DNA of 64,000 bases from Pseudoalteromonas sp. GCY (lineage in GTDB: Bacteria; Pseudomonadota; Gammaproteobacteria; Enterobacterales; Alteromonadaceae): positions 2,743,501 through 2,807,500 of the forward strand of contig NZ_CP068023.1 in the NCBI RefSeq assembly GCF_016695175.1, written 5' to 3'. Below are positions 1 to 64,000 of this stretch, piece by piece. The notes under the pieces were generated by a model, which saw nothing but the letters and a program-made list of their open reading frames with translations, was not told where the DNA came from and did no database searches. The position numbers were made by a program, and so were the translations under genes. Within the stretch, counting starts at the first letter, position 1; every line of letters begins with the position of its first letter.

Positions 1-1
1 T

Positions 2-607
2 ATCATTGCCATGTTTGTGATTATTTCTCTTGGCAAGGTTGGCATCAGTATCACACCGTTCGTCGCCGCCATCGGTGCCGCGTCTTTGGGTGCAGGTCTT
101 GCACTGCAAGGTATGCTGGCAAACTATGGCGCAGGGCTTGCTATCATTGCTACCCGCCCATTTGTGATTGGCGATACCATCAGCATCAAAGGCGTTAACG
201 GCCAAGTTAAAATGATTGAGCTTGGACATACCACGCTCATCAACGAAGACAAAGTAGAGATCACTATCCCGAATAAACATGTGGTGGGAGAAATTCTCCA
301 TAACTCGTTTGCAAACTCTCTGGTTAAAGGTGAAATAGGGATAGCTTATGATGCTGATTATCAAGGCGCATTAACACTTATCAATCAGGTACTCGCTGAT
401 AATGCTAAGGTCAGTCAAGACCCTAAGCCTCAAGTGGGGATTGAGGAATTTGCCGACAGTGCAGTGATATTGAGCTACCGCTACTGGGTGCCTACAACTT
501 CACTTATCGAAACTAAATTAGAAGTGAATCAAGCGGTGTTTGCCGCAATTAAAAATGCGGAAATCGAAATTCCATTCCCGCAACGAGTGGTTAAAATCAT
601 TCAGTGA
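2..607 (+). CDS. MscS-family mechanosensitive channel, 5' end outside the window
   Basis: C-terminal 201 residues of a small-conductance mechanosensitive channel; the frame is open to the window's first base, so the true start lies upstream. The visible part begins in the pore-lining third transmembrane helix, with the Gly/Ala-rich run AAIGAASLGAGLALQG followed by GLAIIATRPFVIGD, the helix-to-beta-domain junction typical of MscS. The rest is the cytoplasmic beta and alpha/beta vestibule, ending in IEIPFPQRVVKI, the family's usual C-terminus. MscS channels sit in the inner membrane and open under hypo-osmotic tension to release solutes. It converges on a second MscS paralogue at 650, with a shared hairpin between them. 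An internal ATG at position 11 is not a plausible start because it would remove the membrane anchor. Confidence 0.93.
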   Translation: MIAMFVIISLGKVGISITPFVAAIGAASLGAGLALQGMLANYGAGLAIIATRPFVIGDTISIKGVNGQVKMIELGHTTLINEDKVEITIPNKHVVGEILHNSFANSLVKGEIGIAYDADYQGALTLINQVLADNAKVSQDPKPQVGIEEFADSAVILSYRYWVPTTSLIETKLEVNQAVFAAIKNAEIEIPFPQRVVKIIQ

Positions 608-618
608 GTAAACTCACT

Positions 619-640
619 AACGGCTAGCACCCTAGCCGTT
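619..640. terminator. Hairpin between the convergent mscS genes
   Basis: A perfect 9-bp inverted repeat, AACGGCTAG and CTAGCCGTT, with a 4-base loop lies between the two convergent genes. A T-rich stretch follows on the + strand (TATTCT), so it probably ends transcription from the left and perhaps from both sides. Confidence 0.65.
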
Positions 641-649
641 ATTCTACAC

Positions 650-1546
650 TCAGTTTTCATCAGACTTTTCCATAGAAAAGCCACTGCGCAAATGAAGATC
701 GCGCTGTGGAAACGGGATCTCAATTTGATATTTGCGAAAGGCATCATCGATAGCCCAGAGGTAATCAGAAACCAGTGCTGTTGGCCGCTTTACCTGCTCA
801 GGTTGCACCCAAACTCCTAGCGTGAAATTCAAGCTACTATCACCAAACCCTGTCATCCATACCGTTGCTTCTCGCCCCGGCGTATTCAAGGTATATTGGA
901 CATTTTTGGCCGCTTCCAATGCGGCACGCTTCACCTTCTCTTTATCGCTGCCGTAGGCCACTGAAAAAGGAATACGGAAACGACGATATTTGTCCGACAT
1001 TGTCCAATTGGTAATTGTATTTGACACCATTTCCGAGTTTGGAATAAGCAGGTCGACGTTGTCATTTGTACGGATCCAAGTTGAGCGCATGTGAATTGCT
1101 ATCACCTCCCCCACCACCCCATTGGTCAGCTCAACAAAGTCCCCAACTTTGACGGTTTTCTCTAGCAGTAACACCAGACCAGAGACAAAGTTATTCACGA
1201 GACCTTGTAGGCCCAAGCCAATCCCAACGCCGAGTGCACTGGCAACAAGCGCCAACTCAGTGATCTCTATTCCTAAGGCCGTCAGCGCAATAATAAGACC
1301 AATAAATAATACGATGTAGTGAATGATCCTGCCTATCACATAGGCTGAGGTATGCTGGATCACCCCTTGTCTCGAAGCAAGACGATTAAATGCTAGTCGC
1401 AGGATCTTGGAGATCACCAAAGTTGCAACGATTACAGCGATAAATGAGAGTGCCTCTCCCACCTCTAATGAAAATTTACCTAATGAGAATAGCTTTTGAT
1501 CAAGCCACGGAATATCTACGTCTATATCTATTGGTGCTTTTATCAT
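650..1546 (-). CDS. MscS-family mechanosensitive ion channel
   Basis: A 298-residue inner-membrane channel of the small MscS type. Residues about 25-50 and 65-90 are membrane helices. The third, pore helix runs through ALVASALGVGIGLGLQGLVNNFVSG, with the small-residue packing pattern of MscS, followed by VKVGDFVEL at the start of the beta domain. The C-terminus has the family motif IEIPFPQRDL. Its expected role is a tension-gated safety valve during osmotic downshock. It is a complete paralogue converging with the partial channel at the window start, but the two are not close in sequence, so a recent tandem duplication is unlikely. The start ATG at 1546 gives a normal family length, and no longer extension was evident. 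Confidence 0.93.
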   Translation of the reverse strand: MIKAPIDIDVDIPWLDQKLFSLGKFSLEVGEALSFIAVIVATLVISKILRLAFNRLASRQGVIQHTSAYVIGRIIHYIVLFIGLIIALTALGIEITELALVASALGVGIGLGLQGLVNNFVSGLVLLLEKTVKVGDFVELTNGVVGEVIAIHMRSTWIRTNDNVDLLIPNSEMVSNTITNWTMSDKYRRFRIPFSVAYGSDKEKVKRAALEAAKNVQYTLNTPGREATVWMTGFGDSSLNFTLGVWVQPEQVKRPTALVSDYLWAIDDAFRKYQIEIPFPQRDLHLRSGFSMEKSDEN

Positions 1547-1726
1547 GGTTATATTTTTTGTTATCTCGTAAAGTTAAGTGTGTGTGGCTAGCAGCAAAAA
1601 TACAAGTTTTAAAGGCGCCTAAATCATGCTTTGTTCAGGCTACTCGCTTGACCTTTTACAAGGCTCGTGACTAAATAAAGGACAAATAAATAACAATAAT
1701 ACTACTGCGGATTGGTAAAATACGTC

Positions 1727-3250
1727 ATGAAAAAATCCCTACTCGCTTTAACCACTTGTCTCGCGCTTGCGTTGCCAGCTTACAGTCAATCGCTTGCGGA
1801 CCTTACCACGCTCGAAGCACAAACCAAAATACAAAATCGAACTTTATCGGCAACGCAACTCACTGAGTTTTATTTAAAAAGGATTGCACAACTTGATGAC
1901 AGTGGTCCTATGCTCAATGCCGTGATCACGCTCAATCCCAACGCATTACAAGACGCTAAAAAGCTTGATGCCGAACTACGCGCGGGAAAATATCGAGGGC
2001 CACTTCATGGCCTGCCAGTTATTGTTAAAGATAATATCGACACTAGAGCGCCAATGGCAACAACCGCAGGCGCGCTCGCCCTGCAACACAACGTCAAAAC
2101 CCAAGCTGCGCCGCTTATCATCCAGTTAGAACAAGCCGGCGCTATCATCCTTGGCAAAGCCAATTTAAGTGAATGGGCAAACTTTAAATCAAGTTTCAGC
2201 TCGAGCGGCTACAGCACGCTCGGTGGTCAAACCAAAAACCCGTATGTGTTAGATAGAACACCATGTGGCTCAAGTTCAGGCTCTGCCGTTGCCGTCTCCG
2301 CAGGTCTTGCACTGCTCGCCATAGGCACAGAAACTGACGGCTCTATTGTTTGTCCTTCAGCACATAATGGTGTTGTAGGTATTAAGCCGACTGTCGGTTT
2401 AGTTTCTGGTGAAGGCATTGTTCCTATTAGTCATAGCCAAGATAGCGCTGGCCCTATGGCAAAATCGGTGATGGGCGCCGCCTTATTGCTCAATGCTATC
2501 GTTACCGATGCAAAACAGCCGATTGATTTTACCCAAGGCTTAAATACCGCCAGTTTCAAAGGCAAACGAATTGCTATCACCAGTCATCTTGGTCAGTTTC
2601 CACCTGCAGTTCAAGCGGTATTTGCAAAAGCCGTTGCAACCATGAAAGCAAATGGCGCAGAAATAATTGAAGGGTTAGACTTACCTGAGCTGGAAGCTTT
2701 AGGCTCTGCCGAATTGGATATTTTGCTCTATGACTTCAAGCATGATCTCAATGCTTACCTTGCCACGACACCAGAGCAGGTAAAAGTAAAAAACCTAAAC
2801 CAGCTTATCCAATTTAACCAGCAGCACCCCTCCACCACTGAGTACTTTGACCAATATTTGATAGAGGAAGCTGCAAAGAAAGGCGATATCACTGAACACC
2901 GATATCAAGAAGCCCAAGCTTTAGTTAAAAAATTTGCCCGCCAACAAGGCATTGATAAAATAATACAAGAACATCGCCTTGACGCATTTATCGCACCAAC
3001 GAATACCCCGGCTTGGAGTATCGATATCATTAACGGTGATAATTTCTCAGCCTCGTCGTCATCTCCTGCCGCGATTGCAGGATATCCAAGCATTACCGTA
3101 CCGATGGGTTTCCATCACGAGCTACCGCTGGGTATTTCTTTCTTCGCTGAGGCTTATAGCGAAGCGAAATTAATCAAGCTTGCCTATGCTTTCGAACAGT
3201 TGACTAAAGCACGCAAATCGCCTGAGTTTAAGGCGACATTAACGCCATAA
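1727..3250 (+). CDS. Secreted amidase of the amidase-signature family
   Basis: A 507-residue amidase-signature hydrolase, expected to cleave a carboxamide to acid and ammonia; the substrate cannot be told from sequence. The ATG at 1727 is preferred over an in-frame TTG at 1712 because it starts directly with a signal peptide (MKKSLLALTTCLALALPAYS), implying periplasmic export. The Lys-cisSer-Ser triad is visible: Lys101 in VIVKDNID, the cis-Ser in PCGSSSGSA (about 182-183) and the nucleophile Ser206 in TETDGSIVCP. The C-terminal part contains AIAGYPSITVPMG, also typical of the family. It stands alone and ends at a bidirectional terminator shared with cysS. Export distinguishes it from GatA-type amidotransferase subunits, and there is no gatB or gatC nearby. 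Confidence 0.9.
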   Translation: MKKSLLALTTCLALALPAYSQSLADLTTLEAQTKIQNRTLSATQLTEFYLKRIAQLDDSGPMLNAVITLNPNALQDAKKLDAELRAGKYRGPLHGLPVIVKDNIDTRAPMATTAGALALQHNVKTQAAPLIIQLEQAGAIILGKANLSEWANFKSSFSSSGYSTLGGQTKNPYVLDRTPCGSSSGSAVAVSAGLALLAIGTETDGSIVCPSAHNGVVGIKPTVGLVSGEGIVPISHSQDSAGPMAKSVMGAALLLNAIVTDAKQPIDFTQGLNTASFKGKRIAITSHLGQFPPAVQAVFAKAVATMKANGAEIIEGLDLPELEALGSAELDILLYDFKHDLNAYLATTPEQVKVKNLNQLIQFNQQHPSTTEYFDQYLIEEAAKKGDITEHRYQEAQALVKKFARQQGIDKIIQEHRLDAFIAPTNTPAWSIDIINGDNFSASSSSPAAIAGYPSITVPMGFHHELPLGISFFAEAYSEAKLIKLAYAFEQLTKARKSPEFKATLTP

Positions 3251-3273
3251 AAATAATAGTGACGTTATAAATA

Positions 3274-3312
3274 AAAATGCCTTCACACCGATTGATGTGA
3301 AGGCATTTTTAT
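3274..3312. terminator. Bidirectional terminator between amidase and cysS
   Basis: A perfect inverted repeat, AAAATGCCTTCACA and TGTGAAGGCATTTT, has A-runs on one side and T-runs on the other, so it can end transcription of both convergent genes. Confidence 0.85.
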
Positions 3313-3339
3313 TTGCGTATCTTGTTGGTACCAAGAAGG

Positions 3340-4719
3340 TTAAGCTTTACGCCAAGTTGTTTTTCCCGCGCTATCTTCTAACACAACGCCTAAGGCAGTT
3401 AGCGCATCACGCGCTTCATCCGCTGCGGCCCAATCTTTATTTTCGCGAGCGGTGCGACGCTTTTCAATCAATGCTTCGATTTGCGCTACTTCGTCGTCGT
3501 CTTGTTCGCCCTGTAAGAAAGATTCAGGGCCTTGCTGTGCAATACCTAAGACTTCCGCAAGTTTCACAAGAATAAATGCGTGCTCACCAGCAGCTTTTGC
3601 GTCACTATCTTTTAAGCGATTCACTTCTTTTGATAATTCAAAAATCACTGGCAGTGCTTCTGGCGTGTTGAAGTCGTCGTTCATTGCTGTCTCAAAACGT
3701 TCAACGTAAGCATTACCTTTAAGCTCGACTTCCACCAGCTCAACGCCACGTAGCGCAGTGTAAATACGCTCAAGCGACGAACGTGCTTGTTCAAGGTTTT
3801 CTTGTGAGTAGTTTAGCTGGCTACGATAATGACCATTGATCAAGAAATAGCGTACTGTTTCTCTATCAAAGGCTTTAAGCACTTCACGTACGGTAAAGAA
3901 ATTACCAAGAGACTTAGACATTTTCTCTTTGTTAACTTGTACCATACCGGTGTGGATCCAAGTATTCACATAACGGCCGTTATTTGCGCAGCAAGATTGA
4001 GCAATCTCGTTTTCATGATGCGGGAATTGCAGATCTGAACCCCCACCGTGAATATCAAAAAATTCACCCAAATGCTTTGAACTCATTGCGCTACATTCAA
4101 TGTGCCAACCCGGACGACCTTCGCCCCACGGAGATTGCCACGCAGGCTCACCCGCTTTGGCTTTTTTCCACAATACAAAGTCGAGCGGATCATCTTTGTC
4201 TTGCGCTACTTCAACGCGCGCACCCGCTTGTAGCATTTCTAAATCTTGCTGAGATAACTGACCATATTGCTCAAACGTTGAAACATCAAACAATACATCC
4301 CCGTCCTTCGCAACGTAAGCATGGCCTTTTTCAATCAAGCGCGCGATCATCTCGATGATTTCGTCCATATGCCCTGTTACCGTCGGCTCAATATCCGCAG
4401 GTAGCATATTCAACGCAGTAAAGTCTTCATGCATGGCTTTAGTCATGCGAACGGTTAGATCATTAATCGACTCTTTGTTTTCCGCGGCGCGTTTAATGAT
4501 TTTGTCATCCACGTCAGTAATATTACGCACATATGTGACGTCATAACCTAAATAACGTAAATAACGGTTCATTACGTCAAATGAAACGTAAGTGCGTGCG
4601 TGTCCTACATGACAGAAATCATAGATAGTGATACCACACACGTACATATCAACCTTGCCTTCTTTGAGCGGTTTAAAAGGGGCTTTTTGGCGAGTGAGTG
4701 TGTTGAAAATCTGCAACAT
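3340..4719 (-). CDS. cysS: Cysteinyl-tRNA synthetase
   Basis: A 459-residue class I aminoacyl-tRNA synthetase that charges tRNA-Cys in the cytoplasm. It begins [16 protein letters not shown] and has the zinc cysteine Cys28 in YVCGITIYD. The HIGH-type motif is HVGH (37-40), and KMSKS falls near residue 268 in [12 protein letters not shown]. The other zinc ligands lie in the segment around HIECSAMS and the downstream HHENE. The Cys-specific C-terminal tail is present and the length matches the family (about 460). It is monocistronic and convergent with the amidase, with which it shares a terminator. Confidence 0.98.
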
Positions 4720-4918
4720 GTAGTTTTCTTCCTAAGTACGGTTCATTTTTTAACAAAAGTGCTTTTAATCATACCACCTGCATAGCAGCGCCTCTAGATT
4801 TTAATAACGAATTGCAGCAGATTTTTGATTTTTTACGCTGATTTTTAAGGAATGCTTTTTCACAAAAGCCCAGTTGATATAAAATAGGGTTTTATCATTC
4901 AACACGATGGACACTAAC

Positions 4919-5413
4919 ATGGTTGTTTTAGAAACAAATCACGGCGAAATCCGTATTAATCTTTTCGCTGACAAAGCGCCTGAAACGGTAGCTAACTTCC
5001 TAAACTACGTAAACAGCGAGTTTTATAACGGTACTATTTTCCACCGTGTAATCGACGGTTTTATGGTTCAAGGTGGCGGATTCGCATCGGGTATGGAACA
5101 AAAAGCAGTTGAAGCACCGATCAAAAACGAAGCTAACAACGGTGTTGCAAACAAAGTGGGTACCCTAGCAATGGCACGTACGCCAGATCCACACTCTGCA
5201 ACTGCACAATTTTTTATCAATGTTAACGACAATGACTTCCTTAACTTCTCTAGCGAAACATCGCAAGGTTGGGGTTACTGTGTATTCGGTGAAGTTGTTG
5301 AAGGCATGGACGTAGTAAATAAGATTAAAGGTGTTGCTACTGGTTCTTCTGGTTTCCACCAAGACGTACCGCTTGAAGATGTGATCATCGAAAAAGCATA
5401 CGTTGCTGAGTAA
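4919..5413 (+). CDS. ppiB: Peptidyl-prolyl cis-trans isomerase B (cyclophilin)
   Basis: A 164-residue cyclophilin catalysing cis-trans isomerisation of Xaa-Pro bonds. Key motifs are [15 protein letters not shown], with the catalytic Arg, then the substrate-binding stretch ATAQFFINV and [18 protein letters not shown]. There is no signal peptide, so it is the cytoplasmic PpiB type rather than periplasmic PpiA. An upstream in-frame ATG at 4907 would add four residues (MDTN). The ATG at 4919 is preferred because it matches the family's usual N-terminus (MV-x-LETNHG) and has a GGA element about seven bases upstream. A hairpin terminator follows, and lpxH lies 58 bases downstream. Confidence 0.96.
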
Positions 5414-5430
5414 TATCCTACTTTTTATTC

Positions 5431-5462
5431 AAGGCCAGTATTTATGCTGGCCTTATTAGTTT
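5431..5462 (+). terminator. Terminator after ppiB
   Basis: The inverted repeat AAGGCCAG and CTGGCCTT has an 8-base loop and is followed by ATTAGTTTT. It separates ppiB from lpxH, although lpxH starts only a few bases further on. Confidence 0.65.
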
Positions 5463-5471
5463 TGAGGTCCC

Positions 5472-6197
5472 ATGGGTAAAACCTATTTTATCGCCGACTT
5501 GCATTTAACCGAGCACCGCACTGATATCACCGACGCATTTTTCGCTTTTCTCGACCATCATATGACCGCCGATGTCGACGCTTTATATATTCTGGGTGAT
5601 TTTTTTGAAGTGTGGATTGGAGACGATGAAAAAGACCCCTACGCCCTGAGTATTGCACAAAAACTGCGAAGCTTGAGTCACCTTGGCATTCAAGTCTTTT
5701 TTATTCACGGTAACCGTGATTTTTTAATCAAACAGGCCTTTGCTGACGAATGCCAAATGACTTTGCTACCTGAACAAGCGGTGATAGATCTATACGGCAC
5801 ACCGACGGTGATTTTGCACGGCGACGAGATGTGTACACAAGACGAAGCCTATCAAAAGTTTCGTAAGAAAAGCCGCGGTTGGTGGTGGCCAAGACTGATG
5901 CTTGCTATGCCACTTTGGTATCGTCGCAGAGTCGCTGCAAATGCAAGACGTAAGAGCATTGAAAACCAAAAAGGCAAGCCCCTCGAGATTTTAGATGTCA
6001 CCGAAGAAGCAGTGGCAGACATGTTCGCAAAACATGGCGTAGACAATATGATCCACGGTCACACCCACAGACCAAAAGTGCACACCTACCACGATGGTAA
6101 AGTACGCACTGTGCTTGGCGATTGGTATTCACAAAGCTCATATATCGTCGCTGACGAAAGTGGTAAACAGCAGCTCCTTTGCCACCCTTTTGAATAA
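5472..6197 (+). CDS. lpxH: UDP-2,3-diacylglucosamine diphosphatase
   Basis: A 241-residue calcineurin-like metallophosphoesterase that hydrolyses UDP-2,3-diacylglucosamine to lipid X and UMP, a membrane-surface step of lipid A biosynthesis. All metal motifs are visible: D-x-H in YFIADLHLTE (Asp9, His11), GDFFEVWIGDD, GNRDF, LHGDEM, and GHTHRP near the C-terminus. It is downstream of ppiB, as in several gammaproteobacteria including E. coli. The start at 5472 is preceded by GAGGTCC, a usable ribosome-binding site. The neighbouring minus-strand miaE ends only 9 bases away, so the two are tightly convergent. Confidence 0.97.
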   Translation: MGKTYFIADLHLTEHRTDITDAFFAFLDHHMTADVDALYILGDFFEVWIGDDEKDPYALSIAQKLRSLSHLGIQVFFIHGNRDFLIKQAFADECQMTLLPEQAVIDLYGTPTVILHGDEMCTQDEAYQKFRKKSRGWWWPRLMLAMPLWYRRRVAANARRKSIENQKGKPLEILDVTEEAVADMFAKHGVDNMIHGHTHRPKVHTYHDGKVRTVLGDWYSQSSYIVADESGKQQLLCHPFE

Positions 6198-6206
6198 ATT
6201 TAGTGC

Positions 6207-6989
6207 TTAAATAGGCGCACCTGAGTGAAACTTGAAGTCGGGGTCCGGCGAGCTGATAAGCTCGTTTTCCACTTGCTGAAATAGTTGAATGCGCCCAGCT
6301 ACGTCACAGCGCTTAGGATCGGTTGCGTTGGCAACTTGATGCGCTAAATCAATATAGTCTTGGTAATGTCTGGCTTCTGAGCGCAATAGCGACACATAAA
6401 ACTTAGCAATTTCTTGATCTAAGTGTGGCGCAAGTTTGGCGAAACGTTCACATGAACGAGCCTCAATGTAGGCACCAATGATCAGTTTATCAACCAGTGC
6501 AGCGGGTTCATAAGTGCGAATTTGCTTAATCATTCTAGACGCATAGCGAGATGCTTGTACGTACTCGACGGGAATATCACGTGCCCTTATGATTTCTAGT
6601 ACCTGTTCAAAGTGATGTAGCTCTTCTTTGATAAGCCTCACCATCTTACTCAAAATGTCTTGATTGTAGGCATATTCAGGTCGTGCAGTCAGTTCACCGA
6701 TTAATTCATTTTTACTGCCTGAAAACTCGCCATCGCCAACACTACGATAAATAAAATCTTCGTAGGGTTGTAACCAGCTTAACAGTGTTTTTGCTGACGC
6801 ATCATCTATTGCATATTTGCGAATTAAGAAGGCCGCGCTTTGCGCCGCTTTTAACTCACAATGCATATGATCGATAAGCAACAATGGTAAGTGCTCGCTT
6901 TGCTTTGCTTTTTCAATCCAAGCTTGCGGGGTTTCACAACCCAAAAACTGGTTAATAGGCGTAAATAAATCTGTGTACTTTTCTAACAT
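6207..6989 (-). CDS. miaE: tRNA-(ms2io6A37) hydroxylase
   Basis: A 260-residue non-haem diiron monooxygenase of the MiaE family, which hydroxylates the isopentenyl group of ms2i6A37 in tRNAs reading UNN codons. The ferritin-like four-helix diiron signature is visible in LLIDHMHCELKAAQSA, KEELHHFEQVLE and LLRSEARHYQDY, each supplying Glu and His ligands in E-x-x-H spacing. Length matches the family. It is a single gene convergent with lpxH. No miaA or miaB lies in the window, so its substrate must be made by genes elsewhere. Confidence 0.95.
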   Translation of the reverse strand: MLEKYTDLFTPINQFLGCETPQAWIEKAKQSEHLPLLLIDHMHCELKAAQSAAFLIRKYAIDDASAKTLLSWLQPYEDFIYRSVGDGEFSGSKNELIGELTARPEYAYNQDILSKMVRLIKEELHHFEQVLEIIRARDIPVEYVQASRYASRMIKQIRTYEPAALVDKLIIGAYIEARSCERFAKLAPHLDQEIAKFYVSLLRSEARHYQDYIDLAHQVANATDPKRCDVAGRIQLFQQVENELISSPDPDFKFHSGAPI

Positions 6990-7119
6990 AACAACAAAAG
7001 ACTAATGTGTTTGCGCCATTTTATCATAACTTCTCGCTGCAAGGTGCACCACAAGGCTATTCCCCAAGAAGTTTTAGATCATTCTGAAAATAGTAATATT
7101 GCTATTCAACTACATTTTC

Positions 7120-7148
7120 TTGACAAAAATTAACTCATCTCTCATAAC
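7120..7148 (+). promoter_or_regulatory. Candidate sigma-70 promoter for the Yip1-family gene
   Basis: A perfect -35 TTGACA at 7120-7125 is followed, 17 bases later, by CATAAC at 7143-7148 (4 of 6 matches to TATAAT). It lies about 50 bases before the ATG at 7199, which has a GAGGGG ribosome-binding site. Confidence 0.5.
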
Positions 7149-7198
7149 TTAATTGAATTGTACAAAAATAGTACAAACCTATATCTGAGGGGCTAACT

Positions 7199-7798
7199 AT
7201 GATCTTTAATCATCTATGGGGCTTATATGCTCACCCGCACGAAGAGTGGCAAACAATTGATAACCGCCACGAAAGCATGTTTTACAGTTTGTCACATATT
7301 GCACTTGTTGCGCTGATCCCAAGCATTATGGGGTACTATTCTTCGGTTTACTTAGGCTGGAGTGTTGGTACTGGGGATGCTGTCTATTTAACTCATGAGT
7401 CGGCACTATTAATTGGTGTTGCAATGTACTGCGCATTGATTGCAGGCGTCTTTATTCTGGCATATCTCGCCCACTGGATGGCCATCACTTTTGGCTCAAC
7501 GCCGACCTATACACAGACTCTAGAGTTATCGGCTTACACGGCAACGCCAATGTTTATGTCGGCATTTGCGGCATTTTATCCTGAGCTTTGGTTTGTCGTA
7601 TCAGTTGGGATGGTTGCACTCGCGTACTCCGTTTACCTGCTTTATACGGGCGTACCTATTCTTATGCATATTCCTGAAGAGCGAGGGTTTATTTATGCCA
7701 GTTCGGTTGTGACTTGTGGCCTAGTGCTGTTAGTCATCATTCTTGCTGCAACCGCAATCTTGTGGACTAATGGCATAATTAGCCCTACGTTTACGTAA
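7199..7798 (+). CDS. Yip1-family inner membrane protein
   Basis: A 199-residue polytopic membrane protein resembling the bacterial Yip1 domain family, whose function is not known. About five hydrophobic segments are visible, at roughly 30-50, 75-100, 120-140, 140-160 and 170-195. The N-terminus has a short soluble opening, IFNHLWGLYAHPHEEWQTI, in which the W-x3-Y-x-HP-x2-EW pattern recurs in this family. It is monocistronic, with its own promoter and a strong terminator downstream. I infer membrane location only; no enzymatic residues are evident. Confidence 0.75.
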   Translation: MIFNHLWGLYAHPHEEWQTIDNRHESMFYSLSHIALVALIPSIMGYYSSVYLGWSVGTGDAVYLTHESALLIGVAMYCALIAGVFILAYLAHWMAITFGSTPTYTQTLELSAYTATPMFMSAFAAFYPELWFVVSVGMVALAYSVYLLYTGVPILMHIPEERGFIYASSVVTCGLVLLVIILAATAILWTNGIISPTFT

Positions 7799-7906
7799 CC
7801 TGAGGGCGGGATAACAAATAGATTAATCTATTTCTGCTAACGCTAGTTGTATTTGGTTGGAAAATGAAAAGACGAACGTTTTCTTGGCTTTTATCCTAAA
7901 TGATGA

Positions 7907-7941
7907 ATAAAAACGGCGCTTGTTTAGCGCCGTTTTTATTT
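7907..7941 (+). terminator. Strong hairpin downstream of the Yip1-family gene
   Basis: A GC-rich stem, AAAACGGCGCT and AGCGCCGTTTT, has a 5-base loop and a T-rich tail. It ends about 140 bases after the Yip1-family gene and has A-runs on the other side, so it may also serve phhB transcripts. Confidence 0.75.
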
Positions 7942-8012
7942 TGTAGGTCGAAATCTACCATGGGTTCGTCGACATAAATGTCGACCTACCAAACTAATGT
8001 CGACCTACCAAA
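7940..8012. repeat. Compact repeat element with tandem and inverted copies of TCGACCTAC
   Basis: A 17-base unit, AATGTCGACCTACCAAA, occurs twice, at 7977-7993 and 7996-8012, separated by two bases. The reverse complement of its core (GTAGGTCGA) starts the element at about 7943, and the palindrome TCGACATAAATGTCGA sits between. The second copy ends directly at the phhB stop codon. The organisation is that of a small palindromic intergenic element (REP or MITE-like), but no second locus is present in this window. Confidence 0.6.
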
Positions 8013-8357
8013 TTATAGTGCTGCGAATACTTCGTCAGTTTTAGCGGCACAGATAAAATCGTTTTTATGAAGACCTTTAATAGAATGGCTCCACCACGTT
8101 ACCGTCACTTTACCCCATTCAGTAAGTAAACCTGGGTGATGGCCTTCTTCTTCAGCCATATCGCCCACCTTGTTTGTGAACGCAATTGCTTGTTTAAAGT
8201 TTTTAAACTTGTAAACACGCTCAAGCTGCATAATACCATCACGCACTTCAGGTACCCAATCAGGGATCTGTTTGATTAGAACCGCTAGTTCTTCATCTGA
8301 TACTTTAGGCGCATCCGCTCGACACGCTTCACATTTTTGTGCACTTAAATCAGACAT
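8013..8357 (-). CDS. phhB: Pterin-4a-carbinolamine dehydratase
   Basis: A 114-residue PCD/DCoH protein that dehydrates the 4a-hydroxypterin released by phenylalanine hydroxylase, regenerating the quinonoid cofactor. The family fold is seen in the central [46 protein letters not shown]; catalytic His residues lie in EEGHHP and in TWWSHS. It begins with a Cys-rich stretch, [10 protein letters not shown], common in marine gammaproteobacterial homologues. It lies 10 bases downstream of phhA on the same strand and is almost certainly co-transcribed. A repeat element abuts its stop codon. Confidence 0.97.
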
Positions 8358-8367
8358 TGATAATTCC

Positions 8368-9165
8368 TTAACTTGCTAGTTTTTCTTTTGGCGGAAACTT
8401 AGGTTCAAATAACCCTAGCTCTTTTGCTTGTTCAACCTGCGACATGATATCCATTTTAGAGATCTCAAATAAGTCGTTGATTGAGTTAATTGTATAGTAA
8501 ACAGGTTGCATAATGTCGATGCGATAAGGCGTACGTAACACATCTAACACTTTAAGCGGATTAATTTCTGGTTTGTCAGAGTAAACATATTGAGTCTCAC
8601 CAGGGCTTGACAGCACACCGCCACCGTAGATACGCAGACCTTGCTCGGTTTGCATCAAACCGAATTCGACGGTAAACCAGTACAAGCGTGCAAGGTATAC
8701 GCGGTCTTTCTTCTCAGCCGCATAGCCTAGTTGACCATACTTGTGTGTAAACTCGGCGAATGCTGGATTCGTTAGCATTGCACAATGGCCAAAAATCTCA
8801 TGGAAGATATCTGGTTCTTGCAGGTAATCAAACTCTTCTCTTGAGCGAATAAAGGTCGCTACAGGAAACTGTTTGTTGGCAAGCAATCGAAAGAACTCAT
8901 CGAAATCAATCAGTGCCGGCACTGGCGCCACCTGCCAACCCGTTTCTTTCGCTAGTACTTCGTTTAACTCACTTAGTTGTGGAATGCGGTCTTTTGGTAA
9001 GTTAATTTTCTCAAGGCCTGCCAAATATTCATCACAGGCTTTGCCTTCGATACACGTTAGCTGACGTGCAACTAACTCTGACCAAATTTGATTCTCTTCA
9101 TCTGTCCAAGCAATAACGCCATTTTCATCTGGCTGCTTGGATACATATTTACTTGCTTTAGCCAT
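8368..9165 (-). CDS. phhA: Phenylalanine-4-hydroxylase
   Basis: A 265-residue iron- and tetrahydropterin-dependent aromatic amino acid hydroxylase converting phenylalanine to tyrosine. It has the bacterial catalytic-domain-only length and lacks the regulatory ACT domain of animal enzymes. Iron ligands are visible as His122 and His127 in FHEIFGHC and Glu167 in WFTVEFGL. The pterin-binding stretch is around [11 protein letters not shown]. It forms an operon with phhB 10 bases downstream. Upstream lie two TyrR-like boxes (9329-9368), suggesting control by a TyrR/PhhR regulator not encoded in this window. Confidence 0.97.
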
Positions 9166-9259
9166 TTTACATTCTCACTTACTTCACCCCGAGTTTATGA
9201 TCTTGCAATTTCAATTGCCGTCCTGTTGATGGTTCGGAGCGCTTCAACTTGTGACTTTG

Positions 9260-9288
9260 ATACTAAGTAAAAGTGAAGGAAAGTTTAA
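9260..9288 (-). promoter_or_regulatory. Possible sigma-70 promoter for phhAB
   Basis: On the minus strand, TTAAAC is followed after 17 bases by TAGTAT. The -10 matches TATAAT at 4 positions and the -35 matches TTGACA at 4. It lies between the TyrR-like boxes and the phhA start, which fits activation from upstream. Confidence 0.4.
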
Positions 9289-9328
9289 TAGTGAGCACGT
9301 TTATCACATTTCGCACAACAAGTATTTT

Positions 9329-9368
9329 CGTAAACTATAAAATACACATGTGTAAAACTAAAATTACA
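9329..9368. promoter_or_regulatory. Two TyrR-like boxes upstream of phhA
   Basis: The sequence TGTAAAACTAAAATTACA at 9351-9368 matches the TyrR box (TGTAAA-N6-TTTACA) at all but one base of the defined half-sites. A weaker copy, CGTAAA-N6-AATACA, lies at 9329-9346, 22 bases away and so on nearly the same helix face. A strong box beside a weak one is typical of TyrR/PhhR targets. phhAB operons are known PhhR targets in pseudomonads; the assignment here is by motif only. Confidence 0.55.
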
Positions 9369-9376
9369 CACATAAT

Positions 9377-9404
9377 AAAAAGGGGCTACACCTAGCCCCT
9401 TTGT
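9377..9404 (-). terminator. Terminator after methionine gamma-lyase
   Basis: The inverted repeat AAAGGGGCTA and TAGCCCCTTT, read leftward, is followed by a T-run. It lies just past the lyase stop codon and just upstream of the phhA TyrR-like boxes. Confidence 0.8.
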
Positions 9405-9420
9405 AAAAATTAAATTACAG

Positions 9421-10599
9421 CTATATTTTATCAAACGCCTGCTTAAGATCGTCAATAATGTCTTCTACGTCTTCAAGCCCCACTGAAATCCGAATTAATC
9501 CATCAGATATTCCCGCAGCTAACCTTTCCTCTTGTGTATAAGGAGAGTGGGTCATTGATGCCGGATGTTGAATTAGCGTTTCTGGGTCACCTAGGCTTAC
9601 TGCTAACGTACACAGCTCTGTCGCATTGATGAATTGTTCACCCTGCTCTAGTGAGCCGTTGATTTCAAAAGCAATAACCCCACCTGCTCCTTTCATTTGT
9701 TCGCCAAGAAATTGGTAACCAGGATGCGAAGGTAAACCAGGGTAGTAGACTTTATTCACTTTAGGGTGCGCTTCTAGGAACTCTGCTACAGTTTGTGCGC
9801 TTTGACAGTGGCGTTGTACACGCAAAGCTAAAGTTTTCAATCCTCGATTGATTAACCAAGCATCATGAGGACTAATTGTAGCGCCAATGTCTTTTAACAC
9901 GGTTAATTTGATAAGTTCTATGTGTTCTTTTGAACCGCACACGAGCCCTGCGACCACATCCCCATGACCATTTAGGTACTTGGTTGCACTATGCACAATA
10001 AGATCAGCACCATAATTCACAGGCTTTTGTAAAAGCGGTGTCATAAAGGTATTGTCAACGACAAACAAGAGCTCGTGCTGTTTAGCGATCTCCCCTAACA
10101 TTTTCAGATCTAATACCGTCATGTTGGGATTGATCGGCGTTTCGGCAAACAATAGTTTTGTATTTTCCTGTACCGCATCACGTAACGCTTGCTCATCGGT
10201 TAAGTCAACAAATGACACCTCAATACCGAATTTAGGCAACATATGCGCAAATAGTGCGAAGCTACAGCCATACAATGCGCTTGATGCAATCATATGGTCG
10301 CCTTGCTGTAAAAAGCTCAGCACCGAAGCAGAAACGGCACCCATACCAGTGGCGGTCGCCGCAGCATCTTCCATTCCCTCAAGTCGAGCTACTTTTTCTT
10401 CAAGCTCTCGCGTCGTAGGGTTGCCTAAGCGAGTATAGATATAGCCGGGCTCTTCACCGGCGAACCGTGCCGCTCCTTGCGCCGCGTCTTTAAAGTGGAA
10501 TGTTGAGGTTTGATACAAAGGAGCGGTTAACGCCCCATGTGGGTCGTTAAAATGATTGGGTCCGTGAATACACTGACTGTCATCTCTTAATTTTTTCAT
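9421..10599 (-). CDS. megL: Methionine gamma-lyase
   Basis: A 392-residue PLP enzyme of the Cys/Met metabolism family, expected to split L-methionine into methanethiol, 2-oxobutyrate and ammonia. The PLP lysine is Lys207 in IVHSATKYLNGHGD. The cysteine diagnostic of methionine gamma-lyases over cystathionine lyases is present at Cys112 in ALYGCSFALF. The C-terminus, HPASMTHSPYTQEER and SDGLIRISVGLED, is also lyase-like. Cystathionine gamma-synthase or O-acetylhomoserine sulfhydrylase are the alternatives, but the Cys112 context favours the lyase. It is monocistronic. Methanethiol release from methionine fits marine sulfur cycling. Confidence 0.85.
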   Translation of the reverse strand: MKKLRDDSQCIHGPNHFNDPHGALTAPLYQTSTFHFKDAAQGAARFAGEEPGYIYTRLGNPTTRELEEKVARLEGMEDAAATATGMGAVSASVLSFLQQGDHMIASSALYGCSFALFAHMLPKFGIEVSFVDLTDEQALRDAVQENTKLLFAETPINPNMTVLDLKMLGEIAKQHELLFVVDNTFMTPLLQKPVNYGADLIVHSATKYLNGHGDVVAGLVCGSKEHIELIKLTVLKDIGATISPHDAWLINRGLKTLALRVQRHCQSAQTVAEFLEAHPKVNKVYYPGLPSHPGYQFLGEQMKGAGGVIAFEINGSLEQGEQFINATELCTLAVSLGDPETLIQHPASMTHSPYTQEERLAAGISDGLIRISVGLEDVEDIIDDLKQAFDKI

Positions 10600-10729
10600 A
10601 CTTGCCTGCTGATTTTATTATTGCCAACCAAATAAACATGGTAGTGAATTGATTAGCGTCGTTTTTGTGTAATAACCAATATGTAGGGCAGTTTAGAAAA
10701 ATAGACAAGCATGCCAGATGGGGAGACGG

Positions 10730-10756
10730 CTAGTTCACTTGTTGTGACTAGCCTGT
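10730..10756. terminator. Hairpin beyond the end of the psp/ycj cluster
   Basis: GGCTAGTTCAC and GTGACTAGCC form a stem with one bulged base and a 5-base loop, 34 bases beyond the ycjF stop. No T-run follows on the minus strand, so its role as a terminator for ycjF is uncertain. Confidence 0.4.
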
Positions 10757-10789
10757 TTTACTTGAAAAGGTGTATAAAATTGTTGCCGT

Positions 10790-11815
10790 TTAATCTTTTT
10801 TGCTACGCCTTAGTAACACATCAACAACAGAGCTAATCGCACTTTTTAAAAGATTTTGTTTGTGCTCCAAACGTGGTAATGGTCGACAAAGTTCCATCGC
10901 CTTATAACCCAAGCGGGCTGTGAATATCCCAGCACTTAGGCCCTGTGCCGAACGGGTAGAAAGCTTACCTAGTAATTCAGCCCCCACACTGGTCGCAGCA
11001 AGGTCGCTTACCAGTTCACTTGCGCCAACAAACACCATTTGCTTCAACAACATTTTGTACAAGGTGATGCGGCTGCGATACGCTAATCGAATACCATAAT
11101 GTTTGCTGATCTTTTCCACCAGCACGACTCCGCGCCAAAGCACCGCCAGCATATCCACAAGTGCAAGTGGACTTAAAGCAACTAAGAGCGCCGATGTTGT
11201 CGCATGCTCTTGAATTAGCTTTTTAGCTTCGGCATCTTGGCCACGGAGCAAGGTTTTTTCATATAAAGTGATGACTTCTTTGTCTGTGTGGTGAGGCTGT
11301 AATGCCTCTTCAAATGCGGCAACCTTTTGCTCTGGATGCGCTTTTAATAATGGCGCAAGCCAAGCTCGCGCCTCGCCGATTTGGTCACTTTGTAATAAGC
11401 GCTGGGCATCATGCTTAATTTGCTGATGTTGTTTAAGCTTGCTAAGTGCGATGACTTCCGAAAATAAGAATTTAAATAGCGCAAGTAAACCAAGAGACAA
11501 CACGGTGGTGTATAGACTAAATAGCAGAATATTTTGCTCATAGCTCTCTATCAAGGTCAGTGCTGCTTCCACAATAATAAGTACTAATAGCGCGAGCAAA
11601 AAGCACTGTTTAAACCCAAATCGCCAAGGCGATTCGTAAATACGTTCAATTTTCGGTAACTCGGGTTCAGGCACAGTATCAAGGCTCTCACTCACAACCA
11701 GCTCATTGCTGAGAACTTTGCCTTCACCACCCAAATGGCGAGACTCATCTTGGCTTTCAGTGTCGATGTTTAAGCGCCTACCCGAACCTTGGTAAGATTT
11801 TGTCTGATCTGTCAT
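10790..11815 (-). CDS. ycjF: YcjF-type DUF697 membrane protein
   Basis: A 341-residue inner-membrane protein of the YcjF/DUF697 family. The first 60 residues are polar and low complexity. Two hydrophobic helices follow at about 70-92 and 98-120, and the C-terminal half contains the conserved YRSRITLYKMLLKQMVFVGASELVSDL and SARSAQGLSAGIFTARLGY-like segment. Its role is unknown; in E. coli ycjX and ycjF are expressed with the phage-shock regulon. Its ATG overlaps the ycjX stop by four bases (ATGA), so translation is probably coupled. Confidence 0.9.
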   Translation of the reverse strand: MTDQTKSYQGSGRRLNIDTESQDESRHLGGEGKVLSNELVVSESLDTVPEPELPKIERIYESPWRFGFKQCFLLALLVLIIVEAALTLIESYEQNILLFSLYTTVLSLGLLALFKFLFSEVIALSKLKQHQQIKHDAQRLLQSDQIGEARAWLAPLLKAHPEQKVAAFEEALQPHHTDKEVITLYEKTLLRGQDAEAKKLIQEHATTSALLVALSPLALVDMLAVLWRGVVLVEKISKHYGIRLAYRSRITLYKMLLKQMVFVGASELVSDLAATSVGAELLGKLSTRSAQGLSAGIFTARLGYKAMELCRPLPRLEHKQNLLKSAISSVVDVLLRRSKKD

Positions 11816-13224
11816 CTTAATTTATCTCCAATTAAGAACTGCAAAGCATGATCAAGCCTGATATGCGATAAGTTTCCTTGCCTCGCAGGTAGCGGTTCAA
11901 ACGCTAAAAACTCAAACCCATTTTGGGGCCAAGCCTGCGCTTTTGGAACGTGATCAGGCGGGGTTGGTGGTACATAATTGATAAACTGCTGCTCGCCGAC
12001 CGGCTTGCCGTAGATACATTGCACATGTTGCGTCCCCTCTTTCACCACTTTCGACTCAACACTTCTCACCGAAGAAAGAGACATCGTATCCACAGTTACC
12101 CCGTTGAAGCGAAGCTCATTAGCACTGTCCACCAACATTTCATTTAACAACCTTGTCAAATTGGTCTGCTGCTCGTTCAAGACGCCATCACATTTGTTGG
12201 CGGCAAATAGCACCTTATCTATTTTTGGGTTAAATAAACGAGACAAAAAGCCACTTTTACCGTGAGAAAACATGGCGAGGATCTGCTTTAACGCAACTTC
12301 TTGCTCTTTCAATGTGTCATAGCCATCACTTAAGCTACCCAATAGATCAACTAACACGACTTGGCGGTCAAACTGGCAAAAGTAATCTTTATAAAATGGC
12401 GCGATTACTTGCTTTTTATAGGCTTCAAAACGCTCCACAAGCTGTTGATATTGTGAATGCTCGGTAATGTCGTTTGGGTGAACTTGTACCGGGAAAAACA
12501 GCAATATTGGCGCTCCCTCAAGGTCACCCGGGATCAACGCTCGGCCAGGCTGCAAATTAGATAAACGTGTGTCCCGCTGCAACTGCGCTAAAAGCGCATG
12601 ATAACTTTGTGCAAGTATTTTCAGCTTACTTTCATCCACTGCTTCCGTCCCATCAAACTGCTCGAGTCGCTGTAAAAACGTTTGTGCAAATGGCTGATAT
12701 TTAGGCTTATTTAATAATGCAAATTGCTGCTCACACCACTCGGGAAAAGTCATTTTAAGCAGCGGCAAGTCCATTAACCATTCACCTGGGTAATCATATA
12801 GTTCAAGATATAATGTATGGGTTTGCGCTAAGTGCTGTTTGAGTCCGCGTTCACTATGATACCTAAACGCCAGTGTTAAGGTGTTGATACGTTTGGTTGA
12901 CGCAGGCCATTTGGGCGGCTCTTCTAACAAACAAGTTATTGCTTGCTGATAGTCAAAAGTTGGCACCGCCAGCGCCTTCTGTGGCTCAGGGCGACACGCA
13001 ACAAGACGGCCTTCACTCACGACATCTAAAAACGGTAAGTTGTCGGTGCTCGTTTGGGTAGTCAGATGCTTGATAAGGGCCGTGATAAATGCGGTTTTTC
13101 CGCTGCCACTAAATCCGGTTACGGCAAGCTTTATATGCTTATCAAAAGAGCGGTGGAGCGTTTTTTTGGCTTGTTGTTTTAACTTATCTAAGGAAGATGG
13201 GGTTCGAAAACGTGACGTAGTCAT
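11812..13224 (-). CDS. ycjX: YcjX-like P-loop NTPase
   Basis: A 470-residue P-loop protein of the YcjX family, often called a GTPase-like stress protein of unknown role. The Walker A is AVTGFSGSGKTAF near residue 40, and a Walker B-like DLLGSL with the downstream NKCD-type motif FAANKCDGV is visible. The ATG at 13224 is chosen over an upstream TTG at 13245 because family N-termini begin shortly before the helix leading into HIKLAVTG. It lies 48 bases after pspC and overlaps ycjF, so it belongs to the psp transcription unit. Confidence 0.92.
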   Translation of the reverse strand: MTTSRFRTPSSLDKLKQQAKKTLHRSFDKHIKLAVTGFSGSGKTAFITALIKHLTTQTSTDNLPFLDVVSEGRLVACRPEPQKALAVPTFDYQQAITCLLEEPPKWPASTKRINTLTLAFRYHSERGLKQHLAQTHTLYLELYDYPGEWLMDLPLLKMTFPEWCEQQFALLNKPKYQPFAQTFLQRLEQFDGTEAVDESKLKILAQSYHALLAQLQRDTRLSNLQPGRALIPGDLEGAPILLFFPVQVHPNDITEHSQYQQLVERFEAYKKQVIAPFYKDYFCQFDRQVVLVDLLGSLSDGYDTLKEQEVALKQILAMFSHGKSGFLSRLFNPKIDKVLFAANKCDGVLNEQQTNLTRLLNEMLVDSANELRFNGVTVDTMSLSSVRSVESKVVKEGTQHVQCIYGKPVGEQQFINYVPPTPPDHVPKAQAWPQNGFEFLAFEPLPARQGNLSHIRLDHALQFLIGDKLR

Positions 13225-13272
13225 AAGTAGAAAAGTGCCCCTCAAGAAAATGCCAAGGCGGCCAATACCGCC

Positions 13273-13674
13273 TTATAGCTTGTCTATTTCTCTGCTAACC
13301 GTAAATTCAGGGGAAGTTACGTAGCGTTCCATGTTCTGAATGCGACCATCAAGTCGTGATAATCTGTCCTTTAGGTCGTAAAGTGCCTGTCTTGGCGGCT
13401 CGCCTTTTTGCCACACCTTAAACTTCACCGATACTTTATCTTCATCTTTCGCATCAGGCGAACGGTTTGGTGTCACTTCACGTTTATCTAAAATAAACCA
13501 GCATGCCACATACACGACGATAAATAATGGACCACCAGATAATAGCACGGCTGTGATGAATAAAATCCTAACAAGCCATAACTCCATGTTGAAGTAATCG
13601 CTAAGACCTGCGCATACTCCGGCTACCTTGCCGCGACTTGGGTCACGATATAGCTCTCGCTTTAGTCTACTCAT
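13273..13674 (-). CDS. pspC: Phage shock protein C
   Basis: A 133-residue inner-membrane protein with an N-terminal PspC domain, LYRDPSRGKVAGVCAGLSDYF, one membrane helix (about 38-62) and a C-terminal cytoplasmic or periplasmic coiled segment. In E. coli PspB and PspC sense envelope stress and draw PspA away from PspF. The ATG at 13674 overlaps the pspB stop as ATGA, so translation is coupled; an upstream ATG at 13689 would extend it inside pspB and is less likely. The C-terminal half, including RLSRLDGRIQNMERYVTSPEF, looks like a short coiled coil. Confidence 0.94.
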   Translation of the reverse strand: MSRLKRELYRDPSRGKVAGVCAGLSDYFNMELWLVRILFITAVLLSGGPLFIVVYVACWFILDKREVTPNRSPDAKDEDKVSVKFKVWQKGEPPRQALYDLKDRLSRLDGRIQNMERYVTSPEFTVSREIDKL

Positions 13675-13904
13675 AACTTGCGTCTCCATTGTGGTGACTC
13701 TTGATCAAGTAAAGCTTCTAATGTTTCAACACGGTCTGCCATTTTTTCTGCCTTGCTGGCTAATTCGATAAGCTGACGATGCTCGTGTTCACTTAACCCT
13801 TGGCTTACCTGCTTTTTGCTACGGTAGTGCAAAATTAACCAAAGTGGTGCCACGATGACCATAAAAATAATCAACGGAGCCATCAAAACTTCTGCGTCAA
13901 ACAT
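13671..13904 (-). CDS. pspB: Phage shock protein B
   Basis: A 77-residue protein with one N-terminal membrane helix (about 8-26, MAPLIIFMVIVAPLWLIL) followed by a cytoplasmic helical region with heptad character (LIELASKAEKMADRVETLEALL). It ends SPQWRRKL, matching the PspB hallmark PxWR. It acts with PspC as the envelope-stress sensor. The ATG at 13904 has a perfect AGGAGA ribosome-binding site six bases upstream. It overlaps pspC by four bases and lies 77 bases after pspA. Confidence 0.95.
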   Translation of the reverse strand: MFDAEVLMAPLIIFMVIVAPLWLILHYRSKKQVSQGLSEHEHRQLIELASKAEKMADRVETLEALLDQESPQWRRKL

Positions 13905-13981
13905 AATCTTCTCCTGCCTTCAACCTGGCTGTTATTATTGTAGTTGGTTAGCACCTACCCTGACAGTAGGTGCGATTATTT

Positions 13982-14641
13982 TCACTTTTCAGCCATTTTC
14001 TTTTTCAGCTGTTCAAGCTCGTCATCAATCTTTTCGTTCTTTTGCAGATCAGCAATCTCATCCGCTAAAGATTTCTTACCTAAATCGTAAGACTCGATTT
14101 GTGACTCTAGGCCGTCGATTTTGCTCTCATAACGTTCAAAGCGATTTAGGGCATCATCTACTTTACTGCTGTCCAGTGCCTTTTTCACCTCTAAACGAGA
14201 TTCTGCTGAGCGCTGACGTAGTACAATCGCTTTTTGGCGCGCTTTTGCGTCGGCCAGTTTATCTTGTAATGTACTGACTTCTTGCTGCAGCTTTTCAATG
14301 TGCGTGTCTACATGCTCTAGCTCTTTTTCAAGGGCTGCAACATCTTCCGCAGACTTTTGCTTTTCAAGTAAAGCAGCACGCGCTAAATCTTCACGTTCTT
14401 TACTTAGTGCAAGCTCTGCTTTAGTTTGCCAATCATCTGCCTGTGCTTTTAGCTGATCTAAACGGCGCGTTAACTCCTTTTTCTCAGCGAGTGTTTTTGC
14501 TGAGGTCGATCTTACTTCGACTAGTGTATCTTCCATTTCTTGGATAATTAGGCGAACCATTTTTTCTGGATCTTCGGCTTTATCCAAAATAGCATTGATA
14601 TTAGAATTCACTATGTCTGCAAAACGAGAAAAAATTCCCAT
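13982..14641 (-). CDS. pspA: Phage shock protein A
   Basis: A 219-residue PspA/IM30 (ESCRT-III-like) protein. It starts MGIFSRFADIVNSNINAILDKAEDPEKMVRLIIQEME, the membrane-binding amphipathic helix and family signature, and then forms an almost continuous coiled coil to the end. PspA binds stressed inner membrane and, when unstressed, inhibits the activator PspF. Here pspA is first in the leftward unit with a sigma-54-type promoter, and pspF is divergent on the other side, the canonical arrangement. An AGAGGT ribosome-binding site lies about eight bases upstream. Confidence 0.97.
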   Translation of the reverse strand: MGIFSRFADIVNSNINAILDKAEDPEKMVRLIIQEMEDTLVEVRSTSAKTLAEKKELTRRLDQLKAQADDWQTKAELALSKEREDLARAALLEKQKSAEDVAALEKELEHVDTHIEKLQQEVSTLQDKLADAKARQKAIVLRQRSAESRLEVKKALDSSKVDDALNRFERYESKIDGLESQIESYDLGKKSLADEIADLQKNEKIDDELEQLKKKMAEK

Positions 14642-14687
14642 AGTGGTTACCTCTTTGGTTAATAGCTAAATTGCTTACTTCTATGTA

Positions 14688-14703
14688 TCAAATAGCTTGC
14701 CAA
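14688..14703 (-). promoter_or_regulatory. Sigma-54-type promoter of pspA
   Basis: On the minus strand the sequence TTGGCAAGCTATTTGA has GG and GA separated by exactly ten bases, the spacing needed for sigma-54 (-24/-12). It departs from the consensus -12 by one base (GA for GC). It ends 47 bases upstream of the pspA ATG. PspF-dependent sigma-54 transcription of pspA is established in enterics. Confidence 0.7.
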
Positions 14704-14823
14704 CTTTAACAAATTTAAAAAAACAATAAAATCATAAGGTTATTTTATTTTTAAAAGTCCTTTAGTTATCACTTTTTTTGAAATACACTAGTTATTAGTA
14801 AAAACCACTAAGAGTTAGGCAAT

Positions 14824-15915
14824 ATGAGTCGTTTTCGCCAACAGGATAATTTATTAGGCCAATCTGACAGCTTTTTAGCTGTGCTAGACAAGGTTTCACA
14901 GCTCGCTCCTTTAGAAAAGCCAGTGCTTATTATTGGCGAGCGCGGCACAGGTAAAGAGTTAATTGCGGCGCGTTTGCATTATCTCTCAGAGCGGTGGGAT
15001 CAGGAATACGTCAAACTGAACTGCGCAGCCCTAAACGAAAACCTCTTAGAGAGTGAATTATTTGGTCACGAGAGCGGTGCCTTTACTGGTGCAAGCAAGC
15101 GCCATGAAGGTCGATTTGAACGCGCTAACAGTGGCACACTGTTTTTGGATGAGTTAGCTAATACCTCTGCAATGGTGCAAGAAAAGCTCTTGCGTGTAAT
15201 TGAATACGGTGAGTTCGAGCGAGTTGGCGGTAAGCAAACCGTAAAAGTAGATACTCGACTGGTATGCGCTACCAATGAAGATCTCCCCTCTCTTGCCGAT
15301 GCTGGAGAGTTCAGACACGACTTATTAGACCGCCTCGCATTTGACGTCATCACCTTACCGCCACTAAGAGCAAGAAAAGAAGACATCTTATTATTGGCCG
15401 AACATTTTGCGATAAATATGGCTCGGGATTTAGGATGGGAGTTATTTAGCGGCTTTACCCGTAAAGCCATCGAAAAGCTGCTTGATTACCCGTGGCCCGG
15501 TAATATCCGTGAGCTCAAAAATGTGGTTGAACGTAGTTTATATCGTCATGGCAATGACCAAATTCCGGTTCATGATATTGTGTTTGACCCCTTTGCTAGC
15601 CCATTTAGGCCGAGCCAACGGATCAAAGCGTCAAGCGTCCAGCCAACAACTTCAGCCACTCATAAAGTTGAGCCTTTGCCTACGGCGCAACCGAGTAATG
15701 AACAGCAGGCAGATCCAGCCCTCGAATTCGACTTCCCTTGTGATTTGAAATCGCTTTCCAACGACTACGAAATCACAATGCTGCAAAAAGCGCTTGAATT
15801 TAGTCAATTTAATCAAAAGAAAACTGCACAAAACCTGGGTTTGACGTATCATCAACTGAGAGGTTATTTGAAAAAATACAACCTACTGGACCAAAACCAA
15901 AAACAAGAGGCATAG
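14824..15915 (+). CDS. pspF: PspF sigma-54-dependent activator
   Basis: A 363-residue bacterial enhancer-binding protein without an N-terminal receiver, as expected for PspF. The AAA+ domain covers about 10-240: Walker A GERGTGKE, the sigma-54-contacting loop GAFTGA in ESGAFTGASKRHEGRF, and Walker B GTLFLDE. The C-terminal Fis-type helix-turn-helix is NQKKTAQNLGLTYHQLRGYLKKY. A longer, low-complexity Pro/Ser/Thr/Gln linker of about 60 residues separates the two. It is divergent from pspA and its stop overlaps or abuts sapA, so in this genome pspF appears to head the sap operon. Confidence 0.96.
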   Translation: MSRFRQQDNLLGQSDSFLAVLDKVSQLAPLEKPVLIIGERGTGKELIAARLHYLSERWDQEYVKLNCAALNENLLESELFGHESGAFTGASKRHEGRFERANSGTLFLDELANTSAMVQEKLLRVIEYGEFERVGGKQTVKVDTRLVCATNEDLPSLADAGEFRHDLLDRLAFDVITLPPLRARKEDILLLAEHFAINMARDLGWELFSGFTRKAIEKLLDYPWPGNIRELKNVVERSLYRHGNDQIPVHDIVFDPFASPFRPSQRIKASSVQPTTSATHKVEPLPTAQPSNEQQADPALEFDFPCDLKSLSNDYEITMLQKALEFSQFNQKKTAQNLGLTYHQLRGYLKKYNLLDQNQKQEA

Positions 15916-15917
15916 TG

Positions 15918-17525
15918 GTGCGTAAATTGTTTTTTGGTGTGCTGTGTACCGCTTTATTTGGCTGTACGGATCAGGCACCAAACAAAGTGAATGATAAGTC
16001 ACAAGGCTTAGTATACTGTGCAGAGGCGAACCCTGTGTCATTTAATCCACAAGTGACCACAACAGGGTCTACGATTGATATTATTGCCAATCAGCTTTAT
16101 GACACCTTGATCAGTATTGATCCTGAAAGCGGCGAATTCTTACCAGAGTTGGCAACGTCTTGGCAGGTCAGCGAAGACGGTAAATCTTTCACTTTTACCC
16201 TGAGGGATGATGTCCAATTTCACGATACCCTCTACTTCACCCCAACAAGAAAAATGAATGCCGATGATGTGGTATTCTCATTTAACCGTTTATTTGATGT
16301 TTACAATCCGTACCACTTTGTTGGTGATGCAAATTATCCTTATTTTCAAAGTATTGGACTCGACCAACTGATCCGCCAAGTAAAAAAAGTGGATGAACAT
16401 ACCGTTCGCTTTGATCTGTTCAACGCGGAAAGTAGCTTTTTATCCAATATCGGAACAGACTTCGCCGTCATTCTTTCTAAAGAATATGCCGATCAGCTTA
16501 TAGAGCTTGAACATAAGCAAGATTTTGATCAAAAGCCCGTCGGCACAGGTCCGTATAAGTACCGTGAATTTTTACGTGATAACCTGATCCGATATTATCG
16601 CCATGAGCATTACTGGAAACACCCGGTATACATGGAACAATTGGTCTACGATATCACCACCAATGGTACTAGCCGCATCGCGAAAATGCTAACTAAAGAA
16701 TGTGATATTACGGCGCACCCCAGTGCGACTCAGCTCACTGTCCTTGAGCAAAGAAAAGACATCGAAGTTGAAAAGGCCGCAAATCTGAATATAGGTTACT
16801 GGGCATTCAACACCGAAAAGCCACCATTTGATAATACGCTGGTCCGCAAAGCGCTGGCGCACAGCATAGATTTTGAAAAAATCATGCAAGCGGTATTTTA
16901 CAACAATGGGATTTTAGCCCGCTCGATGCTTCCTCCTTCTTCATGGGCATTTGAAGCACAGCAAAAAATGCCAACATATGACCCTGAAAAAGCCAAAGAA
17001 TATTTGAAACAAGCAGGTCTTGAGGGCGGTTTCTCCATGACCTTATGGGCCATGCCGGTGTCGCGAATTTACAATCCCAACGCGCGGAAAATGGCAGAGC
17101 TTATTCAACGTGATTTACGAGATATTGGCGTCAATGCCAGAATCGTCGAGTACGAATGGAATACCTTTATTGAACGCGTTGGCCGCCATGAGCACGATAG
17201 CGTGTTATTAGGCTGGGCAGCAGATACACCTGATCCAGATAATTTCTTCAGCCCATTATTAAGCTGTACTGCAACATTTAGCGGCAAAAACCCTTCCAAC
17301 TGGTGTAATCCGGAGTTTGATTTATTGCTCACTCAAGCATTAGACACCAACGATATGGAAGAAAGAAAATACTATTATCAGCAAGCACAAAAAATGGTCA
17401 TTGAGCAACTGCCTCTCGTTCCAATTGCTCACGGGCTACGGTTCCAAGCAACTAGCTCTGATATCAAGGGCGTCTCACTACGTCCATTCGGTGGTATTTC
17501 GCTCGCTGAGGCAAGGAGAGACTAA
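15918..17525 (+). CDS. sapA: SapA-like peptide ABC transporter, substrate-binding lipoprotein
   Basis: A 535-residue family 5 extracellular solute-binding protein, resembling SapA of the antimicrobial-peptide/putrescine Sap transporter. The N-terminus is a lipoprotein signal with lipobox LFGC, so it is probably lipid-anchored rather than free in the periplasm. The SBP_bac_5 signature is seen around FTFTLRDDVQFHD and GPYKYREF. The GTG at 15918 is preferred because AAGAGG lies seven bases upstream; a GTG at 15915, overlapping the pspF stop, is the alternative. It starts a tight sapABCDF run. The substrate is inferred from context and family only. Confidence 0.88.
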   Translation: MRKLFFGVLCTALFGCTDQAPNKVNDKSQGLVYCAEANPVSFNPQVTTTGSTIDIIANQLYDTLISIDPESGEFLPELATSWQVSEDGKSFTFTLRDDVQFHDTLYFTPTRKMNADDVVFSFNRLFDVYNPYHFVGDANYPYFQSIGLDQLIRQVKKVDEHTVRFDLFNAESSFLSNIGTDFAVILSKEYADQLIELEHKQDFDQKPVGTGPYKYREFLRDNLIRYYRHEHYWKHPVYMEQLVYDITTNGTSRIAKMLTKECDITAHPSATQLTVLEQRKDIEVEKAANLNIGYWAFNTEKPPFDNTLVRKALAHSIDFEKIMQAVFYNNGILARSMLPPSSWAFEAQQKMPTYDPEKAKEYLKQAGLEGGFSMTLWAMPVSRIYNPNARKMAELIQRDLRDIGVNARIVEYEWNTFIERVGRHEHDSVLLGWAADTPDPDNFFSPLLSCTATFSGKNPSNWCNPEFDLLLTQALDTNDMEERKYYYQQAQKMVIEQLPLVPIAHGLRFQATSSDIKGVSLRPFGGISLAEARRD

Positions 17526-17526
17526 C

Positions 17527-18561
17527 ATGTTTGCAAAATATGCTTATCGACGACTGAGCTTGCTTTGCTTTATGTTGTTTACCTTAACGATTTTTACGTT
17601 CGCCCTCAATTACCTGTTTCCTGGTGAGTTGATCACTAACTTCAGTGGTGAAGTCAACTCAAGTTATGCCCAAACGCAGGCACTAGTTGAAAAATACCGT
17701 ATTGAAGAAAATATCTTTGTGCAATATGGTGCGTTTATGGCTCGTATGTTTGAAGGTGACTGGGGTTTATCTTTGTCGTCGGGCCAACCTGTCCTTTCTC
17801 ACGTAAAACACCTATTTCCAGCAACACTAGAGCTATGTTTATATGCTTTGACGGTTGCGGTCATTATTGGTGTACCAAGTGGAGTGATAGCCAGCGCTTA
17901 TCATAAAAAGTGGCCAGATAAGCTCATTAACTCATTAAGCTTAATGGGATTTTCCATTCCGGTTTTTTGGTTAGCGCTGCTGCTCATTATGGCATTTTGT
18001 CTGGGCCTTGGGCTTTTCCCCATGTCCGGTAGAATTGGCTTACTTTATGAAATACAGCCCGTTACTCACTTTATTCTGATTGATATTTATCTTGAAGGTT
18101 TTCCCTATGGTGGTGCCGCATTTTGGGATGCACTTCACCATTTAGCGCTGCCAACCGTTGTGCTGGCTATGTATCCAACGACAGTTTTGATCCGCTTTAC
18201 TCGCGATTCTATGCTCGAAGTCCTCGACCAGAACTATATTAAAACAGCTAGAGCAAAAGGCCTTAATCGCAGCCAGCTGATCATCCATCACGCGCTGAGA
18301 AATGCGCTGCTACCAGTGATAAAGCAAATTGGTCTCCAATTTAGCACACTCATCACACTTGCGATGATCACTGAGGTGATATTCTCTTGGCCTGGGATCG
18401 GTCGATGGTTAATTGAAAGCATCTATCAACGTGATTACCCAGCTATCCAAGGGGGACTGCTCGCGGTGTCTTTCTTTGTTATCATTGCCAACATGTTGTC
18501 TGATTTTATTCACTCGATACTCGACCCGCTCGCAAGGAATCAGGCTCATGGCAAAGTTTAA
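17527..18561 (+). CDS. sapB: SapB-like ABC transporter permease
   Basis: A 344-residue inner-membrane permease of the dipeptide (DppB) type. The ATG at 17527 is one base after the sapA stop and has an AGGAG site; a longer frame upstream lies inside sapA and is not real. Visible are an N-terminal membrane helix (about 10-30), a periplasmic loop and a cluster of helices from about 100 onwards. The EAA loop that contacts the ATPases is seen around NYIKTARAKGLNRSQLIIHHAL. The usual partner is SapC, whose start overlaps its 3' end by 14 bases. Confidence 0.93.
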   Translation: MFAKYAYRRLSLLCFMLFTLTIFTFALNYLFPGELITNFSGEVNSSYAQTQALVEKYRIEENIFVQYGAFMARMFEGDWGLSLSSGQPVLSHVKHLFPATLELCLYALTVAVIIGVPSGVIASAYHKKWPDKLINSLSLMGFSIPVFWLALLLIMAFCLGLGLFPMSGRIGLLYEIQPVTHFILIDIYLEGFPYGGAAFWDALHHLALPTVVLAMYPTTVLIRFTRDSMLEVLDQNYIKTARAKGLNRSQLIIHHALRNALLPVIKQIGLQFSTLITLAMITEVIFSWPGIGRWLIESIYQRDYPAIQGGLLAVSFFVIIANMLSDFIHSILDPLARNQAHGKV

Positions 18562-19441
18562 TCTATTTACCGAAGAGTCTAATCGCTCACCTTTATTTAG
18601 GTTATGGCGTAAATTCCGCTCAAATCACGTTGCGCTAGTGGGTTTGTGGCTGTTTGTTGCCCTAACGGTATTGGCTTTAACAGCTCCGCTGATCGCGCCC
18701 TATGGTGTTAACCAGCAGCATGCTGATGCCCTGTTGCTGCCACCTTCGTGGCATGATGATGGCGATGTGCGCTTTATACTCGGTACAGATGATTTGGGGC
18801 GAGACATCTTATCGCGCTTAATGAACGGAGCAACCTTCACCTTTGGTTTATCTATCATTGCGGCTTTGGTTACCACGGCACTCGGCGTCGTACTTGGTAC
18901 GCTTGCTGGCGCCAGTCGAGGCTTAAAATCCAGCTTCCTTAATCACTTATTGGATATTACGCTCGCCATTCCCTCGTTACTGCTGGCCATTATCATCATT
19001 GCTATATTAGGGCCAGGTTTGATGAATACGGTGTGGGCGATTATCTTCGCGTTACTGCCACAATACATCCACTCGATTAGAAACTTAGTGGTCACTGAGC
19101 TGAGTAAAGACTATATCATCGCCTTTAAGCTTGATGGTGCAACACGCTGGAAACTGCTCGTCCGTGGCATACTGCCTAACATTTACGAACATATCGTGGT
19201 TATCTTCACCATGGCGCTGTCGACCGCTATTTTGGATATTGCGGCACTTGGCTTCTTAAAGCTCGGTGCGCAGCCTCCATCTACCGAATGGGGTGCTATC
19301 CTCCAAGAAAACTTAAGTTTAATTTATCTCGCGCCTTGGACTGTAGGCCTCCCAGGTGTATTGCTCTTTTTGGCAGTACTGTCTACCAACTTGGTTGGTG
19401 ATGGACTGCGTGAAGCGCTGAAACAACGTAAGGCAGATTAA
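18548..19441 (+). CDS. sapC: SapC-like ABC transporter permease
   Basis: A 297-residue permease of the DppC type. The ATG at 18548 (MAKFNLFTEESNRSPL) lies within the last codons of sapB; a longer open frame begins at 18413 but is antiparallel to family expectations and covered by sapB. Six membrane helices are visible, with the EAA-type loop in YIIAFKLDGATRWKLLVRGILPN. The opening phrase GTDDLGRDILSRLMNGATFT is the standard DppC N-terminal signature. It pairs with SapB to form the transmembrane channel. Confidence 0.93.
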   Translation: MAKFNLFTEESNRSPLFRLWRKFRSNHVALVGLWLFVALTVLALTAPLIAPYGVNQQHADALLLPPSWHDDGDVRFILGTDDLGRDILSRLMNGATFTFGLSIIAALVTTALGVVLGTLAGASRGLKSSFLNHLLDITLAIPSLLLAIIIIAILGPGLMNTVWAIIFALLPQYIHSIRNLVVTELSKDYIIAFKLDGATRWKLLVRGILPNIYEHIVVIFTMALSTAILDIAALGFLKLGAQPPSTEWGAILQENLSLIYLAPWTVGLPGVLLFLAVLSTNLVGDGLREALKQRKAD

Positions 19442-20448
19442 TGCAATTACTAGACATTAAGAACCTCACCATTGAACTACGTACCGAAGACGGTGTTATT
19501 CGCGCGGTTGATAAGGTCAACCTTAGCCTTAAAGAAGGCGAAGTACATGCGCTTGTCGGTGAGTCTGGCTCTGGTAAAAGTCTAATCGCCAAAGCCATTG
19601 TGGGGGTACTCAATCAGCGCTGGACAATAACCGCAGACCGCATGCATTGGCGTGGTGTCGACCTTATGCGCTTGTCTTCAGAAAAGCGCAGAAAGCTCGT
19701 CAGCCAAGACATTGCGATGATTTACCAAGAGCCAAGTCGAAGCCTTGACCCAACCGCCACTATTTTCGACCAAGTCGCGGAATCTATTCCCGATAGCGTC
19801 TTAAAAGGTGGCTTTTTTGGTCGTAGAAAAGCACGAAAAGAAAAGGTTCGAGCGCTATTGCACAAAGCAGGGATCCGAGACGATAAAAAGATCTGTAGCA
19901 GTTACCCACATGAACTTTCAGAGGGAATGTGTCAAAAGATCATGATTGCGATGGCCATCGCCAGAAGTCCTAAACTACTTATTGCCGATGAGCCAACCAC
20001 CGCACTTGAGAGTACCGCCCGCGCGCAAGTATTTCGATTGCTCAAGGCATTAAACCAGCTTAAAAACATGTCGATATTAATGATTTCGCATGAGCTAGAA
20101 GAGATCTCCGACTGGTCTCATGCAATGCATGTGCTCTATTGCGGACAGATGGTTGAAGCAGGCCCTACTCAGGCTATTTTTAAACAGCCATTACATCCCT
20201 ACACCCAAGCGCTGGTTAAGAGTTTGCCTGACTTTGGGCAAGGACTCGGCCATAAAGAAGCATTTTATGCCTTGAAAGGCACTATTCCCCCATTACAGCA
20301 TTTACCCATAGGATGCCGCTTGGGGCCAAGATGCCCTCAAGCGCAAAAAGAATGTGTCGTCACGCCAAGGCAAAGTCGCTCGCATGGTCATAGTTACGCT
20401 TGCCACTTTCCGTTAATTAAGGTGAAGCAAAAATGCAACCCGTCTTAA
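19441..20448 (+). CDS. sapD: SapD-like ABC transporter ATP-binding protein
   Basis: A 335-residue ATPase of the oligopeptide/dipeptide group. Walker A is GESGSGKS, Walker B ALLIADEPTTALESTAR-like (LLIADEPT), and the H-loop is MISHELEE. The signature motif is LSEGMCQK instead of the usual LSGGQ-type; SapD of enterics shows the same divergence (family knowledge). The C-terminal oligopeptide-transporter domain has the Cys cluster GCRLGPRCPQAQKEC and CHFP. Its ATG shares a base with the sapC stop (TAATG), and its 3' end overlaps sapF. Confidence 0.94.
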   Translation: MQLLDIKNLTIELRTEDGVIRAVDKVNLSLKEGEVHALVGESGSGKSLIAKAIVGVLNQRWTITADRMHWRGVDLMRLSSEKRRKLVSQDIAMIYQEPSRSLDPTATIFDQVAESIPDSVLKGGFFGRRKARKEKVRALLHKAGIRDDKKICSSYPHELSEGMCQKIMIAMAIARSPKLLIADEPTTALESTARAQVFRLLKALNQLKNMSILMISHELEEISDWSHAMHVLYCGQMVEAGPTQAIFKQPLHPYTQALVKSLPDFGQGLGHKEAFYALKGTIPPLQHLPIGCRLGPRCPQAQKECVVTPRQSRSHGHSYACHFPLIKVKQKCNPS

Positions 20449-21194
20449 AAGTACAGTCTTTAAACAAGTCCTACACTTCTCGTCAAGGACTGTTCAGACG
20501 CCGTTCGTTGCAGGTACTCAGAGATGTGTCGTTTGCGCTTGCTCCCGGACAAACCCTCGCAATCATAGGCGAGACCGGCTCTGGTAAAAGTACGCTCGCC
20601 AAAGTACTTGCCGGTGCCGACATGGCAGACTCTGGACAAATATTACTAAATGGCCAAATTGTAGAAGACGCTGGTATTCGCAATCATGACTGCCGTACTA
20701 TTCGCCTTATCTTTCAAGACCCAACTCGCTCGCTCAACCCGGGTCTCACCATTGGAGATATGCTTGATGATTGTCTGCAATACAATACTGAACTTACCGA
20801 AGAGCAGCGTTATAAGAAAATCCGCATCACACTCAGTCGCGTCGGGCTACTTGGCGAGCACATAGACTATTATCCTCATATGTTTAGTGGCGGGCAGTTA
20901 CAGCGGGTTGCCTTAGCGAGAGCCCTTATTTTGGACCCTAAAGTACTGGTATTGGATGAAGCGCTGTCATCATTAGACCCATCCGTACGCGCACAAACCG
21001 TGAATCTGCTGCTAGAGCTACAAGCAGCAACAGGACTTGCGTACGTGCTTATCACACATCATTTGAGTTTGGTTCGCCATATGAGTGATGAGATTTTGGT
21101 ATTAAATCGCGGCAAAGTCGTCGAATATGGAGAAACGGAGTGTGTGTTCAATACTCCAAAATCTAAAACCATGCAGAAGCTGCTGTCAGCTTAA
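20433..21194 (+). CDS. sapF: SapF-like ABC transporter ATP-binding protein
   Basis: A 253-residue partner ATPase. Walker A is GETGSGKS, signature FSGGQLQRVALARAL, Walker B VLVLDEAL and H-loop LITHHLSL. It lacks the C-terminal Cys-rich domain present in SapD, as usual. The start is within the sapD 3' end (16-base overlap) with AAGGTGA about seven bases upstream. It closes the sapABCDF unit. An AraC-type regulator follows 18 bases later on the same strand, so read-through is possible. Confidence 0.94.
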   Translation: MQPVLKVQSLNKSYTSRQGLFRRRSLQVLRDVSFALAPGQTLAIIGETGSGKSTLAKVLAGADMADSGQILLNGQIVEDAGIRNHDCRTIRLIFQDPTRSLNPGLTIGDMLDDCLQYNTELTEEQRYKKIRITLSRVGLLGEHIDYYPHMFSGGQLQRVALARALILDPKVLVLDEALSSLDPSVRAQTVNLLLELQAATGLAYVLITHHLSLVRHMSDEILVLNRGKVVEYGETECVFNTPKSKTMQKLLSA

Positions 21195-21212
21195 TTTCGT
21201 GGGGAATGAGTA

Positions 21213-22241
21213 ATGGATTTTAGCGCCCATCTGTTATTTTTCTTCTCACTTATCGGGGTGTTTAATGGCTTTATTCTCAGCGCCCTACTGCTAATAAAAT
21301 TTCAGGAGGCAAAGGCACTGCGCTGGGTATCGGTGCTCCTCATTTTACTCTGTATTCGAATTGGTAAATCAGTCCTTTTTTACTTTAACCCAGAGCTGGA
21401 TAAAACGATTCTGCAAATAGGTCTGAGTGCGTACTTTTTGCTTGGTCCCTGCCTGCTCAATTTTGTACTTGCAAGCTACAGTAAAACCAGAAATCGTTAT
21501 CTAACAATGCATTTTTTGGCATTAAGCGGTTTTATTATTGGATTTGGTATACTTATGCCCTATCAGCTTAACCCTGAAATTTGGCAAACGTGGGGTTACA
21601 AAGGCACATCCTATTTTTGGCTAGGTTACTTACTGATAAGTTCTTATACTTTTTATCGTCTAGCTACAGCCAAAAGCGCCAATAACAACGCTGAGTTTCA
21701 TCTATCTATAGTTGTGATCTGCGGTTGCTGGCTTATTTGGACTGCTTATTTCTTTTCGTCATTCACTTCTTACATCACAGGAGCACTCACGTTCAGCTTT
21801 GTGCTCTATTTAAGTATCCTTTTCGTACCCAAATTACTACGAAAACCAACTGCTAATGAAAAGAAATATGCCAATACGCATATAAGCGACGATGAATACA
21901 ATCAGCTCATCGCCAAACTTGAGTCGCTAATGTCAGAGAACAAACTTTTTACTGAGCCGGATTTAACGCTACCCCGATTAGCCAAACGATTAGGCACAAG
22001 CCACAACAAACTATCGCAAATAGTGAATCGTCACTATCATTGTAACTTTAAACAATATCTCAATGGCTTGAGAGTTGAATATGCGAAACATTTGCTTTCG
22101 AGCACCAACATGCCACTGGAACACCTTGCACTGGAGTGTGGTTTTAATTCTGCATCCACATTTTTTGCCGCATTTAAGAAGCTCACAGGGTACTCTCCAA
22201 ATAACTTTAAGCACTCCGAGAACATACTCTCAGACTCCTAA
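21213..22241 (+). CDS. Membrane-anchored AraC-family regulator
   Basis: A 342-residue protein with a polytopic N-terminal half (about seven hydrophobic segments within residues 5-210) fused to a C-terminal AraC/XylS DNA-binding domain at about 235-340. The two helix-turn-helix motifs are seen in LTLPRLAKRLGTSHNKLSQIVNRHYHCNF and the signature MPLEHLALECGFNSASTFFAAFKKLTGYSP. This membrane-HTH architecture implies sensing in or through the inner membrane; the ligand is unknown. It lies between sapF and the NTF2/DJ-1 fusion and is a candidate regulator of the latter, 69 bases downstream. Confidence 0.88.
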   Translation: MDFSAHLLFFFSLIGVFNGFILSALLLIKFQEAKALRWVSVLLILLCIRIGKSVLFYFNPELDKTILQIGLSAYFLLGPCLLNFVLASYSKTRNRYLTMHFLALSGFIIGFGILMPYQLNPEIWQTWGYKGTSYFWLGYLLISSYTFYRLATAKSANNNAEFHLSIVVICGCWLIWTAYFFSSFTSYITGALTFSFVLYLSILFVPKLLRKPTANEKKYANTHISDDEYNQLIAKLESLMSENKLFTEPDLTLPRLAKRLGTSHNKLSQIVNRHYHCNFKQYLNGLRVEYAKHLLSSTNMPLEHLALECGFNSASTFFAAFKKLTGYSPNNFKHSENILSDS

Positions 22242-22310
22242 AATATACTCTAGGTGACTGCTTTAATTAAATAAGTTTATGTTTCTTCTGAGTCATTACA
22301 GGAGAAGCTT

Positions 22311-23435
22311 ATGACCCTATCAAAATTAGTACCATTGTTATTTTTACTATTTATTCAAATCGGCAACGCTGTCGCTTTTGAGGATGAAACCGCAAATATT
22401 ACCGCTACATTAAACCACTACATTAGTGGCACTGCGAATAACCAGCCTGAAGTGATAAGAAAAGCGTTTCATCCCGATGCGGTGCTTATTTTAGAAAAGT
22501 CAGACCAAGCGATGTGGCAAGTCCCGCTGAAAGAGTATTTGAGTTGGTATAAAGGCTCGAAAAAAGACACTGGCAGGCGCGCCAAAATTCTAAATATCAG
22601 CGTGAATGACCACCTTGCACAGGCCAAAATCCGTATTGATATATTGAAGTCAAACGTGCAGTACATCGATCACCTACTCCTAAAGAAAATAGCTGGCACG
22701 TGGAAAATCATCAGTAAATCTGCGCAGCAAACCACTCTAACTTCCGAGCAAGTAACGAACTTAGGTCGCCGAGTGCTCATTGTCGCATCAAGCAAAGCCT
22801 TTCATGGCGATAGTCAGCTGCCAGCTGGCACGAGCTTCGAAGAGCTACTCAGTGCCTATGACGTATTTACTCAAGCAGGACTAATTGTTGATTTCGTCAG
22901 CACACAAGGTGGCGCGTTAAACCTGAGCTATATAAATACTTCAAACGGCGAACATAAAAAGTACCTTTACCAACCTGACTATATGTATGCGCTCAGCAAC
23001 ACAATGCACCCAGCTGGAGTCGACCCTAGCCAATATGCTGCAATCTATTATGTTGGCGGCAGCAATGCCATGTATGAAGTAGCAGAAAACCCTACTCTAC
23101 AACGTATAGCTATGCATATATATGAACAAAACCAAGGTGTTGTTGCCGCCGTATGTCACGGTACAGCTGGTATCGTCAATTTACGCTTGAAAAATGGCGA
23201 GTATCTCATCAAAGGAAAACAAATCACCGGTTACCCTACTGCATTTGAAAATCCAGATAGAGCGTATTTCAAACATTTTCCTTTTCAAATTCAGCCTAAA
23301 GTGGAAGAACTTGGAGGGAATTTTGAGTATGGAGAGCGGGATGCGTCTTTTATCAAGGTAGATAGCCGCATAGTGACCGGGCAGAATTATCAGTCTTCGC
23401 AGGCCGTAGCAAGGGCCGTATTGACCCTATTTTGA
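22311..23435 (+). CDS. Exported NTF2-like/DJ-1 (PfpI) fusion protein
   Basis: A 374-residue protein with a signal peptide (SKLVPLLFLLFIQIGNAVAF). Residues about 27-145 look like an NTF2-like/SnoaL-type domain of the lumazine-binding group (INITATLNHYISGTANNQPEVIRKAFHPDAVL-like pattern). Residues about 155-374 are a DJ-1/PfpI domain with the nucleophile elbow at Cys282-His283 in AAVCHGTAGIVNL. DJ-1/PfpI members include glyoxalases, chaperones, amidotransferases and proteases; which applies here is not decidable. Fusion to an exported NTF2-like domain is unusual in my knowledge. A GGAGAAG ribosome-binding site lies upstream. Confidence 0.82.
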   Translation: MTLSKLVPLLFLLFIQIGNAVAFEDETANITATLNHYISGTANNQPEVIRKAFHPDAVLILEKSDQAMWQVPLKEYLSWYKGSKKDTGRRAKILNISVNDHLAQAKIRIDILKSNVQYIDHLLLKKIAGTWKIISKSAQQTTLTSEQVTNLGRRVLIVASSKAFHGDSQLPAGTSFEELLSAYDVFTQAGLIVDFVSTQGGALNLSYINTSNGEHKKYLYQPDYMYALSNTMHPAGVDPSQYAAIYYVGGSNAMYEVAENPTLQRIAMHIYEQNQGVVAAVCHGTAGIVNLRLKNGEYLIKGKQITGYPTAFENPDRAYFKHFPFQIQPKVEELGGNFEYGERDASFIKVDSRIVTGQNYQSSQAVARAVLTLF

Positions 23436-23440
23436 ATATC

Positions 23441-23467
23441 AGGGCGGCTATAATATTGACCGCCCTA
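23441..23467 (+). terminator. Hairpin after the NTF2/DJ-1 gene
   Basis: GGGCGG and CCGCCC flank a 14-base loop directly after the stop codon. There is no immediate T-run, so it is only a weak terminator candidate. The rest of the intergenic stretch to 23641 shows nothing I can name. Confidence 0.4.
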
Positions 23468-23641
23468 TTCAATCACCCTTTTAGTTAACCTTAGGTTTGG
23501 ATAAGGAATGAGCTAACTTATTGTTTTTAAAGTTCACCTTAATTTGCCCCCTTGTCTAGCAAGAGAGTTTTAGAGGTAACACCGCTTCCGCGTCCTGCTA
23601 AAGCTGGCTGCTAGCAAGACATTAATTATTCGCAGTTCAGA

Positions 23642-24943
23642 TTAATTAGTCGTGTTACCCTTAAAATTCATACACTCACTGGTATGACAAAACTTTAAAC
23701 CTTTCGCACTTGCATAAGCCAATACATTTTCAAGATTTTCTGGAGTGATATACCACTCATTCCCAGTTTTGCCAATGACATGCGTTGCTAAATATAGCGT
23801 CTCACCACCTTTTAAGGTATCAATCGCATTCTGGATCTTGTCCAAATCAAAGCGATGTGAGTCCATAGATAATCCCGTTGTGATCGGTCTATCACTGCGT
23901 TCACCTCTATAAATAACAGAAGACCAAGAAGCAAACTTACGTACATGAGTAAAATATTTCTTGATTTCACGATCAGTTTCTTTCGTATAAGCCCCGAATG
24001 GGTACGCATAAGATGTTACCGTCAAACCATCTCTTCTCATCGCGTCAAGCTGTGGTGTGATATCGTCTGCTATCCACTTCTGAACACCATTTTCTTCGGA
24101 GTAAACCTTCGCATGACGATGTATTACTCCATGATGACCGATTTCGTGACCTCGGTTTTCTATATCAGCCACTTTTGAATGATCAATAGTGGAGTAATGG
24201 CTAACATAATAGGTAAATGTTGCGTTATATTTATCAAATAGATCAAGGTGATCATGGATAGAGTTTAATGCGCCACCATCGTCAAAAGAAATATTAATCT
24301 GTTTAGGCCAAACAGAGCTTTGATTATGATGGAAGTCCTCAATTGCCCCCTGGAGCGCGGCATACTCAAAGTGGCTCTCTGGTATCGTTAAAATCAGCTC
24401 GTCATATGCCCATTGATCCAGTTTACCATCTTCAAAAAATAAGCCCCGAAGCCCAACTTCCTTCAGTCTGTTCGGTGTGAGTAAAGATTTACTATCTAAT
24501 TCAAAAAGCTCAACAACTTTGCATAATCGATGTTTGAGAGCCGTCAACTGTAATTCATCTTGTGTCGTATTAAAATATCCCTGAATTACAGATAGATTTG
24601 CCGCGGTTACACATCCAAATTCAGCAATTTCAAAGTCTTTTAAAGCAAGAGAGGTAGTGTTTTCTGCTCCTTGTGCGCTCAGAATACGCTTAATTACCTC
24701 TTCTTTTGTTTCTTTTACAGGATTATTAGAATTAGCATTATCTGAATCGTCGGTATTGGTATTATCTTTATCTGAATTATCAGTATCCGAGGAGTTATCA
24801 GTATTAGTTCCATTATTATCAGTTGAAGTGTTATCTCCTTGACCTCCCTCTACAGGTAACTCTATAACAGTCTTACTGTCACTGTTACATCCCGATACTG
24901 ATAGCAATAAGGCTACAATCCATGCGCTATATCTATATTTCAT
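23642..24943 (-). CDS. Polysaccharide deacetylase lipoprotein
   Basis: A 433-residue protein with a lipoprotein signal (WIVALLLSVSGC, lipobox SVSGC). A low-complexity linker rich in Asp, Asn, Thr and Ser runs from about 33 to 75. The C-terminal part is a carbohydrate esterase family 4 (NodB) domain: the first metal motif is ISFDDGG, and GHEIGHHGVIHRH holds the metal-binding His. It probably removes acetyl groups from a cell-surface or extracellular polysaccharide; the substrate is unknown. The start at 24943 has an AGGA site. It is monocistronic and convergent with the NTF2/DJ-1 gene. Confidence 0.88.
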   Translation of the reverse strand: MKYRYSAWIVALLLSVSGCNSDSKTVIELPVEGGQGDNTSTDNNGTNTDNSSDTDNSDKDNTNTDDSDNANSNNPVKETKEEVIKRILSAQGAENTTSLALKDFEIAEFGCVTAANLSVIQGYFNTTQDELQLTALKHRLCKVVELFELDSKSLLTPNRLKEVGLRGLFFEDGKLDQWAYDELILTIPESHFEYAALQGAIEDFHHNQSSVWPKQINISFDDGGALNSIHDHLDLFDKYNATFTYYVSHYSTIDHSKVADIENRGHEIGHHGVIHRHAKVYSEENGVQKWIADDITPQLDAMRRDGLTVTSYAYPFGAYTKETDREIKKYFTHVRKFASWSSVIYRGERSDRPITTGLSMDSHRFDLDKIQNAIDTLKGGETLYLATHVIGKTGNEWYITPENLENVLAYASAKGLKFCHTSECMNFKGNTTN

Positions 24944-25013
24944 AAAGTTCCTATTTAATACACTTCGTTCCGAAAATCGAACATACTAAATAGGGGAACA
25001 ATATTTGTCAATA

Positions 25014-25045
25014 TAGGAACAATAAAGAATAGGAACAATAAAGAA
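25014..25045. repeat. Perfect tandem duplication of a 16-base unit
   Basis: TAGGAACAATAAAGAA occurs twice back to back, at 25014-25029 and 25030-25045, upstream of the deacetylase gene. A related TAGGGGAACAAT lies about 20 bases before. It may be a slipped-strand duplication or a repeated operator. Confidence 0.7.
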
Positions 25046-25148
25046 TTTATTATTTTAAATTAACCACTTAGAAAGCTAACAATCCATACTCCTTTTAATA
25101 AATTGTATTTAACAAACGAGTACCGTAATGAGAGGCCAAAAACACAAA

Positions 25149-25180
25149 AAAGGCGCCATATTGGCGCCTTTCTTTTAGCT
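25149..25180 (-). terminator. Terminator after ppiD
   Basis: AAAAAGGCGCCA and TGGCGCCTTT pair closely around a short loop, with T-rich sequence on both sides. It lies 10-40 bases past the ppiD stop. Confidence 0.8.
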
Positions 25181-25188
25181 AAGAGCAA

Positions 25189-27099
25189 TTATTGCTGCTC
25201 TGTGACCTGAAGCTGTGGTCTTTTTACTTCAGACTTAGCTTCAAGTGCTGCTAGTAGCTCAAGATAGTTTTTGTTTGCGTAAGAAGCGGTGATTGACTGC
25301 TTCTGCTGCGCATCAACCTTGCCATCAACTTCAGGCGTGGTGACTGACTTCAGCACCACAAATGCCGAGTCGCCATTACCAAGCTCTACAAGTGCAGATT
25401 CTGTTTCTGCCACACCCGGCTGAGGCAATTTAAATGCTTCAGCTGCAATAGCTGGTGGTACGTCGTAGCTACGACGCTTAAGCTCAGACACACTCTTCAC
25501 TTCGATACTCTGTGCTTTGGCAATCTCAGCTAAAGTAGAACCACCTTGTAGTTGCTCAAATAGTGACTGTGCTTTCTCTGCAATTAATGTCGACGCTTTT
25601 TCATTGCTCAACTGCGTTTTGATCTGCGCGCTGACTTCCTCAAGTGGCTTAGTCGCTGCCGCTTTATGCTCAGCAACACGAACCACCACGATATGCTCTG
25701 GTGCAACTTCTAACACTTCTGAGTTTACGCGGTCTTCTAGCAGCTCTGGCGTGAAGATAGTATTACTTATCGCAGGTGAATTCAGTGGCTCAGGAAGCGC
25801 GTTACGACTTACCAGCTCAGTTGATTTTATCTCAACGCCAGCGGCTTCAGCAGCGTCTTGTAGCGAGTCAGCCATTTCAAAAGCAAGTTCAGCTACACGG
25901 GTTTGCTTTTGATAGAACGCATCGATCTTAGCTGCTTTTTCAAGCTCTGCACGAAGGTCGTCTTTTACGTCTTCAAAAGATTGTGCCTGTTGGCGCTGAA
26001 TGTCTGTTAGCTTGATAATATGGAAACCAAACTCAGATTCAACCACTTCAGATACATCACCTACCGCGGCAAGAGCAAATGCTGCATCTTCAAACGCCGG
26101 ATCCATCATGTCTCTTTCAATCCAATCTAGATCACCGCCAAGCTCAGCGCTCACCACGTCGTCAGATTTTTCTTCTGCAACAACGGCAAAATCAGCACCG
26201 TTATTCAATTCAGCCAGAATTTCATCTGCTTTTTGTTTAGCGGCTTCAGCATCTTCACTTGCATCGACAAGAATGTGTGACACGCGGCGTCTTTCAGGTT
26301 CAAGATATTGGTTTTTTTGCTCTTCGTAATACGTTTTTAACGCTTCCTCAGTCACTGGTTCTGCAGGCTCCAAATCTTCAGCTTTTAGCTCGATATAGTT
26401 AACCGCCACCAATTCTGGAGCTTGGAACTGAGTTTGATTCAAGTCGTAATAGTTCTGAACTTCTTCATCTGACACTGACACTTCATCTTTCACCAACTCT
26501 TTGTTTAATACCGCATAGTCGATAGCACGAGTTTGTTGCTGTAGCGCAATAGATTGCTGAAGTTCGTTTTTCAGTACAAAATCAGTGCCAGCAACTGCAG
26601 AGATTAACTGCGCACGAGTCATCTCGTCACGAAGATATTCACGGAAGCTATCTGGCTGGAAGTTCATTTGACGGATAACTTGTAAGTAACGGTCGTTACT
26701 GAATTCTCCACCAATTTGAAAATATGGCATTTCAACAATCGCTTTTTTAACCTGCTCATCGCTCACACGAAGACCAAGCTCTTTAGCTAGTTGGGTTTGT
26801 AATTCTTGTTGTACTAATTGGTCAACAACACCTTGGCGAATTTGCGCCATATAATTAGGATCGGCTGCAATCTGTGCAAAGTATTCGCCAAACTGTTGCT
26901 CTAGTCGTGCACGTTCATTTGAGTAAGCACGAGAAAACTTAGTTTGTGAAATCTTTACTCCGTTCACTTCTGCGACAGGCTGCTCTGTGGTTTGACCTAG
27001 GTAACCACCGATCCCTGCTAACGCAAAAGATAAGATGACTAAACCTAATACGATTTTAGCCGCCGGGCCTTGCGAGCCTTCTCTGATCTTTTCAAGCAT
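25189..27099 (-). CDS. ppiD: Periplasmic folding chaperone PpiD
   Basis: A 636-residue inner-membrane anchored periplasmic folding factor. One N-terminal membrane helix (about 16-34, AAKIVLGLVILSFALAGIGGYLG) is followed by a SurA-like chaperone domain (about 38-260), a parvulin PPIase domain at about 265-365 (ERRRVSHILVDAS to SEFGFHIIKL) and a second C-terminal chaperone-like region. PpiD helps outer-membrane and exported proteins leave the Sec translocon. It follows hupB in the conserved clpX-lon-hupB-ppiD order. The initial ATG is preceded by GAGAAAC. Confidence 0.95.
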   Translation of the reverse strand: MLEKIREGSQGPAAKIVLGLVILSFALAGIGGYLGQTTEQPVAEVNGVKISQTKFSRAYSNERARLEQQFGEYFAQIAADPNYMAQIRQGVVDQLVQQELQTQLAKELGLRVSDEQVKKAIVEMPYFQIGGEFSNDRYLQVIRQMNFQPDSFREYLRDEMTRAQLISAVAGTDFVLKNELQQSIALQQQTRAIDYAVLNKELVKDEVSVSDEEVQNYYDLNQTQFQAPELVAVNYIELKAEDLEPAEPVTEEALKTYYEEQKNQYLEPERRRVSHILVDASEDAEAAKQKADEILAELNNGADFAVVAEEKSDDVVSAELGGDLDWIERDMMDPAFEDAAFALAAVGDVSEVVESEFGFHIIKLTDIQRQQAQSFEDVKDDLRAELEKAAKIDAFYQKQTRVAELAFEMADSLQDAAEAAGVEIKSTELVSRNALPEPLNSPAISNTIFTPELLEDRVNSEVLEVAPEHIVVVRVAEHKAAATKPLEEVSAQIKTQLSNEKASTLIAEKAQSLFEQLQGGSTLAEIAKAQSIEVKSVSELKRRSYDVPPAIAAEAFKLPQPGVAETESALVELGNGDSAFVVLKSVTTPEVDGKVDAQQKQSITASYANKNYLELLAALEAKSEVKRPQLQVTEQQ

Positions 27100-27192
27100 T
27101 TATTGTTTCTCTTATCTAAGTCAAAGCACCTAAGCACTTTGTGTTTGCTAGATTTGGGTTAAGCATTACACCAATCAGATTAGTGATGGTAT

Positions 27193-27224
27193 AAAAAAAG
27201 CGTATCTTAGCAGATACGCCTTTT
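27193..27224 (-). terminator. Terminator after hupB
   Basis: GCGTATC and GATACGC with a 6-base loop, read leftward, precede a run of seven T residues. It separates hupB from ppiD. Confidence 0.85.
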
Positions 27225-27272
27225 ATCTTGAAGCAGTTCGCGATGACTCTGCACCGCCTAATTCAAATTGAA

Positions 27273-27545
27273 TTAGTTTACTGCGTCTTTAAGCGCTTTA
27301 CCCGCTTTGAAAGATGGGATGTTAGCTGCTGCGATTTGAATAGTCTCACCAGTTTGTGGGTTGCGACCAGAGCGTGCAGCACGCTCGCGCACTGAGAAAG
27401 TACCAAAACCTACAAGTGCAACAGAGTCACCGTCTTTTAGTGCACCCGTTACAGACTCAATGAATGAATCTAGCGCACGACCAGCAGCCGCTTTAGAAAT
27501 GTCAGCATCAGCTGCGATTTGATCGATTAATTGAGATTTATTCAC
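27273..27545 (-). CDS. hupB: DNA-binding protein HU-beta
   Basis: A 90-residue nucleoid-associated protein that bends DNA nonspecifically. The family sequence is clear: [27 protein letters not shown], then [30 protein letters not shown] with the DNA-intercalating Pro arm, and [14 protein letters not shown] at the end. The frame extends ten codons upstream to an ATG at 27575. The true start is probably the GTG at 27545, because it yields the standard MNKSQL N-terminus and an AGAGGAT ribosome-binding site sits at the right distance. It lies between lon and ppiD as in other gammaproteobacteria. Confidence 0.96.
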
Positions 27546-27761
27546 AATATCATCCTCTTCCATAGTTATTGTCAAAAGTTACTTCTTACTGGTAACTTTT
27601 GCTATTCATTTAGAGACATCACAGCGACTCTCTAATTCTCGAAATCTTTCTCAAGCCTAGTGATTACGGGGCTTCCGAACCAGTAGGCTTGAATACAGTG
27701 CCTAACTTAACACACCTTTTAGATTTGAAAAGCCTTTTCACTCAATTTTTTGGCTTTTTTC

Positions 27762-30119
27762 TTAGTTTTTTTGCGATTCCACACTAAAACTGTCTATTGG
27801 GTGCGCTAATGCCAGTGATAATACCTCATCAATCCATGACACGGCATGAATATCAAGCCCTTCAAGAACATTCTCAGGAATTTCTTTTAAGTCACGCTCG
27901 TTCTTTTTCGGTATTAAAACTCGCTTAATTCCACCACGGTGTGCTGCTAATAATTTCTCTTTCAGACCACCGATGGGCAGAACTTCACCACGCAAGGTAA
28001 TTTCACCTGTCATCGCGACATCTGCACGCACTGGATTGCCAGTGAGGCTTGACACTAAGCCCGTTACCATCGCAATACCGGCACTAGGACCGTCTTTCGG
28101 TGTTGCACCTTCTGGAACGTGAACATGAATATCACGTTTCTCGTAGAAATCGTCATTAATGCGTAGTTTGTCAGCACGGTTGCGCACAACCGTCATTGCT
28201 GCTTGAATTGACTCTTGCATCACATCGCCCAGCGACCCGGTGTAAGCAAGTTTGCCTTTACCTGGTACTGCCGCACATTCAATAGTGAGTAAGTCACCCC
28301 CTACTTCCGTCCATGCAAGACCGGTAACTTGACCAACTCTATCGCCGTCTTCCGCCTTGCCGTAATCGTGACGTTGTACACCTAAGAAGTCTTCAAGATT
28401 TTCTTGGTTAATCACAACTTGCTTAACATTTTTATCTAGCAAGATGTTCTTAACTGCTTTTCGGCACAACTTAGATACTTCGCGCTCTAGATTACGTACA
28501 CCCGCTTCACGCGTGTAGTAGCGGATAATGCCAATGATCGCGCTATCTTCAATATTGATTTCAGACTCTTTTAATCCATTGCGTTTCACTTGCTTTGGAA
28601 TTAAATGCTGCTTGGCAATATTCAGCTTTTCGTCCTCGGTGTAACCAGAAAGACGAATCACTTCCATACGGTCTAATAATGGACCTGGAATGTTAAAGCT
28701 ATTAGAAGTCGCAACAAACATAACATCAGACAGATCGTAGTCCACTTCTAAATAGTGGTCTGCAAAGTTGCTATTTTGCTCTGGGTCTAACACTTCTAGT
28801 AGAGCCGATGCAGGGTCGCCGCGCATATCCGATGACATCTTATCGATTTCATCCAACAAGAAAAGTGGGTTCTTTACGCCAACCTTCGACATGCTTTGGA
28901 TCAGTTTACCCGGCATTGAGCCAATATAAGTTCGTCTGTGCCCGCGAATTTCAGCTTCGTCGCGCACGCCACCGAGCGCCATACGTACGTACTTACGGCC
29001 AGTCGAACGCGCGATAGATTGACCTAAACTGGTTTTACCAACGCCTGGAGGGCCGACTAAGCATAAGATAGGACCTTTAAGCTTATTGGTGCGCTGCTGT
29101 ACCGCTAGATATTCGATGATGCGGTCTTTCACTTTCTCAAGACCATAATGATCCGCATCAAGTATCTTTTGTGCACCAGCTAGGTCTTTTTTCACCTTTG
29201 AGCGCTTTTTCCAAGGTACATTGATCATCGTCTCAATGTACGAGCGTACAACCGTCGCTTCCGCAGACATAGGTGACATCATTTTAAGTTTGTTAAGCTC
29301 TGAAAGCGCTTTTTCTTCCGCTTCTTGCGGCATATTCACTTCGCTAATACGCTTTTTCAGGGCTTCAAATTCATCAGGTACATCATCCAGCTCACCTAGC
29401 TCTTTCTGAATGGCTTTCATTTGCTCATTCAGATAGTACTCACGTTGGGATTTCTCCATTTGTTTTTTAACGCGTGAGCGGATCTTTTTCTCTACTTGAA
29501 GTAAATCGATCTCGCCTTCCATCAACGCCATCAAATACTCGAGGCGCTTGGTCACATCGTTAATTTCTAGCACCTTTTGTTTTTCAGGTACTTTAATTGG
29601 CATATGAGCAGCCATTGTATCCGCTAAGCGTGCAGCTTCATCAATACCCGATACTGAAGTTAGTACCTCTGGTGGGATCTTTTTATTTAGCTTCACATAG
29701 CCTTCGAACTGGCTAATTGCACTGCGAACTAATATGTCTTGCTCTTGCTCATCCACATCCTGAGATGGAATGTACTGAGCTTGCGCAAAGAAATATTCGT
29801 CTGTAATTAGAAACTCATCTATTTTTGCGCGTTGAGTACCTTCAACCAGCACTTTCACTGTGCCATCAGGTAGCTTGAGTAACTGTAGTACCGTTGCAAT
29901 GGTACCAGTCTGATAGACATCATCAGTGCTTGGGTCATCAACTGAGGCGTCTTTTTGCGCAACTAAAAAGATTTGCTTGTCATTGTCCATCGCGGCTTCT
30001 AGGCATTTTATTGATTTTTCTCGGCCTACAAACAGCGGGATCACCATATGCGGATACACCACTACATCGCGTAGCGCTAGCACAGGAATTTCTACTCGAT
30101 CCGTTCTTTCAAGCGTCAT
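27762..30119 (-). CDS. lon: Lon ATP-dependent protease
   Basis: A 785-residue cytoplasmic protease degrading misfolded and regulatory proteins. The N-terminal LON substrate domain (about 5-200, [27 protein letters not shown]) is followed by AAA+ with Walker [10 protein letters not shown] and Walker [11 protein letters not shown]. The C-terminal protease domain holds the catalytic Ser in [11 protein letters not shown] and the Lys of the Ser-Lys dyad downstream in [14 protein letters not shown]. The ATG at 30119 gives the family N-terminus and has AAGAGAA upstream; a TTG at 30140 would add seven residues. A sigma-32-like promoter lies upstream. Confidence 0.97.
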
Positions 30120-30162
30120 TATGTTCTCTTCGCACTTCAATTAATTTTGGGAATACTGAGCT

Positions 30163-30191
30163 ATATGGGGATAACGCAGATAAAGTTCAAT
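30163..30191 (-). promoter_or_regulatory. Heat-shock (sigma-32) promoter of lon
   Basis: On the minus strand ATTGAAC is followed after 14 bases by CCCCATAT, close to the sigma-32 consensus (CTTGAAA, about 13-15 bases, CCCCATNT). It ends 44 bases before the lon ATG at 30119. Heat-shock control of lon is established in enterics. Confidence 0.75.
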
Positions 30192-30372
30192 AGTTTATAG
30201 TAATCCGCATCAAGTAGAGATCAATTTAACGGATAAAAAGCCTAGTTTTGACACTCAATTTATCGTGGTGGAATGTATAAAAAATTCCCCCTAAAAACTT
30301 GTCTCACTATTGCCCTTTATTGTTATAGCAATTTGACTATATTGGTTTCTATCTGATGTGGACTAAGAAATA

Positions 30373-30399
30373 AAAAGGAGCACTAGGCTCCTTTTTTCA
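30373..30399 (-). terminator. Terminator after clpX
   Basis: AAAGGAGC and GCTCCTTTTT pair around a short loop about 14 bases beyond the clpX stop codon, with a T-run on the minus strand. It separates clpX from lon. Confidence 0.85.
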
Positions 30400-30412
30400 A
30401 CCTCATACTGAG

Positions 30413-31696
30413 CTATTCAGACGCCGCTTTTTCTTTACCGTTATTTTCGTAAATCATAATAGGGTCTGATTCGCCTTTGATCACCGTTTCATCAATGACG
30501 ACTTTACTCACTTCTTCTAGTGAAGGAAGTTCATACATAGTATCAAGCAGCACACCTTCGACAATCGAACGCAAACCACGGGCACCCGTTTTACGCTCCA
30601 TCGCTTTATGAGCAATCGCTCGTAGCGCATCTTCACGGAATTCAAGGTCAACACCTTCCATCTTAAATAGCGCCGCGTATTGCTTAGTGAGTGCATTCTT
30701 CGGCTCATTTAGGATTTCAATTAGTGCTTCTTCGTCCAGTTCGGTCAAAGTCGCAACTACAGGCAAACGACCAATAAATTCAGGTATTAAGCCGTACTTA
30801 ACTAAATCTTCAGGCTCTACGTCTTTAAACGTTTCGCTTAATGAGCGCTCAGAGTCTTTAGATTTAACTTCAGCACCAAACCCAATTCCAGTATTTTTTG
30901 TACTGCGCTGCTCAATGACTTTATCTAGGCCTGCAAACGCACCACCACAGATAAACAAGATCTTAGAAGTATCTACTTGTAAAAATTCTTGTTGCGGGTG
31001 CTTTCTACCACCTTGTGGCGGAACAGATGCAACCGTGCCTTCAATCAGTTTTAGTAGTGCTTGTTGTACACCTTCACCTGACACATCACGGGTGATTGAT
31101 GGATTGTCAGACTTTCTTGAAATTTTGTCGATTTCATCGATGTAAACGATACCACGCTGTGCTTTCTCAACGTCGTAATCACATTTTTGCAGAAGCTTTT
31201 GAATGATGTTTTCAACATCTTCACCCACATAACCAGCTTCGGTTAATGTCGTTGCATCTGCCATTGTGAATGGAACGTCAAGTAAACGTGCAAGCGTTTC
31301 TGCAAGAAGGGTTTTACCACTACCCGTTGGACCAATTAGTAGAATATTACTCTTGCCAAGTTCTACATCACCTTTGCCGCCTTGGTTACGCAGGCGCTTA
31401 TAATGATTGTAAACCGCAACAGACAAGACTTTTTTAGCGTGGTCTTGACCTATCACATAATCATCTAAGTGATTTCTGATCTCTTTTGGCACAGGTAATT
31501 TATCAGACGCGTCATGCTTAGGCGCAATATCTTTGATTTCTTCCCTAATGATGTCGTTACAAAGTTCAACGCACTCGTCACATATATAGACAGATGGACC
31601 GGCAATTAACTTACGAACTTCATGCTGGCTCTTACCGCAAAATGAGCAGTAGAGTAGCTTGCTATTCTTATCGCCGTCTGTTGGAGTGTCTGACAT
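30413..31696 (-). CDS. clpX: ClpX unfoldase ATPase
   Basis: A 427-residue AAA+ unfoldase that feeds substrates to ClpP. The N-terminal zinc-binding domain has Cys pairs in LYCSFCGKS and [10 protein letters not shown]. Walker A is GPTGSGKT, Walker [11 protein letters not shown], and the IGF loop that docks into ClpP is seen in [12 protein letters not shown]. The sensor-2 region and C-terminal [11 protein letters not shown] complete it. It lies 122 bases after clpP and is followed by a terminator, with lon next. Confidence 0.98.
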
Positions 31697-31818
31697 TCAG
31701 CTACCTCATTCAATTGCTGTTATCTCTAGATAACATCGTATTTCTTTTAACTATACCAAAGAAATTTGGCTTTGGCACAGTAGAAGCCGATGAATTCAAC
31801 TCATCGACTAATTCATAA

Positions 31819-32436
31819 TCACTTAAGCTCTCGACGAGAGTGAACTGCATCAATCAAGCCATATTCTAACGCTTGATCTGCAGTCATAAAGTTATCACGG
31901 TCAGTATCACGCGCTACCACTTCATAAGGCTGACCGGTGTGATCTGCCATTAAGCGATTCAACTTCTCTTTAATCGCCAAGATTTCGCGGGCATGAATTT
32001 CAAAATCAGAAGCCTGACCTTGGAAACCACCTAAAGGTTGGTGGATCATCACACGAGAATTAGGTAAGCAATAACGTTTACCTTTAGCACCGCCAGATAG
32101 CAAAAATGCCCCCATACTCGCAGCTTGACCAACACAAACTGTACTAACGTCAGGCTTGATAAAATTCATCGTGTCGTAGATTGACATTCCAGCAGTCACA
32201 GAACCACCTGGCGAGTTGATATACAAGAATATATCTTTGTCAGGGCTTTCTGATTCCAAGAACAGCATCTGCGCCACAATTAGATTGGCCATATGGTCTT
32301 CGACTTGACCAGTTAAGAAAATAATACGGTCTTTTAAAAGTCGTGAGTAAATATCATAAGAACGCTCGCCTTTAGCCGTTTGCTCCACGACCATAGGTAC
32401 TAACGCATTGATTGGATCGATCATACCATCATTCAT
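31819..32436 (-). CDS. clpP: ClpP serine protease subunit
   Basis: A 205-residue proteolytic subunit forming a tetradecameric barrel with ClpX or ClpA. The catalytic Ser lies in [13 protein letters not shown] and His in [12 protein letters not shown], with the Asp near DTDRDNFM. The N-terminal propeptide segment precedes [29 protein letters not shown], typical of ClpP1. No second ClpP paralogue is in the window. It lies between tig and clpX on the same strand. Confidence 0.98.
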
Positions 32437-32686
32437 GTTTTTTTATTCCTTATTAGCACAGAATCTATTGCCTATTCGCAGCAACTTTATTGGACTTAGC
32501 GCGGTCCATAAAAACATTCTGTGATCGGTGTTTAGGCTAATACTTTTTTGAGCGAATTGAAACGAGTAGATATAACTGTATCAGTAATACTCAACGAAAC
32601 CTGACTCGTAAAATAAGTATAGCTAATAAAATAAGCCATGCCTCAAGATATAAGTACTTAATGCTTCAATATCAAGGCTTAAAAAC

Positions 32687-32730
32687 AAAAATGGCCCGAA
32701 TTCTCTATTAGAGTAACTCGAGCCATTTAA
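32687..32730 (-). terminator. Hairpin after tig
   Basis: AAATGGC and GCCATTT bracket a partly paired interior (CTCTA and TTAGAG). It starts about 40 bases past the tig stop. The remainder of the 332-base gap between tig and clpP, to 32769, presumably carries the clpP promoter, but I could not pick one out. Confidence 0.6.
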
Positions 32731-32769
32731 ACTTCAGCTTAGCTGTAAGTCAATGATTTCTTCAAAGAC

Positions 32770-34074
32770 TTATTGAGCAGCCTGTGGATTCATGATGTCG
32801 TCGAATGACTTTTCAACATCAGAAACAGATGCAGCAGCAAGTACAGCTTCAACTGCTAGCTCTTCCATCGCAACGTTGCGCATTTGCTGCATTAGTTGAT
32901 CGTTTGCTTTGTAGTATGCCACTACTTCACTTGGATCTTCGTATGCAGAAGCAACTGTGTCGATTAATTCAGCAACTTTGCCTTCATCAACTTTGATGTC
33001 ATTTGCTTTGATCACTTCACCTAGTAGTAGGCCAGTTTTCACACGAGTTACTGCTTGCTCGTGGAATAGCTCAGCAGGAAGCTCAGGCATGTTTTGTGCG
33101 TTGCCGCCAAAACGTTGTGCCGCTTGTTGACGAAGTGCATCAATTTCTTGATCGATTAGTGCTTTTGGCACTTCAACTTCGTTAGTTTCTAGAAGACCTT
33201 TGATCGCTTGATCTTTCACGTTCGCTTTAACCGCTTGGTTTAGCTCACGCTCCATGTTCTTCTTAACTTCTTCTTTAAGTGCGTCAACGCCGCCTTCAGC
33301 AACACCAAACTTAGTTGCGAACTCGTCAGTTAGTTCAGGAAGCTCTTGAACTTCAACTTTCTTCACGGTGATTGTGAATTGAGCCGCTTTACCTTTTAGG
33401 TTTTCAGCGTGGTATTCTTCAGGGAAAGTTACGTCAGAAACAACTTCTTCACCTGCTTTTTTACCAACGATACCATCTTCGAAACCTGGGATCATACGAC
33501 CTTGACCAAGCTCTAGAGGGAAGTCTTCAGCTTTACCGCCTTCGAACTCTTCACCGTCGATTGTACCAACGAAATCAACCGTTACACGGTCTTTTTCGCC
33601 AGCTGCAGCATCACTCTCAGTCCAAGAAGCGTGTTGCTTACGAAGCGTTTCAAGCATGTTCGCTAGGTCTTCATCAGTGACAGAAACTGCAGGCTTCTCA
33701 ACCGCGATTTTGTCTAGATCTTTAAGTTCAACTTCTGGGTATACTTCAAAAGTTGCATCGAATTCTAGATCTTTACCAGCTTCTAGTGACTTAGGAGCAA
33801 AAGATGGTGCGCCTGCAGGGTTGATTTTCTCAGCAATGATTGCTTCGATATAGTTACGCTGCATCAGATCGCCAGCAACTTCTTGACGTACAGCTGCGCC
33901 GTAACGCTTAGTGATGATTGACACTGGAACCTTACCAGGGCGGAAGCCATCGATACGCTGTGTTCTTGACAGTTGTTGTAGGCGTTTTTTAACTTCAGTC
34001 TCAACGTTCTCTGCAGGAACGGTGATGGTCAGACGGCGCTCAAGGCCTTGAGTCGTCTCAACAGAAACTTGCAT
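32770..34074 (-). CDS. tig: Trigger factor
   Basis: A 434-residue ribosome-associated chaperone and peptidyl-prolyl isomerase meeting nascent chains at the exit tunnel. The ribosome-binding signature GFRxGKxP is GFRPGKVP near residue 43. The FKBP-like domain covers about 150-245 ([38 protein letters not shown]), and the helical C-terminal arms follow. Length matches the family. It heads the tig-clpP-clpX-lon-hupB-ppiD array, and the long upstream stretch to the tRNA genes carries a TATAAT at 34235-34240 on its strand. Confidence 0.98.
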
Positions 34075-34234
34075 GATTTACCTCAATCTTCATTTTTGGG
34101 CGACAAAGCGCCTTCCTTACTAACAAGACAACCATCATGCTTTTTATGGGCCTTCGGCTAAATTGCCAAACTCTCCGTTGCATGTGACGCTTGTTGCCTG
34201 CCCTACGGGCACTACGTTAATTAATAGACGCGGC

Positions 34235-34240
34235 ATTATA
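34235..34240 (-). promoter_or_regulatory. Candidate -10 element for tig
   Basis: A perfect TATAAT is read on the minus strand about 160 bases upstream of the tig start. I could not find a convincing -35 at the right spacing, so this is weak. The rest of the intergenic stretch between tig and the tRNA genes has no other recognisable feature. Confidence 0.35.
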
Positions 34241-34351
34241 ACCTATTCAACGACGGAGTCGAGCAATCAGGTTAAATAATTAGGCATATTGGTGCTAATT
34301 GATTAAAAGTTAGTAAATTTGAAATAAATGACTGAGATACTAGAGAGAAAG

Positions 34352-34428
34352 TGGTCGGCGATGCAGGATTTGAACCTGCGACCCCTTGGACCCAAACCAA
34401 GTGCGCTACCAAGCTGCGCTAATCGCCG
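34352..34428 (-). tRNA. tRNA-Pro (anticodon TGG), copy 3
   Basis: A 77-base tRNA with the 3' CCA encoded. The acceptor arms are CGGCGA and TCGCCG, the anticodon loop is TTTGGGT (anticodon TGG) and the T-arm sequence is GGTTCAAATCC. Its sequence is identical to the two other tRNA-Pro copies in the array. It is the last gene of the tRNA transcript. Confidence 0.97.
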
Positions 34429-34449
34429 AACATATATATTTTGTAGAAG

Positions 34450-34526
34450 TGGTCGGCGATGCAGGATTTGAACCTGCGACCCCTTGGACCCAAACCAAGT
34501 GCGCTACCAAGCTGCGCTAATCGCCG
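34450..34526 (-). tRNA. tRNA-Pro (anticodon TGG), copy 2
   Basis: A 77-base tRNA with an encoded CCA, the same acceptor, anticodon (TGG) and T-arm sequences as the neighbouring copies. It is separated from copy 3 by 21 bases and from tRNA-His by 19. Confidence 0.97.
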
Positions 34527-34545
34527 ACTAATTTTGGCATGTAGA

Positions 34546-34622
34546 TGGGGCGACTGATGGGACTTGAACCCACGACAACCGGAATCACAATCCAGGGCTC
34601 TACCAACTGAGCTACAGCCGCC
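34546..34622 (-). tRNA. tRNA-His (anticodon GTG)
   Basis: A 77-base tRNA with encoded CCA. The anticodon loop TTGTGAT holds GTG, and the acceptor stem has the extra G at -1 opposite C73, the hallmark of tRNA-His. The D-arm GTAGCTCAGTTGGTAGAGC and T-arm GGTTCAAGTCC are standard. Confidence 0.97.
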
Positions 34623-34645
34623 ACTACATGTGGATTAAAATAAGA

Positions 34646-34722
<77 letters not shown>

Positions 34723-34763
34723 AAACTCGTAAACATCTTCATGCTACTTTCTTATTTTAAAAG

Positions 34764-34840
34764 TGGTCGGCGATGCAGGATTTGAACCTGCGACCCCTTG
34801 GACCCAAACCAAGTGCGCTACCAAGCTGCGCTAATCGCCG
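34764..34840 (-). tRNA. tRNA-Pro (anticodon TGG), copy 1
   Basis: A 77-base tRNA with encoded CCA, identical in sequence to copies 2 and 3. It is the first gene of the leftward tRNA transcript and lies about 60 bases after the promoter at 34902-34930. Confidence 0.97.
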
Positions 34841-34901
34841 ACTGTGACCTTGGAGAACTAAGAACCTTTTTATCGGTGAGTCCTCGTTGGCAACGGGGTG
34901 C

Positions 34902-34930
34902 ATAATAGTGATTTGCCCGAAGTAGGTCAA
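34902..34930 (-). promoter_or_regulatory. Promoter of the tRNA operon with GC-rich discriminator
   Basis: On the minus strand TTGACC and TATTAT are separated by exactly 17 bases. The discriminator is GCACCCCG, the GC-rich kind associated with stringent (ppGpp) control of stable RNA. The 420-base stretch from 34841 to 35260 holds this promoter and the folD upstream region; I saw nothing else in it. Confidence 0.75.
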
Positions 34931-35260
34931 ATATTTTTTTTAGTTTTTGTTTCAACTGCCTAATTTTACCACAAATTGTTGATAAAACAGCTGACTTAAA
35001 CAATTTTTGAACGGTTCTTGTAAAACAGATCATGAAAACCTTTGCTTTTACGCAATGCAAACTTGGCGGACTGACTGTTTTTTGAGAAAATAGCGGGCAA
35101 ATGTCCTCCTTTGTAGTAACTAAAGGGACATATAAATAGAGCGACCCCATTTATCATCTTTATTAAGTAATCATTTCATCAATACATGAAAGTGCTTGTA
35201 TAGAAGAATTTAAAGGCTCTATCATCGTTCAAGTTTTTTAACCCTTAATATAGGTCAATC

Positions 35261-36115
35261 ATGACGGCAAACATCATTGATGGCAAAGCTATCGCGAAAC
35301 AAGTTCGTTCTACTGTTGCACAACGAGTTCAAGACAGACTAGCGCAAGGTCTAAGAGCGCCTGGCTTGGCAGTGGTATTAGTAGGCCAGGATCCTGCGAG
35401 CCAAGTTTATGTTGGTTCAAAGCGTAAAGCCTGTGAAGAAGTCGGATTTGTTTCTAAATCTTTCGACTTACCAGGTGACACAAGCGAAGAACAATTACTT
35501 GCGCTTGTTGATGAGCTCAATGCAGATCCTGAAGTTGATGGGATCTTAGTGCAATTGCCGCTACCTGAAGGCCTAGACGCAGAAAAAGTGTTAGAGCGTA
35601 TTGATCCTCACAAAGACGTCGACGGCTTTCATCCATATAACGTAGGCCGTCTTGCCCAAAGAATGCCTGCACTGAGACCTTGTACGCCAAAAGGGATCAT
35701 CACCCTACTCGACTCTACCGGTGTTCGTTATAAAGGCATGCATGCTGTTGTGGTTGGTGCTTCAAACATCGTTGGTCGCCCTATGTCACTAGAGCTGCTA
35801 CTTGCTGGTTGTACTACAACCGTTTGCCATAAATTTACGCAAGACCTCGAAACCCATGTGCGTCGTGCCGATCTACTGGTTGTGGCGGTCGGTAAACCTG
35901 AGTTTATTCCAGGCGACTGGGTTAAAGAAGGCGCGATTGTTATTGATGTAGGTATTAATCGCTTAGAATCTGGCAAACTGGTAGGTGACGTGCAATACGA
36001 TCTCGCAGAACAAAACGCGAGCTTTATTACCCCAGTGCCAGGTGGTGTGGGCCCAATGACCGTCGCAAGCTTAATCGAAAATACGCTAGAAGCGTGTGAA
36101 AAATATCACAGCTAA
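35261..36115 (+). CDS. folD: Bifunctional methylenetetrahydrofolate dehydrogenase/cyclohydrolase
   Basis: A 284-residue cytoplasmic enzyme interconverting 5,10-methylene-, methenyl- and 10-formyl-tetrahydrofolate with NADP. The catalytic Lys lies in [16 protein letters not shown]. The dehydrogenase signature [13 protein letters not shown] and the NADP site [13 protein letters not shown] (G-x-S-x-I-V-G) are visible. The C-terminus has [18 protein letters not shown]. It is monocistronic with its own terminator. Confidence 0.98.
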
Positions 36116-36136
36116 ACGCTGTTAGTTTATAGCTAT

Positions 36137-36164
36137 AATAAAAGCCTCAGTTGAGGCTTTTATT
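36137..36164. terminator. Bidirectional terminator after folD
   Basis: AATAAAAGCCTCA and TGAGGCTTTTATT form a 13-bp stem with a two-base loop, with A- and T-runs on both sides. It ends folD and the 36178 gene, which converge on it. Confidence 0.88.
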
Positions 36165-36177
36165 ATTTTAAGCCTCA

Positions 36178-36609
36178 CTAACTCATTAACGTGTCCTTGT
36201 TCGCTTTGTTTTCTTCCTGAGTTACCGCTTCTCTCATCGCTTCTTGTAAGGCAGCCATCCGATCTTCTAATTCTTCAGGTGAAATTTTTCCCTCAGCCGC
36301 AAGCTTTTCAAGTTCTGCCATTTTCTCTTTTAATTCGTCAATTTTCTCTTTATTTGCCCCTAAGCGGCTAAACATTACCGCTTCTCTCATTTTTTCTAGA
36401 AATGACTGATTACGCTCCACCACTTCATATTTATATGGCTCGTCGACTTTATTATCGAGTACAGGGGATGATTGGGCTGCGATGTTAGCAGCCGCGACAT
36501 AGTCTTGCTCCTGCGCAGCGGTATTAGCTCGTTTAGTTTGGGCAAGGCTTTGCAGCTCTGAAACGGACTCAGTAGTACGAATTGCGGAGTGGGTTTGGTA
36601 AGTGATCAT
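36178..36609 (-). CDS. Uncharacterised helical protein
   Basis: A 143-residue protein I do not recognise. The ATG at 36609 is preferred over 36642 because it has a perfect AAGGAGAG ribosome-binding site. No signal peptide or membrane helix is visible. The C-terminal half is strongly helical and charged, with heptad-like leucines (KEKIDELKEKMAELEKLAAEGKISPEELEDRMAALQEAM), suggesting a coiled coil; the sequence EGKISPEELEDRM recalls short helical oligomerisation segments. It lies 66 bases after the aroC start and faces folD. It is likely a real gene: good ribosome-binding site, coding-like composition and clean termination. Function is unknown. Confidence 0.75.
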   Translation of the reverse strand: MITYQTHSAIRTTESVSELQSLAQTKRANTAAQEQDYVAAANIAAQSSPVLDNKVDEPYKYEVVERNQSFLEKMREAVMFSRLGANKEKIDELKEKMAELEKLAAEGKISPEELEDRMAALQEAMREAVTQEENKANKDTLMS

Positions 36610-36675
36610 GATTGCTCTCCTTGATTTGTCCAAGAAAAGCAATCATTGTGCCAAAATTAGCTTACTCGCTACTGG

Positions 36676-37773
36676 CTAGATATGACCAGGAATTGGCTTG
36701 TGCGGCAAATTTACGTCTTGGTTTTGACCTCGGTGACGTAATAAGTGATCCATGAGCGTAATAGCCAACATGGCTTCTGCGATTGGAATGGCACGAATAC
36801 CAACACAAGGGTCATGGCGTCCCTTCGTCACAACTTCTTGCGGTTGGTTGTGAGTATCAATACTCTGCCCCGGTACCGAGATACTTGATGTCGGTTTTAG
36901 CGCAATTGATGCGATAATATCTTGCCCTGTAGAAATACCCGCTAAAACGCCGCCTGCATGGTTAGAGGTAAAACCCTGTGGCGTTAGCTCATCTCTATGC
37001 TCAGAGCCCTTTTGCTCAACCACATCAAAGCCATCACCAATCTCTACGCCTTTTACGGCATTAATACTCATCAAGGAGTGTGCTATTTCGGCGTCCAAAC
37101 GATCAAACACTGGTTCACCTAAGCCAACAGGCACATTTTTCGCCACGACTTTCACTTTCGCGCCGACTGAATCACCTTCTTTTTTCAGCGTACGCATATA
37201 GTCATCTAGCGCTTCTAGCTTAGATTCATCGGGAAAGAAAAATGGATTGTTTTCAACCGCTGACCAATCATAGCACTGGGCTTTAATCGGGCCTAATTGA
37301 GAAAGACAAGCATTGATTTCGATGCCATGGACTTGCTTGAGATATTTTTTCGCGATCGCACCTGCTGCAACGCGAATGGCTGTCTCACGTGCCGAAGACC
37401 TGCCACCACCACGATAATCTCTATGTCCGTATTTGTGCCAATAGGTATAGTCGCCGTGACCCGGACGGAACAAGTCTTTGATGTTTGAGTAATCTTTTGA
37501 ACGTTGATCGGTATTTTCGATCAACAATCCAATGCTCGTACCTGTGGTCTTGCCTTCAAACACACCCGAGAGAATTTTTATCTCATCGCCTTCTCGGCGC
37601 TGTGTTGTGTAGCGGCTTTGACCTGGTTTACGTCTATCTAAATCGATTTGTAAATCAGCTTCAGTGATCTCAAGCCCTGGTGGTACACCATCCACCACGC
37701 CACCAAGCGCGGCGCCATGGCTTTCACCAAAGGTCGACACCTTAAATAATTGGCCAATGCTATTGCCTGCCAT
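36676..37773 (-). CDS. aroC: Chorismate synthase
   Basis: A 365-residue flavoenzyme converting 5-enolpyruvylshikimate 3-phosphate to chorismate, last step of the shikimate pathway. Family patterns are [22 protein letters not shown] at the start, [30 protein letters not shown] in the active site, and the C-terminal [15 protein letters not shown]. It follows prmB with a 47-base gap on the same strand, the same order as in E. coli (smrB, prmB, aroC). It supplies pheA and the aromatic branch. Confidence 0.98.
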
Positions 37774-37820
37774 CGTTTTTCCTCATTCCTAAATAGACGA
37801 TAGAGAGCATTGGCTCCCTA

Positions 37821-38765
37821 TCAGTTTTTAAAGTATTCCAATAATTGTTGTTTGGATACGACAAAGACCCCTAAACCACCATGCTCAAAGTCTAACCAAG
37901 TAAATGGCGCTTCAGGAAATTGCTGCTCCATATGTACCATAGAATTGCCAACTTCGACAAATAACAAACCATCATCATTTAGATGAGCGGCCGCTTCCGC
38001 CAGTAATGTGCGGGTCACATCAAGACCATCTTCTCCTGACGCCAAACCAAGCTCAGGCTCATGATGGAACTCCTCTGGCAGATCTGACATATCTTCTGCA
38101 TCAACATAAGGAGGATTTGCTACGATTAAATCGTACTTTTGACCCGGTACACCACTAAATACATCAGATTGGATAGCAAAGACTCTGTCTTGCATCATAT
38201 GCTGATTGATATTGTGATCAGCCACTTCTAAGGCTTCAAAAGAAATATCTACTGCGTCTACTTGTGCGCGCTCAAATGCTTTGGCCAATGCAATCGCAAT
38301 ACAACCAGAACCCGTACACATATCTAAAATACGCGTTACCTTATTCGGTGCAGCTACCCACGGGGCAAAATGTTTTGCGATTAACTCAGCAAATGGCGAG
38401 CGTGGTACTAATACGCGCTCATCAACATAAAACGGCATACCAGCAAACCAAGCTTGATTGGTTAAGTAGGCTACGGGAATGCGCTGCTCGATACGTGCTT
38501 TGATAAACTCCATCAGATGCGCTTTTTCACTTTGCGTCACGCGCGCATGCATGATTTCTTTGGGGGCATCAATTGGCATATGCAGCACCGGAAGCACTAA
38601 ACTGACCGCTTCGTCCCAAGGATTATCCGTACCATGACCAAAAAATACCTCGTTACTCACAAACTGGCTCGCTGTCCAGCGTACCCAGTCCTGAATGGTA
38701 TGTAAGTCTTGAAAGGCTTCAACGGCCATTTCTTCGGTAATAAGTGGTTGCGACATTTCCGTCAT
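37821..38765 (-). CDS. prmB: Ribosomal protein L3 glutamine methyltransferase
   Basis: A 314-residue S-adenosylmethionine methyltransferase modifying a glutamine of ribosomal protein L3. The AdoMet site is ILDMCTGSGCIAIALAKAF, and the catalytic NPPY motif appears in VANPPYVDAEDMSDLPEEF. This is distinguished from PrmC (release factor) by gene context beside smrB and aroC, as in E. coli, and by length above 300. It is divergent from smrB with an 87-base gap. Confidence 0.95.
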   Translation of the reverse strand: MTEMSQPLITEEMAVEAFQDLHTIQDWVRWTASQFVSNEVFFGHGTDNPWDEAVSLVLPVLHMPIDAPKEIMHARVTQSEKAHLMEFIKARIEQRIPVAYLTNQAWFAGMPFYVDERVLVPRSPFAELIAKHFAPWVAAPNKVTRILDMCTGSGCIAIALAKAFERAQVDAVDISFEALEVADHNINQHMMQDRVFAIQSDVFSGVPGQKYDLIVANPPYVDAEDMSDLPEEFHHEPELGLASGEDGLDVTRTLLAEAAAHLNDDGLLFVEVGNSMVHMEQQFPEAPFTWLDFEHGGLGVFVVSKQQLLEYFKN

Positions 38766-38852
38766 GATGACTCTCTAAAGATCAAACTATATGGCGTTAT
38801 TGTAGCGGTTTTTAAGCTAGGTTTTTATGCTTTTTTTATTTAAAATGCCACC

Positions 38853-39404
38853 ATGAACAGAGAATCTAACACTAATGCTGACCTAAATGACGATTTCGCG
38901 ATGTTTCGTGAGTCTTTGAATGGTGTAAAACCCCTCAAACAAGATCAGGTGCAGCTCAAACAAAAGAAAAAAATTCAGAGCATAGAGCTGAAGCAACAAG
39001 TCAAGCAGCAGCAATCTGAGTTTTACTTTTCTGACGAGTATATTCCTGATATTGATACTTCGGGAACCATCAATTTCGTAAAGCCCGGTGCTGATCGCTA
39101 TTTAGCAAAACAGCTAAGGCGTGGTGACTACGCGCCCGAACTCATCTTAGATTTACACGGGCTAAATAAAGAAACGGTAAAACAAGAACTGGCAGCATTA
39201 ATTCATGCTTGTAAGAAGCAGCATATTGCCTGTGCGTGCGTGGTTCATGGAATTGGTGAGCGTGTGCTTAAGCATAAAGTACCGCAGTATCTTGTCCAGC
39301 ATCCAGATATACTGGCGATGCACCAAGCACCTTTAGAATATGGCGGTAAAGGGGCTGTATTAATCTTGGTTGACCTACCTGATGACCCTAACTTTGGCCG
39401 TTAA
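38853..39404 (+). CDS. smrB: SmrB-type ribosome rescue endonuclease
   Basis: A 183-residue protein with a polar N-terminal region and a C-terminal Smr domain (about 100-180). The conserved motifs are DLHGLNKETVKQEL and the HGIGERVLKHKVPQYL segment, both matching SmrB. SmrB cleaves mRNA at collided ribosomes in E. coli. It is divergent from prmB, the same neighbourhood as in E. coli. A 236-base gap follows. Confidence 0.94.
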   Translation: MNRESNTNADLNDDFAMFRESLNGVKPLKQDQVQLKQKKKIQSIELKQQVKQQQSEFYFSDEYIPDIDTSGTINFVKPGADRYLAKQLRRGDYAPELILDLHGLNKETVKQELAALIHACKKQHIACACVVHGIGERVLKHKVPQYLVQHPDILAMHQAPLEYGGKGAVLILVDLPDDPNFGR

Positions 39405-39556
39405 TTCGGCCCAAACATTGTTTTTTATCCTTTCTTACTTCGCTTAATCCAACCTTAATAAATTTAACTAAATCTTAGCCATTTCACTCATCCCGCACTG
39501 GTCAAATTCACCACTCCATTAATTCCCCTGTGCAAAATAAAAATTAAAATATATAA

Positions 39557-39570
39557 AAATCAATAAGATA
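39557..39570 (+). promoter_or_regulatory. IHF-like site in the AT-rich tract upstream of the small-protein unit
   Basis: The sequence AATCAATAAGATA fits the IHF consensus (WATCAA-N4-TTR) with one mismatch. It lies between the sigma-54-type promoter and any upstream activator site, where IHF often bends DNA. AT-rich DNA makes chance matches common. Confidence 0.3.
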
Positions 39571-39585
39571 AAAATTAAATTCATT

Positions 39586-39602
39586 TTGGCACAACCTTTG
39601 TA
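39586..39602 (+). promoter_or_regulatory. Sigma-54-type promoter of the small-protein unit
   Basis: TTGGCAC at the -24 side is followed at the exact ten-base GG-to-G spacing by TTTGTA, one base from the consensus -12 (TTTGCA). It lies 38 bases before the ATG at 39641. Both the spacing and the full TTGGCAC half-site support it. Confidence 0.65.
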
Positions 39603-39640
39603 ATAGTTATTGCGACTAACAAATTACAAGGAAACTTATT

Positions 39641-39883
39641 ATGACTACTTTAGCGAAAATCACCATGACAACTTTACTGTTTACAGCAAGCATGACAACA
39701 ACAGCTGCAGAAATTGATGCTTCATTACTTCAAGAAGTAAAAACTAAAGTAACGCAAGCTATCACTGAGTCAATCAAAGCGAATCTAGAAGAAATAAAAA
39801 TTGAGACCAAACAGTCTTTAGAGAAAGCGTTTCAAACAGCCAATAACAACGAGCAAGAAAAAAAGGAAGAGACTAATGATTAA
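39641..39883 (+). CDS. Small exported helical protein
   Basis: An 80-residue protein I cannot assign to a family. It starts with a signal peptide (about 1-22, cut probably after TTTAA). The mature part is a single predicted amphipathic helix with alternating acidic, basic and hydrophobic residues (SLLQEVKTKVTQAITES and SIKANLEEIKIETKQSLEKAF), ending in a very polar, charged tail (NNNEQEKKEETND). It has an AAGGAA ribosome-binding site and a sigma-54-like promoter. The downstream 38-aa reading frame overlaps its last codons, so the two may be translated together. Confidence 0.75.
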   Translation: MTTLAKITMTTLLFTASMTTTAAEIDASLLQEVKTKVTQAITESIKANLEEIKIETKQSLEKAFQTANNNEQEKKEETND

Positions 39884-39992
39884 TGAACTCGAATTTCTGA
39901 GTCTGCTCGCAACCCCCGTGATCAGTTTATTTGCCGCTTACCTAAGCATTCAACTGATAAAATCACTGGGTCAGTTTATCAACTTTAACTAG
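39876..39992 (+). CDS. 38-residue membrane peptide overlapping the small exported protein
   Basis: A short gene reading MINELEFLSLLATPVISL and onward to QFINFN. It has one hydrophobic segment (about residues 7-27) that could span the membrane. The ATG overlaps the end of the upstream gene by eight bases (ATGATTAA) in another frame, and AGGAAGAG sits at a suitable distance upstream, so it is probably translated by coupling. The size and context suggest a small membrane peptide rather than a remnant. Function unknown. Confidence 0.6.
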   Translation: MINELEFLSLLATPVISLFAAYLSIQLIKSLGQFINFN

Positions 39993-40073
39993 CATGGCAC
40001 TTGCTAAAGTAGGCAAGGTAGCCGAGTAGTCAAAGTATTACCCTGAGAAAGCTATTGAGGTATCAGTAGCCAT

Positions 40074-40106
40074 TAAAAAACCCGCCAATTGGCGGGTTTC
40101 TTTTTT
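40074..40106. terminator. Bidirectional terminator between the small-protein unit and the peroxiredoxin
   Basis: AAACCCGCC and GGCGGGTTT pair with a short loop and are flanked by A- and T-runs on both sides, so both converging transcripts can end here. Confidence 0.85.
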
Positions 40107-40140
40107 GATATCAGCGAGATATCACAAAGTCGACACTAAA

Positions 40141-40746
40141 TTATAGTGCGCCTTCGTTTTCAGATAGGAACTTAGCAACACCTTCAGGGCTTGCATCCAT
40201 ACCTGCTTTACCTTCAGTCCAACCTGCTGGACATACTTCACCGTGCTCTTCGTGGAATGCTAGTGCATCAACCATGCGAAGCATTTCGTCGATGTTACGG
40301 CCTAGTGGTAGGTCGTTAACTACTTGGTGACGTACATTACCTTCAGCATCGATTAGGAAAGAACCACGGAAAGCAACACCAGCTTCTGGGTGCTCAACGT
40401 CGTATGCTTGACAGATTTCGTGCTTAACATCAGCGATTAGATCGTATTTAACTTGACCGATACCGCCTTCGTTTACTGGAGTGTTACGCCATGCGTTGTG
40501 CGAGAATTGAGAATCGATAGAAACACCGATCACTTCAACACCACGCTTTTGGAACTCTTCGTAACGCTTGTCGAACGCGATTAGCTCTGAAGGACAAACA
40601 AAAGTGAAGTCTAGTGGGTAAAAGAAAACAACCGCTTTTTTACCTTTAATACGCTCGTGCAGGTTGTAGCTATCTACGATCTCACCGTTACCTAGTACTG
40701 CTGCTGCTGTAAAGTCTGGTGCCTTGCGGCCTACTAATACACCCAT
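40141..40746 (-). CDS. Two-cysteine peroxiredoxin (AhpC/PrxC type)
   Basis: A 201-residue thiol peroxidase that reduces H2O2 and organic hydroperoxides. The peroxidatic Cys lies in DFTFVCPSELIAF and the resolving Cys in EEHGEVCPAGWTEG, giving the typical 2-Cys arrangement. The ATG at 40746 is preceded by a GGAGAT site; an upstream TTG at 40758 would add four residues and lacks a site. No ahpF reductase is adjacent, so thioredoxin or another reductase must be elsewhere. The C-terminal GVAKFLSENEGAL is typical of the marine gammaproteobacterial subfamily. Confidence 0.93.
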   Translation of the reverse strand: MGVLVGRKAPDFTAAAVLGNGEIVDSYNLHERIKGKKAVVFFYPLDFTFVCPSELIAFDKRYEEFQKRGVEVIGVSIDSQFSHNAWRNTPVNEGGIGQVKYDLIADVKHEICQAYDVEHPEAGVAFRGSFLIDAEGNVRHQVVNDLPLGRNIDEMLRMVDALAFHEEHGEVCPAGWTEGKAGMDASPEGVAKFLSENEGAL

Positions 40747-41013
40747 TTTTATCTCCAATAGTTAGGTTTATTTCCAATCTTATTTGGTATCTCGTGTCGA
40801 GACCAAAATATCTTGTTCATAATATTGTGGCGTGCTTATAAAAAAACAACCCTAGCTAAATTCATAACCAAAGTATCTTTGCCATTCTCACCGCCAAAAA
40901 CTGCGCATAGTGTATTTGGCAAGTGCCATAATTAACAATCGAATTTACCGATAGTACCAATCTATAAATTCGATGAGACAAAAATGCCTCCGCTCAAGAT
41001 GCCATTCGGTGAT

Positions 41014-41042
41014 CAAAAAAGGCTTCACGAAGAAGCCTTTTA
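41014..41042 (-). terminator. Terminator after fadR
   Basis: AAAGGCTTC and GAAGCCTTT have a five-base loop and a run of T on the minus strand, beginning 24 bases past the fadR stop. The rest of the gap to the peroxiredoxin (about 270 bases) shows no other feature I could identify. Confidence 0.85.
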
Positions 41043-41065
41043 AGATGCCTATCACTCAGTGGACA

Positions 41066-41779
41066 TTAGTCCATGATATTTTCGGGCATATCACCGCGGA
41101 TCTGCTGCCAAATTTCACCCGATTGGTGACCATACTTACGCATCAATGAAATAGCACCATCGTGTTCTTGATTTTCTGCCAGTTTGGTTAAATCTGCATA
41201 GAACTGTCTCGCCAGTCCTCGCGTTCTTGAATCAGAGAAGTAATGGCACCCAATTTTTGAGTATAAACCTCTGAAGCCATTTAAAATAAGCACATAAATT
41301 TTGTTTTGCCCAGCACCTGCCAGCTCATGGTGAACTTGGTAGTCATAATCGGCAAACGCTTCTGCGGTGTCTTCTAGTTCTTCATGCTTAGATAAAATAT
41401 CGATAACACGCTGCGGATTGAATTTTATCGCCGCACGCGTATAGATAGCACTAATATTGGTACGCGCTGACAGCAGCTGATCGGTCAACTCAGGCATCTT
41501 ATCTTCATCGAGACGCGCTAAGGTTTCTAAAATATTAAGCCCTGACGTTTCCCAAAAGTTATTTACTCGGGTTGGCTTACCATGTTGGATAGTCAACCAG
41601 CCATCACGAGCTAGCCTTTGTAATACTTCGCGCAGTGTTGTTCTTGTTACACCAATGAGTTCAGAAAGCTCACGCTCAGCAGGTAGAATGGATCCCGGAG
41701 GGAATTCGCCGTTCCAAATTGACTCAACAATATATTCTTCAGCAAATCCAGCTGGGCTCTTGGCTTTGAAAATTCTCAT
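41066..41779 (-). CDS. fadR: Fatty acid metabolism regulator FadR
   Basis: A 237-residue GntR-family regulator binding long-chain acyl-CoA. The N-terminal winged helix is seen in [35 protein letters not shown] with wing [10 protein letters not shown]. The C-terminal acyl-CoA domain is the FadR type ([41 protein letters not shown]). It represses fad genes and activates fabA/fabB in enterics. It is followed by a terminator and stands alone. Confidence 0.95.
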
Positions 41780-41983
41780 CTCACACCACTTTATTATTAC
41801 ATCAATGCCTTGATTGGCAGGTTGTGCTTGTTAATCCACTGATTGTACCAGATGAAGCTCAACTAACAAGCTACAAATCACGCTAGCTGAAAATAGCCAT
41901 GTCCAATGCAGGTGAGATTGTGATACGGTGTGAGACTTAGAACTCACTTAAGGCGATATAGACTTGGCCATAACGGGCTCACC

Positions 41984-42655
41984 TTAGGTAAACACTGAAC
42001 TGTTAATGTAAATAAATTGCTCCTCATCAGACCATCCAGCCTCTGCTTTCATTTTATATAACTCAAATGCTTCGTAGTACGGATCGGTATCGTATTCGTT
42101 TTCTACCATTGCCCATGCTATCCAATGCGAAACGGTATAATCGCAACCAGCCAATTGGTATAGCGGCTCACTTAAAAAGAAAAGTGCTTCGTAACCTTCT
42201 CCACCACAGTGTTTCTTGATAATTTCAGACAGTGCATCATCTAAATGTATGGTGGGTGGATCCGCATTTTTAAACACTTCACACCTTAGCGTTTCACTGC
42301 CTCGATAAACACGACATTTCTTAGTGGAAGACTTTTCTCTATTTAACTCAATAAGTGCTTGATCGCCGAATGCTTGAAGCACAATCTCTATATTTTCATT
42401 GAGTTGATTTAGCTTGTTTAAGAGTGTTTCATCATCAGTATCTGTAGATTGCGGACACACTTTTCTGACTTCATTCACTCTTTTAAGTATTCGCTTGCCA
42501 TTTGGAAATATTGAAAAGCAGGCTTCGAGCTTTTCATCATCCAGTTTCCATATGTCGAAATGAAGAGCATAATCCTCCCTGATATCAGGCATTGAGTCAG
42601 TCGACTCTCCTAATACTTCTCTCCACTTCCTTTGCCAATGTTGTTGATTACTCAT
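41984..42655 (-). CDS. Uncharacterised protein in accessory region
   Basis: A 223-residue soluble protein I do not recognise. It is Asp/Glu rich, lacks a signal peptide, and has several aromatic-rich segments (YEALFFLSEPLYQLAGCDYTVSHWIAWAMVENEYDTDPYYEAFELYK). It lies 166 bases after the tandem-nuclease gene on the same strand, and the two may be co-transcribed. It has no close relationship to the surrounding housekeeping genes. An interaction with the nuclease, for example as a partner or immunity-type protein, is speculation. The ribosome-binding site is weak. Confidence 0.7.
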   Translation of the reverse strand: MSNQQHWQRKWREVLGESTDSMPDIREDYALHFDIWKLDDEKLEACFSIFPNGKRILKRVNEVRKVCPQSTDTDDETLLNKLNQLNENIEIVLQAFGDQALIELNREKSSTKKCRVYRGSETLRCEVFKNADPPTIHLDDALSEIIKKHCGGEGYEALFFLSEPLYQLAGCDYTVSHWIAWAMVENEYDTDPYYEAFELYKMKAEAGWSDEEQFIYINSSVFT

Positions 42656-42821
42656 ATTGTTTTATGTTTATATCTCAAAGTTTTACTTTTCCAAAAAAGC
42701 AGTTTCAACTTCGGAGTGCACCGAATAATTCTGAATGTCATTGCTAGCCATTGGGTTAAAAAAGCAACGAAGGAGAAAAACCACCCTATTTTATCCTTGT
42801 GCAACAGTTTATTCGGCGAAT

Positions 42822-43763
42822 TTATATAGTTTGTTCAAACAAAACTTCTGATAAACCGCTGGTAGGAGACCAAAGGCCTGATTTAGACTTAACGTACTGT
42901 GTACATAAAGTAACGATTTTTTTCTGATCACCAAACTTTAAATGTTTTCTGTCAATCTCAGTCAACATTTCAAACGCATTCTCACAATAACCGTACGAAG
43001 AAAGAAATAACCCTCCATTTACTTCTTCATTAATAATCACTTTCAGGAAGTCTCTAGCTGCTTGTCCACCTACTTTTTGTTGGGATCTCCAGTGCTTAAG
43101 CTCTATGTAATAGGTGTGGTCTTGACCAGAAACCCTACAGGTAAGCACTAAATCTTTACCGCCATCTTTACTTCCTGGGGTAAGTTCAGCGCTGAACCCT
43201 AACTCTTCAAACACCGTTTGAATAACATACTCAAGCTCTCTCCATTCAATATCCATCAGGTATCGAGGATTTTTAGCTATTAGCATCGCTAACCGCTCGC
43301 TAATATTGGAACGAATAATATTTACTAGCTCGAAGTTATAGTCTTCAGTTTTTTCGGCTCTCTGAACCCATGCTCTCAGCGCATCTAAGTCAATTAGTTC
43401 AAGCTTGACTGGTAAAACTGAATTAGCAAGCTCAAGGGCTGATTTGGTAAAACGAGATTTGGTGACCAAAATCAAACGATCAAAGTTATGAGTAAATGTC
43501 GTTCCCAGTAACCGACGAACAACATCGACACCTACAGCAGATTTATAGTGCTTATATTCGATTCCTACTTGCTCTTGGTTATTGAAAAGTTGTTTCTCAG
43601 CAATAAAATCCACACCAACATCACCGCGAAAAGGAGCTAAGGCTATGTTATACCCATCTTTATTTAGCAATGGGACTAAAATTTCGTTGAATTGCTTCTC
43701 AGCATCTTGAGGAGATAAATTTCCATTTTCTAACAAGTTAATCCTACTATCTAATTCCATCAT
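42822..43763 (-). CDS. Protein with two tandem Mrr-like restriction endonuclease domains
   Basis: A 313-residue protein carrying two PD-(D/E)XK cores in series. In domain 1 Asp52 is followed by Glu69-Tyr-Lys71 (GVDFIA to GIEYKHYK). In domain 2 Asp204 is followed by Glu221-Leu-Lys223 (GGKDLVL to YIELKHWR). The D-to-E spacing is 17 residues in both, and both resemble the Mrr catalytic domain, including downstream VGV and VGG segments. Mrr-family proteins cut modified DNA. Both catalytic sets appear intact, so it may be an internal duplication or a dimer-in-one-chain. The protein is probably part of a restriction or defence function, with no methylase nearby. Confidence 0.8.
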   Translation of the reverse strand: MMELDSRINLLENGNLSPQDAEKQFNEILVPLLNKDGYNIALAPFRGDVGVDFIAEKQLFNNQEQVGIEYKHYKSAVGVDVVRRLLGTTFTHNFDRLILVTKSRFTKSALELANSVLPVKLELIDLDALRAWVQRAEKTEDYNFELVNIIRSNISERLAMLIAKNPRYLMDIEWRELEYVIQTVFEELGFSAELTPGSKDGGKDLVLTCRVSGQDHTYYIELKHWRSQQKVGGQAARDFLKVIINEEVNGGLFLSSYGYCENAFEMLTEIDRKHLKFGDQKKIVTLCTQYVKSKSGLWSPTSGLSEVLFEQTI

Positions 43764-43996
43764 TTTCTCTATACATTACTCATTCGCATAACAACTTTAT
43801 CGTAGCCGTTCGGGTTATTTTTATACCCGTAATCACCTCATTCTTTGACTTTCATCTTAATACCAAATTAATCAATCTCCTACCAGCTTTGATCGTTAAT
43901 CAAGCGAACGGGCGTGGCCGTAGGTGACAAGTGCCTCTGCGGAAATTGAAGAAAGCAAAGAACGTCGCGAATTTTATGCATGAGTAACCTAACGTT

Positions 43997-45754
43997 TTAG
44001 AGCTCGTTCTGTCTGCTTTCAAGCTTATTCAGCCATGCTTGTTTAAATTCGTGGTCTGATGTCAAAGCGAGATAAAGATCTGTGGCAAAAAAACTATCAT
44101 TGTAGTCGGGTAACCAGCCAGTGTTGAGCAGCTGCGTTAGCGCTTGTTGTGTTTCTACTGCGTCATTGTTAAGTGCGGACCAATATGGAGATAAAGCTGC
44201 ATCTAGCTGATTTCCTTGATTAAGGTATTGTGCCAACAACTGTGTTACTCGCTTAAGCTGGCTATCTTGACCAGTACGTTTCAGCATCAGGGCATAAGTA
44301 AGGTATTGCCCTACATTGCCTGCCTCTGGCAATTTAAGCGCCGCGAAATCAGCAAAATGCTGTTCAAAAAGCGTTAGCGCGGGCTGTACTTTCTGCTGTG
44401 CAAGCAAAGCCAAAACATAAGGCATCACATAATGATTACCCTTTGAGTCTAGCTCGTATCGCTTTTTTAAGAGTTCTTCGGCCTTTTCGACATCACCTTG
44501 TCGCCATGCGATCCCGGCTTCAACATAGAGTCTAAATGCTGTAGAAATTGAACCTAAATTTGCGGCTTGCTGATATTTCTTCTCAGCTTCTTCTGCGCGC
44601 CCTAAACTCAATAACACCAATATGTGGCTCAACTGCTGCGCGGGGTACAATTTACTATGACTGATGTGATTGTTTTGGTACCACAGCAAATATTGGCTTG
44701 CTCTATTCTGGTTAAGCGAATAAAAGTCTAGCGCATAGAGCGGATTGTTTTTGGTGTGGGGGGCAACGGCAACGCTACGATCAAAATATTTTCGCGCGAG
44801 CACTAACTCTCTAAAATTCAAATAGGCATAGGCTAATCCTCGGATAATAACCGCATCGTTTGGTGCTAACTGATACGCTTGTTTATGCGCAGCAATTGCA
44901 TCGGGTATTTTGTGTTGGTCCCGAAGAAATCGACCATACCAATGCCATAGGCGAGCATGCTTGGTTGAGAGCTCAAATCCGCGCTTAAAATAATCCTGTG
45001 CTTGCTCAATTTCACTCTCCATCACCGCAAAGCGTGCAAGAGAGGTTATAACTTCAATATTTGTATCATCTAAGATCCGTGCCTTCTCTAACAACGGCCG
45101 ACACAAAGCAAGCGATTCATACTCTGACACCGCGCCATATACGCTGAGCCCCATAAAGGCATTGCATAAGCCACTGAGTGCCTCGACATTATCACTTTGT
45201 TTAGATAACACTTGTTGATAAATCGTTTTCGCTCGCGCTAACTCCTCCACCGCTGTACTTTGGGATAGGTGTGTGGCAAGAGTGATCTCATCAAAATACG
45301 GGTTGTTTTGTGTCTTGTGCTTTTGATCAGTTTGAATATAAAAAGCAAAAAAAGCGATGAGAACGAGCAACGTAATGGTGACACCAAGCAGCCAAATTCG
45401 CTTTTTACTCACAGGCATCACAGCCGCTTTATGCTCTCTAAGCGCAATGTTTGGATGAATACGGTAGCCTTGAGCTGATATTCTTTCTATGTATTCTTGG
45501 TATTGCGGATCTGTGTTCAAAATCTTTCTTAACTGCGCCACAGCTTGATAGACCGAGTTGTCAGACACCACCTTCGGGTGCCAAACTAACTCGACGAGGT
45601 TATCAATACTCAGAGGCTCAGCCTTCGCATCGACCAACACCAACAGTAATTTCATTACTTTTGGGGTGACGGTATATTCACGGCCAGTCGGATACTCCAC
45701 AATTTGGTTCAATTTAGGCACAACAAGCCAATTTCCCAAAAGCAAATTTTTCAA
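43997..45754 (-). CDS. CadC/ToxR-like membrane transcription regulator with TPR-like repeats
   Basis: A 585-residue one-component regulator. Residues about 1-105 are an OmpR/PhoB-type winged helix (TVTPKVMKLLLVLVDAKAEPLSIDNLVELVWHPKVVSDNSVYQAVAQLRKIL). A single membrane helix at about 120-145 (KRIWLLGVTITLLVLIAFFAFYI) is followed by a periplasmic or cytoplasmic-facing TPR-like helical region to the end. ToxR-type regulators have this topology, with sensing outside the cytoplasm. It is divergent from a secreted amidohydrolase with 145 bases between, so it may regulate that gene. The first ATG fits the winged-helix N-terminus. Confidence 0.88.
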   Translation of the reverse strand: MKNLLLGNWLVVPKLNQIVEYPTGREYTVTPKVMKLLLVLVDAKAEPLSIDNLVELVWHPKVVSDNSVYQAVAQLRKILNTDPQYQEYIERISAQGYRIHPNIALREHKAAVMPVSKKRIWLLGVTITLLVLIAFFAFYIQTDQKHKTQNNPYFDEITLATHLSQSTAVEELARAKTIYQQVLSKQSDNVEALSGLCNAFMGLSVYGAVSEYESLALCRPLLEKARILDDTNIEVITSLARFAVMESEIEQAQDYFKRGFELSTKHARLWHWYGRFLRDQHKIPDAIAAHKQAYQLAPNDAVIIRGLAYAYLNFRELVLARKYFDRSVAVAPHTKNNPLYALDFYSLNQNRASQYLLWYQNNHISHSKLYPAQQLSHILVLLSLGRAEEAEKKYQQAANLGSISTAFRLYVEAGIAWRQGDVEKAEELLKKRYELDSKGNHYVMPYVLALLAQQKVQPALTLFEQHFADFAALKLPEAGNVGQYLTYALMLKRTGQDSQLKRVTQLLAQYLNQGNQLDAALSPYWSALNNDAVETQQALTQLLNTGWLPDYNDSFFATDLYLALTSDHEFKQAWLNKLESRQNEL

Positions 45755-45899
45755 CCCAAGAACACCTTATATTATTGATTATTATAGTTTTAATTAAATT
45801 AAGAAAAATTTCAGAGTTAATTTATATGAAAATTAAAACACAAAGTACCTCACCAGTTATGCTCGAAGACATCTAATACGACACTAACTGGTTTTCACT

Positions 45900-47399
45900 A
45901 TGAAAAAACAAACATTAATATTTACGGCCTGTTGCGCCCTGTCTTCTCATGCATTATTTGCAGCAGTAGACCTTCGTATCGACAATGCTACCATTTTAAA
46001 TCCTATTGATAAGCACCAAGTCAATATCATTTCCAATCATTGGCTCGCCATCCAAGATGGCAAAATTATACAAGTCTCTGACTCAAGTCAAAAACCGGAT
46101 GCAGCACAGGTCATTGATGCTCATGGTCAATATCTCATACCGGGGTTAACCGATAGCCATGTCCACCTAAAAACAATGCCGGGATTGCTTAACACCTCCC
46201 CTAAAGCTCGCCAAATGCAGGCAGCATTTTTACAAAGGCAAGGTGCTAATTATCTTTACTATGGCGTCACGCAAGTTATTGACCCGTCAAACACTGCGAC
46301 CGGCATGACCGAATTTACAGCTAATGGTCCCGCACCCGACGCCTACTTTTGTGGCGCAATGCCGGTTTACCAAGGTTACAATGCAGAAGGCCTTAGTTAC
46401 TCTAAGCTACATCAACATAAACCCTACTTTGCTGCACAACACGGCGATCCTGCTCATGAGCTAACACCATCTCAAGCACACGCTCACCAAGGAGCTCAAC
46501 CCTTAACGCGAATGAAATCTGACGGTGCAACTTGTGCCAAATTGTACTTTGAAGATGGCTTTGGAGAAAACAGTGCTATACCGCTTATTAACCAAGAAAC
46601 TGCCAAACAATTAATCGAGTCCGCAAACTCACTTAAGTTACCCGTAATGGCACATGCGAATGCCATTGATATGCAACAACTTGCTGTAGATGCCAATATC
46701 AACGTTATGGCGCATGGACTTTGGAACTGGTTAGCGCCAAATACAGCCCCTAGCGAAAGCGAACTACCAACCAATGTAAAAGCTGTGCTGGATACCATCA
46801 TCGAAAAAGACATAGCATATCAAGCCACATTAAATGTGATGAATGCTCTGGCGAAAGTGACTGATCACACTTTCACCTTCACGTCTGAATATCGTACCGT
46901 ATTACCTCCGTCTCAAATTGCTTGGTATCAAAGTGAACCTGGTCGCTGGTTTTCTCGAGAAATGGGTCAAGGCTGGGGTAAAATAAGTAATCAACAAAAG
47001 GTGGCTAAACTCGAGCAAGTTTTCTCTCAAGGGCAACGTGCACTAAATTATCTATATAAAAATGGCGCAACCCTGCTGCTTGGCTCAGATACGCCACCCG
47101 CACCAACTTATGTCTCGCAACCTGGCTTATCGACTTATCAAGAATTAACGATGATGGATCAAGCCGGAGTAGGCCTCGTTAGCTTGCTATCTGCTGCAAC
47201 CATTAACAATGCCAAAGCATTTGCGATAGACAATCAGTACGGAAATATCGCTGCTGGGAAAGTGGCTAATCTATTGCTTTTAAATAGTAACCCCTTGCAG
47301 TCAGTCGCGGCTTACAACGATATTGAATACGTTATCTTACATGGCTCCGCCATTGAACGCGCTACTTTTCATATTTATGCCCTAGAGAAAAATGAGTGA
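45900..47399 (+). CDS. Secreted amidohydrolase-family enzyme
   Basis: A 499-residue protein with a signal peptide (about 1-22, MKKQTLIFTACCALSSHALFA). The metal-dependent amidohydrolase fold is shown by LIPGLTDSHVHLKTMP (HxH), the catalytic Lys-type segment DGATCAKLYFEDGF, later His in VMAHANAIDMQQLAVDANINVMAHG, and the Asp in LLLGSDTPPAP. The C-terminal beta-sandwich NIAAGKVANLLLLNSNPLQ is typical of imidazolonepropionase-like members. Secreted members of this clan include peptidase/deamidase-like enzymes; the substrate is not clear. The divergent CadC-like gene is a candidate regulator. Confidence 0.85.
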   Translation: MKKQTLIFTACCALSSHALFAAVDLRIDNATILNPIDKHQVNIISNHWLAIQDGKIIQVSDSSQKPDAAQVIDAHGQYLIPGLTDSHVHLKTMPGLLNTSPKARQMQAAFLQRQGANYLYYGVTQVIDPSNTATGMTEFTANGPAPDAYFCGAMPVYQGYNAEGLSYSKLHQHKPYFAAQHGDPAHELTPSQAHAHQGAQPLTRMKSDGATCAKLYFEDGFGENSAIPLINQETAKQLIESANSLKLPVMAHANAIDMQQLAVDANINVMAHGLWNWLAPNTAPSESELPTNVKAVLDTIIEKDIAYQATLNVMNALAKVTDHTFTFTSEYRTVLPPSQIAWYQSEPGRWFSREMGQGWGKISNQQKVAKLEQVFSQGQRALNYLYKNGATLLLGSDTPPAPTYVSQPGLSTYQELTMMDQAGVGLVSLLSAATINNAKAFAIDNQYGNIAAGKVANLLLLNSNPLQSVAAYNDIEYVILHGSAIERATFHIYALEKNE

Positions 47400-47598
47400 G
47401 TAAATACGTCAGAATAGAAATGCTGATAATGCCAGTCTCACCTCAATTGACTTAATCAAGTGGTCTATTTTGATATTTTCGAACTTCTGCTGGTAACAAG
47501 AGTCGAAAAATCGTCGCAAAGATAGCGCACACCGCCGAAGTAAGGTTGCTCTAACGCGGCCAGATAAAGCATAATAAAACAAAAAGGGTTTCTCTATA

Positions 47599-48108
47599 AT
47601 GAAGATTTCATCTTTTCATCTCTCTAGGCAATCTTGGGGATTGCTAGCACTATCCGCTGCTATTTTTGAAGCCGTTGCACTGTATTTCCAATACGGTATG
47701 GGTTTAGAGCCCTGTATTATGTGCATCTATCAGCGTTTTGCTATGTTGGGGTTATTAGCAGCAGGTTTAATCGGTATGATTTCTCCTCGCTCTTTCGCAC
47801 TGCGTAGTCTCGCATTTGTTTCGTGGGGCGTAGGCAGCATTTGGGGTTATTTTATCGCCCGTGAACATATCAGTATGCAAACCACAACGGATCCATTTGC
47901 TTTTACCTGTGACTTTGTACCAAACTTTCCTGCGTTTATGCCACTTCATGAATGGCTACCAAGCTTTTTTGCTGCAACAGGTGACTGCGGCAAAAAAGCT
48001 TGGTCTTTTGCAGGATTATCTATGCCTGGATGGATGGAAATTATTTTTGCATTTTATAGTGTTGCATTTTTTCTTTTCTTATTTTTCCACGTTACCAAAA
48101 GAAGTTGA
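47599..48108 (+). CDS. dsbB: DsbB disulfide bond oxidoreductase
   Basis: A 169-residue inner-membrane quinone reductase that reoxidises DsbA. Four membrane helices are visible. The two redox Cys pairs fall at the canonical positions: Cys39-x2-Cys42 in EPCIMCIYQR and Cys104 with Cys130 in the second periplasmic loop (FTCDF and TGDCGK). Length matches the family. A small membrane protein follows 12 bases later and is likely co-transcribed. Confidence 0.97.
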   Translation: MKISSFHLSRQSWGLLALSAAIFEAVALYFQYGMGLEPCIMCIYQRFAMLGLLAAGLIGMISPRSFALRSLAFVSWGVGSIWGYFIAREHISMQTTTDPFAFTCDFVPNFPAFMPLHEWLPSFFAATGDCGKKAWSFAGLSMPGWMEIIFAFYSVAFFLFLFFHVTKRS

Positions 48109-48120
48109 GATATCACATTC

Positions 48121-48426
48121 ATGCATTTTAGGTTAAGCCAAATTGAGCAACTGAGAGCGTTTAAATTACGTGACAAGCAGATGATCTTACGTCTTGCACT
48201 TAGCCACCTTGATGCAAAAACAAAGGTCGTGTTAAGAATAGCCAAGTTGCTACTGCTCACACCGTTTTTTGCCTCATTGGTCGTATTTGAAGGCTGGTTG
48301 TTATTACCTGTCTTATTGGTAGCAGGATTAATTTATCCGCTACTGACCACACCACTGGAAATACAGTTTGGCAAACCCAAGTTAGCTCAGGCAATCGCTG
48401 AGTTTAACGCCTCGAATAAGCCCTGA
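48121..48426 (+). CDS. Small membrane protein downstream of dsbB
   Basis: A 101-residue protein with a basic, helical N-terminus (LSQIEQLRAFKLRDKQMILRLALSH) and a long hydrophobic region (about 45-80) that could form one or two membrane helices, ending in a polar tail. I do not recognise it. It lies 12 bases past dsbB in the same direction, with no terminator between, so it is probably in the dsbB operon. Confidence 0.65.
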   Translation: MHFRLSQIEQLRAFKLRDKQMILRLALSHLDAKTKVVLRIAKLLLLTPFFASLVVFEGWLLLPVLLVAGLIYPLLTTPLEIQFGKPKLAQAIAEFNASNKP

Positions 48427-48477
48427 TCTTCAATCTACCTGTGTGCGAGCAGCTAAGCTCGCACACAATAACTACGA

Positions 48478-48786
48478 CTAGACTCTAATTTTCCCCTCCA
48501 ATTTTGCCAATATTCCTTTCCCAATTCCTTTTACTTCCAGCAACTCCGTTGTTGTTTTAAAGCGCCCCATTTTCTTACGGTACTCTACGATGGCTTCAGC
48601 TTTACGAATACCAATCCCTGGTAAACTTGAAAGCGCCGAAGCGTCAGCGGAATTAATATCGAGTACAGCACTTTGCTGCTGTGTTTGAGAGACTGATTTT
48701 GCTTGCTCCGCAGGTTTTGCGAGCACACTTGAACAGCTTAAACCTAGCGCCAATAAAATAGAAAGTATGGTGGGTTTATTGAACAT
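48478..48786 (-). CDS. Exported ComEA-like helix-hairpin-helix protein
   Basis: A 102-residue protein with a signal peptide (MFNKPTILSILLALGLSCSSVLA) and a C-terminal pair of helix-hairpin-helix motifs (ASALSSLPGIGIRKAEAIVEYRKKMG and TTTELLEVKGIGKGILAKLEGK), both with the GIG hairpin. It is a small periplasmic ComEA-type DNA-binding protein, in the range seen for gammaproteobacterial homologues involved in DNA uptake. The ATG at 48786 is preferred over an upstream start at 48855 because it has an AAGGAG site and begins the signal peptide. It is convergent with dsbB's partner. Confidence 0.88.
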   Translation of the reverse strand: MFNKPTILSILLALGLSCSSVLAKPAEQAKSVSQTQQQSAVLDINSADASALSSLPGIGIRKAEAIVEYRKKMGRFKTTTELLEVKGIGKGILAKLEGKIRV

Positions 48787-49022
48787 ATATACACTCCTTG
48801 TGCGTGAAAAGTATCCAAAGCTTTTTGCATTCCTCTCGATGGGTGATTGCAGCAAGCTTTTTAAATAAAGATTGGAACATTGACTTTGTCAAAAAACATT
48901 CATTCTTTCAAAAATCTGAATAAATATTAAGCTTTTGTTTTTAATGAATTTAATTAATTTTCCTTCACTCAACAGCACTTGAAAAATTTTCAAAATAACT
49001 TGCTTAATCACTCGATTCGATT

Positions 49023-49042
49023 TACTGTATAAAAAAACAGTG
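49023..49042 (+). promoter_or_regulatory. LexA (SOS) box of yebG
   Basis: TACTGTATAAAAAAACAGTG has CTG and CAG at exactly ten bases apart, with the flanking TA of the enteric consensus. It lies 15 bases upstream of the yebG start. SOS induction of yebG by LexA is established in E. coli. Confidence 0.85.
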
Positions 49043-49057
49043 ACTAGGGGAATAACC

Positions 49058-49372
49058 ATGGCCGTTATCATCAAATATGTTGTTGAAAGAAATGGAGTCG
49101 AGCGTATGACTTTCACGTCTAAAAAAGAAGCTGATGCTTATGATAAAATGCTAGATGTAGCTGAAGCATTGGAAGACATGCTAACGAAAGTTGACGTGCC
49201 GCTGAGTGAACAACAAGTTGAATCCCTAGCGCTTGAGATTGCAAAACAAAAAGATGACTTTGTGTCTGTGTTAAAAGGTGGCAAAGTAGCACCAAAGGCC
49301 AATGCCAAAAACAAATCTGAAAACGAAAAAGCGTCAGATCCAGATAAAGTGACCAAAATTAAGCAAGCCTAA
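49058..49372 (+). CDS. yebG: YebG-family SOS-inducible protein
   Basis: A 104-residue protein of the DNA-damage-inducible YebG family, whose biochemical role is not known. The N-terminus AVIIKYVVERNGVERMTFTSKKEADAYDKMLD is the family signature. The C-terminal half is polar and Lys-rich. The ATG at 49058 is chosen over a GTG at 49040 because it has AGGGGA upstream, matches family N-termini and is not inside the LexA box. A LexA box lies immediately upstream, so it belongs to the SOS regulon. Confidence 0.94.
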   Translation: MAVIIKYVVERNGVERMTFTSKKEADAYDKMLDVAEALEDMLTKVDVPLSEQQVESLALEIAKQKDDFVSVLKGGKVAPKANAKNKSENEKASDPDKVTKIKQA

Positions 49373-49414
49373 ATGATAATAACCACTTACTTCAGTGGGT
49401 GGTTTAGGCTGAAA

Positions 49415-49447
49415 ATAAAAAACCGCATGTTCTGCGGTTTTTTATTT
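49415..49447. terminator. Bidirectional terminator between yebG and the aminotransferase
   Basis: AAAAAACCGCA and TGCGGTTTTTT form an 11-bp stem with a short loop and T-runs on both sides, fitting both convergent transcripts. Confidence 0.85.
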
Positions 49448-49466
49448 TGTTCTGTGTAGCGTGGTA

Positions 49467-50657
49467 TTATTTAATCACGCTTGCCACTGCGTCAGCAAAG
49501 TAGTCAATATTGTCTTTGCTTACGCCAGCTACGTTAACGCGGCTAGAGCCTACCATATAGATAGCATATTCAGTGCGTAGTCTGTCAATTTGCTCTTTAT
49601 TAATACCCAAGAAAGAGAACATACCGTGCTGACGGTCGATGAACGAGAAATCTTGCTCAACACCTTTTGCAGCTAGGCTTTCTTTGATCAGCGTACGTAG
49701 ACCATTGATGCGGCCGCGCATTTCATCAAGTTCGTCGTACCACATTTGCGTAAGTTCAGTACTGCTTAGAATGGTATTTACAATATCAGCACCGTGTGCT
49801 GGTGGCATTGAATAGATACTACGAACAACGCTAAGTAATACTGAGTTTGAAACATCAGCAGTTGCACTGTCTTTTGCAATGATTGAACACGCACCGATAC
49901 GCTCGCGGTATAAACCAAAATTCTTAGAGCAAGATGAACAGATGATCATTTCATCAACTGTATCCGCAACCGTTCTAAGGCCTTGTGCATCTTCTTCAAG
50001 ACTGGTACCAAAACCTTGGTATGCAATATCAATTAATGGCGTAAAGCCTTGCTCTTTCGCAAGTTCAGCAACCACTTTCCATTGCGCTTGATTTAAGTCC
50101 ATACCACTTGGGTTATGACAACATGCATGAAGTAGTACTACATCACCTTTAGGTACTTGCTTCAGCGCATTGATCATCTCATCAAACAACAACCCTTTGT
50201 TTTCGTAGTCGTAGTAAGGATACTCTTTAACTGTTAGACCAGCTGCTTCAAATAGGCTGATGTGGTTTGCCCAAGTTGGAGTCGTAACCCATACAGTTGC
50301 ATTGGTGTTGCAACGTTTAATAAATTCGGCAGCAACACGCAATGCGCCAGTACCACCTGGTGCTTGCGCCGTACGTACACGGTTTGCCAATAATGTACTA
50401 TGCTCTCCAAGTAACAGTGTTTCCATCTTTTGACAGAAGTCTAAGTTACCAGCCAAACCAATATAAGATTTTGTCGTTTCGTTTTCTAAACGAAACGCTT
50501 CCGCTTTTTTAACCGCTCTAAGTACCGGCGTGTTTCCCTGCTCGTCCTTATAAACACCTACACCAAGGTCAATTTTGTTTGGGTTAGTGTCCTGTTTATA
50601 AGCGGCCATCAGGCCTAAAATAGGATCTGTTGGAAGTGGTTTTAGCTCTGAGAACAT
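49467..50657 (-). CDS. Aromatic/aspartate aminotransferase (TyrB/AspC type)
   Basis: A 396-residue class I PLP aminotransferase, subgroup Ia-alpha as in TyrB and AspC. The PLP Lys lies in SSCSKNFGLYRERIGA; the preceding HACCHNPSGMDL and the substrate-carboxylate Arg in GSSRVNVAGV are standard. It transfers amino groups between glutamate and oxaloacetate or aromatic keto acids. Which substrate dominates cannot be read from the sequence. The TGTAAA/TTTACA inverted repeat upstream may bear on aromatic regulation. It is monocistronic and ends at a terminator shared with yebG. Confidence 0.93.
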   Translation of the reverse strand: MFSELKPLPTDPILGLMAAYKQDTNPNKIDLGVGVYKDEQGNTPVLRAVKKAEAFRLENETTKSYIGLAGNLDFCQKMETLLLGEHSTLLANRVRTAQAPGGTGALRVAAEFIKRCNTNATVWVTTPTWANHISLFEAAGLTVKEYPYYDYENKGLLFDEMINALKQVPKGDVVLLHACCHNPSGMDLNQAQWKVVAELAKEQGFTPLIDIAYQGFGTSLEEDAQGLRTVADTVDEMIICSSCSKNFGLYRERIGACSIIAKDSATADVSNSVLLSVVRSIYSMPPAHGADIVNTILSSTELTQMWYDELDEMRGRINGLRTLIKESLAAKGVEQDFSFIDRQHGMFSFLGINKEQIDRLRTEYAIYMVGSSRVNVAGVSKDNIDYFADAVASVIK

Positions 50658-50781
50658 GGCTTATCTCTTTTATTTTAATTAATGCAAACTCGAGCGGCTG
50701 ACGCCCGATTCCAGTAGACTTGATGGTAACATAGAGACTTGCATCTCAGTTACCATATTTATCTAGAATTTTATTCATTTT

Positions 50782-50819
50782 TGTAAACTTGGCAGCACCA
50801 CAAAGGCGTCAAGTTTACA
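50782..50819. promoter_or_regulatory. 10-bp perfect inverted repeat upstream of the aminotransferase
   Basis: TGTAAACTTG (50782-50791) and CAAGTTTACA (50810-50819) are exact reverse complements with 18 bases between. Each outer half equals a TyrR half-site (TGTAAA, TTTACA), so two adjacent 18-base boxes with one good half each can be drawn. It could equally be a transcript-end hairpin of the GAF gene, which ends 19 bases away, although no T-run follows. Confidence 0.5.
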
Positions 50820-50837
50820 GCCGGACTATTCCTATAA

Positions 50838-51503
50838 TTATTCGGGTAAATAGTCAGGAATTCTCGTACATGCAGCTGCAAGCAATGCTAAAATTTCTTC
50901 GTTGAAAAATGACTCAGAAAACGCTTCTGCATCAATAATTCCAATACAATTTTGAGCATCATCGAATAATGGCATACAGGTTTCTGCTTTCACCTTTGGA
51001 TCGCAAGTGTAGTACTCTCCTCCACTGACGACATATTGAGGGATGTCATTAATCACTCGAGCTTTAGCACTCAATACCGTTTGGATATTATTTGAAGTAG
51101 CGGCAAAGGCCTCCGTTATTGGGAATAGCGGTCTACTCGGCGCGCCAGAATACGCTAATTTGAGAAGTTGTTTCCCTTCATTTGTCGCTCTTGCTTGGTA
51201 TATGCCAAACCAATCAACAGCTGTAAATTCAACGACCGCTGACACTATCGTTTGCAGCTTGGCAAGAGATTGTTCATTCACCGTGTTCTTTTCAACGTAG
51301 TCACTCAATAAAAAAGGTGCTTCCTGAAGGTGCCCAAACAAGCTACAAGCGCCTCCTTCCCCGAGCTCAGGGATCTGATATGACCACACAGCAGGGCTTG
51401 AGTTTTGCTCAATGTAAGCATCTAATTTTTCTAATTGCAGCAAAAACAATTCGCGGGAGATAGATAATCCACTCAATGAAATATAATCTGACATTTTAGC
51501 CAT
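50838..51503 (-). CDS. GAF-domain protein
   Basis: A 221-residue protein with a GAF domain at about 75-215. The C-terminal part resembles free methionine-(R)-sulfoxide reductases of the YebR type: YYTCDPKVKAETCMPLFDDAQNCIGIIDAEAFSESFFNEE, which contains Cys residues like those used in that family. The N-terminal 70 residues are not recognised. I cannot say whether it is a redox enzyme or a sensor. It lies 128 bases after the partner-switch kinase gene in the same direction. Confidence 0.7.
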   Translation of the reverse strand: MAKMSDYISLSGLSISRELFLLQLEKLDAYIEQNSSPAVWSYQIPELGEGGACSLFGHLQEAPFLLSDYVEKNTVNEQSLAKLQTIVSAVVEFTAVDWFGIYQARATNEGKQLLKLAYSGAPSRPLFPITEAFAATSNNIQTVLSAKARVINDIPQYVVSGGEYYTCDPKVKAETCMPLFDDAQNCIGIIDAEAFSESFFNEEILALLAAACTRIPDYLPE

Positions 51504-51631
51504 CTAAACATCTAAAGTTAACGCAACTTTACCACGCTCTTTATACCTTGCCAACACTAAAAAACAGGTACATAGAGCAATACGAGTAAATAGTAAATCT
51601 AAAGCAGAAGTGAAATACGCTTGAGTGGAAT

Positions 51632-53290
51632 TTATACCGATTTAGAGGTGAGTGAATAAACCATTTCAACTTCATTTCCAGCGCCGTTGTAGCTAACGCT
51701 TTGGGCAATTTCATTAAGTAAGCTTACACCTCGGCCGTGACTATGCTCTTGTTGCGCTTTGGCACGCTCACTTGATTCAAAACCATTACCTGAATCACAA
51801 ATATTGAAGTATAGCTTTAGCTCTTCAGGGCTATAGCGCACTGAAATAATAATGAGCGCTTCTTTTAGCTCCTTCAAAACACTCTCTCGCAAGCTGTAGA
51901 ATTCAAAAAAGCCATCTTCTTTATTTTTAATTTCTGAGTCTAGCCCCAGCACACCGTGGTCTAAAGAATTATTGTAGGCCTCAGAAAGTAGTAAAAATAT
52001 ATTAGAGCGATGCGCCGAAATACCGTCAACCTCACTAAGCAAATCCACCAGCTCAAGTACCGGATCTGTGGTTTTCATCTGCTTGGCATCTAAAGATAAC
52101 GAAATATTAAACGGCAAACTTGAATAGTGGTTTGGCGCAGAAACGATTGACTCGCTGGCAACGCAATTAATAATCGCGATACTTAAGTCATCTTGTTGCT
52201 CCGTATTACCAGAAAACTCGCGAACTTCAGAGATAATTTGATCCGTGGAAATATGCTTTCTACTCGCCAGCAAGCGCTTTAACCGTCGTTCGCCATACAT
52301 TTCACCCCGCTCAGACTCAGATTCGATGATACCGTCTGTCGCCATTACGAGGCGTTGGTCGGGGCTGACTTCAAAATGCAGCAGATTACGTTCAAACTCA
52401 TCGACTTCTAAAATGCCAAGCGCCATATGTTGGCTCTCGATGGTTTTAATAAGACTGCCATTTTGGTCAATCAGATATAGATCTGGCAAACCGCCAAGCC
52501 AAGCAGAAACACTTTTCCCTGAGCTGCTCAACTCGATAATTGCTGCAGCGCAAAACATGTGCCCTGGCAATAACTCATTAAGGGCAGTATTAAGCTCAAC
52601 GGCTATATCACTAACCGCCATCCCCTTTTGAACCATAGTATAGAAAATGCGCGATGCGGGAAGCGCGCCGACTGCAGCTGCTAAACCATGACCGGTAAAA
52701 TCACCCAGTAAACAATAAAAGCCACCCATTGGACTCTTGGCCATTAAAAACATATCGCCATTAAACATTGACGCGGGTGACAAGTGGTATTCACAAATCT
52801 CTGGATATTCGGATTGTTGTGCAAGCGCATTACTAAAGATGTGCTCAACAATCTCGTGCTCTCGCTCTATCTGGTTATAGTGATATTCCAGTTGTCGGCG
52901 TTGCTCGTTGCTTTGCTGACTGAGCCTACGTGTCCTTGCATGCGCTTTGATTTTGGCCGATAAAATGACTTTATCAAACGGCTTATGAATAAAGTCATCG
53001 CCCCCTACAGCGAGACATTTTTCAAAGCTACTTTGATCTTCAAGTGCGGTGATAAAGATGATAGGGAGATATACGTCGCCCGCATATTGCTTTATTTTGG
53101 GGGCAGTCTCAAAGCCATCCATTACGGGCATGACAACGTCTAGCAGCACGATGTCGATGTCCTGACTTTCGAGAATTTTTAATGCATCACGACCATTATG
53201 CGCACAAAAAACGGTATAAAATTGTTGCTCAAGCATTGCCTTGAGCAGCTTGCAGTTTAATACCTGATCGTCGACTACCAAGATATTCAT
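51632..53290 (-). CDS. Receiver-PP2C phosphatase-kinase partner-switch regulator (CrsR-like)
   Basis: A 552-residue three-domain protein. Residues about 1-120 are a response regulator receiver (MNILVVDDQVLNCKLL, phospho-acceptor Asp in VLLDVVMPVMDGFE). About 160-390 is a SpoIIE/PP2C phosphatase (GDFTGHGLAAAVGALPAS, ATDGIIESESERGEMYG). About 400-552 is an RsbW-like HATPase kinase (EAYNNSLDHGV, DSGNGF, HGRGVSLL). The same layout is known for CrsR of Shewanella and HsbR of Pseudomonas, which control the phosphorylation of a STAS partner. The STAS gene directly precedes it, 21 bases away. Confidence 0.92.
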   Translation of the reverse strand: MNILVVDDQVLNCKLLKAMLEQQFYTVFCAHNGRDALKILESQDIDIVLLDVVMPVMDGFETAPKIKQYAGDVYLPIIFITALEDQSSFEKCLAVGGDDFIHKPFDKVILSAKIKAHARTRRLSQQSNEQRRQLEYHYNQIEREHEIVEHIFSNALAQQSEYPEICEYHLSPASMFNGDMFLMAKSPMGGFYCLLGDFTGHGLAAAVGALPASRIFYTMVQKGMAVSDIAVELNTALNELLPGHMFCAAAIIELSSSGKSVSAWLGGLPDLYLIDQNGSLIKTIESQHMALGILEVDEFERNLLHFEVSPDQRLVMATDGIIESESERGEMYGERRLKRLLASRKHISTDQIISEVREFSGNTEQQDDLSIAIINCVASESIVSAPNHYSSLPFNISLSLDAKQMKTTDPVLELVDLLSEVDGISAHRSNIFLLLSEAYNNSLDHGVLGLDSEIKNKEDGFFEFYSLRESVLKELKEALIIISVRYSPEELKLYFNICDSGNGFESSERAKAQQEHSHGRGVSLLNEIAQSVSYNGAGNEVEMVYSLTSKSV

Positions 53291-53311
53291 GAGGGGCTAA
53301 TCTATCGGCGA

Positions 53312-53620
53312 TCAGTCAATATCAAACTTCTTATCAAAACGAGAGATCTGGAGGATTTTCTTAAGTTGTGGGCGACAATTACTAATTTGAATGCTAGAAA
53401 CTGAGCTTCCCAGCGTTTTTTTCATATTTAACAGCATACCCAAAGCGGAGCTGTCCATATAGTCGGTTTCACGCAGGTCAACAACAACCTTTTCGGTTTG
53501 ATCATTCACCTCAGCATACGCCTGACGAAACGACTGCACCAAATTAAAGTCAAACTTGCCCCTAATTTGAATAGTCAGTGTCTTACCGTCAGCAGAAGCA
53601 TTTTTACTCAAGCTCATCAT
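53312..53620 (-). CDS. STAS-domain anti-sigma antagonist (CrsA-like)
   Basis: A 102-residue STAS protein. The switch Ser lies in METDYMDSSALGML-type sequence (DYMDSSALGMLLNMKK), where a conserved Ser is phosphorylated in this family. In Shewanella the CrsA partner sequesters RpoS until CrsR changes its phosphorylation state. Here the two genes are in one operon (STAS first), consistent with the same module. AGGAG lies upstream of the ATG at 53620. The target sigma factor is not encoded nearby. Confidence 0.9.
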   Translation of the reverse strand: MMSLSKNASADGKTLTIQIRGKFDFNLVQSFRQAYAEVNDQTEKVVVDLRETDYMDSSALGMLLNMKKTLGSSVSSIQISNCRPQLKKILQISRFDKKFDID

Positions 53621-53760
53621 TAAGCTCCTAAATTATTTTGATTTGTTTCCCCTCACCAATTTAAATATAACGCTTAAAAATCATTTAGCAAAAAATAAAA
53701 AACATCTAATCTGCTTTTTGCTATGATCTCTGCAAAGAACCCGCAAGAGGACCAGAATTA

Positions 53761-54090
53761 ATGTCAGAATCAAGACTTGTGTACTCCACAGATGTAGGCC
53801 GTATTGACACCAAAGAACCAAAACAAGAAGTTCAGGGAAAAGTTTTTAAAGACAGCGCCGTTCGTATTGAAAGACAAACTAAAGGGCGCAAAGGCAAAGG
53901 CGTTATGCTTGTCGTCGGCATCGATAGTGAACAGCATGATCTAAAAAAATTGGCAAAAACGCTTAAATCTAAAATGGGTCAAGGTGGAGCAGTTAAAGAA
54001 GGCGTTATTGAAATTCAAGGCGATGACAGAGAAAAGCTTAAGCAATTATTAGAAGGCCAAGGCTTCAAAGTAAAAATAGCAGGCGGCTAG
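53761..54090 (+). CDS. yciH: YciH/SUI1-family translation factor
   Basis: A 109-residue protein with the SUI1/eIF1 fold (about 35-109): VRIERQTKGRKGKGVMLVVGI and GGAVKEGVIEIQGDDREKLKQLLEGQGFKVKIAGG. In E. coli YciH binds the small subunit and affects initiation fidelity. The N-terminal 30 residues are polar (RLVYSTDVGRIDTK is the family opening). It is divergent from the STAS gene and convergent with the GGDEF-EAL gene. Confidence 0.95.
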   Translation: MSESRLVYSTDVGRIDTKEPKQEVQGKVFKDSAVRIERQTKGRKGKGVMLVVGIDSEQHDLKKLAKTLKSKMGQGGAVKEGVIEIQGDDREKLKQLLEGQGFKVKIAGG

Positions 54091-54103
54091 GATCTTATTA
54101 TTT

Positions 54104-54126
54104 TCAGCCCCAAGCTTTGGGGCTGA
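54104..54126. terminator. Hairpin between yciH and the GGDEF-EAL gene
   Basis: TCAGCCCCAA and TTGGGGCTGA are a perfect 10-bp stem with a three-base loop between the two convergent genes. There is no strong T-run on either side. Confidence 0.65.
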
Positions 54127-54130
54127 GCCG

Positions 54131-57094
54131 CTATACTGCTGGGGCAAACCTCAAAATCTCGGCTTCACTTAGCGGCGGGCTGTAGTAATAACCTTGTACA
54201 ATATAGCAGTTATTTTTCGCCAAGAACGTCATCTGAGCCTCAGTTTCCACCCCTTCAGCAATAACCTGCAAATTTAATTTTTGTGCCATCGCTATGATCG
54301 CAGCGGTGATTTCCATATCATTCGGATCTTCAGGAATATCTTTTACAAAGGAGCGGTCGATTTTAAGTATATCAACAGGGAAACGTTTAATATAACTTAA
54401 AGACGAATAGCCTGTACCAAAGTCATCAATAGACAGTGAAACGCCAAGCGCTTTGATATCTCTAAGTTGTATAATTGCCGCTTCCACATCTCCCATCAGC
54501 ATGCTCTCGGTAAGCTCAAGGTGCAGTAGAGTTGGCTCCATCTCAGTTCTTTCAATAATATCTGACAGCGTACTGATCAATTGTGCGTCTTTAAACTGTC
54601 TCGCAGAAAGGTTGATGGATATGTTGGCAATCTTGCCCGCAGCTTTTAAACGACGAGAAAAATGACACGCTTCTTCTAACACCCATGCGCCAAGCTCTAC
54701 GATTAAGCCTGTCGCTTCAGCAATTGGAATAAACTTACTTGGTGGAATGGTTCCTTCGCTTGGGTGGAACCAACGAATAAGCGCTTCGTAGCCTACAACC
54801 TCACCACTTTCACTGTTCACTTGTGGTTGATAATGCAAGGTAAATTGTTGCGCTTTAATTGCTATACGCAGCTCGCTTTCTATATATAGGCGCTCGTTGG
54901 CGGCTTCGTCTAAATCTTGGCTATAGAAATGGTAAGTGTTCCGCCCTTTTGCTTTAGCCTGATACATTGCTAAATCTGCATGTTTAAGCAGCTGCTCTTC
55001 TTCTTTACTGTCAAACGGAGCCATCGTAATACCAATACTTGCACTGACGATCACTTCGTTATTACCCAATTTTATTGGTTCTGCCAGTGTCTTTTGAATG
55101 ATATTGGCAACTTCCATGGCATTTTCTCGCTCATTGATGCCACTCAGTAACACCGCAAACTCATCCCCACCCAATCTGGCAATGGTATCTTCTGCACGGA
55201 GCCGCTTTTTCAATCTCGTCGCGACTTCAAGCAATAAGCGGTCACCCGCGTCATGTCCCAAGGTATCATTGATGCGTTTAAACTCATCTAAGTCAAAGTA
55301 AAATAGAGCAAAGGCGTAATGACCACGCTCGGCAAGCGCCATGGATTTACGTAACTGCATCCTGAAAAACGTTCGGTTGGCAAGGCCAGTTAAGGTATCA
55401 AAGTAAGCCAATTCTTCCATTTTACGCTGGCTTTCTTTTACAAACGAAATATCTTGGGCTGAGGCGACATAACTTGAAATTGCGCCGCCTTCTTCACGGA
55501 TCGGCGACACACTCAAACTGACCCAAATAGGTGCCTCTCTGTTACCCGCCAACATGGTATCCCCGCGCCAGTGATTGCGGCTGCGCAAGTCAATATCGAT
55601 ATCATCAATGAGAATTGCCATGTCTTTTGAAATAATACTCAAAAGCGGAGAACCAATAAAATGCTGTTCATCATAGCCCGTCATTTCCTGCATTTTTGGA
55701 TTGACGTACTCAATTTGAAAATGCTCATTGGTCAATACAACGCCGGTACCAGAGAAAGCCACGGCTTTTGACAAACGGTTTGCCGCCTTTTCAGCGATTT
55801 CTTTTTCTGTAATGCGTTGATTTAGGCCATTTACAAGCTGTTTTATCTCAACACTCATGTCGTTAAATGAGGCGTTCAATTGACCTATCTCGTCATCTGT
55901 ATGCGGCAAGGTTGGCGTATCCCACTGCCCTCGACCAAATCCCTTCACTGCTTTAACGAGCGCATTGATGCGTTTGAGTACTAATTGATATAAAACCTGA
56001 TGCAGTAATATCGCGACAAAAATGGCATACAGAATAAACAAACCAAAGAACTTAACTTTAAGCTCTTCAATGGCCGAGATAGCCGACGCCCGTTTCTTAT
56101 AGATCCCAATGTACCAATCTAAATTGGCAATATGGGTCACGTGCATAATATGCCAGTTGTCTTTATATCTAAATTCATCTTGGATATTTGGCAGCTTAGT
56201 AATAAGTGCTGTTTGTACTATTTTACTCAAGTCTTCAGGTAGCTTGTTGTGGTCCAATAGCTGCCCAGTCGCAGCGGTGGTTTTAAACAGGCCGGGAGCT
56301 GCCAATAATCGACCCTGTTTATCAAAAACGATGAAGCCTTGCTGATGGTCAGATTTAGGTAATTTTTCGAGTAAGGTGGTCAGTTCTATGTCGCTACCCG
56401 TTAACCCAAGGTATTTGTCATGTAAGTATAAAGGCACCAAAATACTGACCACCCACTTGTTCCAAACCCTATCAAAATACACGCCCGACCATACTGCTTC
56501 CCTCGTTGGGTTTTGTTCAGCATGTAAAACAGGCAAGTTATGAAGCTGATTATTGACCAGCCTCGGGTCTTTCGCTAATAGGGCATTAGGAGGCGCAACA
56601 CGGACAAAGCCATCTGTTGTAGATAGGTAAAAATTAAAGAAATCCTGTAACAGTGGGGGCGCAAGAATATTCCAAAGCAATTCAGATTCAGAAAATAACT
56701 TTTGCACTGACTGCAATTTTAAATCGCCAGTATATATAGCTGCAGAAAGACCATTTTTGGCTGTACTCGCTAAGTTTTCGCCACGCTTGTCGACACTCGC
56801 TTGCGCGCCAGATAAATCTTGAACACCATAAAGTAAGTGTTTGGAAACCACTGAATTGGCTTGTTCGGCCAAGTTAGCTTTAAGATCGAGGTAATTTGAG
56901 AACTGATTGTTCACCTGCGCACTAAAACGCTTGAGCTCATCATACTCTTCATAGATCAACTGCTTTTCTTCAGATTTTAGCATCAATGCCGCAGCAAAAA
57001 CGCCCGCGATCAAACAGACGGCCGAAATCAACATCGACAGCTTTACACTTAAAGAGCTTGCACCATATCTTGATGGGGGACGACGATTGCCCAC
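54131..57094 (-). CDS. Cache-HAMP-PAS-GGDEF-EAL cyclic-di-GMP protein
   Basis: A 987-residue membrane sensor. TM1 is at about 17-40 and TM2 about 348-372, enclosing a large periplasmic double-Cache domain. HAMP follows (about 375-430), then PAS (about 440-555), GGDEF (RLGGDEFAVLL) and EAL (EALIRWFHP). The GGDEF motif is intact and the EAL domain keeps NLSARQ, ELTES, DDFGTGYSS and EGVET, so both synthesis and hydrolysis of cyclic-di-GMP are possible. The ligand of the Cache domain is unknown. It is convergent with yciH. Confidence 0.95.
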   Translation of the reverse strand: MGNRRPPSRYGASSLSVKLSMLISAVCLIAGVFAAALMLKSEEKQLIYEEYDELKRFSAQVNNQFSNYLDLKANLAEQANSVVSKHLLYGVQDLSGAQASVDKRGENLASTAKNGLSAAIYTGDLKLQSVQKLFSESELLWNILAPPLLQDFFNFYLSTTDGFVRVAPPNALLAKDPRLVNNQLHNLPVLHAEQNPTREAVWSGVYFDRVWNKWVVSILVPLYLHDKYLGLTGSDIELTTLLEKLPKSDHQQGFIVFDKQGRLLAAPGLFKTTAATGQLLDHNKLPEDLSKIVQTALITKLPNIQDEFRYKDNWHIMHVTHIANLDWYIGIYKKRASAISAIEELKVKFFGLFILYAIFVAILLHQVLYQLVLKRINALVKAVKGFGRGQWDTPTLPHTDDEIGQLNASFNDMSVEIKQLVNGLNQRITEKEIAEKAANRLSKAVAFSGTGVVLTNEHFQIEYVNPKMQEMTGYDEQHFIGSPLLSIISKDMAILIDDIDIDLRSRNHWRGDTMLAGNREAPIWVSLSVSPIREEGGAISSYVASAQDISFVKESQRKMEELAYFDTLTGLANRTFFRMQLRKSMALAERGHYAFALFYFDLDEFKRINDTLGHDAGDRLLLEVATRLKKRLRAEDTIARLGGDEFAVLLSGINERENAMEVANIIQKTLAEPIKLGNNEVIVSASIGITMAPFDSKEEEQLLKHADLAMYQAKAKGRNTYHFYSQDLDEAANERLYIESELRIAIKAQQFTLHYQPQVNSESGEVVGYEALIRWFHPSEGTIPPSKFIPIAEATGLIVELGAWVLEEACHFSRRLKAAGKIANISINLSARQFKDAQLISTLSDIIERTEMEPTLLHLELTESMLMGDVEAAIIQLRDIKALGVSLSIDDFGTGYSSLSYIKRFPVDILKIDRSFVKDIPEDPNDMEITAAIIAMAQKLNLQVIAEGVETEAQMTFLAKNNCYIVQGYYYSPPLSEAEILRFAPAV

Positions 57095-57258
57095 AAGTTA
57101 ACCTATTCTTTTATTTACAGTGGTGGTGTTGCCTGAATATACCAGAATATTTTTCGACTCGCCAATAAGTTACGTTTGATTAACGTACTTAACTCACTGA
57201 GATTGGGCACATATCTGCCAAATAACTTAGGTTTTTGCCCATACGTCCAAAGTAGTAC

Positions 57259-57288
57259 TTGTTTTCTCGTTTAGTTCTATGCTAATAA
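57259..57288 (+). promoter_or_regulatory. Candidate promoter of pheL-pheA
   Basis: TTGTTT and TAATAA are separated by 18 bases. It ends about 30 bases before the pheL start. Both boxes match only 4 of 6 bases, so it is a plausible but unproven promoter. Confidence 0.4.
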
Positions 57289-57319
57289 TGTATTCAGTTT
57301 CAAAGTAAGGTTTGAATAA

Positions 57320-57376
57320 ATGAATTTCATCGCACGCAACAGCAACACATATTTCTTTTTTAGCTTCTTTAGGTGA
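57320..57376 (+). CDS. pheL: Phenylalanine attenuator leader peptide
   Basis: An 18-residue reading frame, MNFIARNSNTYFFFSFFR, with an AAGG-type ribosome-binding site a few bases upstream. Six residues are Phe and one is Tyr, clustered just before the stop, the classic leader-peptide pattern of pheA attenuators. The stop at 57374-57376 overlaps the start of the region that can pair with the terminator stem, as needed for ribosome stalling to matter. It resembles but is not identical to the E. coli leader. Confidence 0.85.
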   Translation: MNFIARNSNTYFFFSFFR

Positions 57377-57377
57377 A

Positions 57378-57443
57378 GAGGCTTGACTGTTCGCGAGTGA
57401 AAAAGAATAGCTAAGCCTCCCAACTTCGGGAGGCTTTTTTTTT
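57378..57443 (+). promoter_or_regulatory. pheA attenuator: antiterminator and terminator
   Basis: The terminator is AAGCCTCCC (57413-57421) paired with GGGAGGCTT (57428-57436), then a run of T to 57443. The alternative antiterminator pairs GAGGCTT (57378-57384) with AAGCCTC (57413-57419), sequestering the terminator's left arm. This fits classic phenylalanyl-tRNA-sensing attenuation. The 371-base gap 57095-57465 contains this and the leader peptide. Confidence 0.85.
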
Positions 57444-57465
57444 GGCTAAATGGGAGTGAGGACCT

Positions 57466-58620
57466 ATGACACAAAATACATTAGATGCCCTTAGGCATGA
57501 CATCAATGAGATAGATTCAGAATTACTGATTTTACTGGCAAAGCGACGTCGCATTAGTCATGGCGTGCTGGAATATAAGATTGCCAACAACAAACCTATC
57601 CGTGATGAAGCTCGTGAGGAGGCACTGCTAGAGAAACTGATCCGTTATGGTAAATCTCTGGGTCTTGATGCCTTTTATATAAACAGCGTTTTCCAAACTA
57701 TCTTAGAAGACTCAGTGTTAAACCAGCAAGCCATGCTGCAAAAGAACTTAAACCCCGATGCCGTAGGTGATACACACCGCGTTGCCTACTTGGGTGGACA
57801 AGGCTCTTATAGCCAGCTTGCTTGTCATAAATACTTCAGTCGTCGTCCCGGTAAGCTTGTAGAAATGGGTTGCCAAAGCTTTGAGCAAATCACCGAGCAG
57901 GTAGAGAAAGGCCAAGCGGACTTTGGTATCTTACCTATTGAAAATACCAGTTCAGGCAGTATCAACGAAGTATTCGATTTATTGCAACATACGCAAGTAT
58001 CTATTGTGGGCGAAGTAACGCATACCGTAGAGCATTGCCTCCTGGCTTTGCCAGACACAGAATTACAAGCCATAGACAAAATTTATGCGCACCCTCAACC
58101 TTTTGCCCAGTGCAGCCGTTTTATTCAAGGTCTTGGGGATATTCAGCATGAAACCTGTGACTCGACCTCTAGTGCATTAAAGCAAGCAGCAGAGCACCGA
58201 AACAGTGCCGCGATTGGCTCTGCACAAGCTGGTAAGAATATGGGTCTAGAAGTGGTCAAGTCTGGCCTTGCGAATCAGACCGAAAACCATAGCCGCTTTA
58301 TTGTAGTAGCAAGAAAAGCACTTCAAGTGTCTACTCAAATCCCAACGAAAACCAGCTTAATTATGGCCACCAAACAGCAAGTAGGCTCACTTGCTGACGC
58401 GCTGATGGTATTTAAACAGCACAATATAAATATGGTTAAGTTAGAGTCACGCCCAGTACCTGGTAACCCTTGGGAAGAAGTCTTTTATGTAGATTTGCTT
58501 GCCAATATTGCAGACTCACAAGTCCAAGTAGCACTTGAAGAATTAAAAGATCATACCCAGTTTGTACGCTTACTGGGCTGCTACCAAAGCGAGTCTTTGC
58601 AAGCAGTAGATGTGTTGTAA
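57466..58620 (+). CDS. pheA: Bifunctional chorismate mutase/prephenate dehydratase
   Basis: A 384-residue P-protein that converts chorismate to prephenate and then phenylpyruvate. The N-terminal chorismate mutase helix bundle (about 1-95) contains LRHDINEIDSELLILLAKRRRIS. The dehydratase domain (about 105-285) has VAYLGGQGSYSQLACHKYF and the NHSRFIVVA motif. The regulatory ACT domain (about 298-375) has the phenylalanine-binding GSLA and ESRP motifs, so feedback inhibition is expected. Expression is controlled by the upstream attenuator. Confidence 0.97.
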   Translation: MTQNTLDALRHDINEIDSELLILLAKRRRISHGVLEYKIANNKPIRDEAREEALLEKLIRYGKSLGLDAFYINSVFQTILEDSVLNQQAMLQKNLNPDAVGDTHRVAYLGGQGSYSQLACHKYFSRRPGKLVEMGCQSFEQITEQVEKGQADFGILPIENTSSGSINEVFDLLQHTQVSIVGEVTHTVEHCLLALPDTELQAIDKIYAHPQPFAQCSRFIQGLGDIQHETCDSTSSALKQAAEHRNSAAIGSAQAGKNMGLEVVKSGLANQTENHSRFIVVARKALQVSTQIPTKTSLIMATKQQVGSLADALMVFKQHNINMVKLESRPVPGNPWEEVFYVDLLANIADSQVQVALEELKDHTQFVRLLGCYQSESLQAVDVL

Positions 58621-58652
58621 TAAATCATACTAAGTCACTCTCATCGAGAAAA

Positions 58653-58692
58653 ATAAAAAGCCAGAGCGCAAATTGCATTCTGGCTTTTTTGG
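58653..58692. terminator. Terminator between pheA and the discoidin lipoprotein
   Basis: AAAAAGCCAGA and TCTGGCTTTTTT pair around an interior loop, with A- and T-runs for both converging genes. Confidence 0.8.
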
Positions 58693-58714
58693 TTGAGATT
58701 TGTTTAACCTTAGG

Positions 58715-61555
58715 CTATTCGCCGCTAAGACCAAGGAGCTCAATTTCTGAGATCTGTACTAGGCCATCGTTATTCGCATTTTTGCTAATATTTAGACGAT
58801 AACTGCTATAGGCAAAAGCATTGGAAAAAGTAAACGCTCTTCGTTGTAAGCGCTCATCCCAGCTTTCCCCCACCCAAACCGCGACTTCTGTCCACGTCTC
58901 ACCGCCATCATTAGAACCCAGTAACTGGAAGTTTTCGGGATCGCGCTCTGGTGCATCATTCGCACTCGTGATTGCCAAACCACTCACAATTTGTGGCGTA
59001 GTAAAATCAGCTTGGATCCAAGATGGTGACTCCTCTGTTGGCGGGCCTTGCCACTCATTGTGATCTAGCCATTTTGTCTCGATATCATTATCAAACGCCT
59101 TTTGTTCACTTTCCGCATCTCCAATACGATTACGCGCGGTAAAGCTTGTTCCAGCCAAATCAGATAAATCTTCAAGTGCATACTGAGGTCCAGCGAGTTC
59201 AATTTCAGCTATTTGCACTAGCCCATCATTATTCGCATTTTTACTGATAGACAAGCGATAATGTGTGTAAGCCAAGCCATTAGCAAATGCAAAGGCACGA
59301 CGTTCAAAACGCGATTCAAACGACTCCCCTACCCAAGTATTTAATACTTGCCACACTTCCCCATCGTGAGATGCTAAAAGTTGGAAGTTTTCAGGGTCAC
59401 GCTCCGGCGCATCATTGGCGCTGGTAATGTACAAAGTATTTACCGCTTGCGCTTGCGGCAAGCTAACTTGGACCCAAGCTGGATTTTCAACAGTGGGAGG
59501 CCCCTGCCAATCATTGTGATCGAGCCATTTAGTCTCAACATTTTTATCAAATGCTTGCGCTGCGCCCTCTGAATCACTAATACTAAAACGCGCCGAGTAA
59601 CTCGCACCTTGTACTTGTGCATGATCTAATCCAGAGATTTCTGGGCCGATTAATTCAATCTCAGCAAGCTGCATCAGGCCATCATTATTTTTATTCTTGG
59701 TTATCTCAAGACGATAGCTTTGGTATGGCAATTGATTTGCTACCGCAAAGCTTTGGCGCTCCCCTCGCGCTTCAAAAGATTCACCAACCCAATTACTCAA
59801 CCGCTGCCATGTAACCCCGTTATCGTTAGAGCCAAACAAAGCAAAGTTCTCAGGATCTCGCTCTGGTGCATCATTGGCGCTCGTTATCGCAAGCTGATTA
59901 ACTGCCACCGCCTCATTAAAGTCTACTTGGATCCATGAAGGCGCTTCGACAGTTGGCGGGCCTTGCCAATCATTATGATCTAGCCACTTAGTGGTTGGGT
60001 TGTTATCAAAAGCCTTATCTTGGTTTTCCTCCTCACCGATACTGTTGCTTGCCGTGACCGCAAACGTCTCAGTATCAGTATGGTCAACGCTCGGATAAAC
60101 CGGCCCAACAAATTGAATTTCTCCAATTTGCAGTAAGCCATCGTTATTTTTGTTCTTTGTCACTGCAATTCGGTAGCTTGTATACTTTTGCGCATTACCA
60201 AATACAAAGCCTTGACGTTCAAAGCGCGCTTCAAACGACGCCCCAACCACATTACCCAAATTAACCCAACTCGCTCCCTCATCGTTAGAAGCTAATAAAG
60301 AGAAGTTTTCAGGGTCTCGCTCTGGGGCATCATTAGCACTGGTAATGTAAACACCGCTAATTGCTTGTTGAGTGGGAAAATCCACCTGGATCCAAGACGG
60401 CGCTTCCTCAGTAGGTGGTCCCTGCCAATCATTGTGGTCAAGCCATTTAGTTTGCGGATCGCCATCAAATGCTTTGTCTGCACTCTCGGTATCACCAATT
60501 GCATTTCTTGCTGTGATAGTAGCACCTGATGTCACGACTTGCTGCATCGGTCCCGTGGAGACCGGCTCATCAAATAATGGTAGCGCTAAGTCCATAATAC
60601 TATCGGCATTAAGGCCTAGCTGCGCAGTTAATGGGTGAGCTTGAAGCGCGTTGTAAATTGGCAATCGAAGCGCTTCAAGTGCAACTTCATCACCGCCAAG
60701 TGCGGCGCTAAGATTGCTAGCAGAGTCGCTTAAGACGCCCTGCAAAGAGCCTTGCTCGTCAAACTGTGCAAATGCAGCATTGAATAGGGAAAGCTTTTGC
60801 ACACTCTCGGAAACATACGTCATCTCGCAATTTTGCTCACCAGAGTCAGAGGTTGTGCAAGTTTCCCCTAATTCAAAATTCGTTAATTGATCAGCGCTAA
60901 CCACAGGTAACTCAAAAACATTGGTGTTCCCGGTTTGCCAGCCAAGGGCCCGAAGCAATAACGCAGACATCTCCACTTTTGCCAATGCCATTAATTCGGG
61001 AGTAGAGACATTACGCCCCTCAGCAATTTGCTGCTCCACCAGCATGGTTGCTAGTGTCGTCAAGGCGTTGATTTGTAGGGTAGCATCAGCACTGCCATCG
61101 GCATTTGAACCAAACGGCACGGCGACATGACTTAAGGTAGCCAAAGTCACACCAGCAATATACTCGCCACTTACCTGCTCCCCAATTCCTGCAGAACCAC
61201 AGCGACTTGCGTCGCAGCGCATCTGCGAGCCTTCACTCGTTGTGGCGGTCACTTTAATGGTGGAATTAATACCAAAACCGGCTTTACCCGTCAGTTCTAT
61301 AAACAACTCCCCCGTTTGACTGGTTGCCGAGTTCTCATCCATCATCATGCTAGAGCCATTGAGCGCCGTCACCGAAATGCGGGCTTGGCTCAACGCGCCT
61401 TTTATCACTGAACCTGATACTTCTGCCGTCGTCACAGCGGGAGTTACTGGCACTTCTTCAACTTTTGGGTCATCGCTCCCGCCGCCACATGCAGCCAATA
61501 AACTGCTAACAGCAATGAGCGGGATCGCATTTCTTATTTTATTTAACGTTTTCAT
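58715..61555 (-). CDS. Surface lipoprotein with four tandem discoidin-like (F5/8 type C) repeats
   Basis: A 946-residue protein. The lipobox LLAACGGG gives a lipid-anchored N-terminus. A domain of about 300 residues follows, not recognised except for a calcium-poor beta-rich look. Then four repeats of about 145-150 residues run from about 340 to the end, each with WLDHNDWQGPPT, SANDAPERDPENF, a WVGESFE-type stretch and KNxNNDGLxQIxEI. This pattern resembles discoidin/galactose-binding-like domains. It likely binds glycans at the outer membrane, consistent with the TonB receptor encoded just upstream on the same strand. Confidence 0.85.
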   Translation of the reverse strand: MKTLNKIRNAIPLIAVSSLLAACGGGSDDPKVEEVPVTPAVTTAEVSGSVIKGALSQARISVTALNGSSMMMDENSATSQTGELFIELTGKAGFGINSTIKVTATTSEGSQMRCDASRCGSAGIGEQVSGEYIAGVTLATLSHVAVPFGSNADGSADATLQINALTTLATMLVEQQIAEGRNVSTPELMALAKVEMSALLLRALGWQTGNTNVFELPVVSADQLTNFELGETCTTSDSGEQNCEMTYVSESVQKLSLFNAAFAQFDEQGSLQGVLSDSASNLSAALGGDEVALEALRLPIYNALQAHPLTAQLGLNADSIMDLALPLFDEPVSTGPMQQVVTSGATITARNAIGDTESADKAFDGDPQTKWLDHNDWQGPPTEEAPSWIQVDFPTQQAISGVYITSANDAPERDPENFSLLASNDEGASWVNLGNVVGASFEARFERQGFVFGNAQKYTSYRIAVTKNKNNDGLLQIGEIQFVGPVYPSVDHTDTETFAVTASNSIGEEENQDKAFDNNPTTKWLDHNDWQGPPTVEAPSWIQVDFNEAVAVNQLAITSANDAPERDPENFALFGSNDNGVTWQRLSNWVGESFEARGERQSFAVANQLPYQSYRLEITKNKNNDGLMQLAEIELIGPEISGLDHAQVQGASYSARFSISDSEGAAQAFDKNVETKWLDHNDWQGPPTVENPAWVQVSLPQAQAVNTLYITSANDAPERDPENFQLLASHDGEVWQVLNTWVGESFESRFERRAFAFANGLAYTHYRLSISKNANNDGLVQIAEIELAGPQYALEDLSDLAGTSFTARNRIGDAESEQKAFDNDIETKWLDHNEWQGPPTEESPSWIQADFTTPQIVSGLAITSANDAPERDPENFQLLGSNDGGETWTEVAVWVGESWDERLQRRAFTFSNAFAYSSYRLNISKNANNDGLVQISEIELLGLSGE

Positions 61556-61699
61556 ATTTATCCCTTCTTACATATCAACCAACTCGTGTGACTAGGCTGA
61601 TATAAACGCACCACAAGCAGGTGATAAGCCGTGATATTGTTTCTCGTTGTGCTGATACGACTTCACCCTGTTTGCATTACTTTATGTTTATCGCCAAAG

Positions 61700-64000
61700 T
61701 TAAAATCGATAGGTGATCCCAGCATAGTAGCGCTGCCCGGTGTAACTGCTGCTGCGCAATCTCGCTTTAGAATCTTCACCATAAAAGGTTCTCGGTTCTT
61801 CTTTGGTTAAATTGATCACAGACGCGGTTAGGATCAGGTTTTCCATCAAGTTATAAGAAGCGTTTACATCAACTTGTTGGTATGGTTCCTGATATACAGT
61901 GAGCCCGTCCGCAAGCCCCAGAGCGGTTTCTCCTCGGCGGTTATATGACGCTCTGACACTAAAGGTGTCATTCTCGTAATAAGCGGAGAAGTTAAATTGA
62001 TTATCGGCACTGCCGACAAGTGCAGACTCACCGACCTTTTCACCGTCTACGCTAATGTCTGCCTGATTGGTATCGTTTAGGGTGTAGTTAACGTTGAGAC
62101 CAAAGCCATTATCGAATGCATGTTGTGCAAACAGCTCTATCCCCCGAGAGGTTGCGTTTGTACCATTGGCGGTGGTGGTAAACGGCGTGACGGTAATATC
62201 ACCCGGCGGCACAATTTCAACACCGGTAAAAGGGTTATTAAAGCCCTCAAACGGCCTTACTGAGGTAATAATCAAGGGCACGATAAAGTTATCTACGTCT
62301 TTATTGAATACCGCAATCCCAACCGCAGATCCTTCGCCATAATAATACTCCGCAGATAAATCCATCTGTACTGATTCAAATGGTTTTAGCGCCTTGTTAC
62401 CACCTGAGCCACGCCATCCTGGCTCCACAGGGTTGCCTCTAAACTCGAGCCTGTCGTCTGCCCATTCTTGAGAGATAAAGGTCAGCTGTTCTGGCGCCCC
62501 CATGTCGTTGAACGGAGCTCGAGACATCGTTTTGGCGATAGCACCACGTATGACAAGATTGTCGCTGGCATCCCAAACAATATTGAAGCTAGGCAAAAAT
62601 TGCGAATCGGTTACGGTACGCACGGTGGTGGTTTCAACGTCAATAAGACGTTCATCACCTAAAATATCCTCTTCGGTGACATCATCAATGTCATCTAAAA
62701 AGTAGTTGATTTTATCCGACGACATAATCTGCGTTTCAGTCTCGACATAGCGTACCCCAATGTTTCCTCTAAAATCTCCAAAAGAAAAATCGGCTTGTAG
62801 ATAGGCGGCCATGATCTCTTCTTCTATGTCGAACACAAAATCAGGCTCACGGCGCGTGTGCTTAACATATTCACTGGTCACAATTTCGCGGTATCTATCC
62901 CAATTGATCGTTGGCATCGCATTCACTTCAAAACCGCCTGGGATATTTTGTTCAGACGTTGCATTCAAAATATCCTCCAGTTTTGGCATACCACCAATCC
63001 ACTGATAAGACACCTCATCAATGGCACCTTGACTGAATGGATCAAGCTCGCCACTGGCAATTCTGTCAGCCCCATCTTGAGTGATGAAGAAGGTGTTGTT
63101 GGTTTCGCGGTGCAGTGTCGCTTTACGATATTTAGCACCGACACGCAGCGTATCAACGATGCCGTACCCGACGCGATAATCAAGGTCTAACTGAGCATAG
63201 TCTTCTTCTAAGTCACTGACGACAAAGCTAGAACCTGTCGAACCCGGATCGGGATCGCCGGCAATACCAGCCTGAAGGTTAGACAGCAAAGCGGGGTCGG
63301 CGTACAACGACACTCTGTCACCTAATCGCCATCCAGCAAATGAGGCGGCGTTTTCAACCTGCCCGGAATCGCTGCGACTCGCAGGTTGGCCGCTTTTATA
63401 CGCCGCACTCCAAGATTCCGAAGGGCCACCGCTGGCCTCAGTGCGACCAAATTTACCGCGCAAATCATATAAATCACCAGCATATTCAAAAGCGAAGTCG
63501 TAGGTATCCGAGGTATCTTTTTCTACGGTATAGCTACCAATGATCCAGGGAAATTCTAGATTTCCTTCAGTGCCACCAGCGCCACTGGTAAAGTCCATGC
63601 CAGTCACAATCGTACCGGTTTCGTCTAGAGTAATACCGGTAAGATAATCTGGGTTGTACTTCCATTCTGGGATCCACATTTGTGACGTGGTGCGATTTTG
63701 CCCAAGCTCAAAATGGAAATGATTGAATGTTAAAGATAAATCATCTATTGGACGCCATTGAATGGTAGCTTGTAACCCCTGACGTTCGCGTTTTTCTTTG
63801 GTTACCCCAACACCTGCAACTTGCGGTGCCCAAACACCATCATAAACGTTACCATAAGCATCTTCTAACGCTGCAAATCGACGTGTACTATCGGCAATTA
63901 CATTGCCCGCCGTGTCCGCCGCTGGCAAGTCTGAACTCGTTGCCCAACGCCAGCCGCCACCGCCCGACATATCACCGCCTAAAGAGCGGTTGGTACGGTC
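61700..64000 (-). CDS. TonB-dependent receptor, 5' end outside the window
   Basis: The last 766 residues of a TonB-dependent receptor; the frame stays open to the window's right edge, so the N-terminal plug and TonB box are not seen. The visible part is the outer-membrane beta barrel, with alternating hydrophobic strands and aromatic girdles, and the expected terminal segment RYYAGITYRF ending in Phe. A Met at 63970 is internal, not the start. It lies upstream of the discoidin lipoprotein on the same strand with 144 bases between, so the two may form an uptake pair. The substrate, probably a glycan, is inferred only from the neighbour. Confidence 0.9.
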   Translation of the reverse strand, partial: DRTNRSLGGDMSGGGGWRWATSSDLPAADTAGNVIADSTRRFAALEDAYGNVYDGVWAPQVAGVGVTKEKRERQGLQATIQWRPIDDLSLTFNHFHFELGQNRTTSQMWIPEWKYNPDYLTGITLDETGTIVTGMDFTSGAGGTEGNLEFPWIIGSYTVEKDTSDTYDFAFEYAGDLYDLRGKFGRTEASGGPSESWSAAYKSGQPASRSDSGQVENAASFAGWRLGDRVSLYADPALLSNLQAGIAGDPDPGSTGSSFVVSDLEEDYAQLDLDYRVGYGIVDTLRVGAKYRKATLHRETNNTFFITQDGADRIASGELDPFSQGAIDEVSYQWIGGMPKLEDILNATSEQNIPGGFEVNAMPTINWDRYREIVTSEYVKHTRREPDFVFDIEEEIMAAYLQADFSFGDFRGNIGVRYVETETQIMSSDKINYFLDDIDDVTEEDILGDERLIDVETTTVRTVTDSQFLPSFNIVWDASDNLVIRGAIAKTMSRAPFNDMGAPEQLTFISQEWADDRLEFRGNPVEPGWRGSGGNKALKPFESVQMDLSAEYYYGEGSAVGIAVFNKDVDNFIVPLIITSVRPFEGFNNPFTGVEIVPPGDITVTPFTTTANGTNATSRGIELFAQHAFDNGFGLNVNYTLNDTNQADISVDGEKVGESALVGSADNQFNFSAYYENDTFSVRASYNRRGETALGLADGLTVYQEPYQQVDVNASYNLMENLILTASVINLTKEEPRTFYGEDSKARLRSSSYTGQRYYAGITYRF

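Follow-up and report, generated by a model that had tools for sequence, protein, structure and literature searches.

The window analyzed here is a stretch of 64,000 nucleotides from Pseudoalteromonas sp. GCY (contig NZ_CP068023.1, positions 2,743,501 to 2,807,500 of the forward strand). Between smrB and a convergent peroxiredoxin gene it holds two small overlapping open reading frames, here called gene A and gene B, placed behind a -24/-12 element of the sigma-54 type. The features of this unit and of its surroundings are the following, with positions counted from the first letter of the window.

38853-39404: smrB, flanking the unit; its product scores above the NCBIfam SmrB cut-off
39468..39478, + strand: candidate PspF-type palindrome CTAAATCTTAG, 119 bases 5' of the TGG of the -24 element
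39558..39571, + strand: IHF-like element AATCAATAAGATAA, imperfect in the window copy, the genus consensus being TCAATNNNTTAA-like
39587..39600, + strand: sigma-54 -24/-12 element TGGCACAACCTTTG, a sequence match with GG-N10-G spacing and one mismatch to TGGCACN5TTGC
39628..39634, + strand: ribosome-binding site of gene A, AAGGAAA, as read from the sequence
39641..39883, + strand: gene A, 80 aa, with a predicted Sec-type signal peptide (assigned by eye) and one long helix
39863..39869, + strand: ribosome-binding site of gene B, AAGGAAG, within the 3' end of gene A, as read from the sequence
39876..39992, + strand: gene B, an open reading frame for a predicted single-span membrane peptide of 38 aa
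40078..40099, + strand: intrinsic-terminator-like palindrome, 3' of the unit and before the peroxiredoxin gene
40141-40758, convergent: peroxiredoxin gene

The elements on which the initial annotation was built, namely the -24/-12 element, the 80-aa frame, the overlapping 38-aa frame and a ribosome-binding site for each of them, are all present as it described, genes A and B sharing 8 nt in the window. The -24/-12 match alone is hardly special, with 85 matches to TGGCACN5TTGC (up to two mismatches) in the window versus 67.7 expected, and 2 of 100 shuffles reaching 85. This near-chance rate is what speaks for regarding both the reading frames and the promoter match of the unit as products of chance; that reading is, however, refuted by conservation across the genus together with codon-level selection, both detailed below, and its probability is negligible. 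Thus, the -24/-12 element of the unit is taken as real because it is conserved across the genus. The window holds a second sigma-54 candidate besides the A-B unit, a perfect TGGCAC-N5-TTGC at 36639-36653 (- strand), standing at the start of a 154-aa frame (36178-36642, - strand) of coiled-coil-like sequence, for which no NCBIfam model was matched at E of 1e-5 or lower.

Of the 108 genomes of the genus, 91 contain the 14-mer -24/-12 core TGGCACAACCYTTG, at 97 places in total, while a reversed control gave a single match. Merging one exact repeat (two copies in G088) left 96 distinct rows, and at 91 of these an A-type frame and a B-type frame follow the core, in agreement with the expectation of the initial annotation that promoter and frames should be conserved in relatives. 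The five core places lacking the pair are L044, L046, L052, L059 and L061. Among the 91 pairs, a script recognized 89 rows, and inspection by eye contributed L051 and L110; a second pairing script also passed 89 and omitted L051 and L071, both of which were counted as pairs by their sequence. By this route the pair is present in 90 genomes rather than 91, because the single core match of G087 is not followed by a pair.

A profile of B matched 13 of the remaining 17 genomes (E up to 0.01), and all 13 contain at least one locus where an A frame of 61-95 aa is preceded by a -24/-12 variant agreeing at 10-12 of 14 bases, to be read against runners-up of 8-10 of 14 in the same stretches and, for G128, a best match and a runner-up that both score 10. 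Two further B-like frames, L213 (G017) and L214 (G003), lack a recognizable A or -24/-12. An additional A-B pair, in which A has only 53 aa, was reached through the upstream motif in G101 (L242). Overall, A-B pairs occur in 104 of the 108 genomes of the genus that were searched, none being found in G001, G002, G016 and G087. The unit is present in duplicate in G088 (L060), with identical proteins encoded 1.4 kb apart, and also in G072 (L033 and L047), while G003, G017, G033, G127 and G128 display two B-like frames close together behind one A. All these copies are related and non-independent, and the subset of 27 divergent copies (upstream identity <60%) used below reduces their kinship without removing it. 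The existence of the A-B pair is confirmed, and is more firmly established than the initial annotation claimed.

Substitution patterns between close pairs, defined as >80% identical DNA, distinguish the reading frame of B from the alternatives. In its own frame, B shows a pS of 0.367 and a pN of 0.031 (176 close pairs from 79 distinct B genes), whereas the two other frames of the same region give pS/pN values of 0.091/0.103 and 0.034/0.122, with no such excess. These statistics exclude copies with the conserved P elsewhere than at residue 14, shorter copies and the mis-assigned L032 frame. Purifying selection on B is strong and specific to its frame. For A, pS is 0.206 and pN is 0.040 (104 close pairs). 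Residues M1, P14, V15, S17 and Y22 of B are invariant in 33 chosen copies; L110 has I15, and the most divergent copies have F in place of Y22. A is poorly conserved, with M1 and A22 kept in all 43 chosen copies and K6, S17 and E51 in at least 90% of them. Among the 89 scripted pairs, A ranges from 73 to 103 aa and B from 36 to 41 aa, all starts are ATG, and the start of B lies from 11 bases upstream to 23 bases downstream of the end of A, one mis-assigned row being excluded.

The structural model of B is a single helix spanning residues 2-37 (mean pLDDT 89). All 54 distinct B sequences contain a 19-residue stretch with a Kyte-Doolittle mean of at least 1.64, consistent with the hydrophobicity of a membrane span, and their net charge averages -1.0 over the first seven residues and +1.1 from residue 26 onwards, a distribution that suggests an N-out/C-in topology. 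The model of A, of low confidence (mean pLDDT 65.6), displays a signal-like helix followed by one helix at residues 27-78. The initial annotation had described A as an exported amphipathic-helix protein; its frame and ribosome-binding site hold, while the amphipathic label is weakly supported. The best 18-mer has a moment of 0.48. When the 42-residue helix is scored with an angle of 100 degrees, the observed moment is equalled or exceeded in 328 of 1000 shuffles, and amphipathicity of the whole helix at this angle is therefore rejected as not beyond shuffles.

Neither product belongs to a described family as judged by Pfam and NCBIfam models, none of which scores above its cut-off for A or B, in line with what had been noticed at first. 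The best Pfam match of A scores 16.2 bits (cut-off 27) and its best NCBIfam match 14.8 (cut-off 90); B retrieves 0 families from both collections at E up to 10, and it does not match the PspB, PspC or PspD models of either. Profile searches of A and B, which the initial annotation had proposed, returned relatives among 5.8 billion proteins, those with a named organism all being from Pseudoalteromonas and mostly hypothetical proteins. When the B profile was run against 394 order-level genomes, 57 matched at E up to 0.1. Four of these are from the same genus, with E of 4.3e-16 or lower; the other 53 are among the 390 genomes outside it, none of which matches at E<=1e-3, with E values from 0.0038 to 0.1 and the best one (0.0038) lying inside a 468-aa frame. 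These outside matches are taken as chance. No description of the A-B unit was found in searches of an open-access library. As far as these sequences indicate, A and B would constitute an undescribed pair of small proteins, nearly universal in one marine bacterial genus in that it is found in nearly all sampled species.

The nature of B, a membrane peptide of 36-41 aa, also brings to mind a stress-induced membrane-active peptide causing toxicity or growth arrest, with A restraining or delivering it. YohP, a small stress membrane protein, is reported to silence metabolism (PMC12719787), and both the duplication of the unit in G088 and the paired B-like frames of the five divergent genomes would fit such a role. 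Toxin modules are, however, sporadic, whereas B is near-universal and strongly conserved in the genus. The stretch 38800-40150 gave 15 Rfam matches at E up to 1 and none at the gathering score, so that an RNA element was rejected there; this also speaks against a toxic peptide, which we consider quite unlikely.

A further alternative is that B binds an individual enzyme of the inner membrane and modulates it, in the manner of other one-span stress peptides; undecaprenyl-pyrophosphate phosphatase is a weak candidate. This candidate derives from the second match of the B profile in the window's genome, the helix SFLMSIPVISMMGLYYSLEL (E 7e-4) of a 285-aa, putatively UppP-like membrane protein (L203, at G000:C2:3357685-3357738), and from matches to frames of similar length in G120 and G033. 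The match is nonetheless short and weak and may reflect chance resemblance between hydrophobic helices, which makes this reading very unlikely.

The control of the unit was approached by comparing its upstream region with the pspA promoters of the genus. As the initial annotation had noticed, pspF lies in the same window, with a score above the TIGR02974 cut-off, and the features used for comparison are the following.

13982..14641, - strand: pspA (TIGR02977, 313 bits; cut-off 243)
14689..14702, - strand: sigma-54 element of pspA, TGGCAAGCTATTTG
14788..14818, - strand: palindromes upstream of pspA, CTAACTCTTAG and CTAATAACTAG
14824..15915, + strand: pspF, 24 kb upstream of the unit (TIGR02974, 556 bits; cut-off 444)

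Positions in pspA and in the unit are given here relative to the TGG of the -24 element. The 29 distinct pspA upstream regions carry CTAACTCTTAG-type palindromes, a first one at -115 to -120 and a second one at -95 to -100. If 7 or more of the 8 fixed bases are required, the first site stands within -121 to -114 in 29/29 regions and the second within -101 to -94 in 27/29. The A-B unit likewise has a CTAA-N3-TTAG palindrome about 118 bases 5' of its -24 element. Of the 91 copies, 90 were considered (one with truncated upstream sequence being left out): 64 contain a site that agrees at 7 or more of the 8 bases, against a mean of 11.3 and a maximum of 20 in 100 shuffles, and 23 contain one that agrees at all 8, against a mean of 0.45 and a maximum of 3. 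The 7-of-8 site falls at -121 to -116 in 59 copies and is missing from this interval in 31. A matrix built only from pspA sites gave a mean top score of 8.8 in the 27 divergent copies versus 3.7 (maximum 5.0) in 200 shuffles, its top site being located at -121 to -116 in 21 of them and in at most 4 for the shuffles; the six with their best site elsewhere are L020, L022, L038, L047, L071 and L089. A loose IHF pattern is present in 15 of the 27 (shuffles: mean 1.5, maximum 5), the window copy being an imperfect match. The suggestion that the unit might belong to the PspF regulon is favored by the palindrome tests, which reveal a pspA-type palindrome at a pspA-type distance.

Searches of the window's genome point in the same direction. 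Only three of its 442 TGGCA-N6-TTG sites have a CTAA-N3-TTRG 85-115 bases upstream, those of pspA, of the A-B unit and of a place inside a 341-aa coding frame on the other strand, while the reversed control gave one. A looser pattern gave 4 matches (control, 1), the extra one (L245) being within an open frame of 296 codons. The pattern TTAACYA-N3,6-TRGTTAA was found at two palindromic places elsewhere in this genome and did not match the unit, because the window copy reads CTAAATCTTAGCC. Genus-wide, the combination of site and promoter gave 207 matches in 107 of 108 genomes; since the reversed control gave 23, the smaller part of the individual matches is expected to be fortuitous. pspF itself was present in 30/30 genus genomes searched. 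In E. coli, the seven bases CTAACTC of the genus pspA site recur in the pspF-pspA stretch, at a different distance.

These data also bear on whether the sigma-54 unit could be driven by another enhancer-binding protein with a PspF-like site, its function then being for instance in surface growth or nutrient limitation. The window's genome gave 26 matches to sigma-54 activator domains, about 20 of them near-complete, so an activator other than PspF recognizing a similar site is possible. In addition, the second pspA-type site, at -101 to -94, is present in just 2/90 unit copies and missing in 88, and TGGTYAA-type repeats occupy about -100 to -60, the place of the second site in pspA, an ordinary pspA promoter being devoid of them. 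On the contrary, the first site of the unit matches that of pspA in both sequence and position, outside coding DNA it is common only to pspA and the unit in the window's genome, and similar TTGGTTAA/TTAGTTAA repeats also precede the -24/-12 of the psp paralogues in G087 and G101. Two tandem sites are, moreover, not a requirement for every PspF target; E. coli pspG is described as having one UAS (PMC3709507). Altogether, another activator appears unlikely, and PspF is the likely regulator of A-B to judge from its promoter region.

An inverted repeat with arms of at least 6 was also observed at about -90 to -55 from the -24 element in 18 of 30 copies (L020, L036, L038, L056, L069, L070 and others), the sample comprising the 27 divergent copies and 3 added for showing the repeat. 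Its arms covary between species (GGTCAAA/TTTGACC, GGTTAAA/TTTAACC, GGCCAAA/TTTGGCC and GGTGAAA/TTTCACC), with a mean score of 7.0 versus 2.4 (maximum 3.4) in 20 shuffles, and it might be an operator, a cruciform or an RNA structure. It is kept outside the core explanation because it occurs in part of the copies and is absent from that of the window.

Other genes, for psp paralogues and for envelope-type proteins, follow the same arrangement of site and promoter, which also speaks for PspF control of the unit. Nineteen loci from other genomes, excluding the ordinary pspA promoter and known copies of the unit, were picked by eye among the matches listed, together with the third match of the window's genome, and recurring kinds were preferred. 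DUF3192 lipoprotein-like genes lie downstream at nine fetched loci (L225-L232 and L241; three tested, all three above cut-off) and are candidate PspF targets. DUF2884 proteins are encoded at three (L236, L237 and L243; one tested, above cut-off), and a large lipoprotein-like protein at L233-L235, of which the one tested matched just PF21930, at 28.1 against a cut-off of 27. PspA/PspC paralogues are found at L238-L240 (one pair tested, above cut-off). At L242 of G101, the A-B pair lies ~520 bases 5' of a pspA paralogue (PspA_IM30), which has its own -24/-12, with TGGCACAATGATTG and TTAGTTAAATTAACCA-type sites.

Considering all the above, the A-B unit probably belongs to the PspF regulon as an operon for envelope stress that encodes two new small proteins, a proposal drawn from comparative sequence evidence. 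Damage to the inner membrane would release PspF from PspA, and PspF would then bind the CTAA-N3-TTAG site about 118 bases upstream of the -24 element, IHF possibly helping to bend the DNA between site and promoter. The sigma-54 polymerase would produce A and B as a single message; A would be exported by Sec to become a periplasmic helix, and B would insert as a single inner-membrane helix, probably N-out/C-in. Acting jointly, both might serve as an effector at the inner membrane under stress and fill the position that pspG has in E. coli. A protective role for the envelope is somewhat favored, a complex between A and B is conceivable though doubtful, and the unit perhaps stands in the place of PspG. 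A bolder version, in which A and B form a two-part repair module that takes the place of PspG, with B marking or bracing the damaged bilayer and A coating its outer leaflet from the periplasm, mirrors PspA, which works from the cytoplasm, and is rather unlikely.

Within one genus, the same combination of site and promoter precedes an additional operon that is nearly universal and encodes two undescribed small-protein families. Some genomes also have it in front of other genes, namely those for DUF3192 proteins, DUF2884 proteins and psp paralogues. PspF control, should it be confirmed, would mean that new small effectors are recruited to the phage-shock response, would give two protein families a testable role, and would provide a motif for seeking further PspF targets in marine bacteria.

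Regarding known systems, the PspF regulon of E. coli comprises, according to PMC9239133, the psp operon plus pspG. PspG is likewise a small stress membrane protein, one whose PspF/sigma-54 promoter lies outside the psp operon, features that for the unit would apply by prediction. B differs from it in being a 38-aa, one-span peptide that matches no Pfam model, and A is an exported partner without counterpart. The PspG family (PF09583) was found in 0/60 genus genomes, the E. coli control being positive, and A or B as PspG was rejected for lack of a PF09583 match above the cut-off. With the pspA operon of its own genus, the unit shares CTAA-N3-TTAG at about -118 and the sigma-54 -24/-12, while the genes are different and the second site, ~20 bases further down, is a trait of pspA (27/29) rather than of the unit (2/90). 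Finally, B resembles by its description the YohP-type single-span stress peptides, as reported in PMC12719787, in being a membrane peptide of under 50 aa with a predicted link to stress, and is distinguished from YohP by the exported A gene and the sigma-54 element that accompany it.
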